Source: Vibrio sinaloensis (GTDB taxonomy: Bacteria > Pseudomonadota > Gammaproteobacteria > Enterobacterales > Vibrionaceae). From it: a stretch of DNA of 64,000 bases. Shown here one piece after another: positions 1 through 64,000 of the stretch. The stretch is from NCBI RefSeq assembly GCF_023195835.1, contig NZ_CP096199.1, positions 1,116,001 through 1,180,000 of the forward strand, read 5' to 3'. The position numbers and the translations under genes were made by a program. The number at the start of each line of letters is the position of its first letter. Position 1 is the first letter of the stretch. A model generated the notes under the pieces. It made no database searches. It had not been told where the DNA came from and saw nothing but the letters and a program-made list of their open reading frames with translations.

Positions 1-1844
1 TTAACCCGTTTCAACGGGTTAGTTTCCGAGTAATACATTGAGGTGGCATTACACATAGGCGATGGGTAGAAGTTTTGTACTTGGTCGCACTCGAAGTTGT
101 TTTTCTTCAGCCACAACGCCAAATTCAGCATGTCTTCATCTTCTGTGCCTGGATGGGCAGAGATGAAGTACGGGATCAAATACTGCTTTTTACCCGCTTC
201 AGCACTGTACTTTTCAAACATCTCTTTGAAGCGGTCATAGGTGCCCATGCCTGGTTTCATCATCAGGTTGAGTGGGCCTTTCTCGGTATGTTCTGGTGCA
301 ATTTTCAAGTAGCCACCGACGTGATGCGTCACCAGCTCTTTCACGTATTCAGGCGACTCAATCGCCAAATCGTATCGTACTCCAGATGCGATCATCACTT
401 TCTTGATGCCGTCTACCTTGCGAGCTTCGCGGTAAAGGTCGATGGTATGCTTATGGTCGGTGTTGAGTTTGTGACAAATACCAGGGAAAACACACGACGG
501 ACGGCGACAGTTGGCTTCGGCTTTTGGATCGCTACAGCCCAGACGATACATGTTCGCGGTTGGCCCACCTAAGTCTGAAATGGTGCCGGTAAAGCCAGGC
601 ACTTTGTCGCGGATCTCTTCTAGCTCGTTCAAAATAGATTCTTTAGAGCGGTTTTGAATGATTCGCCCTTCGTGTTCGGTAATCGAACAGAACGAACAAC
701 CGCCAAAACAGCCGCGCATGATATTGACCGAGGTTTTGATCATGTCATAGGCAGGGATCTTGGCTTTGCCATACATAGGATGCGGAACACGCGCGTAAGG
801 CAGGCCAAACACGTAGTCCATCTCTTCAGTGGTCAATGGAATCGGCGCTTGGTTTACCCATAACTCGCGGTCACCATGGCGCTGAATCAGTGCACGCCCC
901 GAATATGGGTTCGTCTCAAGGTGCATAATGCGGCTCGCGTGAGCGTAAAGGATGCGGTCGTTGTTGAGTTTTTCGAACCCAGGTAAGCGAACCGCTGTGG
1001 TTTTTGCATCGTGACGAGACGGACGAATGGTGATCGGCTGCGCTTTAGGCTCTTCGCTATTGGCTTTGGTTTCACACTGCTCTTCGACCACATAAGGGTT
1101 GGGCGGAATAAAAGCGTCTTTGCGCGGCTTTTCAATCCGTGAAGAGTCGATAATCGTATAGCCATCAGGCGCTGCGGCTAAGTTGACAGCGGTACCGCGG
1201 ATATTGGTCATGGATGCGATAGGTTCACCATCGGCTAAACGATGAGCCACTTCCACCAATGCGCGCTCGGCGTTACCAAAGAGCAAAATATCGGCTTTGG
1301 CATCAAAAAGCACAGAGCGGCGAACTTTGTCAGACCAGTAGTCGTAGTGAGCGAGGCGGCGCAGGCTGGCTTCAATGCCACCCAAGACGATTGGAACACC
1401 TTTATAGGCCTCACGGCAGCGCTGCGAATAGACTAACGTGGCGCGATCTGGCCTCTTACCGCCTTCGTTATTCGGCGTGTAAGCATCATCATGACGCAGT
1501 TTACGGTCAGCCGTATAGCGGTTGATCATCGAGTCCATGTTGCCGGCAGTGATGCCAAAAAAGAGGTTTGGCTCACCAAGTGCCATAAAGGCATCTTTAT
1601 TGCTCCACTCAGGTTGAGCGATGATCCCAACACGAAAGCCTTGCGCTTCGAGAAGTCGACCAATAATAGCCATACCGAAACTTGGGTGATCAACGTAGGC
1701 GTCACCGGTTACGATAATGATGTCACAGCTGTCCCACCCAAGTGCGTCCATCTCCTTACGACTAGTCGGTAAGAATGGTGCAGTGCCATAGCACTCTGCC
1801 CAGTATTTTTTATGCTGGTGAATAGGGGTGATGTCGCTGTACAT
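1..1844 (-). CDS. ygiQ: YgiQ family radical SAM protein (3' end outside window)
   Basis: About 614 codons of an open frame read leftwards and leave the window at base 1, so the C-terminus is missing. The start is ATG at 1842-1844, preceded by a short GAGAG ribosome-binding site. The N-terminal region matches the YgiQ (UPF0313) family in its [19 protein letters not shown] and [15 protein letters not shown] segments. The radical SAM cluster motif C379-x3-C383-x2-C386 ([10 protein letters not shown]) is intact at about 687-710, so a [4Fe-4S]/SAM enzyme is expected. The biochemical reaction of this family is not established to my knowledge. It is divergent from the EAL gene that follows. Confidence 0.9.
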
Positions 1845-2041
1845 ATTTTGCTCTCTGTGCCAAGGAGCGCGAATTATAGCGACTTGAGAGACGACTATCT
1901 ACCTCATTCTCACTGTGGTTGATTAGGGCCAATTGTGCGCTATTCTCCTTCATCACTATAGTTTCAAAGTGTTAAGTGAATAACGACGTCGGCTGAGTTG
2001 AACCTCTATACTATGCATATTGATGATATGAAATAGCGGGT

Positions 2042-4510
2042 TTGATTGTGAATGTAGTTGAATCAAATACTGGGCACAAGTTGCCTGTTGAACCCCAACG
2101 TAAGTACCAAGTTTATGATTGGTATTTGAACTTAAAAACACAAACCCTGGACTGTGATAGTGAAGTACTGGCGTTATTGCTGGATTCGCAGGCGCAGCAA
2201 CTTAGTGCTAAGGCGTTTTTTGACCTGCTACCTAAGTCGCAACGAACGGTCATAAAAAAAGCGTTTCAGTCGGTGCTCGATAGTGGCAAGTCTAAATATA
2301 TTCACTGCTGTTTGTTGGCTAAAACCAGTTTATTCATTTACACCGATATCTACATCGAGCGCGTGAGTCGCCATGAGCTTAAGGGGACTCTCTCTCCCTG
2401 TCTCAACATCTCAAACAAAAACGAAATTGCCGAGATTTTCTATTCGGTGTTTGAGAATGCCCATCACGGGATAGTGGTCACCGATTCTGAGACACGTATC
2501 CTCGCTTGCAATCATCATTTTGAGTCGCTGACTGGCTACTTAAGAAACGAAATTGTTGGCCTCAAAACGCAGATTTTTAACGCTGAGCGTCACAGTCAGG
2601 CTTATTACCAGCAGTTGTGGACTCAAGTGGCCGAGCAAGGACATTGGAGTGGCACCATTTTGTCACGCCGAGCGGATGGCAGCGTGTTCCCCCAAGATTT
2701 AACCATTCACCGTATCACTCCGGGGAACGGGGAAACTTACTATTTAGGCTTGTCATCAGATTTATCACTCGAGTTAGACCGATTGGAAGATATCGCCTCT
2801 GGTGGCATAGATTTATTGACTCAGCTACCCAACAAAGAGACTTTTTTACAACAGTTAAACGGGCTTTGCCAGCAAGCTGAAATGGGTAAAAGCTTGGTGG
2901 TGTTAGCGCTGCAGCCCAAATTTGCAGGTGGCAATCTCCAAGAGCAGAAACGCCAGTTTGCCAGCTACTTACGTGACAACACCAAAGTGTTGGCCAGCGG
3001 ATATTTAGGTCACGACTGTTTTGCTGTGTGTGTCGATTTTGTTTTTCAACAGGATAGTCAGGTGGTGACCAACATTGGACGTGCAATTACCAAGCTATTT
3101 CACAGCTTCAAACATGCCCAATCATCGGTAGCGAAAGCGCTGAAAGAGGGGGTGACGGGGGTTTCTGTCCTCAGTATTGACGCGGCGACGCCCAATCAAC
3201 TGGTTTCTCACGCCTATCAAGCGCTACTCGAACTGCATTCTGGTCATGCAAGACGCATCAACTTTTATGACCGCGATATCCATCAACAGGTCGACAGAAA
3301 AAAACAGTTGGAAGAGCATGTGCTGTCGTCGTTGAACCAAGGGCGTATCGATGTTGTATTTCAGCCGATCGTGGATTTAAAACAACAGCGTATCGATAAG
3401 TTTGAGGCGCTGTGTCGTTTCCCAGACCATGCGTCGCTCAAAACCAATACCCAAGAGTTGGTCGCAGTGGTGGAAGAGTTAGACAAAGTGGTCGAGCTCG
3501 ACGATCTGGTGTTACTCAAAGCATTACAATATTTGCCTGAGCTGCAACGCCGTTTCGGAGCGCATGTACAGTTATCTGTGAATCGTTCACTCAAAACCAC
3601 CACAAGCTTAACCACGATATTGCAACAAGCAGCGATGACGCTTGATACTCAACGTATCAACCCAGCGCAGATCACTTTTGAGTTTACGGAGAGCGCCTAT
3701 TTTGAGGCGGATGAGAAAAACATTGAGCTGCTTGCGGCGTTGCGAGAGGCTGGAGTGACGATTGCGGTGGACGATTTTGGCACCGGCTGCTCTTCATTTC
3801 GCTATTTAAAAGAGCGCTACTTCGACATATTGAAAATCGATCGCGCGTTTATTCAGAACATCACTTATCAGTCGCGTCAGTACAATATCGTTATGGCGCT
3901 GATTCAACTGGCTAAACGGCTCGGTTTAGACGTGATTGCTGAAGGGGTAGAAACCGAACTGGAGTTAGAGATTCTGAGCAAGTTAGGCGCCGACTATATT
4001 CAGGGTTACTACTTTTCCAAACCGCTGCCCATTGAGCAGTTAACCGATGTCGCTGATCATTTCTCGCCGGCGAATCCCTCTGCGCCGTTACCCTCAGATT
4101 GTATGTTGCAGTTAGCCCAGCCGGGTCATCACATTGACCCAGGCGAACCGCTATCCCTGGTCTTTCAATACTTTTCTCAAGGCAAATCGGATTATTTGCC
4201 CGTGGTGGATGGTAAGGAGTGTGTCGGTTATATCGATAGAGCGCATATGAATTTGCACCTTACACCCGGAATGGGGACAGATTGGGAATCGAGTAAAGAA
4301 AGCAGTTATTGGCACAAGCCGGCCAATCGTATTATGTCTCACGTTCAGACCGAGTTGGCTTGGCAGACGCCAAAAGCGCAGATTGCTGAGCTGGTGGTGA
4401 GTCAAACGCCTTTTCCTTGGTGCTTAGTCGATGAAGACGGACATTTCAAAGGTTTGGTTGGCGAGCGCATGGTCATGGACTATTTGGCTAATAATATTTC
4501 TATCACTTAG
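2042..4510 (+). CDS. PAS-GGDEF(degenerate)-EAL-CBS protein, probable c-di-GMP phosphodiesterase (first of two paralogues)
   Basis: 822 residues if TTG at 2042 is the start; GTG at 2048 is an equally possible start. Domains in order: an N-terminal region of unknown type, a PAS domain (about 135-250), a degenerate GGDEF domain whose signature reads GHDCF at 323-327, an EAL domain (about 430-670) and a C-terminal CBS-like pair (about 690-822). EAL residues look complete: E455-A-L, the VNRS asparagine, the glutamate of FTESAYF, DDFGTG, the lysine of LKIDR and AEGVE. It should therefore cleave c-di-GMP, while the GGDEF half should not make it. No transmembrane segment is evident, so it is probably cytoplasmic, with PAS and CBS domains as candidate signal inputs. 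The next gene is a full-length paralogue 52 bp downstream. Confidence 0.88.
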   Translation: MIVNVVESNTGHKLPVEPQRKYQVYDWYLNLKTQTLDCDSEVLALLLDSQAQQLSAKAFFDLLPKSQRTVIKKAFQSVLDSGKSKYIHCCLLAKTSLFIYTDIYIERVSRHELKGTLSPCLNISNKNEIAEIFYSVFENAHHGIVVTDSETRILACNHHFESLTGYLRNEIVGLKTQIFNAERHSQAYYQQLWTQVAEQGHWSGTILSRRADGSVFPQDLTIHRITPGNGETYYLGLSSDLSLELDRLEDIASGGIDLLTQLPNKETFLQQLNGLCQQAEMGKSLVVLALQPKFAGGNLQEQKRQFASYLRDNTKVLASGYLGHDCFAVCVDFVFQQDSQVVTNIGRAITKLFHSFKHAQSSVAKALKEGVTGVSVLSIDAATPNQLVSHAYQALLELHSGHARRINFYDRDIHQQVDRKKQLEEHVLSSLNQGRIDVVFQPIVDLKQQRIDKFEALCRFPDHASLKTNTQELVAVVEELDKVVELDDLVLLKALQYLPELQRRFGAHVQLSVNRSLKTTTSLTTILQQAAMTLDTQRINPAQITFEFTESAYFEADEKNIELLAALREAGVTIAVDDFGTGCSSFRYLKERYFDILKIDRAFIQNITYQSRQYNIVMALIQLAKRLGLDVIAEGVETELELEILSKLGADYIQGYYFSKPLPIEQLTDVADHFSPANPSAPLPSDCMLQLAQPGHHIDPGEPLSLVFQYFSQGKSDYLPVVDGKECVGYIDRAHMNLHLTPGMGTDWESSKESSYWHKPANRIMSHVQTELAWQTPKAQIAELVVSQTPFPWCLVDEDGHFKGLVGERMVMDYLANNISIT

Positions 4511-4562
4511 TTGAGTTTGATCTAACTTTAATAGTAGAGCTACCTCAACTAAGGGATGAGAT

Positions 4563-7043
4563 GTGTATCCGCAATCAGGTTCTCAATCGCGCGGGCATTC
4601 TGCTGGGCACGAAGACTTAAGTCATCTACAAGCCATTGATTGGCAGTGGGACCTCGACTCTCATCATTTGTCGATTGATGAGTCTTTGTGCCAGCAAATC
4701 CTCAACTCTGATCTGCCTACATTAACGGGCAATGTGCTGTTACCCTGCATGGCGTATCACGATCAACAACAGTTGCTTGGCCTTTTGACCGAAGCGTGTC
4801 AGAGCCGAAGTCAGCAAAGCTACAGTTGTTGCTTACAACTGAGCGATGACCAATGCTGTTACGTTGAATTGAGTTTTAAAGGGGTCGAGCGTCATCGCGT
4901 GGTTGGCTCGTTACGGGTGCTACTCTTCTTACATGCCACGACCTCAACACTAAGTGCGCTCTTTTCCCAACTATTCAACAATGGCCACCACGGTGTAGTG
5001 TTAGCCAACCATCAGCGAGAAATCATCGCTTGCAATGACGCGTTTCTTGCTCACAGCCACTACCACAACGGCCAACTGGCTGGCCAGTCTATGGATGTGT
5101 TGAATTCGAACAAGCACAGTGAAGATTTCTACCGCGCCATTTGGCAACAGGTTGAAGATGAAGGGCATTGGTCGGGTGTGGTTTTGATTCAAAATGCATT
5201 GGGCAAGACCTACGCTCAGGACCTGACGTTGCAAAAAGTCACTTTGGTCGAGGGTAGCTTTTATTGCGCGGTTTACCTTGATCTTTCTGATCACCTCTAT
5301 CGCATTGCAGATGTAGAGCTGGGTGGGGTAGACCTACTGACTCAACTGCCGACAGAGAAACAGTTTAATCATGCCGTGGCCAGTGATTGGATGGAGCAAA
5401 CCGAGCCTGTGATCTGCATGGTGGTGGCGTTTCACCCCGATTTCGAACAGGTTGATGATTTTGAGATCAAGGCGTTACTGTCAGAGCAGCTCACGCTCAA
5501 TCCGGTGGCCAAGTACGTAGGTTATTTGGGCAATAATCATTTTGTTGCCTGCTTGGAGTGTCAGGTACTGGCAGGACCGTCCAAAGTGCGCTTGATTCAT
5601 CAGACCATTCGCCGCTTTTTCTCTGCATTGAATCAGTCATGCGGTAGCGGTGTGCATCGAGCGATTTTACATGGCCGAGTCGGGGTCTCTGTGCTTGGGC
5701 ACGATACTCACAAGCCGAACTTGCTGGTTAACCACGCCGTGCAGGCGATGTTAGAGCAAAGCGTCGAGCAGCGTGGGCAAATTAGCTTTTATCACGGCGC
5801 ACTGCACAAAGAGGTGTTGCGACGCAAAGAGATGGAAGAGTGGGCGGAACAACAGATCAAGTCTCAATCGGTGGAGGTCTATTACCAACCGATTGTCGAT
5901 GTAAGAAATTGGGATGTGGTGCGCTTTGAAGCACTGAGCCGTTTCAAAGGACCTGATGGGCGTTTGCTCAACACGCAAGAGATGGTGATGATCGCCGAAG
6001 ACCTGGATCTTGTGTCTGACTTAGATTGGTGTGTAGGTAAACGAGCGCTGCAAGATCTTAACACCATTCAACAGCGTTTTGGCGCTCAAATAGGCGTGAC
6101 CATCAATCGTTCGCTCAACACTAAACTAGAAGTCGATGAAGTGCTGCAAAGCGCGCATTCACTAATCCAAACTTATGCCCAGCTTCCCAATACGGTCACC
6201 ATTGAGCTGACGGAAAGTGCTTATTTTGACAGTGAATCGCGCCGCTCATCGTTAATCCGCAACATCCGCCGCCAAGGAGTGAGTATTGCGATTGACGATT
6301 TTGGTACCGGTTACAGCTCATTTGCTTACCTGAGTGATTGCAATTTTGATGTGCTGAAAATAGACCGAGAGTTTATTAAAGATTTGAAACCCAACACTCG
6401 CCAATACTATATCGTTAAGATGATCACTCAACTGGCTCATACCTTAGAGGTGAAAGTGGTCGCTGAAGGGGTGGAGACCTATGAGGAACTTGAAGTGGTG
6501 TGCTCAGTGGGCGTTGATTACATTCAAGGTTATTTCTTCTCTAAACCACTGCCTTTGCACGATCTTGAGCAAGCGTGGGGGTATTATGATCGCCTTGAGC
6601 GTTTTTTGTCTGGCTCAAACTGTGCGCGGCGAGACAGCTTGCTCACCCTTTGTAAAATGCACACCCCCAGCTTGGCGCCCAATGATACATTAATGCGTGC
6701 CTATGAGCTGTTCCACTCAGAGCAATATCAGTTGGAAGTGATCCCGATTATCGATGGAAAAAAGTGTGTCGGCGTTGTGGGTCGAGAGCAACTCAATCAT
6801 CACATTTCACCGACGTTGGGCACCAAATTGGAAACCACTCGCGATCTGGTGATGGCGAAGAAAACATTGAATCAAGTGATGCGCACTCAGCTATTCACGG
6901 CCTCCTACCATACCAAGCTATCGCAGGCCAAAGAGTTGATTCAATCGGGCATCAAACCTCCATGGCTGGTGGTCAATGATGCTGATGAATTCTTGGGAGT
7001 GGTGACCAATCAAGACCTGCTGCACTATTTCACAGATGGCTAA
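4563..7043 (+). CDS. PAS-GGDEF(degenerate)-EAL-CBS protein, probable c-di-GMP phosphodiesterase (second paralogue)
   Basis: 826 residues from GTG at 4563, chosen because AAGGGATG lies just upstream and no in-frame ATG is near. The architecture equals that of the preceding gene over the whole length. The GGDEF site falls at the same residues (323-327) but reads GNNHF, so it has decayed independently. The EAL signature (E456-A-L) and the TESAYF, DDFGTG, LKIDR, AEGVE and QGYFFSKPL motifs are intact, predicting an active phosphodiesterase. The tandem arrangement points to a local duplication and probable co-transcription. The CBS-like C-terminus (about 695-826) could bind nucleotides, which is an inference from fold resemblance only. 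Confidence 0.88.
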   Translation: MYPQSGSQSRGHSAGHEDLSHLQAIDWQWDLDSHHLSIDESLCQQILNSDLPTLTGNVLLPCMAYHDQQQLLGLLTEACQSRSQQSYSCCLQLSDDQCCYVELSFKGVERHRVVGSLRVLLFLHATTSTLSALFSQLFNNGHHGVVLANHQREIIACNDAFLAHSHYHNGQLAGQSMDVLNSNKHSEDFYRAIWQQVEDEGHWSGVVLIQNALGKTYAQDLTLQKVTLVEGSFYCAVYLDLSDHLYRIADVELGGVDLLTQLPTEKQFNHAVASDWMEQTEPVICMVVAFHPDFEQVDDFEIKALLSEQLTLNPVAKYVGYLGNNHFVACLECQVLAGPSKVRLIHQTIRRFFSALNQSCGSGVHRAILHGRVGVSVLGHDTHKPNLLVNHAVQAMLEQSVEQRGQISFYHGALHKEVLRRKEMEEWAEQQIKSQSVEVYYQPIVDVRNWDVVRFEALSRFKGPDGRLLNTQEMVMIAEDLDLVSDLDWCVGKRALQDLNTIQQRFGAQIGVTINRSLNTKLEVDEVLQSAHSLIQTYAQLPNTVTIELTESAYFDSESRRSSLIRNIRRQGVSIAIDDFGTGYSSFAYLSDCNFDVLKIDREFIKDLKPNTRQYYIVKMITQLAHTLEVKVVAEGVETYEELEVVCSVGVDYIQGYFFSKPLPLHDLEQAWGYYDRLERFLSGSNCARRDSLLTLCKMHTPSLAPNDTLMRAYELFHSEQYQLEVIPIIDGKKCVGVVGREQLNHHISPTLGTKLETTRDLVMAKKTLNQVMRTQLFTASYHTKLSQAKELIQSGIKPPWLVVNDADEFLGVVTNQDLLHYFTDG

Positions 7044-7097
7044 TAGAGAAGAATCTGCTATCATCCGCAGCAAATCCAACACCAACTTAGTCAGGTT

Positions 7098-7778
7098 ATG
7101 ATTCAGCAACTTCTCGCCATTCTTCCACCGATGTTACTCGGCGCACAGCTTATTCTTACTCTCATTTTGGTCAAAGGGGATATCTGCCCTGGTCAGCGTG
7201 GGCGCATTCATAAAATGTTGCCGACTCTCGCGATATTATGGCTAGCGGTCGCTTCGTTGCGTATTGAGGCGATGATGGTGGTGTTTGCTATTGGCTACTT
7301 TTACTCTCAGGTTCAAACCAAAAAAACGCGACTACAAGGTCCACTATGGGTGATGTATTTAGCCAATGGTTTGGCGCTGTCATACGTGTCGATCATGGTA
7401 TTTGAACAGGCGTCAGTGGCAGCAGGTTTGAGCGTGTTTGTCGCGATATTTTTGCTTGGGGCGCTGTTTGCACATCTATTGCTGACCATAGCTCGCACCC
7501 GTTTAGACGCGTTTCATCGCATATTACCCGTGGCCGGAGTATTGTCGGCGATGTTGATGAGTGTTGCGATTTTGCTCCAAGCTTATGGACTTGACTCGCA
7601 AACGCTAACGGAAGTGACTGAGCCGCTAATGGTCGGTTTTGCGCTGATGATTTCAGCGGTTGTGGTATGGAGTTGGCACCTTTTCACCTCCAAGCCTGTC
7701 AACAAGTTACAGCTGGGCTTTGCGCTTGCAACCCTATTGTTGGCTTTGGTCTCCAATCAAGCTCTGTTTATGTTGTAA
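7098..7778 (+). CDS. multi-pass inner-membrane protein of unknown function
   Basis: 226 residues starting with ATG at 7098. Nearly the whole chain is hydrophobic, with about six to seven predicted membrane segments (for example residues 4-25, 40-70, 85-105, 110-130, 145-165, 175-195 and 205-225) separated by short basic loops such as QTKKTR. I recognise no catalytic motif and cannot assign a family. It begins 54 bp after the second EAL gene on the same strand, so it may be read from the same transcript. Confidence 0.7.
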   Translation: MIQQLLAILPPMLLGAQLILTLILVKGDICPGQRGRIHKMLPTLAILWLAVASLRIEAMMVVFAIGYFYSQVQTKKTRLQGPLWVMYLANGLALSYVSIMVFEQASVAAGLSVFVAIFLLGALFAHLLLTIARTRLDAFHRILPVAGVLSAMLMSVAILLQAYGLDSQTLTEVTEPLMVGFALMISAVVVWSWHLFTSKPVNKLQLGFALATLLLALVSNQALFML

Positions 7779-7861
7779 GTCGAAACTTGGATCTGGCTCA
7801 CTCGTCTACCTTACGTTTGCAACTAAGCTTAGTTGAGCTGGCTTGGAATAAGGAGACGGAG

Positions 7862-8062
7862 ATGGATCTAAGCAACGCAGGCAGTTTTGATAGCATCATA
7901 TTGTTAGGAATCGTCAACGAAAAACTCCGTTTAGAGTGCGACAGCTTTGAGGAGCTGGTGAGCATGTACGAAATGGATGTTGAACAAGTGGTTGGTAAGT
8001 TAGACATGCTCGGCTACAGCTATGACCCACTGACCAACCAATTCAAATCTTATCAGCGCTGA
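7862..8062 (+). CDS. DUF4250 domain-containing small protein
   Basis: 66 residues from ATG at 7862, preceded by a good AAGGAG site. An upstream in-frame extension exists but lacks a ribosome-binding site. The chain (ILLGIVNEKLR, a helix with FEELVSMYEMD, then KLDMLGYSYDPLTNQF) fits DUF4250, a small acidic protein family of unknown function widespread in gammaproteobacteria. It is cytoplasmic, with no signal peptide or membrane segment. A strong hairpin follows 7 bp after the stop, so the transcript probably ends here. Confidence 0.82.
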   Translation: MDLSNAGSFDSIILLGIVNEKLRLECDSFEELVSMYEMDVEQVVGKLDMLGYSYDPLTNQFKSYQR

Positions 8063-8069
8063 AACGAAA

Positions 8070-8101
8070 ATTGCCAGGTGCGATCAGTGGCACTTGGCAA
8101 T
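8070..8101. terminator. bidirectional hairpin terminator
   Basis: A 12-bp stem (ATTGCCAGGTGC with GCACTTGGCAAT, one G-U pair) around an 8-base loop lies between the convergent DUF4250 gene and the minus-strand gene ending at 8114. The flanks are A/T-rich but there is no long T-run. Confidence 0.7.
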
Positions 8102-8113
8102 ATTAATTCTCGG

Positions 8114-8914
8114 TTAAACCAACCACATTCTCGGTATTGGGCGACATAGTTGATCGCTCACATCGTACAGTACGTGCTGGAAACTTTGGATGATGGTGGA
8201 TGAGATATCGGTGGTCAGATCGCAGAGTTCGTCTTGACTCAGGTTAAGGTGTTTTTCCCTCGCAATACCATTCAGTTTTTCTATCGATAGCGCAGTGTTT
8301 GGTGTCGCTAGGCGACTCGGGCTGATAGTGACTAGCTGTTCAATCTTACGCTTCATTTTGTCGCTTGAGGATTGAACTCTCTGCGCGTAGCTCGCTGTTC
8401 GGTCGTCAAAAATAGCCAGCCTTAGCTCATTTAATGCTTCCATGCTATCGAACACGTGTTGCCAATGTTGGTGATACTGCTCAATCAGAGTCTCTTGCTC
8501 GGTTTTTTTCAACCATTCATTTGTTGTTTCATCCAGTAAATACATACATTGGCGGATGGTTTGACTGTGAATCACTTGATTTCGGCTAACTTCGCGCTGT
8601 TGCCAATCGTAGTGCATCGCTTTCAACTTAGTTTGAAAGGTGCGATGTGTCGGCCGATTGGCTGGCGTTGCATTTCCAGTCACCGTTTCTGATATCTCGA
8701 GGGATTGGGTAAAAACTTGCTTTAGCTCACTGATCTGAGCTTGGGTGATCTCTTTGGTAAGCGCTCGGTGGCTAAGGTTGCGGTGTTTTAAGCACAACTG
8801 AAGCACAAGCCCCAGCTGAACCAGATTCTCGTATTCCGTGCCTACGGTGTCATCTTTTTGTCGTAGGTAGTAAACCACAATGATGGCCAAGGTGGAGATA
8901 AGCAATATTTCCAT
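8114..8914 (-). CDS. membrane-anchored protein of unknown function, possibly NIT-like sensor fold
   Basis: 266 residues from ATG at 8912-8914. Residues 3-17 form one N-terminal membrane segment (EILLISTLAIIVVYYL), followed by a largely helical polar domain. The spacing of LVLQLCLKHRNLSHRA, a central IHSQTIRQCMYLLDE segment and VFDSMEALNELRLAI recalls nitrate/nitrite-sensing (NIT) helical bundles, but the resemblance is weak and I do not claim it as a family assignment. No output domain (kinase, GGDEF, HTH) is attached. It stands alone between a terminator and metR. Confidence 0.65.
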   Translation of the reverse strand: MEILLISTLAIIVVYYLRQKDDTVGTEYENLVQLGLVLQLCLKHRNLSHRALTKEITQAQISELKQVFTQSLEISETVTGNATPANRPTHRTFQTKLKAMHYDWQQREVSRNQVIHSQTIRQCMYLLDETTNEWLKKTEQETLIEQYHQHWQHVFDSMEALNELRLAIFDDRTASYAQRVQSSSDKMKRKIEQLVTISPSRLATPNTALSIEKLNGIAREKHLNLSQDELCDLTTDISSTIIQSFQHVLYDVSDQLCRPIPRMWLV

Positions 8915-9084
8915 GCAACAGTCCTTTTATTAGCAATCCGATTTACTAATAGTCAGGTTCTGTGCCAAAATTTTAAGCCTTTTAAATCAATAGTTTAGTT
9001 TTTTTTCTCTTCAAGTGTGCGCCGAACAAGTGCAGTGTCGCACCAAAAGTGCGATCAATGTCACTAAATTCAGTTGATGTAAGC

Positions 9085-9996
9085 TTATACGGTTCTGATC
9101 CCGTCGAGATGACTCTGTGACTGAATTCTTGCGGTATTAAAAAATGCTTGCAGATAGCGTTTGTCCTTGTCTGAGTGACGGGTTGCAGCAAACAATCGTC
9201 GCCATAGCCCGCTCCCCAATGGAATACTCGCAATCAGACCTTGGCGAGAGAATTCACTGATCGCCCAGTTGGGTAGCGCTGCGACGCCTAATCCCGCCGA
9301 CACCATCTGAATCAACATCAACGTATTATCCGCTTGCTTCCACTGTTTGGGCTCGATGCCCGCGGGCTGCAAGAAATGTTTAACGACATCCAGACGGTTT
9401 TTTTGTACCGGGTAGGAGAGCATAACTTGGCCCTGCAAATCCTTGGGCTGAATCGATGTATGTGCTGATAATGGGTGGCCGACAGCGGTGACTAAGCGCA
9501 TTTCAAAATCAAACAGTGGCTCATAGTGAACTTCGGACCGAGGCTGAATATCCGAAGTAATCACCAAGTCTAACTCGCCAGCGACCAGAGCGGGGAGAGG
9601 CTCAAAACCAAACCCAGAGGAAAAGTCGAGTGTGACGCTAGGCCAAGCCTGCTGGTACTCTTTGAGCGCAGGCATCAACCATTGAAAACATGAGTGACAT
9701 TCGATGGCCATATGCAATCTGCCGTTGACGTCCTCTTTCAAGCTGGCCACTTCGTTTTCGGCGATGGCAACCCTAGGTAATACCTCGTCTGCCAGCTTAA
9801 GTAAGATGTCACCTTCGGCGGTGAACTTCACTGGGCGTGTTTTGCGCAAAAACAGCTGTCCGCCTATTCGGGTCTCAAGATCTTTTAACTGGTGGCTTAG
9901 CGCCGACTGGGTGAGGTGCAAACTGGTTGCGGTCGCGGTCAATGAGCCAGTGTCGCGTAGTGTTGCCAAGGTTTTGAGGTGTTTGAGCTCAATCAT
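9085..9996 (-). CDS. metR: MetR, LysR-type activator of methionine biosynthesis
   Basis: 303 residues from ATG at 9994-9996. The N-terminal winged helix-turn-helix (residues 1-60: EIKHLKTL-type opening, LTQSALSHQLKDLE recognition helix) is followed by a LysR effector domain. Strongly MetR-like segments are AIECHSCFQWL, GELDLVITSDI, LLSYPVQ-type text and the LDVVKHFLQPAGI motif. In enterobacteria MetR uses homocysteine as co-effector and activates metE. The gene is divergent from metE with a 266-bp shared regulatory region, as in E. coli and other vibrios, which supports the assignment. Confidence 0.93.
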   Translation of the reverse strand: MIELKHLKTLATLRDTGSLTATATSLHLTQSALSHQLKDLETRIGGQLFLRKTRPVKFTAEGDILLKLADEVLPRVAIAENEVASLKEDVNGRLHMAIECHSCFQWLMPALKEYQQAWPSVTLDFSSGFGFEPLPALVAGELDLVITSDIQPRSEVHYEPLFDFEMRLVTAVGHPLSAHTSIQPKDLQGQVMLSYPVQKNRLDVVKHFLQPAGIEPKQWKQADNTLMLIQMVSAGLGVAALPNWAISEFSRQGLIASIPLGSGLWRRLFAATRHSDKDKRYLQAFFNTARIQSQSHLDGIRTV

Positions 9997-10062
9997 GAAT
10001 TCCCTTCAGATGACCTGTTTTTGCATGAATAAATCTAACCTACTCCTTTTTAAAGGATGTGT

Positions 10063-10086
10063 AAACATCTAGACGTCTATTTGTTT
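10063..10086. promoter_or_regulatory. MetJ operator (tandem met boxes)
   Basis: The 8-mer AGACGTCT at 10071-10078 is an exact match to the MetJ met-box consensus. It is flanked in register by AAACATCT (10063-10070) and ATTTGTTT (10079-10086), which are weaker boxes. The position, just upstream of metR on the shared metR-metE control region, fits repression by MetJ with S-adenosylmethionine. A further imperfect box AGACATCT sits at 10197-10204, nearer metE. Confidence 0.75.
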
Positions 10087-10121
10087 TGGTCATAGCCTCG
10101 CCCCTAGATTTGGCGCGATCA

Positions 10122-10134
10122 TGAAAGATATTAA
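10122..10134. promoter_or_regulatory. possible MetR binding site
   Basis: TGAA-N5-TTAA differs by one base from the MetR consensus TGAA-N5-TTCA and lies about 130 bp upstream of metE in the divergent control region. Assignment is by motif and position only. Confidence 0.4.
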
Positions 10135-10262
10135 TAAACATGTTGAATATTTGGAGATTGTTACCGCGTTCGATTGCAGTGATAGTTTAGCCATCCAGAC
10201 ATCTTAGGTTAGTGATGAACTGGCACTGAAATGATTTATATCGATTGATAAGGACGCTCAAC

Positions 10263-12548
10263 ATGGCAACGACTACCCATATCCTCGGCTATCCGCGTAT
10301 TGGCGATAAGCGACAACTAAAATTTGCACTAGAAAAGTATTGGCGCGGTGAAATCGACCAAGCGCAATTGAAATCAGTGGGAGCGCAGTTGCGTCAAACC
10401 CATTGGCAAACCCAATCGGATGCCGGTTTAAGCTTTGTGACCGCGGGTGACTTTGCATGGTATGACCATGTATTGACCACCACCTTGCTATTGGGCCATG
10501 TCCCTAAGCGCCACCGTGATGGATTTCCTGATCTCGATACTCTATTTAAAGTCGGTCGTGGTCAGTCTCAAGCTCAGTGTGGCTGCAATGGCAACGCTGC
10601 ATCAGACATGACCAAATGGTTTAACACCAATTACCACTATATCGTGCCTGAGTTTAGTTCACAGGACACGTTCGAGGTGAGTTGGCCGCAGCTGTTTGAA
10701 GAGATCAATGAAGCTCAGCAGGCGGGCCATCAAGTGAAACCTGTACTGCTTGGCCCTCTGAGCTACCTGTATTTAGGGAAAGAGGTGGAAGAGGGCTTTG
10801 ATCGACTCACGCTTTTGCCAAGATTACTCACCGCTTATCAGGCGATTTTGGCCAAACTCGCCAAACAGGGCGTGCAATGGGTGCAAATAGATGAACCGAT
10901 CTTGGCGCTCGAACTGGAAAAACCTTGGCGCGATGCTTTCAAACTGGCTTACCAAGTGATTCGCTCCGACGTCAAAGTACTGCTCACCACTTACTTTGAT
11001 TCAGTAGAAGAGACGTTGGATAAAATCGTTGAGCTGGATGTCGATGGTCTGCATGTCGACTTATCAGCGGCGCCGAGCCAGCTTGATGCCGTTATTGCCA
11101 AGCTACCTGCACATTGGGTGTTATCTGCGGGGGTGATCAATGGCCGTAACGTATGGCGAGCTGACCTGAGTGCTCAACTGAGTCAACTGCAAAGCGCAAA
11201 ACAGGCATTGGGAGAGAGGCTCTGGTTGGCGAGTTCATGTTCTCTGCTGCACACCCCTGTCGACTTGGATTTGGAGCGCAATCTGAGTGATGAGGTGCAG
11301 AGTTGGTTTGCGTTTGCCAAGCAGAAAGTCAGTGAGATTACCTTGCTTGCTCAAGCTTTGGATGGTGACCAAGCCGCACTCGTCGAGTGTGAAAGCTACA
11401 GTGCGCCAATCAAAGCGCGCAAAGGGGCTGCTCATGTGAACAAGCCGCAGGTACAGGCGCGTCTCAACTCTATCACTCGAGCGTTTACACAGCGAAGTGC
11501 CCCTTACCCAGAGCGAGCCGCGCACCAGAGCGAAGTGCTTGGTCTACCAATATTCCCAACCACCACTATCGGCTCCTTCCCACAAACCAGCGAGATTCGC
11601 GTGCAGCGCAGCGCGTATCGCAGTGGCAAGCTCTCTTATTCAGAGTATCAGCAGGCACTCCAAGGCCACATCGCCGATGCGGTTAAACGTCAAGAAGCCC
11701 TCGATCTTGATGTGCTGGTCCATGGTGAAGCAGAGCGTAATGACATGGTGGAGTATTTTGCTGAAAACTTGACGGGGTTCCAAACAACCCAATTTGGTTG
11801 GGTGCAAAGCTATGGCTCTCGCTGCGTGAAACCGGCGATTGTGGTGGCAGATATCGAGCGAGAAAAACCAATCACTGTTGAGTGGTCGACTTACGCCCAG
11901 TCACTGACCTCAAAACAGATGAAAGGCATGCTCACTGGACCAGTGACTATTTTATGTTGGACGTTCCCGCGTGAGGACATCAGTCGCAAGGCGATCGCCA
12001 ATCAGCTGGCTTTAGCGCTGCGTGACGAAGTGGCAGATTTGCAGCAAGCAGGAATAAACATCATTCAGATTGATGAGCCGGCCATCCGCGAGGGATTACC
12101 GCTTAAGAAACGCGACCACAAAGCGTATCTAGAGTGGGCGGTCGACGCGTTTAAGATTGCTGCTGGCAGTGCCAAACCTGAGACTCAGATTCACACCCAT
12201 ATGTGTTACTCCGAGTTCAATGAGATCATTGATTCGGTCGCAGCACTGGATGCTGATGTCATCACCATTGAAACGTCCCGTTCGAATATGGAGCTGCTGA
12301 AGGCGTTCGAAGCGTTTAACTATCCCAATGAGATTGGTCCGGGTGTGTATGACATCCACTCGCCCAATATTCCAAGCAAAGAGTGGATTGAGGGGCTACT
12401 GAACAAGGCTGCAGAGAAAATTCCAGTACAGCGCCTGTGGGTGAACCCAGACTGTGGGTTGAAAACCCGAAACTGGCAAGAAACCGAAGCGTCATTAACC
12501 AACATGGTATTGGCCGCCAAAGCGCTGCGTAAAGCTTATCAAGCTTAG
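10263..12548 (+). CDS. metE: MetE, cobalamin-independent methionine synthase
   Basis: 761 residues. I chose ATG at 10263 because AAGGACGC precedes it; an in-frame TTG at 10245 lies further upstream. The enzyme transfers a methyl group from 5-methyltetrahydropteroyltri-L-glutamate to homocysteine. The N-terminal barrel ([22 protein letters not shown]) and C-terminal catalytic barrel ([43 protein letters not shown]) are both present. The zinc ligands are visible in HTHMCYSEF, the HGEAERND glutamate and NPDCGLKTR. Length is standard for the family. Regulation by MetR and MetJ is suggested by the upstream sites. Confidence 0.97.
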
Positions 12549-12565
12549 CGACACCCCAATACAAC

Positions 12566-12589
12566 AATGCCGACCTCTTGGTCGGCATT
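12566..12589 (+). terminator. metE rho-independent terminator
   Basis: A perfect 10-bp stem (AATGCCGACC / GGTCGGCATT) with a TCTT loop starts 18 bp after the metE stop and is followed by an A/T-rich tail. Confidence 0.8.
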
Positions 12590-12629
12590 ATTGTGAATCA
12601 GTGGCGTTGAGACAGTGGGGAAGCGCGAG

Positions 12630-13055
12630 TTAGATGCGCTCACCATTGACAGTCACATTGACGTCAATATTGCCGCGCACGGCATTCGAGTATGGGCACA
12701 CTTGATGTGCGGTGCGCACCAGCTCTAAAGCCTGAGCCTGATCGAGTTCAAGGCTGGCTGCTAGGCTTACGGTAAGAGCGAAGCCGCCTTGCTGATTAGG
12801 ACCAATCCCTACTTCCGCCGTCACTGGCGCTTGTTGTAATGCCACTTTGGCCTCACGCGCGACGTGCAAAATAGCATTGGAAAAACAAGCAGAGTAACCG
12901 GCAGCAAATAACTGCTCAGGGTTGGTCGCATTGCCAGCACCGCCCATCTCCTTTGGATAAGCAAGAGCGACATCCAGTAGTCCATCTTCTGTTTTTACTT
13001 GACCGTTGCGGCCTGCCAGTGCGGTTGCTTTGGTTGTGTAGAGTGTAGTCATCAT
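12630..13055 (-). CDS. ohr: Ohr, organic hydroperoxide resistance peroxidase
   Basis: 141 residues. Two ATG codons are adjacent (13055 and 13052) and either may be used. It belongs to the OsmC/Ohr fold, subtype Ohr: the peroxidatic cysteine is C57 (GYSACFSNA), the resolving cysteine is C120 (HQVCPYSNA), and the catalytic arginine and glutamate appear as R16 and E47. It reduces organic and fatty-acid hydroperoxides with lipoylated partners in the cytoplasm. It is divergent from its regulator ohrR, with palindromic sites between them. Confidence 0.95.
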   Translation of the reverse strand: MMTTLYTTKATALAGRNGQVKTEDGLLDVALAYPKEMGGAGNATNPEQLFAAGYSACFSNAILHVAREAKVALQQAPVTAEVGIGPNQQGGFALTVSLAASLELDQAQALELVRTAHQVCPYSNAVRGNIDVNVTVNGERI

Positions 13056-13071
13056 TGGTTCCTATTTTAGG

Positions 13072-13141
13072 TTGTGTGCAATCTAATTGTTTGCAATATT
13101 AGATCGAGTTTTAGGTTTAATGCAAGTATATTGTGCACAAT
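13072..13141. promoter_or_regulatory. ohr-ohrR intergenic operator region
   Basis: Three inverted repeats lie in the short divergent gap: TTGTGTGCAAT at 13072-13082, arms ATCTAAT/ATTAGAT around a 10-base centre at 13081-13104, and a perfect 12-bp palindrome ATTGTGCACAAT at 13130-13141. The first and last share TTGTG-N-CAAT character and are plausible OhrR sites controlling both genes. This is inferred from position and symmetry. Confidence 0.55.
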
Positions 13142-13162
13142 TTATTTTGAGAGGATGGGATC

Positions 13163-13630
13163 ATGTCTTATTGTGATGGTCGAGAAATGTCCGAGCAGCA
13201 GCAATCACTGCTGCTTGAAAATCAGGTCTGTTTTCCGCTGTACAGTGCGTCTAATGCGGTGATTCGTACTTATCGCCCATTGTTGGATAAGTTGGATCTG
13301 ACCTATTCACAATACTTGGTGATGATGGTGCTTTGGGAGTGCGACGGCGTCAGTGTCAAATCACTCGGTCAACGATTACACCTCGACTCTGGAACCCTGA
13401 CGCCACTGCTGAAACGTCTGGCATTGAAAGGCTATGTAGAAAGAGGGCGCAGCGAACAAGATGAACGGGTTAGAGTTCTTAAATTGACGCCACAAGGTAC
13501 GGCTTTAAAACAGCAGGCACTGCAAATACCGCAGCAGATGCAGTGTCAGTTTCATCTTGAGCTGGACGAGTTGATTACGCTAAAACGTTTATGTGAAAAA
13601 GTGTTGGCGTCAATAGATGTTGACGATTAG
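13163..13630 (+). CDS. ohrR: OhrR, MarR-family organic peroxide sensor repressor
   Basis: 155 residues from ATG at 13163 (GAGAGGATGG upstream); ATG at 13187 is an alternative start. It is a MarR winged-helix protein: the dimerisation N-terminus is followed by LTYSQYLVMMVLWE, the recognition region LGQRLHLDSGTLTPLLKRL and the wing RSEQDERVRVLKLT. The redox-sensing cysteine is C23 in ENQVCFPLYSASN, the position used by OhrR. Oxidation of this cysteine by organic peroxides releases DNA and derepresses ohr. Adjacency to ohr strengthens the call. It ends 12 bp before the convergent BLUF gene. Confidence 0.94.
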   Translation: MSYCDGREMSEQQQSLLLENQVCFPLYSASNAVIRTYRPLLDKLDLTYSQYLVMMVLWECDGVSVKSLGQRLHLDSGTLTPLLKRLALKGYVERGRSEQDERVRVLKLTPQGTALKQQALQIPQQMQCQFHLELDELITLKRLCEKVLASIDVDD

Positions 13631-13642
13631 CACTCGCTTTAA

Positions 13643-14065
13643 TCAGCTTACCGAAGGCAAAGTGTGCTTGAGCTGCAATAGCAGTTGGTAGGCGCTCTCA
13701 CCCGACATTTCATAAGGATTAAACTCTTTAGCCCCAGAGTATCGCAAATAGAGTGGGGCAGTGAGTGAAGAAGAGGGGCTATAGCCCATCGACCACTGGC
13801 TGAACTCACGAGCGCTGATTTCACGGTAGTCAAGCATGATGATTTTTGAGTGACGCTTGTCGTTTAAGATGCGCTGATACACAAGGTTAACATTTGTTCT
13901 TGAGCCTTCTAAACATTGCAAAAAGAAATTGCGGTCAAAGCACAGCATACCTGTGACATCTAGCGCTTGATTGTGCTCTCGAGCCGAGTAAACAATGTTT
14001 TCCACCGTGGAGAGATCAAACCCTTTCTCGATAGTGCTGGCATAGACTAGTCGGGTGAGAAACAT
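13643..14065 (-). CDS. short BLUF-domain blue-light photoreceptor
   Basis: 140 residues from ATG at 14063-14065. The protein is essentially a single BLUF domain plus a helical tail. The flavin photocycle residues are at the same numbers as in cyanobacterial PixD: Y8, N32 and Q50, with W91 and M93 in the QWSMGY loop. It should bind FAD and sense blue light in the cytoplasm. There is no attached enzymatic domain, so it must act through a partner protein. No obvious partner is adjacent; the EAL proteins about 7 kb away are a speculative candidate. Confidence 0.9.
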   Translation of the reverse strand: MFLTRLVYASTIEKGFDLSTVENIVYSAREHNQALDVTGMLCFDRNFFLQCLEGSRTNVNLVYQRILNDKRHSKIIMLDYREISAREFSQWSMGYSPSSSLTAPLYLRYSGAKEFNPYEMSGESAYQLLLQLKHTLPSVS

Positions 14066-14147
14066 GGCGGACTCCTTTTAGGGGATGGGTAAACGAACTT
14101 AATATAAAACCTAGCGCATAAAAATGTTTTAGCAATGTAGGGAGACA

Positions 14148-14717
14148 ATGATCATGATAGAAACAGCTCGGCTCCGCTTACGTCAATGGCGCGACTGTGA
14201 TCTACAGGCGTATGGGCGGATCAATGCAGATAAAAGAGTGATGCGTTATTTTCCCGCTTGTTTGTCTCAGCACGAGAGCAATCAGCAGGCACAAACCATC
14301 GCCGCTCACATAGAGCAACATGGTTGGGGTTTTTGGGCGCTCGAGCTTAAGCAAACCGGCGAGTTCATCGGTTTTGTCGGTCTTTGGCCGCAAGCGAAAG
14401 AGAGTGGACTGCCTAGAGCGCCTATGGTTGAGATTGGCTGGCGAATCGACGCCGACCACTGGGGGCAAGGCTATGCGCCTGAAGCGGCTCAAGCTGCACT
14501 GAGCTACGGGTTTAATCAGGTTGAGCTTGAGCAAATCTACTCATTTACAGCGCTAAGTAATTTACCCTCGCAGCGAGTCATGAGCAAAATCGGTATGCAG
14601 AATACTGACGAGGTGTTTGACCATCCCAAGTTGCCACAAGGCCATCCGTTACAGCGTCATTGTTTGTACTGCATTACTCGTCAGCAGTGGCAAACCGCCC
14701 CCGCGGCGGCTAGATAA
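14148..14717 (+). CDS. GNAT acetyltransferase, RimJ/RimL type
   Basis: 189 residues from ATG at 14148, with AGGGAGA upstream; a second in-frame ATG lies at 14154. The chain follows the RimJ/RimL (Acetyltransf_3) pattern: ETARLRLRQWRDCDL opening, then EIGWRIDADHWGQGYAPEAAQAAL carrying the acetyl-CoA pyrophosphate loop (GQGYAPEA), and a C-terminal NLPSQRVMSKIGM segment. It transfers an acetyl group to an amine; the substrate cannot be read from the sequence. It overlaps the convergent glycosylase gene by 8 bp. Confidence 0.85.
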   Translation: MIMIETARLRLRQWRDCDLQAYGRINADKRVMRYFPACLSQHESNQQAQTIAAHIEQHGWGFWALELKQTGEFIGFVGLWPQAKESGLPRAPMVEIGWRIDADHWGQGYAPEAAQAALSYGFNQVELEQIYSFTALSNLPSQRVMSKIGMQNTDEVFDHPKLPQGHPLQRHCLYCITRQQWQTAPAAAR

Positions 14718-15399
14718 CTCGGTTGTCTCCGGTGCTGTAGGCAATCACTTGGCTGATGTGGGTAAAGCTGCGACCACTTTGCTGCTGCCAGTCAAGAAAA
14801 GCCTTAGTTGCTGCGCTTAATGAGCGCTTGGTATCTCGGCCACCTTCAATGATCCCGCAGTGGCGCAGGTAACTCTCGACATCACCCGAGAGAATAAAGG
14901 TATCAACGCCCATTTGACGCAGGCTGTATGGCCCGGTATTGCCGCCCAAGCGTTGGCCGTGTTTTTTCAGATACAGCCACAACCCTGTGATATCTTCATT
15001 GGGCCACTGACTGATCATGGTAGCGAAAGAGCCGTGTTCTAACCTTGCCTGGTGAATCATTTGTGCGTTGGCTTGAATAGATTTTACCTTGCTGTGGTGG
15101 CGAATAATCCGTGGGTCGGAGGCTTTGGTGTCCCACTGCTCATCAGACAGCATGAGTAACGGTTCAATCTTGAAGCCAAAGAAAACCTCTTCAAATTGAG
15201 GCCACTTATTGCGCACTACTTTCCAAGAAATACCACTTTGAAACACTTTCATACTGAAGGCGGCTAACCAACGGTCATCGCCAATCTGAGCCAACTGTTC
15301 GCGTGTCAGCGGAGTCGATAGTAGTGATTCAAGCTGCGCTGTGCCGCCTTTTCGCTCGGCTGCGCGTTGGTAAATGTTGTCAAACTTTTCTTGTGTCAC
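14710..15399 (-). CDS. DNA-3-methyladenine glycosylase I-like protein lacking the zinc ligands
   Basis: 229 residues from the most upstream ATG at 15397-15399. The central part (FSMKVFQSGISWKVVRNKWPQF, then DPRIIRHHSKVKSIQANAQ) matches the helix-hairpin-helix glycosylase I fold (Tag family), which excises 3-methyladenine from DNA. It differs from classical Tag: the N-terminal Cys-Gly-Trp start and the C-terminal His/Cys zinc site are absent, and only one cysteine (RHCGIIEGG) is seen. It therefore belongs to a divergent subfamily and its base specificity is uncertain. The 3' end overlaps the acetyltransferase gene by 8 bp. Confidence 0.8.
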   Translation of the reverse strand: MTQEKFDNIYQRAAERKGGTAQLESLLSTPLTREQLAQIGDDRWLAAFSMKVFQSGISWKVVRNKWPQFEEVFFGFKIEPLLMLSDEQWDTKASDPRIIRHHSKVKSIQANAQMIHQARLEHGSFATMISQWPNEDITGLWLYLKKHGQRLGGNTGPYSLRQMGVDTFILSGDVESYLRHCGIIEGGRDTKRSLSAATKAFLDWQQQSGRSFTHISQVIAYSTGDNRVI

Positions 15400-15514
15400 G
15401 TGACGCTCTCCATTCTTGTTCTTCAGTTAACTTCGGGCAGACAGAAGTTGACCTATCAATGACACATACTAACGACTGTCGCCGGTAAAGTCTGCGAAAA
15501 ACCGGAGGATAACA

Positions 15515-15685
15515 ATGAAACGTGTTGGGTGTTTTCTCATTCTGAACTTGATGCTAACTGGCTGTCAGATTACCCGAGTTGAGGGTGAGTATCGCGACGT
15601 GGAAGTCAAATATCGCCACGGAAAAGAGTCGGGGCAAGATGGCGACTTTTGTCCACCAGGACAAGCTAAAAAGGGACGTTGTTAA
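15515..15685 (+). CDS. small lipoprotein, 56 residues
   Basis: ATG at 15515 is preceded by CGGAGGATAAC, a strong ribosome-binding site. The 56-residue product has a short lipoprotein signal (MKRVGCFLILNLMLTGC) with lipobox LTGC, so the mature chain begins at C17 and is about 40 residues. The mature part is charged (VEGEYRDVEVKYRHGKESGQ) and ends in CPPGQAKKGRC, with two cysteines that could pair. No function is recognised. A strong terminator begins 3 bp after the stop, which supports a real, independently transcribed gene. Confidence 0.82.
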   Translation: MKRVGCFLILNLMLTGCQITRVEGEYRDVEVKYRHGKESGQDGDFCPPGQAKKGRC

Positions 15686-15687
15686 TC

Positions 15688-15715
15688 AAAAGCCAGAGCA
15701 CTTGCTCTGGCTTTT
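15688..15715 (+). terminator. rho-independent terminator after small lipoprotein gene
   Basis: Perfect 12-bp stem AAAAGCCAGAGC / GCTCTGGCTTTT with a 4-base loop, T-run in the descending arm. It can also serve the convergent torZ gene that ends at 15733. Confidence 0.88.
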
Positions 15716-15732
15716 GGCTTAATTATTAATAG

Positions 15733-18180
15733 TTAACCATTCATGGGAGGAACAAATGCCGTCAGCTCTAATGCCGGTCCGGTGTACTTCTCGATGCGTA
15801 CTAACGAGGAGTTGGCAGCACAACCATTGGCGAGTCGAGAGGTCGGGATATCTAGGGTGAGGACATTGGCCCCGCCGTTTTTACATAGTCCCGTGTTGGC
15901 ATCAAGATCAGGCCAGCCACCTTCGTGAATACACACTGAGCCGGGCTTAATCCCATCAGTAACCAACGCGCCAACCAACACTTGACCGCGGTCGTTGTAC
16001 GCTCTGACGAGATCACCGGTTTTAATACCACGAGCCGCAGCATCTTGGGTGTTGATAGTAATCGGCTCGCGATTGGCAATCGCGTACTGCTCACGCAATG
16101 TGGCGTAATTAAATTGGCTATGCAGACGATGCGCTGCGTGTGCTGTCATCAGTTGCAGTTCGCCGTCTTTTGCGGTTCCTGTATATTCGGTTGGTGCCAT
16201 CCACGTTGGGTGAGGAGGGCAATCCTCAAGCTTGTAGCCCTCAATCGTGCGCGAGTAGATTTCAATTTTGCCACTCGGCGTACCAAGAGGATTCAGCACC
16301 GGATCTTTCCTAAAGTCGGCATGACGAACAAACTCAGCCGCTTTTTTGTTGAACTTCATTTCGATTAACTGGTTCTCATCCCAGAATTGACCAAATCGTG
16401 GCATACGAATTCTCGCCGCACGCGCGCCTTTTTGCGCGGCTTCATAGAACTCTTTGAGCCAATCCATCTCCTGTTTGCCCTCGGTGAACACTTCGCGTCC
16501 TCCGGGCTTGATCATTTCTGCCATATCCGCAAAGACATCGAAGTCATTGCGCGCTTCGCCTTGAGGCTCGACGACCTGTTTCATTGGCACCAGATGTTGG
16601 TTACTGTAATCACCCGTCATGGTTAGGTCGTTTCGCTCAAAAGAGGTAGTGATAGGCAAAACGATATCGGCGTGTTTGGCCGCTGCGGTCCAATAGATCT
16701 CCGATATAACAATCAGCTCCGGCTTTTGCCATGCGTTGATTAAACGGTTGGTGTCCTGATGATGGGTAAAATTGCCGCCACCCGCCCACCAAATCATTTT
16801 GATATCTGGGAAGGTGAGTTGTTTACCGTTGTGTGAGTAGGTTTTGCCTGGGTTTTCTAATGCTTCAACGATACGTGCAACAGGGAAGCTATTCACAGCG
16901 CCCGACACTGCCCAGTCGTTGCCAGCAGATGAGCCGCCACCGATCGAGGCCGAAATCGCCGGCAGTACGCCTGCGTCTCGGGTTGGGTTACCGCCATTTG
17001 AGTAGTGATAAGAGAAGCCAAAACCACCACCAGGCAAACCAATTTGGCCTAGCATCGCGGCAAGCGTAACCAGCATCCAGTGACGTTGCTCACCGTATTG
17101 CTGACGCTGCAATCCCCAGCCCGCCATCAACATGGTGCGGTTCTGACTGAAGATGTCTGCCAGCATCTCCATTTGTTTAGCCGGCACGCCAGTAATGGCT
17201 TCTGCCCATTGTGGGGTTTTCTCTACGCCGTCGCTTTTGCCAAGCAAGTAGGCTTCAAACTCAGCGTAACCTGTCGTGTATTTGTCTAGGAAGGCTTGAT
17301 CGTGCTTGCCGCTTTTCACTAATGCGTGGGCAATACCCATCATCAGTGCGACATCAGTCATTGGGTGAGGGGCTATCCACTGGATCTTGTCTTCAAAAAA
17401 ATCAATGGTTTCTGAGCGCATTGGGTCGATGGCAATGACGGTCTTACCCGATTTTTTCAATTGATGGAAAAACTCAAGACCAGAACAGTCGGTTGAGCTC
17501 CAAGCGATTTTGAGGGTGTTGAGTGGATTCATTCCCCATAGGACGACAACGTCTGAGCTCTCAAGCACAACCGGATGGGTCGTTTGCTGCTCATAGACTT
17601 CTATTGAACCCATGACGTGAGGCAGAATAACCTGCGCGGCGCCAGTGGAGTAATCTCCTAAGTGGCCAGAGTAGCCTCCCGCCATGCTCATATAGCGCTG
17701 CAATAAGGTTTGTGCTTTATGCAGCACACCACTAGAGCGCCAGCCGTATGAGCCGGCAAATACAGACTCCGCGCCATACTCAGAACGAATTCGCATATGC
17801 TGTTCGTGGATCAATTTGTAGGCATCATCCCATGAAACGCGAACGTACTCATCACGGCCACGAACACCACTTGGCTTGCTTGGATTGGATAAGAAACCTT
17901 TGCGCACCATAGGGTACTTAATACGCGCTTTGGTATAAACTTGATCTGGGCCGGTGGATTGAAGGCTGTTTTCTACCGTTTGGGCTAATGCGTTGGTACT
18001 GGCAACCAGTTTGCCATCCTTTACCTCACAAAGCAGTGGCCCCATTCGACCAGCCGTGAGCACACCAGAACCTCGTTTGTTAGACGCAGCGGCACTTAAC
18101 GGGGTGAGAGAAGTGATGGCCACCGCACCGGCCGCCATCCCCGTACCTTTGAGGAACCCTCGACGTGTAATCTCAGTCAT
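15733..18180 (-). CDS. torZ: periplasmic molybdopterin TMAO/S-oxide reductase (TorZ/TorA type)
   Basis: 815 residues from ATG at 18178-18180. A twin-arginine signal ([18 protein letters not shown], residues 5-22) directs the folded enzyme to the periplasm. The body is a DMSO-reductase-family molybdo-bis-MGD enzyme with no N-terminal Fe-S cysteines; the SYGWRSSG segment carries the serine expected to ligate molybdenum. It should reduce trimethylamine N-oxide or related N- or S-oxides in anaerobic respiration. Length (815) and a 367-residue cytochrome partner resemble E. coli TorZ/TorY more than TorA/TorC, but A and Z cannot be separated with certainty by eye. It follows the cytochrome gene by 19 bp, so both share an operon. 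Confidence 0.85.
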
Positions 18181-18199
18181 AATCGTATCCTTTTGTTTC

Positions 18200-19303
18200 T
18201 TAGTGTCCTACCACGTCTTTGGCATGGTATTGGAAGAATTTAGTCAAAACTTCAAGGTCATAATCTGATATGTCAGTGCGTTCACCCATGCCTTTCGCCA
18301 CCGGTCCCCAAGCATTGACGGTAAAGTGACCGGCAGGGATTTTGGCGTGACAAGTAGAGCAGTAAACGGTATCGAGTTGCTCGGCATACGCCCACAGTGG
18401 TTGCTGTTGATCGAGCACAGGGGCGGTGATTTCGCCAATCAATGAGGCAGAGCGCCATTCATTGCCGTATTCATCCATTTTGTACTCTCCAACCTCTAAC
18501 TGGCTTTGGCCTTGTTCGCTTAAAGTGGCAATAATTGCGCGTTGGCCTTCACCAAAATAGAGTACCTGTTCGGCGCCCTTCATTTGATAACCGGATAGGC
18601 GCACCGTACGCGAGTCGGGAGCTGCTTCTATAACGGTGAGCTCAGTGGTCGGACTGATGGTCGCTAAGTCTTCAAGTTCGGTATAGTCGACCGAATATAC
18701 GCGCTTGGCGTTAGCCGCCGTCTGCTGCGTAAACGCCATCAAGTTGTCAAACGCTTTACTGTCCATTTCTGGCTCTGGCGCGAAATGCGCCACGCCTTTG
18801 TGGCAGTCGATGCAGGTTTGATTGTTATCCTGGCCGTATTGGTGCATTTTTACCGCATCTTCAGACTGTTCATAGCTATCCATTGCCTCAAAGGTATGAC
18901 AAGAGCGACATGTTGCGGAGTCGTTGGCTCTAAGCTGAGCCCAAACCGTTTCAGCCATCGCCATCCGGTGCTGCTCATACTTCTCTTCGGTGTCTATTTT
19001 GCCGCTGATAAACTCATGGTAGATGTCTTTGCTGGCGCGAACTTTAGTCACCACATAGCCGATAGGATCGTTCGGAATATGGCAGTCTGAACACTCGGCA
19101 CGTATGCCTTTGGCGTTACTAAAATGCAGTGAGCCTTGGTATTCTTCGTAGGGGATTTGCATTGTATGGCAAGAGAGACAAAACTCGGTACTTGAGGTGT
19201 AGTGCATCACCGCAGCAGTACCACCTAGGGTTAGCCATCCAATAGCGATTCCGATGACCGCGATAAGCGCGATATAACGTTTCTTTATTGACATAATTTG
19301 CAT
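18200..19303 (-). CDS. torY: pentaheme c-type cytochrome (TorY/TorC, NapC/NirT family)
   Basis: 367 residues. ATG at 19303 has GGGG just upstream; ATG at 19294 is an alternative. One N-terminal membrane anchor (about residues 9-32) is followed by a NapC/NirT tetraheme domain and a C-terminal monoheme domain. Five CxxCH motifs are visible: CLSCH (42-46), CSDCH, CRSCH, CIDCH and CSTCH. It would take electrons from menaquinol and pass them to the periplasmic reductase encoded next. Five hemes and the length fit TorY/TorC rather than NapC (four hemes). Confidence 0.88.
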
Positions 19304-19338
19304 TAGCCCCAGATTGTTTTAACTACTGTGTCGCAATT

Positions 19339-19354
19339 TACTCCTTTAGTGGTA
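19339..19354. promoter_or_regulatory. possible NarP/NarL 7-2-7 site upstream of torY
   Basis: TACTCCT-TT-AGTGGTA matches the TACYYMT-N2-AKRRGTA consensus with one mismatch, 36-51 bp upstream of the torY start. Nitrate control of an alternative electron-acceptor operon would be sensible, but the site may lie downstream of the promoter and could be chance. Confidence 0.35.
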
Positions 19355-19557
19355 GTTAATAGTTGATCTCTCTCATAACCATAAACTTCGTATGGCTAAA
19401 GTGGTACAGATTGAGTGACTGATCGTTTTTTGTGCGATTTTGGCATTCTGTTGCAATGATTTATTCAAGTTTTTGTGATTAAAATCTGGTTTTATTGCGG
19501 GTTTTGAGTTGTAGAGGCAATAGTAAGGAAGTGGCTGATCTTATTGATTAATTTTCA

Positions 19558-19598
19558 TTTAGCCCCTGTACAACCAGAGTGGGAGTACAGGGGCTAAA
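19558..19598 (-). terminator. terminator downstream of lipocalin gene
   Basis: A 14-bp perfect stem (TTTAGCCCCTGTAC / GTACAGGGGCTAAA) with a 13-base loop follows the lipocalin stop on the minus strand. The tail is A-rich rather than a clean T-run. Confidence 0.65.
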
Positions 19599-19610
19599 TG
19601 CCTGGGTGAA

Positions 19611-20123
19611 TTAGTGTTCGACCAAAATAAGAGAGTCGGTGTCGAATCCACGCTGTTTAGCTGCGGCGATAAAGCTATCGAGCAGCATTGGGTCGACTTC
19701 AGGTGAGCGGGTTAACAACCACAGATAGTCGTTGTTGGGTCCAGAAACAAAAGCGTATTGATAGCCGTTTTTATCAAGCTCGAATACCACGTAAGATCCG
19801 TAGAAGGGGCCGAAGAATGACACTTTTAGATAGCCTTGCTCTGGGCTATCAACAAAAAAAGCTTTGCCTTCGGCTTCTTTCCAGGCGGCTTCTTGTTCCG
19901 AATAGCCACGGTTAATCACTTTGACGCCACCATCTTCGCGCAGTGAGTAGGTGGCGGTGACTTTCGATAGACCACGCTCAAACGAGTGATCTAAACGTGC
20001 CACTTCGTACCAGGTACCTAAGTAGCGCTCAAGCTCAAAGTTATTGACTGGGGTAATCCCCTTAGGCATGCCTAAACAACCCGATAGAGTGATTAGGGTG
20101 AGTATTATAATCAGTTTTCTCAT
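19611..20123 (-). CDS. blc: Blc, bacterial lipocalin (outer-membrane lipoprotein)
   Basis: 170 residues from ATG at 20121-20123. The lipoprotein signal ends at lipobox LSGC, giving a lipid-anchored mature protein. The lipocalin GxW motif is at ERYLGTWYEVARLDHSFERGL, and the later conserved strands (YLKVSFFGPFYGSYVVFELD, YLWLLTRSPEVD) match Blc. The barrel binds lipids such as lysophospholipids at the envelope. It is transcribed in the same direction as the Hsp70 gene 44 bp upstream and may be read from it, or independently under stress control. Confidence 0.93.
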   Translation of the reverse strand: MRKLIIILTLITLSGCLGMPKGITPVNNFELERYLGTWYEVARLDHSFERGLSKVTATYSLREDGGVKVINRGYSEQEAAWKEAEGKAFFVDSPEQGYLKVSFFGPFYGSYVVFELDKNGYQYAFVSGPNNDYLWLLTRSPEVDPMLLDSFIAAAKQRGFDTDSLILVEH

Positions 20124-20167
20124 CGTTGTTCTCTCTTTGATTGCGCTTGATGCCAGCTTGTTTGCTG

Positions 20168-22975
20168 TTAACTACGAACCAACACCAGTCCATGTGGCAA
20201 GGCATCACCAAATACGCGTTTTGATTCACTGGCCGATAGCTCGGTCACTTGCTCCACCAGTGTAATCCACGAATCGGCAGCTTTACTTTGCTTCAGCTTA
20301 CTGACGACTTGCTGACGATAGTCGTCTTCAATGTCAAACAGGCGATCACCGGTTCTTCGGCACATCATGACCGCAGCGAACGCCACCATCGGCTGTTTTT
20401 GCCAGTCTTGTTCAAGCAGCTTGGGGAGCCACTGCTGCACTTGTTCGCGCGCGATAACGCTGTGTTGGCTACCATAAAGCGGTGTACGAGAAGCGAGTCG
20501 CCCTAGCGCCCACCAATGCGCTTGTTCAAACTGATTGGTGTTAAGTGCTTTACTCAGACACCAAGAAGCGAGCAAGACTTTGTCTTCGACCTCAAGGTGT
20601 TCAAGTGATGCGGCAAGACGGACCATAGATTCGTAGCCCATCTCGTGCGCAGTTTTGGCGGATTGAGGATTTTTCATCGCACTCGGATGTAAATATTTAG
20701 CGATCTCAGCCAAAATAGTTTCTTGGTGCTCTTGGTTAAGTCCGCCTGCAATCCGGCGCCAGAATACCCACCAATCGGTCCAACCTTGGTGATTCTTAAA
20801 CTGGATACCTTGCTGATACAAGCCCCAAATCTGTTCGATGCGCCATGAGTCGGTCGCATCGCCAAACCCCGGTCGTAAGCAAAAACCCGCGAGGCGGAAC
20901 CAGTTTTTTTCGTGTGCTTCTGAGCGGCGGCGGCGTTTACGTCCCAAGGCGCAAGCATCAAACAATTGGCGTAACGTGGTGAAGTCCCACTCGTCGCGCT
21001 TGCCGAGCTTGCGCTCAAGCTCTTTTGCCAAGGTTTTGATTTCATTGCCTTCGGCGCTTTTTTTGTTGCTGCTGTAGATTCGTGCTATCAAGGCTTTGCA
21101 ATCGTCGAGGCGAGGGTGGAGATCTTGCGCTTGTTCGGTATCGACTTTTGGGTTGCGAACTTCAAACTCGAGCGCCCAGCGTTTGCTCTCGTCATCAAGG
21201 TGAACACATTCCATCTTCAAGGTGCCAACTTCAGTTAACTGACAGGCAAGCTGCACTTCAACTCGCTCTTTTTGATTGGCATGTAAGCTGCCTCCTTGAC
21301 CTTCGAGCGTCACGATATAGGGCGGAAGAGGAGTAAATTGGTCTGGGTCGATGTCTACCATCACCCCATTTTGAATCGCTACTTGGTTGTTGAGTAAGTC
21401 ATGAGTGGTGGTGAGTAGATTGAAACGCACAGGTTCGCCCAGCGTGAGTGCAAAGCGTCGCCCACTAAGGCGGATTTCGTGGCCCTCGTCGGTCCCTTTA
21501 GCAAGCAAACATAACGCTTTGCCCATTTTGTTTTTTTCTTGTAGGTGCAGGAAATAAGAACGCGCTGCACCGCCGCCAATTTTAAGCTGGGCACCACGTC
21601 GTGCCTTACCATAGGCGACAGCCCCTAAAGCCACTGACCAGTCAGGGTGAGGGTTATCTAGCACAGTAACAGGCTCGCCGCGCCAGTTACCGAGCAGTTG
21701 GGTGACCCGCTGCGTGACCAGTTCGCTATTAAACACCCCACCATTAAGCAGCACCGCCACTGGGATGGCCGGTTGGTCTGACTGTTGCTGATTTAGCGCG
21801 GCGTGACAAACGGGTTGATGCTGGTGTAAAAACTCAGCAATGTGTTTGCTGACGGCAGGATCGGACACATAAGGCAGACCAAATTCTACCACTGCGCTGC
21901 GACGCTTATCTGGCTGCTGTGAAAAGTCCGACAAAGGGAAAAAGCCATCGAGTGCGATTTGATGCACCTCTTGCTTGGTTAAGCCGATGCTCTTGGTTCC
22001 ACCAAGGAGTTTAGAACCGCTACCGAGCATAGTGATTTTGACCTGTTCCGGCGCATCACTAGAAAGCAAGTGCTCTTTGGCCTGACGCGTTTGTTGGATT
22101 AGCTTGGTTAAGCTGGCGGCGTTGAGCTTTTTGCTTTGGCTAAAGCGCTGCTCGGCAAGGTGGGCGAGTGCTAAGTCTAGATTGTCGCCGCCTAGCATCA
22201 AGTGTTCGCCGACGCCGATACGATCGAGACTTAACTCAGCGCCATCAAACTTGGCTTCAATCAGGCTTAAATCGGTGGTGCCGCCACCCACGTCACAGAC
22301 TAAGATCAGCGGCAAAGAGTGTAACTGCTGGGCTGCATTTTTCTGGTGGCGAGCGTACCAGTCGTAACAGACGGCTTGAGGCTCTTCAAGCAAGATAATT
22401 CGATCCAGTCCGGCAAGTTTTGCTGCTTCTAGTGTGAGCTTGCGAGCCGCCTCATCAAATGAAGCGGGAACGGTAACCACCACGTCTTGATCTTCGAGTC
22501 GATCACTTGGGTTGCGATAGTTCCAAGCTTGACGGATATGATTGAGGTAGCTGGCACTTGCGATCACAGGAGAGACTTTATCGACATCTTCTGCCGCTGC
22601 CCAAGGGAGAATGTCGGAGCGGCGGTCGACACCTTGATGAGATAGCCAACTTTTCGCACTCGATACTTGACGCCCTTCCACTTTAGCACCGAGATCACGC
22701 GCCCACTCTCCGATGATGACGTTGGAAATATCGCCTGGCACCGGTTGGTTTTCCCAAGGAAGCGTCAGATCTTGTGCAGAGATTTGTTGCTTGGCTGGGT
22801 GATAGCGAAATGAGGGGAGGAGTGGTTTACGGACCACCTCTCCGGGACCTATCAGTTGATCGATTGCAAACAGATGAACCTCTGATTGCTGAAGCTGCTG
22901 AGTAATTTCGCAGTAGGCGACCACGGTATTGGTGGTGCCCAAGTCAATACCGACTAAAAAGCGCGCTGATGCCAT
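20168..22975 (-). CDS. Hsp70-family protein with C-terminal DUF3731 extension
   Basis: 935 residues from ATG at 22973-22975 (AAGGTG upstream). The N-terminal actin-like ATPase is recognisable by its phosphate loops VGIDLGTTNTVVAY and VCDVGGGTTDLSLIEA and the adenosine motif LLNGGVFNSE. Instead of a DnaK substrate-binding domain and EEVD-like tail there is a beta region (about 480-600) and a long helical C-terminus (about 620-935), consistent with DUF3731. This is a non-canonical Hsp70 whose client is unknown. It lies downstream of a second Hsp70 gene and a DUF2760 gene; a terminator-like hairpin lies between the two Hsp70 genes. Confidence 0.88.
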   Translation of the reverse strand: MASARFLVGIDLGTTNTVVAYCEITQQLQQSEVHLFAIDQLIGPGEVVRKPLLPSFRYHPAKQQISAQDLTLPWENQPVPGDISNVIIGEWARDLGAKVEGRQVSSAKSWLSHQGVDRRSDILPWAAAEDVDKVSPVIASASYLNHIRQAWNYRNPSDRLEDQDVVVTVPASFDEAARKLTLEAAKLAGLDRIILLEEPQAVCYDWYARHQKNAAQQLHSLPLILVCDVGGGTTDLSLIEAKFDGAELSLDRIGVGEHLMLGGDNLDLALAHLAEQRFSQSKKLNAASLTKLIQQTRQAKEHLLSSDAPEQVKITMLGSGSKLLGGTKSIGLTKQEVHQIALDGFFPLSDFSQQPDKRRSAVVEFGLPYVSDPAVSKHIAEFLHQHQPVCHAALNQQQSDQPAIPVAVLLNGGVFNSELVTQRVTQLLGNWRGEPVTVLDNPHPDWSVALGAVAYGKARRGAQLKIGGGAARSYFLHLQEKNKMGKALCLLAKGTDEGHEIRLSGRRFALTLGEPVRFNLLTTTHDLLNNQVAIQNGVMVDIDPDQFTPLPPYIVTLEGQGGSLHANQKERVEVQLACQLTEVGTLKMECVHLDDESKRWALEFEVRNPKVDTEQAQDLHPRLDDCKALIARIYSSNKKSAEGNEIKTLAKELERKLGKRDEWDFTTLRQLFDACALGRKRRRRSEAHEKNWFRLAGFCLRPGFGDATDSWRIEQIWGLYQQGIQFKNHQGWTDWWVFWRRIAGGLNQEHQETILAEIAKYLHPSAMKNPQSAKTAHEMGYESMVRLAASLEHLEVEDKVLLASWCLSKALNTNQFEQAHWWALGRLASRTPLYGSQHSVIAREQVQQWLPKLLEQDWQKQPMVAFAAVMMCRRTGDRLFDIEDDYRQQVVSKLKQSKAADSWITLVEQVTELSASESKRVFGDALPHGLVLVRS

Positions 22976-23049
22976 GTAACCACACCTTTGTTCAAACTCT
23001 TAAGTGCCACGCCTGACTAGGCAGATTGCGCAGCCAAAAGGCACGAATA

Positions 23050-23071
23050 AAAACGGCACCTAGGGTGCCGT
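23050..23071 (-). terminator. hairpin with T-run between the two Hsp70 genes
   Basis: On the minus strand ACGGCACC and GGTGCCGT pair around a 3-base loop and are followed directly by TTTTTATT. It lies 8 bp after the upstream Hsp70 stop, so it should limit expression of the 935-residue Hsp70 relative to the first two genes unless that gene has its own promoter. Confidence 0.75.
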
Positions 23072-23078
23072 GATAAGA

Positions 23079-25010
23079 TTATGCTTGTTGATTTGAGTTG
23101 GCGTTTGAGTCTTCACGCACGTCAAACTCAACATGCCATTTCTGACCATTATCGCTGGCGATAGCTTCCAGATATAGGGTTCCTAACTCAGTGACTCGCG
23201 ACGCGAGCGTCACAGGTACCACGTCTCCTTGGCGACGACCTTGTGAGACGGGCAACGTCACTTGGATCTCTGGCAACTGTTCGAGCTCATCGTCTCCCCA
23301 ATGGTCGAGATGCGTACCGGCACTGTCTTCGCGGCGCACGGTTGAGCCAAAGAACTGGAAGTTTACTGGCTGGCCGATGACCAAACCGAATTCTTGACTC
23401 GGGACTTCAACGCTAGAGCCTTCTTCCATGCCAAATGGTGCAACACAAAGTGCTTCCATAGGAGGCGCCATACCTGGAATCGCAGGCATGGCACTCTCGA
23501 TACCCACATAGTAGCTCGAGGCAATACCGCCGCGAATACGTACGCCTTGGCCGCGGCGCACTGCGCCGTAGTAGCTGGCGCCGCTAGCGACAGCGAGATC
23601 TAAATCAACCCCAGTCAGACGTTTGGCCGCTGGAGCATTGGCCTCTACTAGCCAATGGTTGATAGTCTGCTCTAGACGCTCAGCAAGTAGCGCGGATTTC
23701 AACACGCCGCCGTTGAACAAAATTGCGGTCGGCTTAATGAACTCGGTCGCAGCTGGCGCTCCACCCATACCTGGCATATTGGCAAAAGGGTTGAACTCCG
23801 CCTGTTGCTGCGGCGCATCCCCTTGGGCATTGGCTTGTTTCGTTAAGAACGCGGCGATGTGACGCGTGATCCCGGCGTCTTGCGCATAAGGCAAGCCCAT
23901 TTGCGTTAAGGCCGCACGATTGCGCTGCATAGGTTGCTCGGTAATCGCAACTTGTGGGAAAAAGCCATCAACTAAAGTTTGCTGTACTTCCGCTTGAGTC
24001 AGTTCTGTCTTAAGCGTCGCTCCAAGCAGTTTAGAGCCGCGACTCGGTACCACGATGGGCACAGATTGCAGCTCACTGTCGTTAAGCAAGGCTTCTTTGG
24101 CGTCACGGCAGGCATGAGTCATCGCCTGAACTTGCCACGGCTGAAGCTCTTTGCCCTCTTGAGCCAACTTCATTTTCAGTCGGTATGCTAGTGCCAGATC
24201 CATGTTGTCGCCGCCCAGCAAAATGTGCTCACCGACTGCAATGCGGTTCAGGCTAAGATTACCTTCATGCTCGGTGACTTCGACCAAGGATAAGTCGGTC
24301 GTGCCGCCACCGATATCAACAACTAAAACAATATCACCAACCGTCACTTGATCGCGCCAGGTATCATTGCTGTTATCTATCCAGTGATAAAGCGCCGCTT
24401 GCGGTTCTTCAAGCAAGGTCAGCTGAGTTAAGCCCACGTTTCTAGCCGCTTCGGCGGTGAGATCTCGAGCTGCTGGGTCGAACGAAGCCGGGACAGTGAT
24501 GGTCACATCTTGCTCGGCCAGCGGGTGTTGTGGGTGGGTGTGATCCCATGCTTGTTTCAGGTGTTCTAGGTAAAGCTCGGTCGCGCGCAGTGGTGATACC
24601 TTTTCGACCTCTTCAGGGCTTCCGGCTGGAAGAAAGGCATCACGACGATTGACGCCACCGTGACAAAGCCACGACTTTGCACTCGCTACTAGACGAATAG
24701 GGGTTTTGGCACCTAAGTTACGGGCGATTGCGCCAACAAGTGCTTTCGGCTCTGAAGACCATGGCAGAACGCGTGAAGCAGGGCTCATTTCGTGCTCATG
24801 GGGTTGATACAAAAATGAGCCAAGCTGGCTACGAGTTTCAACGGTTCCAGGCGCTGTCAATTGGGCAATCGGCATCACGGATACGCGGGCATCTTCTTCG
24901 CGCGTATCGACATAGGAAAGAACGCAGTGGGTAGTGCCTAAATCGATGCCTACACTGTAGGTGGCATTCGCTGTTGCAACGCTTTGTGTGCTGTTGTCTT
25001 GGTGTTCCAT
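23079..25010 (-). CDS. Hsp70-family protein with short C-terminus
   Basis: 643 residues from ATG at 25008-25010. Its start shares one base with the stop of the upstream DUF2760 gene (TAATG), indicating translational coupling. The ATPase motifs are VGIDLGTTHCVLSYVD, VVDIGGGTTDLSLVEV and AILFNGGVLKSALL. A Pro/Gly/Met-rich insertion (NPFANMPGMGGAPAAT) interrupts the ATPase lobe. After about residue 500 a beta domain follows but there is no helical lid, and the chain ends soon after HVEFDVRE. It is paralogous to the following 935-residue Hsp70 and not an orthologue of DnaK or HscA. Confidence 0.88.
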   Translation of the reverse strand: MEHQDNSTQSVATANATYSVGIDLGTTHCVLSYVDTREEDARVSVMPIAQLTAPGTVETRSQLGSFLYQPHEHEMSPASRVLPWSSEPKALVGAIARNLGAKTPIRLVASAKSWLCHGGVNRRDAFLPAGSPEEVEKVSPLRATELYLEHLKQAWDHTHPQHPLAEQDVTITVPASFDPAARDLTAEAARNVGLTQLTLLEEPQAALYHWIDNSNDTWRDQVTVGDIVLVVDIGGGTTDLSLVEVTEHEGNLSLNRIAVGEHILLGGDNMDLALAYRLKMKLAQEGKELQPWQVQAMTHACRDAKEALLNDSELQSVPIVVPSRGSKLLGATLKTELTQAEVQQTLVDGFFPQVAITEQPMQRNRAALTQMGLPYAQDAGITRHIAAFLTKQANAQGDAPQQQAEFNPFANMPGMGGAPAATEFIKPTAILFNGGVLKSALLAERLEQTINHWLVEANAPAAKRLTGVDLDLAVASGASYYGAVRRGQGVRIRGGIASSYYVGIESAMPAIPGMAPPMEALCVAPFGMEEGSSVEVPSQEFGLVIGQPVNFQFFGSTVRREDSAGTHLDHWGDDELEQLPEIQVTLPVSQGRRQGDVVPVTLASRVTELGTLYLEAIASDNGQKWHVEFDVREDSNANSNQQA

Positions 25011-25642
25011 TACAACTCCACCTCAGCCGGTGCGATCACAGAGGCGTCGTAGTTCTCTGCCAGTTTAGGCAAGTTGATGGCACTTGCTTTCCAACCTTTG
25101 TGTACTAGCGTTCCGTGGAATGGCGCACTGCCAGTCACGTTACCGGTCAGGCGAATCTGTTGCGGATTGAAGCCCTCTTCAACGGTAATACGTGTTTCTT
25201 CGTCTTCGCTGCGAATCGTTTCAAGCGTCAAGTAGTCGCTCAGTACCTTCTGCCCACCTGTGTGGATCACTCGAGCAGCGGCGCCGACTTCTTCATCTGA
25301 GAAAGCCGTGAGGTCTTCTTTAAGGAAGTCAATCAAGCGCGCTTCTTGTTGCATGATAGACAGCAACTGCATGGCAGAGTCGGTTGAGGCAGTAGCGAGT
25401 TTCGATTCTACTTCGACCACTTTCTCAACGACTTTTTCGACTTCGACGACTTTTTCGACTTCGACAATTTTCTCAACCGGCTTTTCTACCTCAACGATTT
25501 TTTCGACGGGCTTTTCGACCACTTTCTCGATCACTTTTGATTTGCGTGAAACCGCAACAAGCAAGAGTAGGACACTGGACGCAGCTAAGCCTGCGTGAAG
25601 CATATCGAACGTTTGAGGGATCATTTGTAAATCGAACGTCAT
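25010..25642 (-). CDS. DUF2760 membrane protein with VEK repeat linker
   Basis: 210 residues from ATG at 25640-25642, chosen for the AAAGAGA site; an in-frame TTG at 25681 has none. A single membrane segment near the N-terminus (about residues 15-32, AGLAASSVLLLLVAV) precedes a highly charged stretch of V-E-K/P-V-E-K-I-V-E repeats (about residues 37-80) that probably forms an extended or coiled rod. The C-terminal domain (RLIDFLKEDLTAFSDEEVGAAARVI, then HKGWKASAINLPKLAENYDASVIAPAEVEL) matches DUF2760. The neighbours are two Hsp70-like genes, the next one coupled by TAATG, so it may recruit these ATPases to the membrane; that role is inference. Confidence 0.87.
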   Translation of the reverse strand: MTFDLQMIPQTFDMLHAGLAASSVLLLLVAVSRKSKVIEKVVEKPVEKIVEVEKPVEKIVEVEKVVEVEKVVEKVVEVESKLATASTDSAMQLLSIMQQEARLIDFLKEDLTAFSDEEVGAAARVIHTGGQKVLSDYLTLETIRSEDEETRITVEEGFNPQQIRLTGNVTGSAPFHGTLVHKGWKASAINLPKLAENYDASVIAPAEVEL

Positions 25643-26005
25643 GACAATTCTCTTTAAGTTTCTGATTGCAGAGACGGGCAAATCTCTGTGAAGGCTCTGG
25701 GTTGGAAAGAGAGCCCAGTTATTCTGTTAGATTGGGGCGGATATTAGCACAATCAAGCCGCTGTTCAGCTACTAAAACAGGTCTAATCAGGGATCTTAGC
25801 GCCTAATCGGTCTGTTTTTAACCGAAATGTCGCTGAGTTTAATGCGCTAACAGACCCCGAGGTTTACTTGGCGCTGCGATGATGAAAGATACGAGCGAGT
25901 ATGATTCCAATTGGCTTCCATCAAGCTAACATTAACTTGAATTCGAGTTTTGCCATTTTCTGATGTAGAATTTCGCGCTTTGCGGAAACTGAACAAAGGC
26001 CAACC
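25643..26005. other. divergent control region between DUF2760 and exonuclease genes
   Basis: 363 bp without a gene. It contains the sigma32-like promoter at 25729-25757 (minus). Towards the exonuclease there is an A/T-rich segment that presumably holds its promoter. No small gene is convincing. Confidence 0.6.
25729..25757 (-). promoter_or_regulatory. sigma32-like heat-shock promoter for the DUF2760-Hsp70 operon
   Basis: On the minus strand CTTGATT (25757-25751) and CCCCAATCT (25737-25729) are separated by 13 bp. This is the same -35 core and spacer length as the E. coli dnaK P1 promoter (CTTGAT... 13 ...CCCCAT). The predicted start lies about 80 nt upstream of the DUF2760 ATG. Confidence 0.65.
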
Positions 26006-26536
26006 ATGAACCATAACCGTGTTGTGTGTTTTGATTTAGAAATGTGCTGTTGGAATGAAAACGGTGTCGGTACTACTGGGGAGATCATCGAAGTTGGACT
26101 AGCCGAAATCGACCTAGTGAAAGGCGAGATCGTGAAACGCGCGCAATATTACGTCAAGCCCGAGCAGGATGAGGTTTCGCTGTTTTGCTCTCAGTTGACA
26201 GGGATTACGCCACGCAAAATCGAAAAACAAGGGCGTCCACTCGAGCAGGTTATCAAATCGATGGTCAAAAACTTTGGTGGCGCGAACAAGATTTATGCTG
26301 CCTGGGGACGTGACGACCGTATTCTCGCAAAAGAGTGCCAAGACAAGGGCATCGAGATGCCATTTAACGAATTCATTAACCTAGCGACCCTGTTTCGCAT
26401 CCAAAATCGACTCAAAGATAAACGGGTCGGACACAAAGCGGCGCAAGAGAGCAAAGGCATTGAGTGGGAAGGGCGCCAGCACTCAGGTTATGTTGACGCA
26501 TACAACTTAGCCAAACTTGCGTTGACTATGTTGTGA
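26006..26536 (+). CDS. DEDDh 3'-5' exonuclease family protein
   Basis: 176 residues from ATG at 26006. The exonuclease catalytic set is complete: D10 and E12 in CFDLEMC, the aspartates of AAWGRDDRIL, and H159 with D164 in QHSGYVDAYNLA. The overall form resembles the ERI1/KapD-like group of single-domain DEDDh nucleases rather than DnaQ or RNase T. It is expected to degrade RNA or DNA from the 3' end in the cytoplasm using two metal ions; the substrate is not known. A bidirectional terminator follows. Confidence 0.87.
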   Translation: MNHNRVVCFDLEMCCWNENGVGTTGEIIEVGLAEIDLVKGEIVKRAQYYVKPEQDEVSLFCSQLTGITPRKIEKQGRPLEQVIKSMVKNFGGANKIYAAWGRDDRILAKECQDKGIEMPFNEFINLATLFRIQNRLKDKRVGHKAAQESKGIEWEGRQHSGYVDAYNLAKLALTML

Positions 26537-26541
26537 TCGAA

Positions 26542-26563
26542 AGAGGGAGCGACGGCTCCCTCT
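26542..26563. terminator. bidirectional terminator hairpin
   Basis: Perfect 9-bp GC-rich stem AGAGGGAGC / GCTCCCTCT with a 4-base loop between the convergent exonuclease and dctM genes. Confidence 0.75.
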
Positions 26564-26580
26564 GTGATTGGTCAGCCAGA

Positions 26581-27990
26581 TTAGGCGTAACCGATGAGTT
26601 GGGGCAGCCACAACACGATACTTGGAAACGCTATCAACACTGCTATCGTAACCACGTCGGCGATAAAGAAAGGTGTACAGCCACGAAAAACGTCTTGCAC
26701 TGAACACTCAGGACGAACGCCAGCGACCACAAAACAGTTCAAGCCGATTGGCGGGGTGATCAAGCACAGCTCTGCCATTTTCACCACTATGATGCCAAAC
26801 CAAATCGCACAACCTATCCCTGAAACGCCAAAGGCAGAGTCGACCGCTGCGACATCCGCCCCGCCGTTGAGGGCAATAATCGCTGGATACACCACAGGCA
26901 GTGTTAGCAGCAACATTCCAATCGCGTCCATAAACATGCCAAGTACGGCGTATGCAAGCAAGATGAACAATAGAGTTAACATCGGGCTTTGCTCTAGACT
27001 GACTATCCAATCAGAAAAGGCACTAGGCAAGTCGGCGAAGCCAAGGAAGCGAACGTAAATCAAAACACCCCAAATGATGGCAAAAATCATCGCTGATAAT
27101 TTTGCCGTTTCCATTAACGAGCTCTTGATCTCTTTCCAGCGGCTGCCATGGTAAAGGGCGACCAACAGAATCACACTCGCCCCGAGAGCGCCTGCCTCAG
27201 TCGGGGTTCCGACCCCGCCGTAAATACAAATCATGATGATGGCAACAACAAAGAAGATCGGCGCAGCACTGGGCAGTGATTCAAAGCGTTGTTTCCACGT
27301 GTATCCTCGCACTGGTGGACCAAAGTCTTTTTTGGTCATCGCTAACAAGATCACTAATCCGCCGTATATCAACGCAGAGACAAACCCTGGGATAAATCCT
27401 GCCATCAATAGTGCCCCGACATCTTGTTCGACGATAATCGCATAGATAACCAGTATTGCTGAAGGTGGGATCAATGAGGCCAAGGTTCCGCCCGCGGCCA
27501 CCACCCCTGCCGCAAAGCGTTTGTCGTAGCCAAGCTTGAGCATTTCGGGCACCGCGATACGAGCAAAAACCGCCGATGTTGCGACAGATGCGCCTGAGAC
27601 AGCCGCAAATCCAGCGGTCGAAAACACCGTTGCCACTCCCATACCGCCGGGTAACCAACCAACCCAACGTTTGGCCGCTTCAAACAGCGCTTTGGTTAAC
27701 CCCGCGTGGTAGGCGAGAAAGCCGATCAGGATGAAGGTTGGAATTAAAGACAGCGCCAATGAAGACACTTTAGAGTGAGGAATGGTCCCCGCCATTTTAA
27801 GCGCAACCATAAAGCCACGCTCAAATCCCAGCTTGGCGCTGAAAATCCACACTAAACCAAGAAAACCGGCAATCGCTGCGGCGAAGGCGACCCGCACTCC
27901 GAGTAACACAAACACCAACATCGCGCCTGACACCCATAAGCCAATTTCAATACTGTCCATATTGGCCATGGTTTGTAATAAATCCGACAA
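26581..27990 (-). CDS. dctM: TRAP transporter large permease, DctM type
   Basis: 469 residues from TTG at 27988-27990, chosen because AGGAG lies 7 nt upstream; an in-frame GTG at 27996 is too close to that site, and ATG at 27960 is another option. The protein is the 12-segment large membrane subunit of a tripartite ATP-independent periplasmic transporter; typical DctM text includes SGASVATSAVFARIAVPEMLKLGYDKRFA and GGTLASLIPPSAILVIYA. It couples uptake of an organic acid to a sodium gradient. It is the last gene of dctP-dctQ-dctM. Confidence 0.92.
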   Translation of the reverse strand: MSDLLQTMANMDSIEIGLWVSGAMLVFVLLGVRVAFAAAIAGFLGLVWIFSAKLGFERGFMVALKMAGTIPHSKVSSLALSLIPTFILIGFLAYHAGLTKALFEAAKRWVGWLPGGMGVATVFSTAGFAAVSGASVATSAVFARIAVPEMLKLGYDKRFAAGVVAAGGTLASLIPPSAILVIYAIIVEQDVGALLMAGFIPGFVSALIYGGLVILLAMTKKDFGPPVRGYTWKQRFESLPSAAPIFFVVAIIMICIYGGVGTPTEAGALGASVILLVALYHGSRWKEIKSSLMETAKLSAMIFAIIWGVLIYVRFLGFADLPSAFSDWIVSLEQSPMLTLLFILLAYAVLGMFMDAIGMLLLTLPVVYPAIIALNGGADVAAVDSAFGVSGIGCAIWFGIIVVKMAELCLITPPIGLNCFVVAGVRPECSVQDVFRGCTPFFIADVVTIAVLIAFPSIVLWLPQLIGYA

Positions 27991-28008
27991 AGTCACTCTC
28001 CTAGATAT

Positions 28009-28620
28009 TTAATCGTGTCCACTAACGGTTTCCGCTTCTTTTGCGGCGACTTCGGCTGCCGACTCAATCAAAGGCACACCGACGGGACGAGAACTCCCGG
28101 CAACCAAGGCGCGCAAATAGCCCCAGATTTGCAGCACTAGCCGTAGCGCGAGAATGGTCAGGGCGATGGTAACCACCAGCTTGGCTGGCCAGGTCGGCAG
28201 ATTGATATCAAGTGACGAGTCACCAATCGAATAGGCACGCCAAAAGTGCAAGTAGGAGCCGTAAATCAACACCAAATTGACCCCTAACATAAGCAGGGTC
28301 GAAAGCAGTTCGGTGAACCAGAGTGTTCGACCATGGAATTGGCCGATCACTATGTCCATGCGAATATGGCCACCCATGCGTTGGGTGTAGGCGATACCAA
28401 GAAACGCGATGAACGCCATGGCTTGCTCGACCCAGTCGACATAGCCACTGATCGGCGATGAAAACAGCCAACGACTGAGGACATTCACGGTGGCGAGGAA
28501 CACCAACAAGAAGATCACCACGCCACCGGCGAGGTTGAGAAAAGATTCAAGTTTAAACAGCCAACGGTCTATGCGACTAAACCGCGAGCTATCTTCGAGT
28601 ACAGAAGCAGCAGCTGACAT
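28009..28620 (-). CDS. dctQ: TRAP transporter small permease, DctQ type
   Basis: 203 residues from ATG at 28618-28620. Four membrane helices are visible (about 33-55, 70-90, 105-130 and 150-175) with the DctQ signature NVLSRWLFSSPISGYVDWVEQAMAFI... and GGHIRMDIV. It supports the large permease in the inner membrane. The N- and C-terminal tails are longer than usual and polar, with a C-terminus rich in alanine and glutamate. It ends 18 bp before the dctM start. Confidence 0.9.
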   Translation of the reverse strand: MSAAASVLEDSSRFSRIDRWLFKLESFLNLAGGVVIFLLVFLATVNVLSRWLFSSPISGYVDWVEQAMAFIAFLGIAYTQRMGGHIRMDIVIGQFHGRTLWFTELLSTLLMLGVNLVLIYGSYLHFWRAYSIGDSSLDINLPTWPAKLVVTIALTILALRLVLQIWGYLRALVAGSSRPVGVPLIESAAEVAAKEAETVSGHD

Positions 28621-28654
28621 CGTGCTCTCCTAGCTAAATAAGTGGATAAACAAT

Positions 28655-28680
28655 CAGGCAAGCACTCATCTGCTTGCCTG
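28655..28680 (-). terminator. hairpin between dctP and dctQ (possible partial terminator / mRNA stabiliser)
   Basis: Perfect 9-bp stem CAGGCAAGC / GCTTGCCTG with an 8-base loop directly after dctP. The minus-strand tail is ATTGTTTATC, not a strong T-run. Such a structure could keep the binding protein mRNA in excess over the permease mRNA. Confidence 0.55.
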
Positions 28681-28689
28681 ACTCAGTGC

Positions 28690-29694
28690 TTACTGCTCGG
28701 CAAATAGCTGAGCGGTATACTCAAATACGGCCTGTGAATCAAATTTGCCTTGGTATTTCTCCACCCACTCTTGACGAACGGATTGCGCGAGCTGGTTTAG
28801 CTGCTCGGTTTGCTCATCGTTAAAGGTCACTAGGGTTAAGCCCTGTTGACGAATGGCTTGCTCATATTTTGCCGTGGTGTTTTGTTCGTAGTTTTGAACA
28901 TAGAAATCCAGCGCTTCATCGACAGAACCGAGTAGCGCTTCACGATGGGCTGGCTTGAGCATCTCAAGCGCTTCGGTATTGACCACCACAGGGCAATTCG
29001 CCGAGCCTAGGTTTAAGTTGGTCGTAGCCCATTGGCCGACTTTGTAAGAGTTCGTTGATAAATGTGCATGAGGGGCGAAAGAGGCCGCATCGATGACACC
29101 TGAATCCATGGATTGACGGACTTCTGAGAAGGGAACCCCGGTTTTAACTGCGCCAAGTTTACCAAGTACACCCATGATGCCGCCTGGGCCACGGACGCGA
29201 AGGCCATCAAAATCTTCTAAGGTCTTTAGTGGGTCGCCTTTGCTGACAATATTGTACTGAGGCAGTGGCGTTGGCATTAACAGGGTAGCGTTCCAACGTG
29301 CCAAATCTTTCTTCACTTCAGGGTGTTCAAACACCTTCATATAAATGTCGCTGATTTGCGCCAGAGAGACTTCTTTCGCGAATGGCAGCTCGGTAACGGT
29401 AATAGTGGGGTTTTTGTCGGCATGATAAAACGCACAGAACTGCGCCATTTCGAAGGCACCAAAGGAGATGCCATCGAGGTTTTCACGTGATTTAGATAAG
29501 CCGCCATAGGAGATGTTGAGCTTAAACTCACCATTAGTTTTGGCCTCTACCAGCTCTGCAAGCTTCTCGACGTTTTCGGTAAAAGCGCGGCGTTTCCCCC
29601 ACAGGGAGACATTCCATTCAGTGGCCGCGGCCACTTCTGTGGCCATAAATCCACCGATAGCGAGCGTGATTAAAGAGGTGCGAAGTGCTTTCAT
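28690..29694 (-). CDS. dctP: TRAP transporter periplasmic substrate-binding protein, DctP family
   Basis: 334 residues from ATG at 29692-29694. A Sec signal (MKALRTSLITLAIGGFMATEVAAA) precedes a DctP-fold periplasmic binding protein. The conserved arginine that usually binds the carboxylate is in DGLRVRGPGG, followed by PFSEVRQSMDSGVIDA. The family binds C4-dicarboxylates or other organic acids; the ligand pocket text (EMAQFCAFYHADKNP) does not let me name the substrate. Control by the divergent DctBD pair through a sigma54 promoter is indicated by the upstream sites. Confidence 0.9.
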   Translation of the reverse strand: MKALRTSLITLAIGGFMATEVAAATEWNVSLWGKRRAFTENVEKLAELVEAKTNGEFKLNISYGGLSKSRENLDGISFGAFEMAQFCAFYHADKNPTITVTELPFAKEVSLAQISDIYMKVFEHPEVKKDLARWNATLLMPTPLPQYNIVSKGDPLKTLEDFDGLRVRGPGGIMGVLGKLGAVKTGVPFSEVRQSMDSGVIDAASFAPHAHLSTNSYKVGQWATTNLNLGSANCPVVVNTEALEMLKPAHREALLGSVDEALDFYVQNYEQNTTAKYEQAIRQQGLTLVTFNDEQTEQLNQLAQSVRQEWVEKYQGKFDSQAVFEYTAQLFAEQ

Positions 29695-29808
29695 AATTCG
29701 TCCTTGTTTTTGGTTATTGACTCGAACATTATCTTGATTCGAGTGAGTTATTTGTGTGCGCCGGTTGATAGCTCGTTTGGCGCTGTCTCACGTTGGCTGT
29801 TGAGCTAT

Positions 29809-29824
29809 AGCAAAGCCTTTGCCA
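29809..29824 (-). promoter_or_regulatory. sigma54 promoter of dctPQM
   Basis: Minus-strand TGGCAAAGGCTTTGCT matches TGGCACG-N4-TTGCW at the essential elements: TGG, a GG-N10-GC spacing and TTGCT. It lies about 115-130 bp upstream of the dctP start, and its presumed activator DctD has the GAFTGA motif needed for sigma54. Confidence 0.8.
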
Positions 29825-29931
29825 AGTTAACAAAATGTTAATTGTTATGTTTTAACTTTATGAAAAATAAGATATAAATCGATTGCGCTTTAGGTGAGCT
29901 GGTTCAGTTTGCGGCTATACTAAATATTGAA

Positions 29932-29989
29932 TGAGCCAAATTTGGCCGATTGTGTAACACGAGTTGGCAAGGTTTGAGCCAAATTTGGC
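29932..29989. promoter_or_regulatory. twin palindromic enhancer boxes, probable DctD sites
   Basis: The 15-mer TGAGCCAAATTTGGC occurs twice (29932-29946 and 29975-29989), each containing the perfect palindrome GCCAAATTTGGC. Their centres are 43 bp apart, about four helical turns, and lie roughly 120-170 bp upstream of the sigma54 promoter, the usual place for enhancer-binding sites. Confidence 0.7.
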
Positions 29990-30096
29990 TGACAAGTCAC
30001 CATATTCTTGCATCAGAGCGAGTGCGCTTGTTGAACACCGCTGGTGGTGCAATTTTTGCCTATTCAGCCCACTTACCCAAACTATGGAGACAAGGA

Positions 30097-31932
30097 ATGT
30101 CACAATCCGGCACTAAACCTATCTATGTATGGATTTGGCTGATTGCTATTGCTTTGGGTGCTGTAATAGCGACCGGGTTGGTTCGCACTAGTGAGCAACA
30201 GGTGCTAAGTGATCTCAATCAGGTGGGAGAAGAGAGACTTAACCTCTACGCCTCGACCCTCGCTGCAGAATATAAGCGGTTTCACTACTTGCCTTTTATC
30301 GTCGCTCATGACCAACATGTCGCGCAGATTCTGACTGATCCAGGCGACCTAGAGAGCCTAGTGTTGGTCAACCATAAGTTAAATCGTTGGCAAAACAAAT
30401 CTGCGGCCAATGCGCTGTATTTGATGAATCGTCATGGCGTGGTCGTGGCGAGCAGTAACTGGCAGAGCTCGAGCAGTTTTGTTGGCCATGACTACCATTT
30501 TCGCCCCTATTTTCGTCAAGCGATGGACGGAAATAGCGGTCGATTTTTTGCGATTGGGGTGACAACGGGGGAGCCTGGGCTATTTCTCTCTTACCCAGTT
30601 AAAATCGGGGGCGAGATAGTTGGTGCGGCCGTCGCCAAAATCAACATGTCAGAACTTGAGGCGAGCTGGAACTCAGGCGGGGAACGAGTCTGGGTGGCCG
30701 ATGGTGATGGCGTGATTTTTCTCGCCAGTCACCCACAATGGCGCTATCGCAGTATTTCCCCTTTATCATCGGGCGTTGTTGAACAAATAAAGGCCGCGCA
30801 GAAGTACAGTGATTACCCGATTGACTCGCTTGGTTTAAGGGAGCTTTCGACGACCGAGCAAGGCTCACGCATTATAGAACTGCAACGGAGTGATTCAGCT
30901 TCTACTGCGGAGACGCAAACCTATCTACTCCATCAGCGGGTGATACCGCAACTCGGGTGGACCCTGTTTTACTTAAGTGATCTTAAGGGGCTCAATCAGA
31001 GCAGATTAAACCTCATCATTATTTCGCTACTTAGTACCGCTCTGTTGGCTCTGGTGTTGTGTTTTGCCTTTAGCCGTTTTAAGCATCAGCAACAACTAGA
31101 GTGGCGAGTGGCGCAGCGAACCAACGCGCTGCGTCAAAGTAACTCCAAGCTCAAGCAAGAGATTGAAGAGCGGATCCGAACCACTCATGCTTTGCGTCAA
31201 ACCAATGAAGAGTTGGTACAGGCTGAAAAAATGGGGGCTTTGGGCCAGCTATCGGCTGAGTTGGTGCATGAGATAAGTCAACCTCTGCAAGCTGTGCAGA
31301 CGTTTCTTGCCAGCAGTAAATTACTGCTAGCAAGAGGAGAGCTGCCGTTGGTGCGCGACAATCTAGATGAGATTGATGACTTACTACGCCGAGTGACATC
31401 CATCATCACGCGACTGAAAACCTTTGCCAGCAAGCCGGTCGGTGAGCTAAAACCTGTCAATGTGTCACAAGCGATCAGTCACGCACTGCAAGTGGTCCAC
31501 CCAAGGCTCGATAAATGCGAGATCCGCGTTAACACTGAGCGATGTGACGATGAATTAGTGGTGCTTGCCAACGATATAAAGCTTGAGCAAGTGTTCGTCA
31601 ATTTATTGAGTAATGCTATTGATGCGATTGAGTCCCCGAGCGTCGACCGCTTAGGTGTGATTACCTTGAGCGCCTACCGCGAGCAGGAAAGAGCGATCAT
31701 AACCGTCTCAGACAACGGTTGTGGGGTCGACCCACAATTTGAATCAAAGTTGTTTGACTCATTCTTTACCACCAAACCTTCTGGCCAAGGGGTCGGCTTA
31801 GGTCTGTCCGTTTCGGCGGGGATTGTCGAAGAGTTCGGCGGCAAACTGAGCATGACACCGAACTCAACCCACGGGGTGACATTTACCCTCAACCTCAATC
31901 TAGCCAACACCAAGGAGAGTCATGATGGATAA
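30097..31932 (+). CDS. dctB: DctB-type sensor histidine kinase
   Basis: 611 residues from ATG at 30097, chosen because GGAGACAAGGA lies just upstream. Two membrane helices (about residues 10-30 and 300-322) bracket a periplasmic double-Cache sensor domain with DctB-like text (VVASSNWQSSSSFVGHDYHFRPYF and GEPGLFLSYPV). A coiled segment leads to HisKA with phosphoacceptor H391 (LVHEISQPLQ), then HATPase motifs NLLSNAIDAI, DNGCGV and GVGLGLSV. It senses an external carboxylate and phosphorylates DctD. It overlaps the dctD start by 11 bp. Confidence 0.92.
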   Translation: MSQSGTKPIYVWIWLIAIALGAVIATGLVRTSEQQVLSDLNQVGEERLNLYASTLAAEYKRFHYLPFIVAHDQHVAQILTDPGDLESLVLVNHKLNRWQNKSAANALYLMNRHGVVVASSNWQSSSSFVGHDYHFRPYFRQAMDGNSGRFFAIGVTTGEPGLFLSYPVKIGGEIVGAAVAKINMSELEASWNSGGERVWVADGDGVIFLASHPQWRYRSISPLSSGVVEQIKAAQKYSDYPIDSLGLRELSTTEQGSRIIELQRSDSASTAETQTYLLHQRVIPQLGWTLFYLSDLKGLNQSRLNLIIISLLSTALLALVLCFAFSRFKHQQQLEWRVAQRTNALRQSNSKLKQEIEERIRTTHALRQTNEELVQAEKMGALGQLSAELVHEISQPLQAVQTFLASSKLLLARGELPLVRDNLDEIDDLLRRVTSIITRLKTFASKPVGELKPVNVSQAISHALQVVHPRLDKCEIRVNTERCDDELVVLANDIKLEQVFVNLLSNAIDAIESPSVDRLGVITLSAYREQERAIITVSDNGCGVDPQFESKLFDSFFTTKPSGQGVGLGLSVSAGIVEEFGGKLSMTPNSTHGVTFTLNLNLANTKESHDG

Positions 31933-33313
31933 CCACAAAGCCGAACCATTAAAGGTGGTGTTGGTTGATGACGAGAGTGCGATTCGCAAAGCAACCAAAC
32001 AATGGTTGAGCTTGGCCGGCTTTGAGGTCGAAGACTATTCTGATGGCCCGAGTGCTTTGGCCCAAATTCGCGCCAACTCGTCTTGTGTGGTGGTGTCGGA
32101 CATCCGAATGCCACAAATGGATGGGATGACGTTTGCACAGGAGGTGCAGCGGATTGATGCAGACATTCCAGTATTACTCGTGACCGCTCACGGCGATGTC
32201 AAAATGGCCGTCGAGGCGATGAGGCGAGGCGTTTATGACTTCATCGAGAAGCCGGTTGAGCCGGAGCTACTGATCGATAGAATCGAACGCGCAGCAGAGA
32301 AACGCCGTTTGGTATTGGAAAATCGTAATTTGCAGCGTTTGCTGAGCCAGAAGTCAAGTATTGAGAGCCGAATTATCGGCCAATCCCCGGTGATGGAGCA
32401 GCTTCGCCAGCAGATAGTTCAGCTTGGGCAAACCCCGGTCGATACCGTGATATATGGTGCGACGGGAACAGGCAAAGAGCTGGTGGCACGCTGTCTACAC
32501 GACTTTAGCCAGCGCAGCCAACATCCGTTTGTCGCGGTGAACTGCGGTGCCATTCCAGAGAATCTGATCGAAAGTGAGCTGTTCGGCCACGAAAAAGGCG
32601 CCTTTACTGGCGCAGATAAACAGCGAATCGGAAAAATAGAGCACGCCAATAAAGGTACGCTGTTCCTCGATGAAATTGAAAGTATGCCACTCAGCTTTCA
32701 AATAAAACTGTTGCGCGTGTTGCAAGAGCGGCGCTTAGAGCGAGTCGGGTCGAATCGAGAGATCGAGCTCGATTTATGGGTGATTGCGGCGACAAAACAA
32801 GACTTACAGCAAGCATCACAACAAGGCGATTTTCGCGAAGATCTTTATTATCGCTTTAATGTGATTGAACTGGCGTTGCCGGCGCTTTGTGAGCGTAGAG
32901 AGGATATCCCACTGCTGTTTGAGTTTTTTGCTCGTAAAGCGGCGCTTCAATACCAACGTGACGTTCGCGAGCTGAACGAACAAGAGTTGGCGATGTTATT
33001 GGAATATGAATGGCCCGGCAATGTTCGACAATTAAAGAATGCCGCTGAGCGCTACGTGCTTGGGATCGGTGCTGGGGATGTACTTGGAACTATTGTCGGT
33101 CAGGATTCGCAGGCGTTGGCGAGTGACAAAACTTCTACCTTGAATGAACGGGTGCAACGTTTTGAGCGCCAATTGATTACCCAGTCTTTACAGCGTCATA
33201 AAGGTAATGTGCAAGCGGTATTGGAGGAGTTAGGGCTACCTCGCCGTACCCTAAACAACAAGATGAACCAGTACCAGATTATTCGCCGTGAGTTCATCGC
33301 GGGGGATGATTAG
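31922..33313 (+). CDS. dctD: DctD-type sigma54-dependent response regulator
   Basis: 463 residues; ATG at 31922 overlaps the dctB end, and a second ATG follows immediately. The receiver domain has phosphoacceptor D60 (VVSDIRMPQMDG), the AAA+ domain has Walker A GATGTGKE, the sigma54-contact loop GAFTGA (226-231) and Walker B GTLFLDEI, and the C-terminus is a Fis-type helix-turn-helix (VQAVLEELGLPRRTLNNKM). It should activate dctPQM from the sigma54 promoter. It overlaps the convergent terB-like gene by 4 bp. Confidence 0.93.
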   Translation: MMDNHKAEPLKVVLVDDESAIRKATKQWLSLAGFEVEDYSDGPSALAQIRANSSCVVVSDIRMPQMDGMTFAQEVQRIDADIPVLLVTAHGDVKMAVEAMRRGVYDFIEKPVEPELLIDRIERAAEKRRLVLENRNLQRLLSQKSSIESRIIGQSPVMEQLRQQIVQLGQTPVDTVIYGATGTGKELVARCLHDFSQRSQHPFVAVNCGAIPENLIESELFGHEKGAFTGADKQRIGKIEHANKGTLFLDEIESMPLSFQIKLLRVLQERRLERVGSNREIELDLWVIAATKQDLQQASQQGDFREDLYYRFNVIELALPALCERREDIPLLFEFFARKAALQYQRDVRELNEQELAMLLEYEWPGNVRQLKNAAERYVLGIGAGDVLGTIVGQDSQALASDKTSTLNERVQRFERQLITQSLQRHKGNVQAVLEELGLPRRTLNNKMNQYQIIRREFIAGDD

Positions 33314-33768
33314 CGGTTGGGTTTGTTTTCCGTCGCCGAAAGCTTGGCGCGGATAAATTCACTGTGATCAACGTAAAGAAGCTCGGCACTTTTACGAATT
33401 ACCGCATCTTCGAGAGGGTCGATATTTCCGTCGGCATTGGCCACTTGCCACATGGCTTCGATTAACTGGTAGCGCGCTTCTGAAGTGAGCGTTCTTAATT
33501 GCGAGGTGAAATCGTATAGCGAGGCAGACTCTTGGGTGGCGCGTTGCGCTCGCTCTAACAGCGTTTCAGCTTGGCTACTGTCTAACTTGAGTAGTGTTTC
33601 AAGCAAGTGCAGTTTCGCCTGCCGCTCTTGCTGCTCCACTTGGTGATCTGCGCCCGCAACCTCACACAGTAAGCATGCGATGGCCAAGTCAGGGTCGGCG
33701 TGTGTGTGCTGGCCTAAATCTTCGCCTTCTAGTAGCTGTTTAAACAGTTTGGTGATCGAATTGAGCAT
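33310..33768 (-). CDS. TerB-like protein
   Basis: 152 residues from ATG at 33766-33768. The text ACLLCEVAGADHQVEQQERQ and a second half with VANADGNIDPLEDAVIRKSAELLYV show the two-fold acidic helical repeat of the TerB/DjlA-N group, which may bind metal ions. No membrane segment or J domain is attached. Function is unknown; tellurite resistance should not be assumed because no other ter gene is nearby. The stop overlaps that of dctD. Confidence 0.8.
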   Translation of the reverse strand: MLNSITKLFKQLLEGEDLGQHTHADPDLAIACLLCEVAGADHQVEQQERQAKLHLLETLLKLDSSQAETLLERAQRATQESASLYDFTSQLRTLTSEARYQLIEAMWQVANADGNIDPLEDAVIRKSAELLYVDHSEFIRAKLSATENKPNR

Positions 33769-33845
33769 AGCCTGCGCCTTTGTCGGTATTGATAGTTTAT
33801 AGATAGTGGCCAGCGACAATGATCACAACCCAATTGACAAAAATC

Positions 33846-35741
33846 TTACTTTTCTTTTATCGGCAGAAATTCCCACTCGCGTCCATCACCGGTCAAAATA
33901 GCAATGCGTGCGGGTTTACCTTGATCGTCGAGTTTGAGTTCACCAATGGCGCTGCTATTGACTAATCTACGGCGTCCTGGTGTGTTCGGGTCGCGCTTTT
34001 TAACTTTTAGCCGCTTTCGTTTGGTAAACCAGTTGAGCGGCGAGCGCGGTGAATAGAGCAGTCGGTCGGCGTGGTCACAGAAGCCGAGTAATGGCTCGGG
34101 GAACTGACTTTTTAATCCGCTGCAAGTGACTTGGTAAATGTTGGGGCTGTTGCGTCGAAACCTCAGCTTAATATCGTAGGCGAATGAGTAGTGTACATCG
34201 CCTGACAGAATCACGAAGTTGGTCGGTGTTTTGGTGTGGGTGAAGATACTCAGCAAGGTGTTGGCGCTACCACGATGTGCCATCCAGTTTTCGGCATCCA
34301 CCATCAAAGGCTTGCCGAGCGCGGTTACGATTCGTTGCAACGTTTCAATAAACTTGACGCCGAACATAGGTGCGGCCGAGACAATAATGACTTTATCTTG
34401 ATGCAGCAGCGCTTGTTGCAACTCCACCATCGCTTCCCAATCCATCAATCCGGAGGGTTTGTTCATCCGTGACTCAGAGCGCCAGCGTCGAGTTCGGGTA
34501 TCGAGCACCACGACTTTGGGCGCGCGGTCTATGGTGTAGTGCCACTGCTCGAAACGGTATAGATGATCAATGAAGTGGTCGTGGGCATCACTTTCGGGTG
34601 ACGCCAAGAAATCTTTGGCGTATTGAATGAACTGTGGTGAAAAATTATCAGGCTCGTTGCCCCAACCTTGGCACAACCAATAGGCGGCCAAACCGTTGCC
34701 GATGATTCGCTTGGCAAACGGGTCGCCATATGCGGCCATCTCCCAGCCAATCGTCAGGTTCCAGTCATCCGTAATATCGTGGTCATCAAAGATCATATAA
34801 GTCGGAATATGGGCAAAGAGTCGCTGTACCTTATCAAGACCGGCGACAAACTGAGTGATGACCTGCTGTTCGTTGTGCCAACGCTGTTGCATTTCGGGTA
34901 TTAAGCGCTGCTCAGCGTGCACAAAATCTTGGTCACGCAATCGCGTGGGGTTTAGCTTTGACCACAGTGTCGGCGACCAAACCAGCAGATACATGGCAAA
35001 GAACTCGCTAAAGGTGACTAAGTGATTGTCTGCGTCGGTCGAGGTAAAAATTGGTGCATTTCGTTTTGGAAACAGCTTGGTCAGCCAATGGCCATCATCA
35101 TAGTCATGAGGAAGCAGGCGGTCACGGCCATAATAGCAATCAGCGTGGGCGTACAATGCGTGTGCATCTGGCACAGGTGCCTGTTCAAAACGCTCGTTAG
35201 GCAACCCGAGTAACGCGACCGTTTGAATAATGGCGTCCAGCATGGGCCCTGCTACATGGTCGGCGTAAATTTGGTCGCCGCTCATCATCAGTAAATCAGG
35301 ACGCTCCTCCACGCTCAACGTTGCCATCTTTTCATCGGTACGAACTAAGGCGTCTTCGCTGGGGTAGTGCGGGTTACGACAGGAGCCATGCATAACATAG
35401 TCAGCTTTGCTTGAGATGGTAAAACAAAGCTCCGACTCGCCGGGGTACAAAAGATGAGGATAGCGCTCAGTCAGTGGGCCATGTTGCGTGATGAACTGAT
35501 AACTGAGCACGCAATCGAGTGGAAACTCGCCTTTAAATTGAGCCAAAGTCACAAAGCATTGTGCACCGACTCGTATTGGCTCAATATTATCCAGTGGATG
35601 GCGAAATAGAACTTGCTGTTCACGGGTGAGCGTAAACTCCCCCTCAAGTGGTTCGTTGGTCACTAACCAAAACACTAACTCATCGCTAGCGGCTTTGCGT
35701 AATATGGGGCCGGCTATCAAAAAAGGCGGGCAGTCTGGCAT
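33846..35741 (-). CDS. PhoD-like (alkaline phosphatase D family) metallophosphatase
   Basis: 631 residues from ATG at 35739-35741. The metallophosphatase motifs are HGSCRNP, LLMMSGDQIYADH, IFDDHDITDDWN and ILSGDVHYSFAYD, in the order seen in PhoD-like proteins. There is no signal peptide or Tat motif, so unlike classical secreted PhoD it is probably cytoplasmic. It should hydrolyse phosphomono- or diesters; the substrate is unknown. It lies 3 bp downstream of a small gene with which it probably forms an operon. Confidence 0.85.
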   Translation of the reverse strand: MPDCPPFLIAGPILRKAASDELVFWLVTNEPLEGEFTLTREQQVLFRHPLDNIEPIRVGAQCFVTLAQFKGEFPLDCVLSYQFITQHGPLTERYPHLLYPGESELCFTISSKADYVMHGSCRNPHYPSEDALVRTDEKMATLSVEERPDLLMMSGDQIYADHVAGPMLDAIIQTVALLGLPNERFEQAPVPDAHALYAHADCYYGRDRLLPHDYDDGHWLTKLFPKRNAPIFTSTDADNHLVTFSEFFAMYLLVWSPTLWSKLNPTRLRDQDFVHAEQRLIPEMQQRWHNEQQVITQFVAGLDKVQRLFAHIPTYMIFDDHDITDDWNLTIGWEMAAYGDPFAKRIIGNGLAAYWLCQGWGNEPDNFSPQFIQYAKDFLASPESDAHDHFIDHLYRFEQWHYTIDRAPKVVVLDTRTRRWRSESRMNKPSGLMDWEAMVELQQALLHQDKVIIVSAAPMFGVKFIETLQRIVTALGKPLMVDAENWMAHRGSANTLLSIFTHTKTPTNFVILSGDVHYSFAYDIKLRFRRNSPNIYQVTCSGLKSQFPEPLLGFCDHADRLLYSPRSPLNWFTKRKRLKVKKRDPNTPGRRRLVNSSAIGELKLDDQGKPARIAILTGDGREWEFLPIKEK

Positions 35742-35744
35742 GGG

Positions 35745-36101
35745 TTACTCTTGCAGCTCCTCAGGATCTTCCAGAATTTCGACCACTTCAGAACTGGAAC
35801 GTTCATGCCCCATTAGGAATAGCGCTAACATCGCATCTGCTTTGGTCTTGTCATCAGAGCTGTCGGACAAAATCTGTTCGAAACGGTGACGAATCATCGC
35901 CACTTCATGTTCGACGAAACCGCGTCCTTCCTCTTCACCCTGAGTCTCTTCAGGAGCAGTATCGAAGCTCAAAAACAGCAGTTCACCGTCCAGGTTAGTC
36001 TCCAATAGACGTTCGGGTAGCCAGCTCTCTCCGGTCACTATGTCCGGATCACAATCATTTGGCAATGCGTCGAGTCTTTTTTTTAATTCAGATGCTTTCA
36101 C
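35745..36101 (-). CDS. conserved acidic protein of unknown function
   Basis: 118 residues if GTG at 36099-36101 is the start (product opens KASELKKRLDALPND); TTG at 36146 would add 15 residues. No ATG is available and no strong ribosome-binding site settles it. The product is acidic and soluble, with EEETQ/EEEGRG in the middle and a helical C-terminus (HRFEQILSD, ALFLMGHERSSSEVVEIL). I recognise no domain. It directly precedes the PhoD-like gene with a 3-bp gap, so the two are probably co-expressed. Confidence 0.7.
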   Translation of the reverse strand: MKASELKKRLDALPNDCDPDIVTGESWLPERLLETNLDGELLFLSFDTAPEETQGEEEGRGFVEHEVAMIRHRFEQILSDSSDDKTKADAMLALFLMGHERSSSEVVEILEDPEELQE

Positions 36102-36219
36102 AATCGTTCGATTTGAGGGATCATATCTTCTTATTTTAACGACCAATGGCGCAGAAACCTAAGTATAAAGACTATTAGTTGGTGAGTTTTTGAGTTGTTG
36201 CGTTACTTTTGGATAGAAA

Positions 36220-37539
36220 ATGATACATAAATCTTCACTATCGATATTTTCGATCGTGGTCAGTGGCTTATTTGCTCCCATCACTTATGCACAACAAACC
36301 GAAGTGATCGCCGAGCAGAATTGGGGAATCGCTGCAGCTTTTCGCACCGCAACGATTCCATACACATCCAACAATAATGACCAAACCGTAGGCACTTTTG
36401 TGCCGATGATGTTCTTTGACAATGAACATGTGTTTATTGATGGTATGCAAGGTGGTGCCTATCTGTATCAACAAGATAGATGGCAACTGAATGCCTTAAT
36501 GCGACTACGTTTTGTCGATATTCCCGCTTCTGCGCAAAACACTTATCAAGGTGACACGGTCGACTTTGGCGCTCAACTTCGCTATCGACTCGACGAGACG
36601 TGGACACTCGCAGGGGAACTGATGAGTGATGATGAGTTTCGCTTTCACGCTAACTTGACGGCCTCTGCCGACTATCAATGGGGTGATTGGCAGATTGAGC
36701 CCCATGCAACCATCAGGTTTAAGGGCGCAGACTTTAACAGTGAGTATTACGCGTTTAAATCTTACACAGGTGAGAGTATTGATGCGGGTGTCGATATGAG
36801 TGTGGGAGTGAACGCTCGTTATCATGTCTACTCCAATTTGTATCTCCTCGGTGCCACCAGTGTGACCCGTTTAGACAACAGTGCTTATCGCTCGACGATC
36901 GTCAACGATCGATTTGAAGGCGAGTTGTTCTTAGGCTTTGGTTTTTTCAATGACAAAACTAAAGCACCGAAAACCGCATTGAGTAATCCGCGCTATTTGC
37001 GCGTGGCGCATGGTTGGGCGACGTCGTCAAACATTGGTGAGATATTCAGTTTTAATCGCGAGAAAGATCCGTATAACAATCAGTTGACTTCGGTGTTTTA
37101 TGGTCACCCGTTAACCGATGAGCTGTTTGGCCTCCCGCTGGATATCTATTTAACGCCAGGACTGGTTCATCATTGGTCATCATCGGTCCAGTCAGTCTCC
37201 ACGGAATATGTCGCAGCGATTAAGGCCTATTACACCTTTGAATGGCCGATACAGTGGCGGTTTGGTGTCGCTGAAGGGCTCTCCTACATTGATAGCCTCA
37301 CCTACATTGAGTACGAAGAGATGAAACGAAAAGGCTATGAACCGAGTAAGTTACTCAACTACCTCGATTTTTCCGTTGACGTCAATGTGGGGGACCTATT
37401 CAACCAACCAGACTATAACCATGTTTGGTTTGGCTATTCGCTTCATCACCGTAGCGCAATATTTGAAAAAGCCTCGCAATTTGGCCGAATCAAAGGGGGC
37501 AGTAATTATAATACCCTCTATGTGCAGATCGATTTTTGA
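36220..37539 (+). CDS. outer-membrane MipA/OmpV-like protein with possible PagL-like second half
   Basis: 439 residues from ATG at 36220. A Sec signal (about residues 1-24, ending TYAQ) is followed by alternating beta strands and a terminal phenylalanine (VQIDF), all typical of an outer-membrane barrel. Residues about 25-240 fit the MipA/OmpV family. The second half (about 255-439) ends in WFGYSLHHRSAIFEK and GGSNYNTLYV, reminiscent of the His-x-Ser region of lipid A deacylase (PagL) barrels. If so, this is a two-barrel or fused protein; the enzymatic idea is inference. A terminator follows. Confidence 0.72.
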   Translation: MIHKSSLSIFSIVVSGLFAPITYAQQTEVIAEQNWGIAAAFRTATIPYTSNNNDQTVGTFVPMMFFDNEHVFIDGMQGGAYLYQQDRWQLNALMRLRFVDIPASAQNTYQGDTVDFGAQLRYRLDETWTLAGELMSDDEFRFHANLTASADYQWGDWQIEPHATIRFKGADFNSEYYAFKSYTGESIDAGVDMSVGVNARYHVYSNLYLLGATSVTRLDNSAYRSTIVNDRFEGELFLGFGFFNDKTKAPKTALSNPRYLRVAHGWATSSNIGEIFSFNREKDPYNNQLTSVFYGHPLTDELFGLPLDIYLTPGLVHHWSSSVQSVSTEYVAAIKAYYTFEWPIQWRFGVAEGLSYIDSLTYIEYEEMKRKGYEPSKLLNYLDFSVDVNVGDLFNQPDYNHVWFGYSLHHRSAIFEKASQFGRIKGGSNYNTLYVQIDF

Positions 37540-37557
37540 CCGCCTGCCGTAATACAG

Positions 37558-37590
37558 ACGCCCACCAGCATTGCTAGGTGGGCGTTTTTG
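37558..37590 (+). terminator. rho-independent terminator
   Basis: A 9-bp stem ACGCCCACC / GGTGGGCGT followed by TTTTTG, 19 bp after the outer-membrane gene stop. Confidence 0.88.
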
Positions 37591-37647
37591 CTTTCACCTG
37601 TGTTACAATCCACGCAGTTTTATCGATAGAAAAGAATAGGTAATGCT

Positions 37648-40600
37648 TTGACTTCGTCACAGCCACAAAATGCTGCCGCTCCTGACAATCAAGTTCAGGC
37701 AAACACGGCGGCATCGTTACGCAAAGCACTTCAGCAGTGCATGTTAAAAGACAGATTCCGTTTAAGTAAGCGTATTTCCGGGGCAAATAAAATCAAAAAA
37801 GAAGCCGCGCGACACGCCGTATTTGACGAGATTGCCCTCGACATTGCTAAATCGATGATGGAAGCCGAGCAGCGCGCTGCGGTATCGGTCAAGATTGATT
37901 ACCCCGAGCTTCTGCCTGTTAGTCAAAAGAAACAGGATATTGCCGACGCGATTGAACAAAACCAAGTGGTGATCGTGGCGGGCGAAACGGGTTCGGGGAA
38001 AACCACCCAGTTGCCGAAAATCTGTGCCGAGCTTGGCCGCGGTCAGTTTGGCTTAATTGGTCATACTCAACCGCGTCGTCTTGCTGCGCGCTCGGTGGCT
38101 AATCGTATTGCCGAAGAGATGGAAAGCAAACTGGGTGAGTTTGTCGGCTACAAGGTTCGTTTCAATGATCAAATCTCGGAAAACACTCAGATTAAGTTGA
38201 TGACAGACGGTATCTTGTTGGCCGAAATCCAGCACGACCGTTTCCTCAATCAATACGACACCATCATTATCGATGAGGCTCACGAACGCAGTCTGAATAT
38301 TGATTTTATTCTCGGCTACCTTAAAGAGCTACTGCCTAAACGCCCTGATCTTAAAGTCATCATTACCTCGGCAACCATAGACCCTGAGCGCTTCTCTAAA
38401 CATTTTAACGATGCGCCTATTATCGAGGTTTCAGGTCGAACCTACCCGGTTGAGACTCGCTATCGCCCTCTTAGCGGTGATGAAGATGGCGATCGCGATC
38501 AGCTAGAAGGGATTTTTGAGGCGGTTGATGAGCTGTGCGATGAAGGCTTGGGCGATATCCTGATCTTTATGAACGGCGAGAGGGAAATTCGCGATACCGC
38601 TGATGCACTAGCCAAACGCAATTTGAAAAGCACGGAAATCGTTCCGCTTTACGCGCGTTTGTCGGCGGGTGAACAGAACAAAATCTTTCAGCCACATGCA
38701 GGGCGGCGCATCGTTCTCGCCACCAACGTGGCGGAAACCTCGTTGACGGTACCTGGGATCAAATACGTCATCGATCCGGGTACCGCGCGCATCAGTCGTT
38801 ACAGTTATCGTACTAAGGTGCAGCGTCTACCGATAGAGCCTATCTCTCAAGCTAGCGCTAACCAGCGTAAAGGTCGCTGTGGTCGTGTAGAAGAGGGGAT
38901 CTGTATTCGACTCTATTCTGAGGACGATTTCAACGCTCGCCCAGAGTTCACCGACCCTGAAATATTGCGCACCAACTTGGCGTCAGTCATATTGCAGATG
39001 ACTGCGCTGGGTTTGGGTGATATTGAAGCGTTTCCGTTTGTCGAGGCGCCGGATAAGCGCAACATCCAAGATGGTGTGCGTCTTCTTGAAGAGCTTGGGG
39101 CGATCAACGAGAAAGCCAAAGATCCAAGAAAACGTCTCACCGCAACAGGGCGTCAATTGGCGAAACTGCCAATTGACCCTCGTCTTGCGCGCATGGTGCT
39201 TGAGGCGCCTAAGTATGGCGCGCTCAAAGAGCTGATGATCATTGCCTCGGCACTATCGATTCAAGATCCGCGCGAGCGTCCGAGTGATAAACAGCAGTCA
39301 TCTGATGATAAACACCGCCGATTCTTCCATGAAGAGTCAGACTTCCTCACCTTTGTAAACTTGTGGGACTACATCCAAAAACAGCAAAAGCAGCTGTCGG
39401 GGAATCAGTTCCGCAAGCAGTGTAAGCAGGACTATCTTAACTACTTGCGTGTGCGTGAGTGGCAAGATGTGTACTTCCAAGTTCATCAGGCGATGCGCGA
39501 AATGAGCTTTAAGCTCAATGATGAGCCAGCTAGCTACCAAGGTGTCCACAGCGCGATTTTGGTCGGCTTGCTGTCACACATCGGTATGAAAGACCAAGAG
39601 AAAAACGAGTATCAAGGTGCGCGAAACGCTCGTTTCCACATCTTTCCAGCCTCTGGTCTGTTTAAGAAGCAACCCAAGTGGATCATGTCCGCTGAGTTGG
39701 TCGAAACGTCCAAGCTTTGGGGACGCATTATTGCCAAAATCCAGCCCGAATGGATTGAGCCTTTGGCCAAACATCTGATTAAGCGCAGCTACAGCGAGCC
39801 TCATTGGTCGAAAAAGCGCGCAGCGGTGATGGCGCATGAAAAAGTGATGCTGTACGGCATTCCGATTGTGCCTAAGCGCCTGGTTAACTATGGCAACATC
39901 GATCCTGTTGTTAGCCGAGAGCTGTTCATTCGCAGCGCACTGGTTGAGGGTGAATGGGAAACCAAACACGCATTTTTCAAACAAAACCGCAAGCTGCTGC
40001 AAGAGGTTGAAGAGCTGGAACACAAGTCTCGTCGCCGCGATATTTTGGTCGATGATGATGAGCTGTTTGACTTTTATGACCAGCGCGTCGGCACCGATGT
40101 GGTGTCAGGACGTCACTTTGATACTTGGTGGAAGACGGCGGCGAAAGCCAACCCTGAACTGCTCAACTTTGAAAAAGAGATGCTGTTTAAGGGCGATGCC
40201 AGTCATGTCACTGACCTGGATTACCCTAACTTCTGGCATCAAAATGGGCTTAAACTCAAGCTCAGTTACCAGTTCGAACCCGGCGAAGACAGCGATGGTG
40301 TCACCGTACATCTACCGCTGCCTATTCTCAACCAGGTTGAGCCAGCAGGATTTGATTGGCAAATTCCGGGCTTGCGTCATGAGTTGGTAGTCAGTCTGAT
40401 TAAGTCCCTGCCTAAAACGATTCGCAAGAACTTTGTCCCTGCACCCAACTACGCTGATGCTTTCTTAGCCCGAGTGACCCCAATGGAGTCACCGCTGCTT
40501 GATGCACTCGAAAAAGAGCTGCGCAGAATGACAGGGGTCGAAGTGCTACGTGAAGATTGGAACTATGACCAAGTTCCTGACCATCTAAAAGTCACCTTCC

Positions 40601-41577
40601 GCACCGTCGATCATCGCAACCGCAAGTTGAAAGAGCATCGTGATTTACACGAGCTAAAAGAGAGTCTCAAAGACAAAGTCCAGGAGACCTTGTCTAAGGT
40701 GGCTGACGATGACATCGAACAACAAGGCTTGCACACCTGGAGCTTTGGCGAGCTGCCTAAAGTCTACCAGCAAAAACGTGGTGGCTATGATGTCAAGGCG
40801 TATCCAGCGATTGTGGATAGTAAAGACAGCGTTGAAATTAAACTGTACGAGACTGAGCAAGAGCAAGTGCAGGCGATGAAAGCGGGCCAGCGCCGGCTGA
40901 TTTTGCTCAATGTGCCGTCACCAATCAAATACTTACATTCGAATTTACCGAACAAATCCAAGCTAGGGCTCTATTTCAACCCGTATGGCAAGGTGCTTGA
41001 TCTTATTGATGATTGTATTGCCTGTGGGGTGGACAAGCTGATTGAGCAAAAAGGCGGGTTAGTTTGGCAACCAGAAGAGTTTGAACAGCTTAAAGAGTAT
41101 GTTCGCGCTGAGCTAGGCGATACGGTGGTTGAGATTGCTAAGCAAGTGGAAACCATTTTGACCACCGCATTTAACATCAATAAAAAGCTTAAGGGCAAAA
41201 TTGATTTCACTATGGCGTTTGCTTTGTCTGACATCAAGGCCCAAATCGAAGGTTTAATTTTTAAAGGTTTTGCCACTGAGTGTGGTTGGAAGCGCTTGCC
41301 CGATATCCTACGCTATATGAAAGCGATTGAGCGTCGAATGGAAAAGCTGCCGATTGACCCCAACAAGGACCGCTTGCATATGTTAAAAATCGAGGCGGTG
41401 AGCAACGACTACAAAGAGTTGCTGAACAAGATTCCTAAAGGGGTAGAGGTACCGGACAAGGTTAAAGAAGTGCGCTGGATGATCGAAGAGCTGCGTGTCA
41501 GTTATTTCGCTCAGCAACTGGGTACGCCTTACCCCGTTTCCGATAAACGAATAAAAATGGCGATCGATGCTTGCTAG
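37648..41577 (+). CDS. hrpA: HrpA, DEAH-box ATP-dependent RNA helicase
   Basis: 1309 residues from TTG at 37648, with AATAGG about 7 nt upstream; no better in-frame start is near. Motifs in order: Walker A GETGSGKTTQLPK, DEAH in IIIDEAHERS, SATI, and the motif VI region QRKGRCGRV. The helicase core is followed by the ratchet and OB regions and a long C-terminal HrpA-specific domain (DUF3418). Length is normal for full-size HrpA. It acts on ribosomes and mRNA; in E. coli it rescues stalled ribosomes. Confidence 0.96.
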   Translation: MTSSQPQNAAAPDNQVQANTAASLRKALQQCMLKDRFRLSKRISGANKIKKEAARHAVFDEIALDIAKSMMEAEQRAAVSVKIDYPELLPVSQKKQDIADAIEQNQVVIVAGETGSGKTTQLPKICAELGRGQFGLIGHTQPRRLAARSVANRIAEEMESKLGEFVGYKVRFNDQISENTQIKLMTDGILLAEIQHDRFLNQYDTIIIDEAHERSLNIDFILGYLKELLPKRPDLKVIITSATIDPERFSKHFNDAPIIEVSGRTYPVETRYRPLSGDEDGDRDQLEGIFEAVDELCDEGLGDILIFMNGEREIRDTADALAKRNLKSTEIVPLYARLSAGEQNKIFQPHAGRRIVLATNVAETSLTVPGIKYVIDPGTARISRYSYRTKVQRLPIEPISQASANQRKGRCGRVEEGICIRLYSEDDFNARPEFTDPEILRTNLASVILQMTALGLGDIEAFPFVEAPDKRNIQDGVRLLEELGAINEKAKDPRKRLTATGRQLAKLPIDPRLARMVLEAPKYGALKELMIIASALSIQDPRERPSDKQQSSDDKHRRFFHEESDFLTFVNLWDYIQKQQKQLSGNQFRKQCKQDYLNYLRVREWQDVYFQVHQAMREMSFKLNDEPASYQGVHSAILVGLLSHIGMKDQEKNEYQGARNARFHIFPASGLFKKQPKWIMSAELVETSKLWGRIIAKIQPEWIEPLAKHLIKRSYSEPHWSKKRAAVMAHEKVMLYGIPIVPKRLVNYGNIDPVVSRELFIRSALVEGEWETKHAFFKQNRKLLQEVEELEHKSRRRDILVDDDELFDFYDQRVGTDVVSGRHFDTWWKTAAKANPELLNFEKEMLFKGDASHVTDLDYPNFWHQNGLKLKLSYQFEPGEDSDGVTVHLPLPILNQVEPAGFDWQIPGLRHELVVSLIKSLPKTIRKNFVPAPNYADAFLARVTPMESPLLDALEKELRRMTGVEVLREDWNYDQVPDHLKVTFRTVDHRNRKLKEHRDLHELKESLKDKVQETLSKVADDDIEQQGLHTWSFGELPKVYQQKRGGYDVKAYPAIVDSKDSVEIKLYETEQEQVQAMKAGQRRLILLNVPSPIKYLHSNLPNKSKLGLYFNPYGKVLDLIDDCIACGVDKLIEQKGGLVWQPEEFEQLKEYVRAELGDTVVEIAKQVETILTTAFNINKKLKGKIDFTMAFALSDIKAQIEGLIFKGFATECGWKRLPDILRYMKAIERRMEKLPIDPNKDRLHMLKIEAVSNDYKELLNKIPKGVEVPDKVKEVRWMIEELRVSYFAQQLGTPYPVSDKRIKMAIDAC

Positions 41578-41627
41578 GTATGCTAATTGCATAAATACTT
41601 ATACGGTTCGGAATTTTGATTAACACG

Positions 41628-41655
41628 GCAGAGGTTTGCCAGCCAACACCTCTGC
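41628..41655 (+). promoter_or_regulatory. hairpin in the 5' leader of the small beta-barrel gene
   Basis: A perfect 8-bp stem GCAGAGGT / ACCTCTGC with a 12-base loop ends 25 bp before the ATG. It has no T-run, so it is more likely a leader structure than a terminator. Confidence 0.4.
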
Positions 41656-41680
41656 AGCTTATAACTAGAGAAGGTTTATT

Positions 41681-42172
41681 ATGAAAAAGACACTACTAGC
41701 GCTAGCTCTGATTGGCGCATCCGCTACTGCTTCTGCAGACTCATGGATCTACGGCAGCGCGAGTGTAGGTCAAGCTGATCTAGGCAATGAATCTGCAACG
41801 TCATACAACGTTCATGTCGGGACTGGCATCCTGCCGCTCATCGGTCTTGAAGCGGGTTATCAGAACTTCGGTGACTTTGATAATGTGACGTACGGTACAT
41901 ACACAGGCAAGTTGCAAGGTTCAGGCATCTATTTTGCGGCTAAGCCAAGTATTGATTTTGGCCCTCTTCATATCTACGCGAAGGGCGGTGTTCACTCTTA
42001 TGAGCTCAAAGGCAACAGCTTCAAAGAAGATGAAATCAATATGATGTACGGTGTCGGTGCTGAGTACTTTTTCATGGGACCAGTATCCGTCGGTGCGAGC
42101 TACAACGTTTTCTCTTTGAAAGACGAGGACGTGAAAAACTTCTCTCTTAACGCGACATTCCACTTCCTATAA
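41681..42172 (+). CDS. small outer-membrane beta-barrel protein
   Basis: 163 residues from ATG at 41681 (GAGAAGG upstream). A clean signal peptide (residues 1-19, ATASA-D) leads into eight likely beta strands, with the final strand ending in FHFL. The opening WIYGSASVGQADLG resembles Vibrio AcfA-like and OmpA-transmembrane-type barrels, but no OmpA peptidoglycan domain is present. Function is unknown. A terminator follows. Confidence 0.82.
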   Translation: MKKTLLALALIGASATASADSWIYGSASVGQADLGNESATSYNVHVGTGILPLIGLEAGYQNFGDFDNVTYGTYTGKLQGSGIYFAAKPSIDFGPLHIYAKGGVHSYELKGNSFKEDEINMMYGVGAEYFFMGPVSVGASYNVFSLKDEDVKNFSLNATFHFL

Positions 42173-42198
42173 TCGCGCACTAGAAACTGATTGATGTC

Positions 42199-42226
42199 AA
42201 GCCAGAGCATAACGCTCTGGCTTTTT
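42199..42226 (+). terminator. rho-independent terminator
   Basis: A 10-bp stem AAGCCAGAGC / GCTCTGGCTT with a 5-base loop, followed by T residues, 26 bp after the barrel gene stop. Confidence 0.88.
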
Positions 42227-42304
42227 CATTGGTTTTACCAATCAATGAAATAGAGGCAATCATCGTGTGCTTACTGACTTCCTTGTCTATCCTTAACTGC
42301 GTGA

Positions 42305-44503
<2,199 letters not shown>

Positions 44504-44531
44504 TCACAGTGACATCCACTTGATTCTGTCT

Positions 44532-44558
44532 AGGCCATTCATAGTAATGGCCTTTTTC
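44532..44558 (+). terminator. katG rho-independent terminator
   Basis: An 8-bp stem AGGCCATT / AATGGCCT with a 6-base loop followed by TTTTTCTT, 28 bp after the katG stop. Confidence 0.85.
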
Positions 44559-44628
44559 TTTTCTGGCGTTTGTTTAATCGCGGTGGTGTGTGTATGTTGG
44601 TGTTATCAACGTCAGGTAAGGAAGCGCT

Positions 44629-46446
44629 ATGACCACGTCCAAAGTAAAGCAAATGGAGCCATGTTCTCAGGCCGATGAGAAGCCCGGTCAACAGAAAAGC
44701 CTCACGATCCTTGCCGAGTTGATGCGTTTTGTGCGCCCCTATCGCTGGCGAGTGGCCGCGGCACTGGCTGCGTTGATTGTGACCGCGACCTTAACTTTGT
44801 CAGTTGGGCATGGGGTGAGGTTACTAATAGACCAAGGTTTCGCCAGTCAGTCACATCAACAGCTTGGCAGTGCTATTCAGTTTATTTTGTTGGTCACCTT
44901 GTTGATCTCCATCGGCACATACTTTCGCTTCTATTTGGTCTCTTCGGTCGGGGAGAGGGTCAGCGCTGACATTCGTCAGGCGGTGTTTAACCATGTCATC
45001 ACCCTGCATCCTAGTTACTTTGAGACCAATGGCAGTGGCGAAATCATGTCGCGCCTGACCACGGATACCACACTGCTGCAAAGTATTATAGGCTCTTCCT
45101 TTTCGATGGCGATGCGCAGCGCGCTAATGTGTTTGGGCGCGACCATCATGTTGTTCGCCACCAATGTAAAATTGACCTTAATTGTGCTGGCAAGTGTGCC
45201 GTTTATCTTGGTGCCTATTCTCTACTACGGTCGTCGAGTTCGCGCCTTGTCTCGCGAGAGTCAAGATTCAATGGCCGACGTCGGCAGGTATGCTGGAGAA
45301 GCGATAGAGCAGGTAAAGACGGTTCAGAGCTACAGTCGTGAGCACCAAGAGCAGTCTATGTTCGCCCAGCAAGTGGAAAAAGCGTATCAAGTTGGCCTGC
45401 AGCGAGTGAAGCAGCGGGCGATCCTGATTTCTGGGGTGATTATTATAGTCTTCAGTGCGATTTCCGGCATGTTATGGGTGGGCGGAAGCGATGTGATCTC
45501 AGGGACCATTTCTGGTGGCGATCTCGGTGCGTTTGTGTTTTACGCGATTATCGTTGCCTCGTCATTGGCAACACTGTCAGAGGTGATGGGAGAGTTACAG
45601 CGCGCGGCCGGCGCGACAGAGCGTTTGATCGAATTGTTACAAGTCGAGAGCGACATCGTCACCTCAAACCCATCTGCGACTGAAGCCAGCGAGCTTTCGG
45701 CTCGACTCGAGTTTGCAGCTGTGTCGTTTTGCTACCCATCAAGACCGCAACAACCCGCGCTGGATCAACTCAGTCTCGCGCTAGAAGAGGGCAATACACT
45801 CGCCTTAGTCGGGCCGTCGGGAGCAGGGAAGAGTACCATTTTTGAACTGCTTCAGCGCTTTTACGACCCACAGCAAGGCGCCATCACCCTGAGTGGCACA
45901 GACATTCGCCAGCTCGATCCGCAACAATTGCGCAATAAGATGGCGTTGGTGCCTCAACAACCGGCCCTGTTCAGTCACGACGTTTTCTACAACATTCGTT
46001 ATGGACGCCCTGAGGCGAGCGACCAAGAGGTGATCGAAGCGGCGAAAAAGGCCCATGCCCATGAGTTTATCGAGAATTTGCCACAAGGCTACCACAGTTT
46101 CTTAGGTGAGCGCGGCGTACGATTGTCTGGCGGGCAAAGGCAACGTATTGCGATTGCCCGGGCAATATTGAAAGACCCAGACATTTTATTGCTCGATGAA
46201 GCGACCAGCGCATTAGACAGCGAAAGTGAGCATCATGTCCAGCAAGCGCTGGTGGAGTTGATGCAGGGAAGAACGACCATCATTATTGCTCATCGGCTAT
46301 CGACCATCCAGCACGCCGACCAAATAGCCGTGCTGGATAGGGGCAGGTTGGTCGATATCGGCGATCACAATAGCCTTCTCCAAAGCTGCGAGATCTATCA
46401 GCGTTTGGTTGAGTTGCAGTTTAAGCAGATGAACAGTGAAGATTGA
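44629..46446 (+). CDS. ABC exporter, MsbA/ABCB type half-transporter
   Basis: 605 residues from ATG at 44629 (AGGAAGCGCT upstream). Residues about 30-330 form the six-helix type I exporter membrane domain, and about 360-600 the ATPase: Walker A GPSGAGKST, signature LSGGQRQRIAIARA, Walker B ILLLDEATSALD and H-loop AHRLSTI. It functions as a homodimer exporting a lipid, drug or peptide. It is a paralogue rather than MsbA itself, since the lpxK neighbour is missing. The substrate is unknown. Confidence 0.88.
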   Translation: MTTSKVKQMEPCSQADEKPGQQKSLTILAELMRFVRPYRWRVAAALAALIVTATLTLSVGHGVRLLIDQGFASQSHQQLGSAIQFILLVTLLISIGTYFRFYLVSSVGERVSADIRQAVFNHVITLHPSYFETNGSGEIMSRLTTDTTLLQSIIGSSFSMAMRSALMCLGATIMLFATNVKLTLIVLASVPFILVPILYYGRRVRALSRESQDSMADVGRYAGEAIEQVKTVQSYSREHQEQSMFAQQVEKAYQVGLQRVKQRAILISGVIIIVFSAISGMLWVGGSDVISGTISGGDLGAFVFYAIIVASSLATLSEVMGELQRAAGATERLIELLQVESDIVTSNPSATEASELSARLEFAAVSFCYPSRPQQPALDQLSLALEEGNTLALVGPSGAGKSTIFELLQRFYDPQQGAITLSGTDIRQLDPQQLRNKMALVPQQPALFSHDVFYNIRYGRPEASDQEVIEAAKKAHAHEFIENLPQGYHSFLGERGVRLSGGQRQRIAIARAILKDPDILLLDEATSALDSESEHHVQQALVELMQGRTTIIIAHRLSTIQHADQIAVLDRGRLVDIGDHNSLLQSCEIYQRLVELQFKQMNSED

Positions 46447-46831
46447 CAAGCGCTAATCTGGCTGATGCATTGACTCGTTTTTGCCCCAAAACGAGTTTGA
46501 ATTTAGATAGCAGAAAACCACCATGAGATCATTTTTTGCCAAAGTTTGTATTAAACCACTGAGCTCGCTGTTAAAATAAATAATCTCTGTTCCAAGTACA
46601 TTACTCCTAGTAAATCACATATATTTAACGAGTGTTTACGGTCTACTTTTACGTGAACACATCTTTGTAACTCAATTCCCATCAGTGTCTTGAAATTGTA
46701 GTGGAGAGACTTGCTGAAGCCAATATGGTGATCTATTTCCTTTCCCCACATTATTAAAATTTTTAATAGAAGGTATAAAACACCCTAAACGCTTAATTGC
46801 GTATATTGACCTCATTCATTCGGAGGTCACT
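46447..46831. other. A+T-rich promoter region upstream of first DUF1254 gene
   Basis: 385 bp without a convincing gene; a short minus-strand frame at 46551-46751 lacks support. The right part holds the 19-bp element and TATAAAA described separately. The drop in G+C begins here. Confidence 0.6.
46750..46780 (+). promoter_or_regulatory. 19-bp operator element and TATAAAA box of first DUF1254 gene
   Basis: ATTATTAAAATTTTTAATA at 46750-46768 is a near-perfect palindrome. Five bases later comes TATAAAA (46774-46780), a likely -10 element. The same 19 bases, same orientation and same 5-nt spacing occur upstream of the second DUF1254 gene. A shared regulator is implied, most simply the LysR encoded at 53306-54205. 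Confidence 0.7.
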
Positions 46832-48253
46832 ATGATAAAACATCCTATTAAAGCCCTTAGCCTAGCCGTTGCACTTTCGTGTGCCTTGGCATCTCCAGTT
46901 ACCTATGCCAATAGCCAAGCCACTCCCCTCACTCCTGTACAACAAGCTCTCCATGATGAGGCTTACAATTTAGGTCTCAGTGCCTATCTTTGGGGCTCAA
47001 CTCTAGTAAGAATGGAGCAAATCAGCCGCCAATATACCGATTTGTCTGAGTCTCAGGCCGATACGAGTTATCGAGGTCCATTAAATGAGTTTGGTCATGC
47101 ACGACGTTTGAGTACCCCAGCGGATACCGATATGCCCACCGCTAGCCGCGATACACTCTACTCAAGTGCGATACTTGATGTTAGCCAAGAGCCTATTGTT
47201 CTTGAAGTGCCTGAAGTTACCGATCGCTACTACGTCATTAATATGTTCGATATGTGGCACAACTTATTTCAGTACGTAGGAACACGCGAGACAGGGAGTT
47301 TAGACAAGCAATTCTTAATTGTGCCTCCAGGTTGGAAAGCAACTCAGGAGATCCCACGTGAACTCAACGTAATCGAAGCACCAACCTCAAAAGTATGGCT
47401 TTGGGGACGTACTCAGGTCATGGACGAACAAGACTACGCCAATGCACATGCCGTGCAAGACCAATATAAGATAACCCCCCTAAGTGAATATATAGGCGGT
47501 CAGCCTAGTAAAGTGACCGCTGTATTATCACCTCGTCCAGGACAAGAAAATGATCCATTACGCTTTTACGTCGAGTTAGGTGCTTACCTAGCAGACAACC
47601 CTGTCGACGAAAGACAAAAAGCGATGCTCGGTCAGTTCTCGAAAATAGGCCTAACCGAAAATGGATTCGATGCCAGCAAGCTATCTGATTCAACCAAAAA
47701 AGCACTGATAGATGCGATTGCAGAAGGTGAAAAGATTGTCATGGCTCAACAAGCGAATCCAGCCAACTTAGAGATGAAAGATGGTTGGGTTTATACCTTT
47801 GCGTTAGATGCGTTTGGTGATGACAACGCAATGCGTTCGCTGATTGCACATCCATATCTAGGTGGTCAAGGTCCTAAGGAAGCAATTTATCCAATGGCTG
47901 CTATTGACGTCAAAGGCAACCCGCTGACTGGGGCGAATGACTACGTGATGACTTTTGAGCAAGAGCCTCCAGTCGGAGCGTTCTGGTCGGTCACTGTCTA
48001 TGACGCGCAAAGCAAGATGCTAGTCGATAACCCTATTGACCGATACGCGATAAGCAACCTTTCTGACCTAACCAAAAATGCCGATGGGTCTTTCTCATTG
48101 CACTTATCGACAAAAGAACCGCACAACAAAACCCAAATAAATAACTGGTTACCAACACCAGAAGGTCGCTTCTATGTGCTAACTCGCCTGTACATACCAG
48201 GTAAAGAGATCCTCAACATGGATTGGACCGTTCCTGGTCTAAAAGCGAAATAA
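46832..48253 (+). CDS. secreted DUF1254/DUF1214 protein (first copy)
   Basis: 473 residues from ATG at 46832 (CGGAGGTCACT upstream). A Sec signal (about 1-26, PVTYANS) sends it to the periplasm. The DUF1254 region (about 65-210) includes DTLYSSAILDVSQEP and DRYYVINMFDMWHNLFQYVG; the DUF1214 region (about 350-465) includes AFWSVTVYDAQSKMLVDN, DRYAIS and NWLPTPEGRFYVLTRLY. The biochemical role of this family is unknown. It heads a same-strand run with an outer-membrane-like protein, a DUF3302 protein and an HlyD protein. The operator upstream is shared with its paralogue at 51832-53208. Confidence 0.88.
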   Translation: MIKHPIKALSLAVALSCALASPVTYANSQATPLTPVQQALHDEAYNLGLSAYLWGSTLVRMEQISRQYTDLSESQADTSYRGPLNEFGHARRLSTPADTDMPTASRDTLYSSAILDVSQEPIVLEVPEVTDRYYVINMFDMWHNLFQYVGTRETGSLDKQFLIVPPGWKATQEIPRELNVIEAPTSKVWLWGRTQVMDEQDYANAHAVQDQYKITPLSEYIGGQPSKVTAVLSPRPGQENDPLRFYVELGAYLADNPVDERQKAMLGQFSKIGLTENGFDASKLSDSTKKALIDAIAEGEKIVMAQQANPANLEMKDGWVYTFALDAFGDDNAMRSLIAHPYLGGQGPKEAIYPMAAIDVKGNPLTGANDYVMTFEQEPPVGAFWSVTVYDAQSKMLVDNPIDRYAISNLSDLTKNADGSFSLHLSTKEPHNKTQINNWLPTPEGRFYVLTRLYIPGKEILNMDWTVPGLKAK

Positions 48254-48310
48254 TCATTCCATTAGCATACCAGCACAGGCTCTGTGCTGGTTCTTTCTAT
48301 AAGGTTTTCC

Positions 48311-49090
48311 ATGAAGAAACGTTTATTATTTATTGCCAGTACAGCCTGTGTATTCGGCGCAAGTACTGTGCACGCCGCAGACAATGAAGTACAAGACATG
48401 TCTGACCCATTGGCCATCTATACACAAGTTGGTGGGGGCGTAACCAACAAAGGTCTAAACCTAAAGGTAGGCAAAACGTACGACACAGGGAAAGAGAATG
48501 TGGCGGGTATGAATGTCTTGGAAGTGAAAGGCATCGCCGGTGATACCTTAGGTTGGCATGATGATCCTCAACTGACAAATGATAGTGTCGACTCATTTCG
48601 CATTCGAAACTTTACTGCCAACTTGAAAAATGGTCGCGGTGCTCAGATAGACTTGAACTACGACCTCAATAAGGAGTTTGGCTCCGCCTCTTACAGTTTC
48701 ATTCAGGCGTTACCTAAATTAGGACCGCTTCAATTATTTCCTCTCGCTGGGGCTGGGGTTGCATTTGGTAATAATGTGATCGGTGATGACGGTCATGCCG
48801 TCAGTGGCTATTCAGTGCCGGGCACCTTTGCTCTCGTCGGAACGTACACCAAATTGGAGCTGACCGACCATGTTTGGCTCAACTATAACCCAATGTATAT
48901 GGCGACATTATCTGGTTCAGACACTTATAAACATTACGGTTTAGAAGCAAACGATAGTGTCCTAACTCATGAGTTTGCGATTTCTTACCAGATCATTCCT
49001 CGCTTCAACGTGCGGTACTTTGCCAATTGGACTGAAAACACCCGTTTCTCAGATGGTGACCACCGTATTGAGTTCAACTATCAGCTCTAA
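48311..49090 (+). CDS. putative outer-membrane beta-barrel protein of unknown family
   Basis: 259 residues from ATG at 48311 (AAGG upstream); an in-frame extension to 48284 is unlikely. The signal peptide ends near VHAAD. The mature chain is rich in alternating strands with aromatic turn residues (YTQVGGGVTNKG, VWLNYNPMYMATLSG, RFNVRYFANWTENTRF) and a terminal FNYQL strand, as in outer-membrane proteins. I do not recognise the family. It is 57 bp downstream of the DUF1254 gene and probably co-transcribed. Confidence 0.72.
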   Translation: MKKRLLFIASTACVFGASTVHAADNEVQDMSDPLAIYTQVGGGVTNKGLNLKVGKTYDTGKENVAGMNVLEVKGIAGDTLGWHDDPQLTNDSVDSFRIRNFTANLKNGRGAQIDLNYDLNKEFGSASYSFIQALPKLGPLQLFPLAGAGVAFGNNVIGDDGHAVSGYSVPGTFALVGTYTKLELTDHVWLNYNPMYMATLSGSDTYKHYGLEANDSVLTHEFAISYQIIPRFNVRYFANWTENTRFSDGDHRIEFNYQL

Positions 49091-49151
49091 TCATTGAGCA
49101 GACACAACCTAAGCATACGTGCAAGGACGCACCATTTTAGAGGTCTTGACC

Positions 49152-49460
49152 ATGAAAATACATCCAACTGCCCTCGAGTATCAGGCGTATCCAAGTGTCT
49201 ACCCACTCCTAGAGTCCGTCATTTTTATGTGGTTTGTCATTATTGTTACCGTTGGAATCGCCGTCTGGGTACTAGCGAAACTGTGGCATGTTCATTCTAT
49301 TCCCAAGCACTTAGCAAAAGAACGCGGCTTGGCCCAAGCAAAGCTAGTCTTTTGGCTCTGTTTGCTCGGATTAGTGTACAAACCGCTCTGGATCCTTGCC
49401 GTCATTGCCATCGTGACTGATTGGGACAAGGTTCAAAACTGGATAAGAGGTACTCGCTAA
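49152..49460 (+). CDS. DUF3302 (YiaW-like) small inner-membrane protein
   Basis: 102 residues from ATG at 49152, with AGAGG upstream; the in-frame start at 49119 adds a soluble leader and is not favoured. Two membrane segments (about 22-45 and 66-88) flank the cytoplasmic motif HSIPKHLAKERG, which resembles the HDIPYLIAKKR motif of E. coli YiaW. Its stop overlaps the next gene start by one base (TAATG). In E. coli yiaW is likewise paired with the HlyD-like yiaV, which supports the family call. Function is unknown. Confidence 0.78.
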   Translation: MKIHPTALEYQAYPSVYPLLESVIFMWFVIIVTVGIAVWVLAKLWHVHSIPKHLAKERGLAQAKLVFWLCLLGLVYKPLWILAVIAIVTDWDKVQNWIRGTR

Positions 49461-50491
49461 TGAAAGAAATAATGTTGCCCTATCTTCTTGTTGTATGGTT
49501 ACTGTTCAAATTCAAAGTGTTGAAACCAACACCTAGAAACTACTTTATCACCACTACAATTGGCATATTGCTCGCGTTAGCACTATTTTTGGGCCATAGA
49601 TTTTACTCCCCCGTAGACTTAACAAACTCGACTACCGTTAAGGCTCCTCATGCGGTTTTATCTCCTGCTTTTGGTCAGCATATGGACAAAATTTATGTCC
49701 AACACAACCAAGAAGTGAAAAAAGGGGAAGTGCTTTATAGCCTCAAAGACGACAAAATATCTGCTGCTATTATCGAAGTAGAATCGGGACTCAACGAAAT
49801 CACTCGTACCATTGAAGCAAAGCAGGTCCAACTGTCGCAGGCCAAACGGGATTTAAATAGAAACCAGTCTATGGGAAATCATGTCAGCATTAAGGATTTA
49901 GAAAATGCACAAGATATGGTTGAAGTCCTCAATGCGGAAATGAAAGTGCTTCAAGCAAAGTACGATGGATTAGTAGCGAAACGCGGCAGTCTTGAGTTTG
50001 ACCTCTCCCGTTTAACGGTGCAGGCTCCTTTTGATGGTATGGTGACTCATATATATGTTGCGAACGGCACTCGAGTTGGCTCTTTACATCTATGGGATAC
50101 CAACAAAAAATTCGTTGAGATGAGGATTCCTGACCAAGCATTTGGCAATATCGAGCCGGGTCAATTTAGTGAGTTTTATGTCGATGCTTTTCCAGGACAG
50201 ATCTTTCGTAGTCGCGTACACAGCGTGGTCAAAGCAACAGGTGAAGCACAAGGGAATCTTCTACCAAGAGAGCAAGCCGTCTCTAACCACATACAGCGAG
50301 GAGCGGCTCCGGTTGGACGAACCGTTATCTTGGAGATGGATACTGATACCATGGCTATGGTTCCGATTGGTGCCACGGGCTCCGCTTGGATCAGTGCGAA
50401 AAAACCACATCCCTTGCTTGGTTTCATCGACATCATTGGCGGGGCAACATTACGTTTGACGTCTGCGAAGTCATTTTTGTCAGCGCTCTAA
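49460..50491 (+). CDS. HlyD/EmrA-type membrane fusion protein (YiaV-like)
   Basis: 343 residues from ATG at 49460, coupled to the DUF3302 gene by TAATG. An N-terminal membrane segment (about 27-48) precedes a biotinyl-lipoyl hinge (VKAPHAVLSPAFGQHMDKIYVQHNQEV), a coiled-coil hairpin (about 100-165) and a second half lipoyl motif (TVQAPFDGMVTHIYVANGTRVG). It is a periplasmic adaptor, but no ABC, RND or MFS transporter gene is adjacent; the DUF3302 protein is the only partner in sight, as in yiaWV. The transported substrate is unknown. A terminator follows. Confidence 0.87.
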   Translation: MKEIMLPYLLVVWLLFKFKVLKPTPRNYFITTTIGILLALALFLGHRFYSPVDLTNSTTVKAPHAVLSPAFGQHMDKIYVQHNQEVKKGEVLYSLKDDKISAAIIEVESGLNEITRTIEAKQVQLSQAKRDLNRNQSMGNHVSIKDLENAQDMVEVLNAEMKVLQAKYDGLVAKRGSLEFDLSRLTVQAPFDGMVTHIYVANGTRVGSLHLWDTNKKFVEMRIPDQAFGNIEPGQFSEFYVDAFPGQIFRSRVHSVVKATGEAQGNLLPREQAVSNHIQRGAAPVGRTVILEMDTDTMAMVPIGATGSAWISAKKPHPLLGFIDIIGGATLRLTSAKSFLSAL

Positions 50492-50506
50492 ACATTATTG
50501 CCTAAA

Positions 50507-50533
50507 GAAAAGGTCCATTATGGACCTTTTTTT
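50507..50533 (+). terminator. rho-independent terminator
   Basis: A 10-bp stem AAAAGGTCCA / TGGACCTTTT with a 4-base loop merging into a T-run, 15 bp after the HlyD-type stop. Confidence 0.87.
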
Positions 50534-50595
50534 GTGCTCACTCAAAAGCCACTGCATCATGAAGTGGCCATCGTTAAGAAAGTGAAGAGAAGCAC

Positions 50596-51759
50596 TTAGT
50601 ATTTATAATCGAGGGTGATGCCTAAAAAGTGATTGCTGTTATTGTAACGACCTTGCATTGCCCCGTTTTGAATCTCTGGGGAACCATAATCTGCGTAGCT
50701 ATAGTAGAGGCTCAAATTCGTTGACCTGTTCCATTGATAGCGACCTCCAAGGCTGTATTTAATTTGCTTGTCGACCGGCAAATCTGGTGATTGAAGAGAG
50801 GCTTGATCTAACGGAGACTCAACATACCCAAATCCCACATCCATCGTGAATTTATCATTGACCGCTATTTTGCTTCCAATCGAGGCAAACCACACGTCGT
50901 CAAAACCTCGTTTCTTAGTGACATCCATATCCTTGACGTAAATGGCCGTCACATCATTCGCACTCCAAAACTCTTTACCAATACTCCAAACGAATGCTAT
51001 GGGGTGGTTAAGTTGATGATAACCTGAGACTTCTAACTTTGCCGCATTAACCAAATCCACGCGAGTATCCAGTTGCCGGTTAAACAGGGTAAGCTCCCCC
51101 TCTAGATCGTGTTCCATCTTTGAACGGTAAGTTACGCCAAATCTATGATGCTCTGAATGCAAATAAGTCGCACCGAAATTGTACCCGAAGGCGTAAGATG
51201 TTGACTCTAAAGTGGCTCGTTCAGAGAGGAATCGTTGCTCAAATGTTGCTCGATCAATTTGAAAACCCGCTCCAAGGGTTAACCGCTCATTCAATTTATA
51301 ACTCAAGGAGGGGTTAAACTGCATGACGCTAAGTTGAAGGTCATTCAATCCGAGCTTTCCCGCATAATCAGTGCCGTAGTCCAAACCACTACCGCCAGTG
51401 GCAACTAGCGACACTCCAACATGGTAATGGTCATTAATTGGAGATACAGCATAAAGTGAACCATAAGGCTGAACCCCGCCGGCATTGGCACTGCTCAGAC
51501 GAGAATCCCGCTCATCTTGATATTCAATACTAAGCGCCATTGTTGCCATATTGACCGCTATATGCGTTTGATCCAAATACGCCATCGCAGCAGGGTTTGA
51601 ATAGGCCACTGACGCGTCTTCCGCCAATACAGCTGACCCCGCGCCTGCGGTGCCTACATTCAACTGACTCATTTCTGAAACTAAAGTCGCAGCAGCATAG
51701 CTGTGACAACTGAATATCGCTAAGGTCAAAGCGCTCAATTTGGGTTGGATAAGTGACAT
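50596..51759 (-). CDS. FadL/OmpP1/TodX-family outer-membrane transporter
   Basis: 387 residues from ATG at 51757-51759 (CGGAG upstream); GTG at 51765 is an alternative. The signal peptide ends near SYAAA. The FadL hatch motif is visible as EDASVAYSNPAAMAYL, and the barrel ends with GITLDYKY. FadL-type barrels pass long-chain fatty acids or other hydrophobic molecules such as aromatics across the outer membrane. It follows the second DUF1254 gene, from which it is separated by a terminator. Confidence 0.88.
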   Translation of the reverse strand: MSLIQPKLSALTLAIFSCHSYAAATLVSEMSQLNVGTAGAGSAVLAEDASVAYSNPAAMAYLDQTHIAVNMATMALSIEYQDERDSRLSSANAGGVQPYGSLYAVSPINDHYHVGVSLVATGGSGLDYGTDYAGKLGLNDLQLSVMQFNPSLSYKLNERLTLGAGFQIDRATFEQRFLSERATLESTSYAFGYNFGATYLHSEHHRFGVTYRSKMEHDLEGELTLFNRQLDTRVDLVNAAKLEVSGYHQLNHPIAFVWSIGKEFWSANDVTAIYVKDMDVTKKRGFDDVWFASIGSKIAVNDKFTMDVGFGYVESPLDQASLQSPDLPVDKQIKYSLGGRYQWNRSTNLSLYYSYADYGSPEIQNGAMQGRYNNSNHFLGITLDYKY

Positions 51760-51785
51760 TTGCACTCCGGTATTATAGAAACTAA

Positions 51786-51813
51786 GAAAAACGCCTCCAT
51801 TTAGTAGGAGGCG
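51786..51813 (-). terminator. terminator after second DUF1254 gene
   Basis: On the minus strand a CGCCTCC / GGAGGCG stem with an 8-base loop is followed by TTTTTCTT. It separates the DUF1254 gene from the FadL-type gene, suggesting unequal expression or a separate promoter. Confidence 0.82.
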
Positions 51814-51831
51814 CGTGCTAGCAATGACTGA

Positions 51832-53208
51832 TTACAATTTATAGACTTGCGGCATGGCGTATTCGTTATCGAGTACCGCTTGCGTTGGTTCATACAGACG
51901 AATGTGTAAATAAAAGTCATCTTTTGGTGCAGGAAGCCAGTTACACGTGTCGTCTGAAGGTTTCTCGAATTGGATGCAAATTGGCAAAGTTCCATTTGCC
52001 GCATACTTCAGTTCTTCTTTACGATTCGTTGAGATCGAGTAACGATCAATCTCATTGTCGACCATAAACAAGTTTTCAGCGTCATACATGGTTAGAGACC
52101 AAAAAGCGTTGGCTGGAGCATCGGCAGGCATCGTCATCTTGTATTTGTTCTCGCCACTTAATTGCACACCGTCGCTATCGGTATAGCGATTCGGGTAAAG
52201 AGCACGCTCAGGAACGTTGAGACCCGCGGCACGTAAGTTAATGCTTGCACGACTGAGGTAATCGTTGCCGTAAAGTCCCCCCTCAAACATCATTGACCAG
52301 CCGTTATTTGTCGTCCCAACACTGCGACCTGCATAGTGAATAATGGATTTAGCGGACTCAAGAGCTCTAATCAAACCGCGTTTTTGGTCTTCTGATAGAG
52401 CATCGGCATCAAAAGGGGCTTCACCACCGATACCGATATACTTAAACTGCTCCACCATGGATTGCGCTTCTGGCAATGGATTTTTACGCAACTCTCGGTC
52501 AATCATTGCATACCAAGCCAAACCTTCAGGAGTGGTCATCGGAGGAATTCGACCTTTGGCCTTAGTGAGTTTCATCGGCCCATGAGCTTTTCCTAGTTCG
52601 TCGATTGGATAACTGATGAAACGGTCGTGAACGTCGAGTGCAGCATCTTGATCCTTAGGACCGAATACGCCAGTTCGATGAATCAACCAGACCATTGGCG
52701 TTCGAGATCGTACAACGTGGTCAATCTCTGGTGGAATCTCACCCTGCCAATCTGCCTTCACCAATAAAACTTTGCTGCCTTCACTGCCAGTATTGCCTTC
52801 ATAAAGGTCGGTGATAGAGTCTGAGTATGCATCTAACAGTTGAACAATGTAGTAGCGGTTTACTGTAGGTGGAATTTCAATCACCATTGGACCCGCTACG
52901 TCCAAGTCATAATGAGCTTGTGAGTACATAGTGTCGTTGTTGACGGTAGGGACAATGCGATCTTGCGGGCCAGACAACTGGCGGGTTTTCCCCATCTCAT
53001 TGAGTGGAGCCATTGCATTGTCCATTGGCACAGAAACGGAGGTCGAAGTTTCTCTCACTGCTGCCACAGTCAACGGGCCTGCACCATATATAAAGGCTTG
53101 CAGGCCTAAGTTATAGGCGAGTTCTTCTTCAGGTGAGATGCGGGTTTCTGCCTGCGTAGGCAAACAGATAGAAGATAATAACGATAGTGTGAGTAACGAT
53201 TTTTTCAT
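51832..53208 (-). CDS. secreted DUF1254/DUF1214 protein (second copy)
   Basis: 458 residues from ATG at 53206-53208 (GAAGGG upstream); the longer frame to 53226 lacks a site. The Sec signal ends near LPTQAE. The DUF1254 part (about 60-190) has NDTMYSQAHYDLDVAGP and NRYYIVQLLDAYSDSITDLY. The DUF1214 part (about 340-455) has AFWSLTMYDAENLFMVDNE, DRYSIS and CNWLPAPKDDFYLHIRLYEP. It is paralogous to the protein at 46832-48253 and carries the same 19-bp element upstream. Periplasmic; function unknown. Confidence 0.88.
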   Translation of the reverse strand: MKKSLLTLSLLSSICLPTQAETRISPEEELAYNLGLQAFIYGAGPLTVAAVRETSTSVSVPMDNAMAPLNEMGKTRQLSGPQDRIVPTVNNDTMYSQAHYDLDVAGPMVIEIPPTVNRYYIVQLLDAYSDSITDLYEGNTGSEGSKVLLVKADWQGEIPPEIDHVVRSRTPMVWLIHRTGVFGPKDQDAALDVHDRFISYPIDELGKAHGPMKLTKAKGRIPPMTTPEGLAWYAMIDRELRKNPLPEAQSMVEQFKYIGIGGEAPFDADALSEDQKRGLIRALESAKSIIHYAGRSVGTTNNGWSMMFEGGLYGNDYLSRASINLRAAGLNVPERALYPNRYTDSDGVQLSGENKYKMTMPADAPANAFWSLTMYDAENLFMVDNEIDRYSISTNRKEELKYAANGTLPICIQFEKPSDDTCNWLPAPKDDFYLHIRLYEPTQAVLDNEYAMPQVYKL

Positions 53209-53255
53209 GGCTAACCCTTCGTACATTGTTAAGATATGCAGACAAGGATAAAGCC

Positions 53256-53271
53256 CTTTGGCGTGCCAAAG
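53256..53271. promoter_or_regulatory. perfect 16-bp palindrome in leader of second DUF1254 gene
   Basis: CTTTGGCGTGCCAAAG is 48-63 bp upstream of the start and not present near the first DUF1254 gene. It could be an operator or, in the transcript, a small hairpin. Confidence 0.4.
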
Positions 53272-53282
53272 AATCGAAGCGT

Positions 53283-53313
53283 TTTTATATCAATTATTAA
53301 AAATTTTAATAAT
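53283..53313 (-). promoter_or_regulatory. 19-bp operator element and TATAAAA box of second DUF1254 gene
   Basis: On the minus strand ATTATTAAAATTTTTAATA (53313-53295) is identical to the element of the first DUF1254 gene, and TATAAAA follows after 5 nt (53289-53283). Its first bases overlap the last codons of the lysR gene. ACGCTT occurs shortly downstream of TATAAAA in both copies. Confidence 0.7.
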
Positions 53314-54205
53314 CATCAAATATGTCTTTGCACTGGTCGAAAAGCCATTTGGTTAATGGGTTGGCGCGATTTCTTTGGTGGGTAAACTGAGCCACTTCAC
53401 GATAACGTGCTTCATCGGTAAGCTCTGGCGGTAATGAAATAAATCTGAATCGACCTTTTAATCTTTCCATGTTGTATTTGGAAACGATACCGACGTAATC
53501 CGTTGTCTCAACCAATGACATCATCATGCTGAGATCGCTAGTGCGCACATTAATGTGCTTCATCAAACCCAGCTTTTTGATCATTTTTTCACTTCGAGAA
53601 GACTCAGTTTCACCATGAATTAAGTTGATACAAAGTGGGTACCTCAGCAAATCTTTTAAAGACTCGCCTTGTATAGGGTGATCAGGTCTCACGATTACCA
53701 TAAACTCATCGACACCAATATCTCTTTGCATGATGTTTTTGTTGCTTTCCATCGGCAAGTAAGAGAAACCCCAACAGTTGGTTCTCAGTTCAATATCTCG
53801 CAATGCGTCAAAGCCCCACTGGTAACAATCTACTGTCACATTGGGAGCCAAGGAGGTTAATTTTTCAATAACTGGTACACCAAGAGTCGTCATTAGTTGA
53901 GGTGAAAAAATAAAGGTGTACTCACCACTAAGTGTCGTTATATCCCACGTACTATCATCAACATACAGCGCATCCATCTGATCCAATAATGCCGGCAACG
54001 TCCCTAAGATATCGAGACATCTAGACGTGGGTTCGAGCTTATTTTTATTGCGGATGAATAGTGGGTCATTGAACTGCTCTCGCAGTTTCTTGAGCATCAC
54101 ACTAATGGAAGGCTGACTTACGTGTAAACGTTTGGCTGCTGTAATAGTTTGCTGTTCTTCGCTAAGTACTAATAGTAGACGTAGTAGGTTGAGATCTTTG
54201 GTCAT
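53306..54205 (-). CDS. LysR-type transcriptional regulator
   Basis: 299 residues from ATG at 54203-54205. The N-terminal helix-turn-helix (LLRLLLVLSEEQQTITAAKRLHVSQPSISVMLKKLREQF) is followed by a LysR effector-binding domain (about 95-295), closer to the NodD/LeuO-like group by its LEPTSRCLDI and PDHPIQGESL text, though this is a rough impression. It directly precedes the second DUF1254 gene on the same strand and is the only regulator in the cluster, so it is the likely binder of the duplicated 19-bp element. Confidence 0.88.
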   Translation of the reverse strand: MTKDLNLLRLLLVLSEEQQTITAAKRLHVSQPSISVMLKKLREQFNDPLFIRNKNKLEPTSRCLDILGTLPALLDQMDALYVDDSTWDITTLSGEYTFIFSPQLMTTLGVPVIEKLTSLAPNVTVDCYQWGFDALRDIELRTNCWGFSYLPMESNKNIMQRDIGVDEFMVIVRPDHPIQGESLKDLLRYPLCINLIHGETESSRSEKMIKKLGLMKHINVRTSDLSMMMSLVETTDYVGIVSKYNMERLKGRFRFISLPPELTDEARYREVAQFTHQRNRANPLTKWLFDQCKDIFDDY

Positions 54206-54511
54206 ATCGTAGCTTAGTCCCTCTGGGTATAAGTGGTTAATCTATCATTTTTGGCTGTGGGACTGAGTTATACCATCAATAGAAACGTAAATAACGTGAT
54301 ATACGTTGTTAATGTCACCCCCAAAAATTTCCGTATTGGAATTTTAAATGCTAAAGGTTAGTGATATATACTTTATTAAAGCGATAACGCTGTTCCTCTA
54401 ACTCATTTATGTCCAAATATGCTTTAGGACACTTAGGTTTGCCCAATCGCCGTAGAGCCAAATACAAAGAAGCCACTCAATCGAGTGGCTTCTTTGGCTT
54501 CAAGCGTATGT
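54206..54511. other. lysR upstream region
   Basis: 306 bp without a gene. It contains an inverted repeat AACGT-N5-ACGTT at 54293-54307, possibly an autoregulatory site, and at the right end the symporter terminator. Confidence 0.55.
54466..54495 (-). terminator. strong terminator of the symporter gene
   Basis: A perfect 13-bp stem AAAGAAGCCACTC / GAGTGGCTTCTTT with a 4-base loop, 16 bp after the symporter stop on the minus strand. Confidence 0.88.
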
Positions 54512-55771
54512 TTAAGCGTTCTGCTTTTGCATTTCTGCTTGTTGCTCTTCTTCTTCAACCAGAGCATCAACAATCACGGCACATGCGGCGTCACCTGTGA
54601 TGTTTAGCGCGGTACGAATCATATCGAAGATACGGTCAAGAGCGAACAGAAGTGGTAGACCTTCGATTGGAATACCCGCTGCCAGCAGTACTGCAACTAC
54701 TAGGAAAGACGGGCCAGGAACACCGGCTTGACCTACCGCACCCAGTGTTGAGGTAACGATGATGGCGATGTAAGCGCCCATGCCTAGGTCGATGTTGAAT
54801 AGCTGGGCAAAGAAGATAGCGACCAAACCGTAGTAGATCGCGTTACCAGACATGTTGATGGTTGCGCCCAGAGGTAGAACAAACGATGCGGTTGAGTTTT
54901 TAACGCCCAAATCGTGTTCAACGGTATCCATAGTGACAGGTAGAGTCGCCATCGATGACGCGGTTGAAAGAGCAACCGCCTGAGGCTTTTTCATTGCGGT
55001 TAGGAACTTCTTCGCAGAGGTCTTAGTGAAAACGTGAACCATCAGCGGGTAAACAACGAAGCCGAAGATAAGGATCGCAGCAACGTAAACAACAAACAGT
55101 TTGAACACCACCATGAGTGCACCAAAACCGAAGGTGCCGACTGCTTCTGCCATCAGGCCAAATACACCGATTGGCGCAATAATCATAACCTTGTTGATCA
55201 TCCAAACCATGGCATCAACAATGCAGTTCACCCCATTCATGATAGGCTCGCGACGCTCTTTGGCTTGCTTTGAAATCGCAATACCGAAGAACATACAGAA
55301 CACTAGGATTTGTAGGATGTTAGCTTCATTCAGTGATTGGAAAACGTTGGTTGGGATCATACCAGTGATGGTTGCCCAGAAAGTTGGAAGTTCACCTTTT
55401 GAAGCGTATTCTGCAGAGAACATGCCTTCAACGCCTGAGACGTCGATGCCCATGCCTGGTTTAAATACTTCACCCATAAACAGCGCAAGTGCAACCGCAA
55501 GGGCAGAGGTTAGGCCGAAATAGCCAAGCGTTGTTAGACCAACCTTACCTGCTGATTGGCTATTGCCTAAGCCCGCAGCACCGGAGATCAGTGCGACTGC
55601 GACCAAAGGGATCACCAGCATTTTGATCAGGTTAATAAAGATGGCACCCAGTGGAGCGAACATAGTGGCTTCGTTGCCCATCATGGCACCAACGGCAGTA
55701 CCGACGATCATCGCAATGACGACTTGAACGCCAATGTTGCTTAGTAAATTCTTTTCTTTTAACACTTCCAT
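54512..55771 (-). CDS. dicarboxylate/amino acid:cation symporter (GltP/DctA family)
   Basis: 419 residues from ATG at 55769-55771 (AGAGG upstream); the longer frame to 55861 is not favoured. This is a DAACS family carrier with about eight membrane helices and two re-entrant loops. The serine-rich loop is STASSMATLPVTMD, the cation-binding helix is GATINMSGNAIYYG, and the substrate helix includes DRIFDMIRTALNITGDAACAVIVD. It takes up acidic amino acids or dicarboxylates with sodium or protons; which one cannot be said by eye. Confidence 0.9.
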   Translation of the reverse strand: MEVLKEKNLLSNIGVQVVIAMIVGTAVGAMMGNEATMFAPLGAIFINLIKMLVIPLVAVALISGAAGLGNSQSAGKVGLTTLGYFGLTSALAVALALFMGEVFKPGMGIDVSGVEGMFSAEYASKGELPTFWATITGMIPTNVFQSLNEANILQILVFCMFFGIAISKQAKERREPIMNGVNCIVDAMVWMINKVMIIAPIGVFGLMAEAVGTFGFGALMVVFKLFVVYVAAILIFGFVVYPLMVHVFTKTSAKKFLTAMKKPQAVALSTASSMATLPVTMDTVEHDLGVKNSTASFVLPLGATINMSGNAIYYGLVAIFFAQLFNIDLGMGAYIAIIVTSTLGAVGQAGVPGPSFLVVAVLLAAGIPIEGLPLLFALDRIFDMIRTALNITGDAACAVIVDALVEEEEQQAEMQKQNA

Positions 55772-56109
55772 AACCTCTGTGCTAACTAAATTTAAATTCC
55801 TAGAATTACAAACCATCAAAAAGATCTGCAATGGATGATAATTCTGTCTAGCTTTGTACACGTAATTTTTACAATTGGCAATATACAGCCGGTAGGAATG
55901 GGGTTATTAATCGCGCTTTTATTGACGAGTGCTAATTTTTTGTCCATTAGCAAACGTTTGCCATTGAGCTAGGTAATGAATTAGCGCTGTCTAATTAACT
56001 ATTTTCGTGCTAGCGATGAGGTGAGCTTTTCGATCGGATGTTAAAAAAAAGATCAGCTTCTTTAGTTGAATAAGAAGCTGATCTCATAGAAGTGCAGATG
56101 GCCAAAAAC
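55772..56109. other. symporter upstream region and trp operon end
   Basis: 338 bp without a gene. The left part is A/T-rich and should contain the symporter promoter; the right part holds the trp operon terminator. I see no other structure. Confidence 0.55.
56043..56084 (-). terminator. trp operon terminator
   Basis: A 13-bp stem AGATCAGCTTCTT / AAGAAGCTGATCT with a short loop, followed on the minus strand by a run of eight T residues, 25 bp after trpA. Confidence 0.92.
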
Positions 56110-56916
56110 TTACTTGTGAGTGGCCGCCTTCATCGAAGATACAAAATTTTCCAGTTGATTTAACATTTGTGTTGGGTTGTCTAGGTTCTGTTCAATGATT
56201 TTAACCACAGCAGAGCCCGAAATCGCGCCAGCAGCACCTGATGCCAAAGCCTGTTTCACTTGCTCTGGTTGAGAGATACCAAAGCCAAGTAGCGCGGGAG
56301 GTGCATCAAACTGAGACAGTTTGTCGAGCATATCACCGACAGGCATGTTGGCTTTAGTCTCAGCGCCTGTAACTCCGGAACGCGACAGTAAATAGGTGTA
56401 GCCTTTGCCAAGTTGCGCTACTTGCTTCAATGTCTCGTCGCTCGCGGTTGGCGGCGCGATAAAAATGGGCTCTATCGCATACTTCTCGGCAGCCGCAACG
56501 AACTCGGCACTTTCATTGGTCGGAACATCGGCAATAAGCACAGAGTCGATTCCCGCTTCCGCGCAGCGTTGATAGAAGGCTTCTACCCCACGTGAATACA
56601 CAAGGTTGGCGTACATAAGTAGCCCGATCGGCAGCTGTGGGTATTTGCTGCGAATTTTGGCGATTTGCTCGAAGCAGATGTCAGGTGTCGCGCCTGAGTC
56701 TAAGGCACGAATGTTGGCCCCCTGAATGGTTGGGCCATCGGCCAAAGGGTCGGAAAACGGAATGCCGAGTTCCAACGCATCGGCGCCCGCTTCCACTAAG
56801 GTTTCCATGATTTGATAGGAAAGCTCTGGGTTCGGGTCACATACCGTCACAAAGGGGACAAATGCGCCTTGGTTAGCCTGATTAAGGTGGGCAAACATCT
56901 TCTGATAACGACTCAT
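56110..56916 (-). CDS. trpA: TrpA, tryptophan synthase alpha chain
   Basis: 268 residues from ATG at 56914-56916. The TIM barrel cleaves indole-3-glycerol phosphate; catalytic glutamate and aspartate are in [18 protein letters not shown]. The phosphate loop region ([31 protein letters not shown]) is conserved. The start overlaps the trpB stop by one base (TAATG), giving equimolar alpha and beta chains. Length is standard. It is the last gene of the operon. Confidence 0.97.
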
Positions 56917-58106
56917 TAGATCACTCCTTTTTCTTCTAAGATGGCATGCACGGTGAAGATGTCTTTGTCCCCACGACCTGACAGGTTGACCACCAATAAT
57001 TGTTCTTTTTCTGGATTTTCACGTGCCATACGTAGTGCGTGGGCAAGCGCGTGAGAAGACTCGAGCGCAGGGATGATACCTTCACTTCTCGCCAGCTCTT
57101 GGAATGCATCCAAAGCTTCATCATCAGTCACGTTGTCGTACTCTGCGCGGCCAATCGCGTTCAAATGAGCATGTTGTGGCCCAACCGATGGGAAGTCTAA
57201 TCCCGCCGATACAGAGTAAGACTCTTCAACTTGACCATAGGCATCTTGCATAAGCGGCGCTTTCATACCAAAGAAAATACCGGTTTTACCGTGTTTTAGC
57301 GGGGCGCCATGTTGATCGGTATCGATACCTTTGCCGGCGGGCTCAACGCCAATCAGACGTACGCTCTCTTCTTCAATAAAGTCAGCAAACATACCAATTG
57401 CGTTAGAGCCGCCACCGACACAAGCAATAACCGCATCTGGCAAACGGCCTTCGCGGGCAAGGATCTGATTTTTGGTTTCTTCACCAATCATACGTTGGAA
57501 TTCGCGCACAATAGTTGGGAATGGATGAGGGCCTGCCGCAGTTCCGAGTAGGTAGTGCGCGTCTTCGTAGCTTCCAGACCAGTCACGAAGCGCTTCATTA
57601 CAGGCATCTTTGAGTGTTGCAGAGCCTGAGTGAACTGGAATCACCTCGGCACCCATTAGCTTCATGCGGAACACGTTCGGGCTTTGGCGTTCGACGTCTT
57701 TGGCACCCATGTAGACGCGACATTTTAATCCCAGCAGTGCACAGGCTAGAGCGGTTGCGACGCCGTGTTGCCCAGCGCCGGTTTCGGCAATGATTTCCTC
57801 TTTGCCCATACGTTTGGCCAGTAGGGCCTGACCAAGTACTTGGTTAGTTTTGTGCGCGCCGCCGTGAAGTAAGTCTTCGCGCTTAAGGTACAACTTAGTC
57901 TTGGTGCCCTTGGTTAGATTACGCGTGAGTGTCAGGGCCGTTGGACGGCCAGCATATTCTTGCAGTAGCGACATAAATTCGCTGCGAAACTCTGGGTCTT
58001 GCTGCGCATCGATAAACGCTTGCTCTAACTGTTCGAGCGCAGGGACGAGGATCTGCGGTACGTATTGCCCGCCGTATTCGCCAAAGTAGGCGTCTAGTTT
58101 TGCCAT
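56916..58106 (-). CDS. trpB: TrpB, tryptophan synthase beta chain
   Basis: 396 residues from ATG at 58104-58106 (AAAGGGA upstream). A PLP enzyme that joins indole and serine; the lysine that binds the cofactor is in GGAHKTNQ, and the phosphate-binding loop is GGGSNAIG. Other conserved segments are [12 protein letters not shown] and [10 protein letters not shown]. It pairs with TrpA in an alpha2-beta2 complex. A 56-bp gap with a weak hairpin separates it from trpC. Confidence 0.97.
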
Positions 58107-58162
58107 GAGTAGATTCCCTTTAATTTGAGTCGGTCCGGTAACGTCGCACCGACGAAAATGGT

Positions 58163-59590
58163 TTAGTAGTCGCGAATCGCGTTGAACGCTTGCTTTAGTT
58201 TGTCAGCGTCTTTTCTGCCAGGAGAGCTCTCGACTCCGGAGTTGAGGTCGAGCCCTAGACAGCCTTGCTGCGCGGCTTTTTGCGCGTTAAATGGCGTAAT
58301 ACCACCGGCCAGCATCACTTTGGCTGGATCGCCAATCAAAGACCAATCAAACACCAATCCTGTTCCACCCACTTGCGCGCCGACTTTGGTATCGAGCAAG
58401 TGACGGTCAATGTGTTGAGTCAGTAGTGTCGGGGCTTGGTCGCTAACCCCATAGGCTTTCCAAATTTCAACTGTTGCCGTGAGTTTTGCCCGAAGCTCCT
58501 CAACGTAGGCTTGGTCTTCCGCGCCGTGCAGTTGCACCGCAGATAAACCAAGCTCTTCAACCGTCTCAATAATGGTTTCAACCGATTGATTTTGAAATAC
58601 ACCGACGTACTTAAGTGGTGCGCCGCTCATAGTGAGCCTCGCCGTCTCGCGTTCCACATAACGTGGCGACTGGGTAACAAAAATCAGCCCGCCAAAGACG
58701 GCACCCGATTGATAGGCCTTGGCGGCATCGTCAGGGTGGGTGAGCCCGCACACTTTATTCTCACCTAGCGTGACTTTGCGTACCGCTAGTTCAAGATTGT
58801 CTTCAGCCATTAACGAGCTGCCAATGAGGAAGCCATCAGCAAACTGTGCCAAATCGCGCACTTGCTGGTGGGTGTAAATTCCTGATTCAGAAATGATCAC
58901 CGCGTCGGGAGCGCGCTCGCGTAGTAATGGTGCTAATGCTTTGGTGCGATTGAGGTCAGTCGACAGGTCGCGCAAGTTTCGATTATTGATCCCGATGACT
59001 TTGGCGCCCAGAGTCACCGCTCGGTCAAGCTCTTGCTCATTGCTGACCTCAGTCAATACGCCCATTTCTAAAGAGTGAGCAACCTGCGCAAGCTCTCGAT
59101 ATTGAGCATCGTCCAGCACGGATAACATCAATAAGATCGCATCTGCGCCGTAGTGACGAGCGAGATAGACCTGATAGGTATCAACCATAAAATCTTTGCA
59201 CAAAATAGGTTGTCGAGTTTGCTTCTTAACTTGGGGCAGAAAATCGAAGCTGCCTTGGAAGTACTTTTCATCGGTGAGAACCGAAATCGCGTCAGCGTGC
59301 TGGTTGTAGACTGAGGCGATGTAGTCTAAGTCAAAGTCATCACGAATCAGACCTTTAGAAGGCGAGGCTTTTTTGCATTCAGTGATAAAAACCGTGTTGC
59401 TCTGTTGCAGCGCTTGATAGAAGCTGCGCTCCGCCGCAGCCAGCGAGGCCTGGAATGATTCCAGCGGCTGGCTCTGCTTGCGCTGTTCAACCCATTGATA
59501 CTTGTCGCGCACGATTTTCGCCAGAACCTCGGCCATCTCGGCTTCTTTTACAGAGATATGTTCGGACAATTTCTCTTTTAACTGAGTCAT
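58163..59590 (-). CDS. trpC: TrpCF, fused indole-3-glycerol phosphate synthase / phosphoribosylanthranilate isomerase
   Basis: 475 residues from ATG at 59588-59590, with AAGG upstream; another in-frame ATG at 59623 overlaps the trpD stop and is possible. Residues about 20-275 are the synthase ([49 protein letters not shown]) and about 280-475 the isomerase ([46 protein letters not shown]). The fusion is typical of gammaproteobacteria. It performs two successive steps of tryptophan synthesis. Confidence 0.96.
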
Positions 59591-59615
59591 GTTTACTACC
59601 TTGTGTTTCTGTGCG

Positions 59616-60614
59616 TTAGGCATGAGCGGCTAACTGTTGGACCAATTGATACGCTTTGCCTGAGTTCATTGCCTCTATGGCTTGCTGGGTATTCGCTTTG
59701 AGATCCTCATGACCAAACAGGCGCATCAGCAGTGCAACGTTGACCGCGACCGCGCCTAATTGTGCGTCGGTACCCTTACCGGTCAGAATGTTGGTAATGA
59801 TGGCTTTATTCTCTTCTGGAGAGCCGCCCTTAATCGCTTCGAGCGGATGCGTGGCAACGCCAAAATCGTCGGGAGTAAGCGTGTACTCGTGAATTTGACC
59901 ATCTTTGATCTCCGCAACCGTGGTTTCACCGTGAATCGCCACTTCATCGAGTCCACTACCGTGGACCACGGCTGCGCGTTTCATTCCCATCTGTAACATG
60001 GTTTCGGCAATAGGGCGAACCAATTCTTCGCTGTAAACGCCCATCAGTTCAATATTCGGCTTCGCTGGGTTAATCAGCGGCCCTAAAATGTTAAAAATGG
60101 TGCGTGTTTTCATGGTTTGACGCACTGGCATCGCATGTTTCACTCCGAGGTGATACTGGGGAGCAAACAGGAAAGCCACACCGAGCTTGTCGACCGCCGA
60201 GCGGGTATCTTCAGCGCTCATCGCGAGGTTAATGCCAAAAGAGTCAAGCAGATCCGAACTGCCCGATTTGCTCGAAACGCTGCGGTTGCCGTGTTTGGCG
60301 ACTTTGAGTCCACAAGCGGCAGCGACGAAGGCGGCCGTTGTGGAAATGTTGATGGTATCGTGGCCGTCGCCACCGGTGCCGACAATGTCAGCAAAGTCAT
60401 AGTCTGGACGAGGAAACGGCTTGGCATTGGCTAGCAATGCTTTGGCTGCGCCTGCGATTTCTTGTGGTGTTTCCCCTTTGATCTTAAGGGCGGTCAGTGC
60501 CGACGCCATCAAGATTGGGTCTAATTCACCACGAATAATGGTGTCAAACAGTTGCTGACTCTCTTGCTGAGTCAATGACGCTTGGTTGTAAAGTTTATTG
60601 ATGATCTGTTCCAT
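59616..60614 (-). CDS. trpD: TrpD, anthranilate phosphoribosyltransferase
   Basis: 332 residues from ATG at 60612-60614, with AAGGAG upstream. PRPP binding is by GTGGDGHDTINIST and the KHGNRSVSSKSGSSDLL segment; anthranilate contacts include the MKTRTIFNILGPLINP region. It lacks the fused TrpG domain found in E. coli, since trpG is a separate gene 11 bp upstream. Length is standard for the monofunctional enzyme. Confidence 0.96.
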   Translation of the reverse strand: MEQIINKLYNQASLTQQESQQLFDTIIRGELDPILMASALTALKIKGETPQEIAGAAKALLANAKPFPRPDYDFADIVGTGGDGHDTINISTTAAFVAAACGLKVAKHGNRSVSSKSGSSDLLDSFGINLAMSAEDTRSAVDKLGVAFLFAPQYHLGVKHAMPVRQTMKTRTIFNILGPLINPAKPNIELMGVYSEELVRPIAETMLQMGMKRAAVVHGSGLDEVAIHGETTVAEIKDGQIHEYTLTPDDFGVATHPLEAIKGGSPEENKAIITNILTGKGTDAQLGAVAVNVALLMRLFGHEDLKANTQQAIEAMNSGKAYQLVQQLAAHA

Positions 60615-60625
60615 GACACGACTCC

Positions 60626-61216
60626 TTATTGTGGTGGGGTTTCAAGCGCCCAATCGATCGCATTTGCGAGTAGGGTAGCGCCATAGGTGGTCATAATTGA
60701 TTCTGGGTGAAACTGAAAACCGCATACGCGATCTTGCTCTTGCACCACGGACATCACCAGTCCATCAACTTCAGCGGTGACACTAAGCGCTGGTGGGACT
60801 TGGGTTGCGACCAATGAGTGATAGCGAGCGATCGCTAATGGTGACGGTAAGTTGGCATAGGTTGGATGGTTTTGATGCGCCATCATCGATACTTTGCCGT
60901 GAACGATATCGCCAGCGCCAGCGACTGTACCGCCATAGGCTTCAACAATGGCTTGGTGGCCGAGGCAAATACCAATCATAGGTACTTTACCGCGCAGGCG
61001 AGCGATGATCTCTGGCATTGAGCCTGCTTCAGACGGTGCGCCTGGGCCAGGTGATAACAAAACAACTGGGTTGTCTAGTTGGTTGACCTCGGATTCGATT
61101 TTCTCTGCGGCAATGCTGTTGCGATAAATCGTGACCTGATGGCCCAAAGAGCGAAATTGGTCAACCAGGTTGTAGGTAAACGAATCAAAATTGTCGATAA
61201 AGATAATGTTGGCCAT
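60626..61216 (-). CDS. trpG: TrpG, anthranilate synthase glutamine amidotransferase subunit
   Basis: 196 residues from ATG at 61214-61216; the longer frame to 61345 runs back over the end of trpE and is rejected. The site AAGGAG is inside the last codons of trpE, 7 bp before the start, implying coupling. The class I amidotransferase triad is C in GICLGHQAI, plus H and E in FQFHPESIMT. It supplies ammonia to TrpE. It stands alone, not fused to TrpD. Confidence 0.95.
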   Translation of the reverse strand: MANIIFIDNFDSFTYNLVDQFRSLGHQVTIYRNSIAAEKIESEVNQLDNPVVLLSPGPGAPSEAGSMPEIIARLRGKVPMIGICLGHQAIVEAYGGTVAGAGDIVHGKVSMMAHQNHPTYANLPSPLAIARYHSLVATQVPPALSVTAEVDGLVMSVVQEQDRVCGFQFHPESIMTTYGATLLANAIDWALETPPQ

Positions 61217-61223
61217 CTCTGCG

Positions 61224-62786
61224 TTACTCCTTGTGCGCGGTTTGAATCGCAGAGATGACAGCCTGCGCTTTTCCGCGGGTCTCATCGGCTTCTGCTTGAG
61301 GATCTGAGTCAAATACCACCCCGGCGCCAGCTTGAACTTGGGCAATGCCGTTTTCTACATACGCAGAGCGAATAACGATACAGGTATCGAGTGTGCCTTC
61401 ACCGGTCAAGTAACCGACAGCGCCGCCATAGCTGCCGCGGCGAGCACCTTCGACATCACGAATCAGCTGCATCGCACGGATTTTTGGAGCGCCAGTCAAA
61501 GTCCCCATATTCATACAGGCTTGATAGGCATGTAGTGCGTCTAAATCTGGACGCAATTGCCCGACCACGCGTGAGACCAAATGCATCACATGGCTGTAGC
61601 GGTCAACTTTGAGCAGGTCCGCGACATGACGAGTGCCTGCTTGCGAGATACGTGCGACATCGTTTCGCGCTAGATCGACCAGCATCATGTGCTCGGCGTT
61701 CTCTTTTTTATCACTGCGCAGCTCAAGTTCAATACGACTGTCTAAGTCGAAATCTATCTCTCCGTTGGCGCGTTTGCCACGGCGGCGGGTACCGGCAATC
61801 GGATAGATCTCCACTTGGTTGGTTTGGGTTTCGTATTTCAATGCACTTTCTGGTGATGCCCCAAATAGGGTGAACAGCTCGTCTTGCATGTAAAACATAT
61901 AAGGGCTTGGGTTGCTGCGCTTGAGCTCTTTGTAGGCAGCAAGCGGAGAAGGGCAAGCTAAGGTAAAGCGACGAGAGGGCACTACTTGGAACACGTCGCC
62001 TTTAACCACGTATTGCTTTAAGTCGCGAACAATCTGGCAGAAGTCTTGATCTGAGACGCTCGGCGTGACCTTAAGATCGGCTGCTGAGTGCGCATTGGGC
62101 AACGCTTTGAGTTTGGCACACTGGCGGCGAATATCCTCGATTCGAGTCTGCAAATGTGCTTTTTGCGCGTTGTCGCCAAATAAAGTGGCTTGCAGTTCAC
62201 ATGATTGGGTTTGATGGTCCACAACAAGCAGGGTTTCCGCCACATAAAAGACGTAGTCGGGGCATTGATTGCTTATCTTTGCATCGCCAAGCGGTTCAAA
62301 GTTGGCGACTAAGTCATAAGCAAACAGACCGCCGATGAACAGTGCATGCTTGTGCAGATTGCTCAGATCAAAGCTATGTTGAATCAGGCGCAGCGCATCG
62401 AATGTTGAGGCTTCGCGTAGTCGAGAATCTTCGTCTAGGCTATCGCAAGGAGGGTTGAAGCGTAGCTCTAATGCGTTGCAATCAAAACTGTGCTCCACGG
62501 ATGCGTCAATGTTGGTGCTGATGTGGCTAAGTAGCTTGCGACCATTATCCGTCAGCGCTGTCATTGTGACTTGGTGCCTTTGACAAACGATGCGCACCGC
62601 AGAGTCGACAATCAGCAAACTTTTTAAGTCTTGCTTTGAATCGATTTCCGCTGACTCAAGCAACAAGCTGTCCGTTTTGTTTTCACATAAGGTGTGAAAT
62701 AACTGGGTTGGATCCTGCGCGTAGGGAGCGTCTGTTCTAAGCAACTCAATCTTGCCTAGTGTTTTGATTTTAATGGCCTTGTTCAC
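61224..62786 (-). CDS. trpE: TrpE, anthranilate synthase component I
   Basis: 520 residues from GTG at 62784-62786, chosen for the perfect AAGGAGG five bases upstream; the longer frame to 62837 enters the leader region. The product opens NKAIKIKTLGKIELL. The feedback site motif LLES is at SLLLESAEID, and the chorismate-binding C-terminal half has GDVFQVVPSRRF, the ASPESALKYE segment and the MGTLTGAPKIRAMQL and GAGVVFDSDPQAEADET motifs. It uses ammonia from TrpG to convert chorismate to anthranilate. Confidence 0.96.
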   Translation of the reverse strand: MNKAIKIKTLGKIELLRTDAPYAQDPTQLFHTLCENKTDSLLLESAEIDSKQDLKSLLIVDSAVRIVCQRHQVTMTALTDNGRKLLSHISTNIDASVEHSFDCNALELRFNPPCDSLDEDSRLREASTFDALRLIQHSFDLSNLHKHALFIGGLFAYDLVANFEPLGDAKISNQCPDYVFYVAETLLVVDHQTQSCELQATLFGDNAQKAHLQTRIEDIRRQCAKLKALPNAHSAADLKVTPSVSDQDFCQIVRDLKQYVVKGDVFQVVPSRRFTLACPSPLAAYKELKRSNPSPYMFYMQDELFTLFGASPESALKYETQTNQVEIYPIAGTRRRGKRANGEIDFDLDSRIELELRSDKKENAEHMMLVDLARNDVARISQAGTRHVADLLKVDRYSHVMHLVSRVVGQLRPDLDALHAYQACMNMGTLTGAPKIRAMQLIRDVEGARRGSYGGAVGYLTGEGTLDTCIVIRSAYVENGIAQVQAGAGVVFDSDPQAEADETRGKAQAVISAIQTAHKE

Positions 62787-62913
62787 AAGACCTCCTTCTA
62801 AATATCGTTGTGCTTCCTTGTAACCCCATACTCGCACAAAGCGTTGATTCTCCCAATCAGGTTTTGGTCAAAAATGACCATTGTTTAATCAACGAGGTGT
62901 GAGGAAGCCTGCA

Positions 62914-62946
62914 AAACAAAAAAGCCCGCTTGAGCAGCGGGCTTTT
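62914..62946 (-). terminator. trpL: trp attenuator terminator
   Basis: A 10-bp stem AAAGCCCGCT / AGCGGGCTTT with a 5-base loop is followed on the minus strand by TTTTTTGTTTT. It lies 20-50 bp after the leader peptide stop and before trpE, the position of a transcription attenuator. Confidence 0.92.
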
Positions 62947-62964
62947 AAACATGAATTCTAGTCA

Positions 62965-63090
62965 TTAAAAGTACACGTTAGCCCACCAAGAACTTGTCCA
63001 AGTGCGCCACCAAGCAAGGTTTGCTGCTGCATGATTTGCGTCATGAGCAACAACTTTTACTTTATGCACTTGGTTAATGTCTTGTAACAT
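62965..63090 (-). CDS. trpL: TrpL, trp operon leader peptide
   Basis: 41 residues from ATG at 63088-63090, with AAGG upstream. Five of the last fifteen residues are tryptophan: W27, W28, W31, W35 and W36 (AWWRTWTSSWWANVYF at the end). The stop is 20 bp before the terminator stem. Stalling of the ribosome at these codons when charged tRNA-Trp is short would prevent formation of the terminator. The peptide itself is not expected to have another function. It is much longer and richer in Trp codons than the 14-residue E. coli TrpL. Confidence 0.93.
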   Translation of the reverse strand: MLQDINQVHKVKVVAHDANHAAANLAWWRTWTSSWWANVYF

Positions 63091-63125
63091 AGTGAGCCTT
63101 ACATTCAGGTACTTCGTATTTGTGT

Positions 63126-63156
63126 ACTAGTTAACTAGTGCAGGGGTAAAAAGTCA
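63126..63156 (-). promoter_or_regulatory. trp promoter with TrpR operator
   Basis: Minus-strand -35 TTGACT (63156-63151) and -10 TTAACT are 17 bp apart. The -10 sits inside the perfect 14-bp palindrome ACTAGTTAACTAGT (63126-63139), which is the core of the TrpR operator as in E. coli. Tryptophan-bound TrpR would block RNA polymerase directly. Confidence 0.92.
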
Positions 63157-63174
63157 ACTAAAAAAACTAAAATT

Positions 63175-64000
63175 ATGCGAATTGATTTACACAGCCATAC
63201 CACAGCTTCTGATGGCCGACTCTCCCCCGAGGCGCTGATTGACCGTGCGCTGAGTTTTAACCTCGAGGTGCTGGCGATCACCGATCATGATAGTGTCGAT
63301 GGCTTACCCCGAGCGCATCAATACATTCGCGACAATCAGCTACCGATTACCCTAATTAATGGCATTGAAATCTCGACGGTGTGGAACAACAAAGACATCC
63401 ATATTGTTGGACTTAACGTCGACCCAGATTCAGCTGCATTGCAACAATTGATTGAGCAACAAAAGCAGCATCGTGTGTCTCGGGCTGAGCTCATTGCTCA
63501 CCGATTACAAAAGGCTACTCGTGAAGGGGTGCTGGACGAGGTAAAACAGATTGCTGGAGAGGCACCCATCACACGGGCACACTTTGCCAAATGGTTAGTT
63601 GATAACGGCTACGCTAAGACCATGCAGCAGGTGTTTAAAAAGTACTTAACTCGCAATAACCCAGGTTATGTTCCCCCTACTTGGTGCTCTATTGACGATG
63701 CGATTGATGCGATTCATGCGGCTGGAGGACAAGCCGTATTGGCCCATCCAGGACGCTACGACCTTACCGCTAAGTGGATCAAACGTTTGCTCAGTGCTTT
63801 TGCCGAAGCGGGTGGGGATGCAATGGAAGTTGCGCAGCCACAACAAGGGCAACAAGAAAGACGCAACTTGGCCGATTATGCTATACAATACAAACTATTA
63901 GCCTCTCAAGGCAGTGACTTTCATTATCCGTCACCTTGGATGGAGCTAGGAAGAAATTTGTGGTTACCAGCAGGTGTCGAACCGGTATGGAAAGATTGGG
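63175..64000 (+). CDS. rnmA: PHP-domain 5'-3' exoribonuclease RNase AM (TrpH/YciV), cut by window end
   Basis: The first 275 codons from ATG at 63175 are present; the 3' end is outside the window. PHP-domain metal ligands are visible in [13 protein letters not shown] and ITDHDSVDG, and later GIEIS and the LAHPGRY and GSDFHYP segments. E. coli YciV (RNase AM, formerly TrpH) trims the 5' ends of rRNAs. It is divergent from trpL, and its start is only 18 bp from the -35 box of the trp promoter, so control regions overlap. Confidence 0.92.

Follow-up and report, generated by a model that had tools for sequence, protein, structure and literature searches.

We find that a 19-bp dyad, present in identical form before two DUF1254/DUF1214 genes of Vibrio sinaloensis within the stretch of 64,000 nt analyzed here (the window), is with a probability of roughly 77% the primary binding site of the LysR-type regulator encoded beside one of them, which would act as a ligand-responsive activator of both promoters. 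The element is unique in the source genome, is conserved before orthologues in other genera, keeps a conserved geometry towards its predicted promoter and occurs together with this LysR. The likely assignment of the LysR as the regulator is made from this co-occurrence and from linkage.

As the preliminary description had stated, the 19-mer ATTATTAAAATTTTTAATA is present in exactly the same form before both DUF1254 genes, oriented alike relative to each gene, and is in both cases followed after a spacer of 5 nt by TATAAAA (Table 1). The leaders were also correctly said to be otherwise unalike; outside the element, local alignment scores as high as theirs came up in 300 and in 251 of 500 shuffles. 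An ACGCTT had been counted as a further part of the arrangement. It is indeed found in both leaders, but its position is not constant (8 nt past TATAAAA in the first, 0 nt in the second) and it does not stand out as a fixed element when the relatives are aligned. Because of the differing spacing we have rejected ACGCTT as part of the element and consider it incidental. The core of the 19-mer, TATTA-N7-TAATA (hereafter the box), contains a T-N11-A dyad of the LysR type (T3-N11-A15 of the core). The stop codon of the LysR gene (53306–53308) falls within the second copy, a feature missing from the preliminary description, and by coordinates the same overlap is found in Motilimonas eburnea (L088), Vibrio sp. 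CAU 1672 (L089) and Photobacterium obscurum (L095). The genes are arranged in two convergent arms, D1-BAR-SM-HLY rightward and D2-FADL leftward, and the LysR gene, which is co-directional with D2 rather than divergent from it, is located upstream of D2. Terminator-like hairpins, one of which is listed in Table 1, number 8 in the stretch as compared with 7.1 expected from shuffles, which is not significant.

Table 1. Coordinates of the genes and of the proposed control features at the two arms (window numbering).
Feature	Position	Strand	Remarks
Dyad box, D1 promoter	46750..46768 (core TATTA-N7-TAATA 46752-46768)	+	Proposed primary (regulatory) site
TATAAAA, D1 promoter	46774..46780	+	Proposed activation half-site, about -40 to -34
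Predicted -10 TATATT, D1 promoter	46802..46807	+	+51 to +56 from box core
D1	46832..48253	+	DUF1254/DUF1214 protein, 473 aa
BAR	48311..49090	+	Conserved protein, no match in Pfam or NCBIfam; the name (barrel) is a guess
SM	49152..49460	+	Small protein, 102 aa, putatively membrane-bound by eye; no family match
HLY	49460..50491	+	HlyD-type periplasmic adaptor
FADL	50596..51765	-	OMPP1/FadL/TodX-type outer-membrane channel
D2	51832..53208	-	DUF1254/DUF1214 protein, 458 aa
Predicted -10 TATCCT, D2 promoter	53245..53250	-	+62 to +67 from box core; 11 bp farther than in D1
Terminator-like hairpin	53254..53273	-	Between box and predicted -10 of D2; possible end of the LysR transcript
TATAAAA, D2 promoter	53283..53289	-	Proposed activation half-site
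Dyad box, D2 promoter	53295..53313 (core 53295-53311)	-	Proposed LysR-type site, overlaps LysR stop codon
LysR	53306..54205	-	LysR-type regulator, 299 aa; proposed binder of both boxes

At up to three mismatches the 19-mer is found at two places in the window, each matching on both strands, and shuffled versions of the window gave a mean of 0.01 matches (100 shuffles). The 17-bp core TATTAAAAWTTTTAATA, at up to one mismatch, is confined to the same two places in the entire genome (4,167,209 bp in two contigs), while at up to three mismatches it is found at 19 places, equally many as in the reversed control. Exact arms occur at five places in the genome, three of them outside the window pair (reversed control 8), and among these exact sites the two window copies are the only ones with TAT 5 nt further on. 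Allowing one mismatch, box and TAT together were found at seven further places, giving 9 in total as against 12 for the reversed control, and for this reason we call no further members of the regulon in the source genome. No box precedes the third DUF1254 gene of this genome (G000:C2:1186589).

The comparison of genomes bears out the earlier view of a conserved control element. The core is unique in the source genome, and the box is found before orthologues in other genera, with its occurrences concentrated where this LysR is encoded. Among 196 genomes of the genus, the LysR (E ≤ 1e-40) is present in 24, D2 (E ≤ 1e-120) in 22, all within those 24, and D1 (E ≤ 1e-120) in 8, of which 7 have the LysR. 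In the relatives the box also precedes a sulfatase gene (PF00884), which is often found near a gene for an anaerobic sulfatase maturase (TIGR03942, 482.7 bits with a cut-off of 349.45; one protein). A scan of named genomes gave 30 loci, and the genera represented are Vibrio, Aliivibrio, Photobacterium, Enterovibrio, Shewanella, Psychromonas, Motilimonas and an uncultured Alteromonadaceae bacterium. Counted by eye, 25 of these 30 loci have a box with at most one arm mismatch before D1 or D2, and at this threshold none was seen before either gene in L094, L099, L110, L111 and L114. The exact pattern box-N5-TAT, with totals tallied from numbers copied off the per-genome table, occurs at 48 sites in the genomes with the LysR (in 20 of the 24), as compared with 8 for the reversed pattern, and at 70 sites in the remaining genomes (in 50 of the 172), as compared with 88. 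Thus, the excess is restricted to genomes with the LysR. By eye, 43 of the 48 sites lie within LysR/D1/D2 loci, and none of the 70 sites in genomes without the LysR is near a listed DUF1254 gene (E ≤ 1e-20). G170 has stops in the D1 and sulfatase frames, no box at up to one mismatch, and two-mismatch sites before D2 and the sulfatase gene; G078 has the LysR and the sulfatase and no box with TAT; and G187 has a LysR at 38% identity and neither targets nor box. Additional sites in the splendidus clade (G146:C2:1207399, G190:C7:362561 and G194:C22:202052) were left out of the regulon because G140, which lacks the LysR, has a near-identical match.

At the level of single promoters, and among related genomes whose counts are not independent and for which several assignments were made by hand, a box with at most one mismatch among its ten arm letters, followed by TAT at 5 nt, stands before 57 of the 64 first-in-unit D1, D2 and sulfatase genes at loci with the LysR (D1 12/13, D2 24/28, sulfatase 21/23). 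When TAT was not required the number was 58 of 64, and TAT is found at 5 nt in 57 of these 58 boxed promoters. Nine controls with rearranged arms gave 0–1 of 64 with TAT and 0–5 of 64 without, except for two at 15 and 29, which we take for overlaps with the element itself. Four of the seven target promoters without a site at one mismatch have one at two mismatches. The DUF1254 regions of genomes without the LysR, which were 1,200 bp long as compared with 300 bp for the target genes, have box and TAT in 2 of 40 (L250 and L251, which are alike, with one mismatch) and the box alone in 5 of 40; the other DUF1254 genes of genomes with the LysR have them in 0 of 8 and 1 of 8, respectively. First-in-unit maturase genes score in 13 of 18 cases, none with exact arms (0/18); they have a divergent stretch in common with D2, in which the imperfect second site is read in the opposite direction. 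The other first-in-unit genes that scored were SM of G007 (1/1), FADL (1/12), BAR (1/4) and D3 (1/2).

The loci for these counts were picked by hand and comprise the 24 genomes of the genus with the LysR, ten loci from other genera, the Vibrio locus L107 and G183, which is without the LysR; further named loci, which repeat these genomes or come from near relatives, were omitted, and L029, whose genes are the same as those of L082, was left out except for its LysR. Genes that are not first in their unit and genes with upstream stretches of less than 200 bases were dropped before counting, and three Aliivibrio D2 genes at the edge of their locus fell out by the latter rule. The set of DUF1254 regions without the LysR consists of 40 out of 44, listed by eye, and omits G012, G097, the second region of G186 and the C55 gene of G183 (already included).

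The window protein has the two domains of a LysR-type regulator, HTH_1 (53.9 bits) and LysR_substrate (50.3 bits), both above the Pfam cut-offs. Its best NCBIfam scores are to YidZ, BsrA and LeuO. We reject an identity as LeuO or YidZ, as the scores are far beneath the curated cut-offs (62.3 vs 262 bits for LeuO and 69 vs 314 bits for YidZ). Comparison with 19 homologues showed in every case a DNA-binding domain better conserved than the effector domain (61–84% vs 31–68%). Autoregulation from a shared divergent promoter is typical of LysR-type transcriptional regulators (LTTRs) but not obligatory. In none of 18 first-in-unit LysR genes does a box with TAT point at the gene, and autoregulation through the box is rejected on this count. 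In G007, G101 and G192 the box of the sulfatase gene is located 58–62 bp in front of LysR.

For the geometry of the promoters, sites more than 70% identical to an earlier one were removed from a set of 59, leaving 40 non-redundant sites; the D2 site of the window was dropped in this way, was read separately and is counted among the 59. Numbered from the start of the box, the alignment of the 40 sites shows the dyad, TAT at 23–25, T51 and A52 in 35 sites each and T56 in 33. TAnnnT is found at 51 in 32 of the 40 sites and at every other position in at most 6. In all 59 sites it is located at 51 in 50, at 62 in 7 and at neither in 2, both of these D2; all seven sites with TAnnnT at 62 are D2 promoters, including that of the window. 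The background consists of 21 sites with box and TAT, one each from 21 of 30 listed loci (20 genomes without the LysR and an off-locus site of G008) rather than all 70, and contains TAnnnT at 51 in one site and at 62 in none. The preliminary description had raised the possibility that TATAAAA is the −10. We reject this on account of the sixth position, which is T in none of the 40 sites, and of the conserved TAnnnT farther downstream, which 57 of the 59 sites have at +51 or +62. The hexamer that starts with TAT reads TATTAC, TATCAA, TATAGG and so on in relatives. For the same two reasons, we suggest that the −10 sequences are TATATT for D1 and TATCCT for D2. With the start set 7 nt after the predicted −10, transcription would begin at about 46814 (+) for D1 and about 53238 (−) for D2, and the dyads would be centred at approximately −54 and −65, 11 bp or one helical turn apart. 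In LTTR promoters the dyad usually has a fixed place at about −50 to −75. The best −35 hexamers mostly have 2 to 4 of 6 letters right (a raw count with no control set). Such poor −35 sequences would suit an activator, which is why we think that the LysR activates.

Since TATAAAA is probably not the −10, it looks like a LysR activation half-site. TAT makes up the first three letters of a copy of the dyad offset by 22 bp, and in 14 loci a one-mismatch copy is found exactly 22 bp downstream, namely before D2 in 13 genomes of one clade and before the sulfatase gene of G120. Across the 40 sites, the offset copy agrees in its second arm in 2.17 of 5 letters, as compared with 0.97–2.00 at the other offsets tried, a signal that is weak outside this clade. 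A review describes LTTR sites as T-N11-A and later as CTATA-N9-TATAG, with a length of 15 bp and the first two sites about seven nt apart (PMC6018408), and according to a second paper the LTTR tetramer holds one high-affinity and one low-affinity site (PMC11739112). C precedes TAT in 25 of our 40 sites, which may be compared with the half-site CTATA. As far as the sequence can tell, the layout corresponds to an LTTR promoter in which an activation site comes after the regulatory site.

We infer binding by the LysR and activation rather than repression. One LysR dimer would occupy the dyad TATTA-N7-TAATA and a second one the weaker site starting at TAT(AAAA), 5 nt downstream and near or upstream of the −35 region; with a small ligand bound, the LysR would then bend the DNA, and the putative units D1-BAR-SM-HLY and D2-FADL would be activated together. 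The mechanism itself is an ordinary one. The comparison also supports the local regulon with two convergent arms proposed in the preliminary description, and makes the neighbouring LysR its likely regulator, although in relatives the regulon is wider than was proposed and includes the sulfatase gene.

Read from the window alone, the element at first looked like an operator at which a repressor covers the core promoter; TATAAAA would then be the −10, the dyad would span the spacer and the −35, and the ligand would release the bound LysR. The window copies of TATAAAA, 5 nt after the dyad, do resemble a −10, but the alignment of relatives has set this reading back and we now regard it as unlikely: the sixth position of the hexamer is never T in the 40 sites, as compared with 9 of 21 background sites, and TAnnnT is conserved at +51 or +62 instead. 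More improbable still, in our view, is that a regulator encoded elsewhere, for example LeuO, binds the element and that the neighbouring LysR is a bystander. AT-rich sites are favoured by several regulators, and the window LysR scores weakly against the models of LeuO (62 bits) and YidZ (69 bits), which could be held in favour of such a regulator. On the other hand, it is only in genomes with this LysR that box and TAT exceed the reversed control, and the box is kept at both promoters of the DUF1254 pair in G008, whose LysR gene is some 60 kb away from the pair. Furthermore, the cluster of D1, sulfatase and maturase genes in G183, a genome without the LysR at E ≤ 1e-40, has no box at up to one mismatch before D1. 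We give hardly any credence to a chance match or a leftover of a duplicated ancestral DUF1254 leader; D1 and D2 are homologous and the element is AT-rich, yet the rest of the leaders is unalike, the core is unique in the genome, the box is also found before the unrelated sulfatase genes, and the predicted −10 of one window promoter is 11 bp farther from the box than that of the other.

As to the possible purpose of the regulon, the sulfatase subfamily of the relatives, bounded at 68–100% identity with scores falling from 793 to 476 bits beyond, is present in 23 of the 196 genomes of the genus, namely in 22 of the 24 with the LysR and in G183. No match to this sulfatase was found at E ≤ 1e-50 in the source genome, nor in the Motilimonas and Psychromonas genomes as sampled. 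As the source genome has no such match, we consider the regulon of the window a trimmed form. Because the sulfatase gene of the relatives stands behind the same element, the ligand may reasonably be guessed to be a sulfate ester or its product, and for the substrate or signal our guess is a sulfated hydrophobic compound. We tentatively put forward, as a proposal that may well turn out otherwise, that this is an undescribed regulon of marine gammaproteobacteria in which one activator of the LysR type links two DUF1254/DUF1214 proteins and a FadL-type channel, in most relatives together with a radical-SAM-matured sulfatase, so that a sulfated hydrophobic compound is taken up and broken down. The window species and Motilimonas would then have a version without the sulfatase, and the promoters would use the same tandem site at either of two spacings to the −10, which differ by one helical turn. 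Among the matches listed, the literature on DUF1254/DUF1214, on VPA0735 and on Vibrio LysR regulators with sulfatase or maturase contained no account of this regulon, and no function for DUF1254/DUF1214 proteins was found in the literature searched.

A mapped LysR regulon that joins DUF1254/DUF1214 proteins to a sulfatase, a maturase and an outer-membrane channel would provide a concrete substrate hypothesis and an easy reporter for screening it, and the sulfatase behind the same switch hints at the purpose of the DUF1254 genes. We point out that the conserved geometry, with the dyad, TAT at +23 and the −10 at +51 or +62, also makes a clean natural data set on the distance between LTTR and promoter.

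The DUF1254 proteins with solved structures, VPA0106 (3u07) and VPA0735 (2p3y, 3vb9), are similar in sequence to D2, and were deposited as uncharacterised or hypothetical, with no function given. Compared with known LTTR promoters that have a regulatory and an activation site, the window promoters are alike in the T-N11-A dyad, the proposed weaker second site a few nt downstream and the regulator gene beside its putative targets. They are unlike them in that the regulator gene is co-directional and upstream of D2, with the dyad over its stop codon, in that the regulon has no box facing the regulator gene, and in that its promoters fall in two classes 11 bp apart.

The locus at 46832-54205 is nearer to that of Motilimonas eburnea (L088) than to any other Vibrio locus among those fetched. 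Identity to L088 is 81% for the LysR, 87% and 86% for the products of the DUF1254/DUF1214 genes D2 and D1, respectively, and 91% for the HlyD adaptor, and gene order is identical, while the best LysR identity to the window in the other fetched Vibrio loci is 71%. Together with the matching gene order, this closeness to L088 hints at a transfer of the locus between families.

Two terminator-like features of the window are listed below. The LysR transcript may end inside the D2 promoter, at the first, which by eye is kept only in part in Motilimonas and is not kept in the G120 genome (taken as Vibrio sp. CAU 1672). The second, flanked by A and T runs, looks by eye like a two-way terminator; it is not among the hairpins listed by the scan of the window.

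Terminator-like features in the window
Feature	Position	Strand	Location	Source
Terminator-like hairpin	53254-53273	-	between box and predicted -10 of D2	hairpin scan
AAAGGTCCATTATGGACCTTT	50510-50535		between the two convergent arms	by eye

The G120 locus (L028:3332-10754) carries two LysR paralogues about 2.4 kb apart, 63% and 71% identical to the window LysR, and four exact sites of the box (TATTA-N7-TAATA) followed after 5 nt by TAT, one of which (L028:3332) faces a LamB-type porin gene. Locus L049 of G170 (taken as Vibrio maritimus) is in decay: stops lie in the D1 and sulfatase frames, the maturase match is split into two pieces and the box is degenerate; open frames remain for LysR and D2.

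The DUF1254 regions of two genomes lacking the LysR orthologue (L250 in G004, L251 in G044) are alike, and in each a box with one mismatch is followed after 5 nt by TAT, so that a related regulator may be present there. Four genomes share nearly the same palindrome, followed after 5 nt by TAT (G140:C2:215119, G146:C2:1207399, G190:C7:362561 and G194:C22:202052); one of the four is without a window-type LysR, and the palindrome is probably the site of another regulator.
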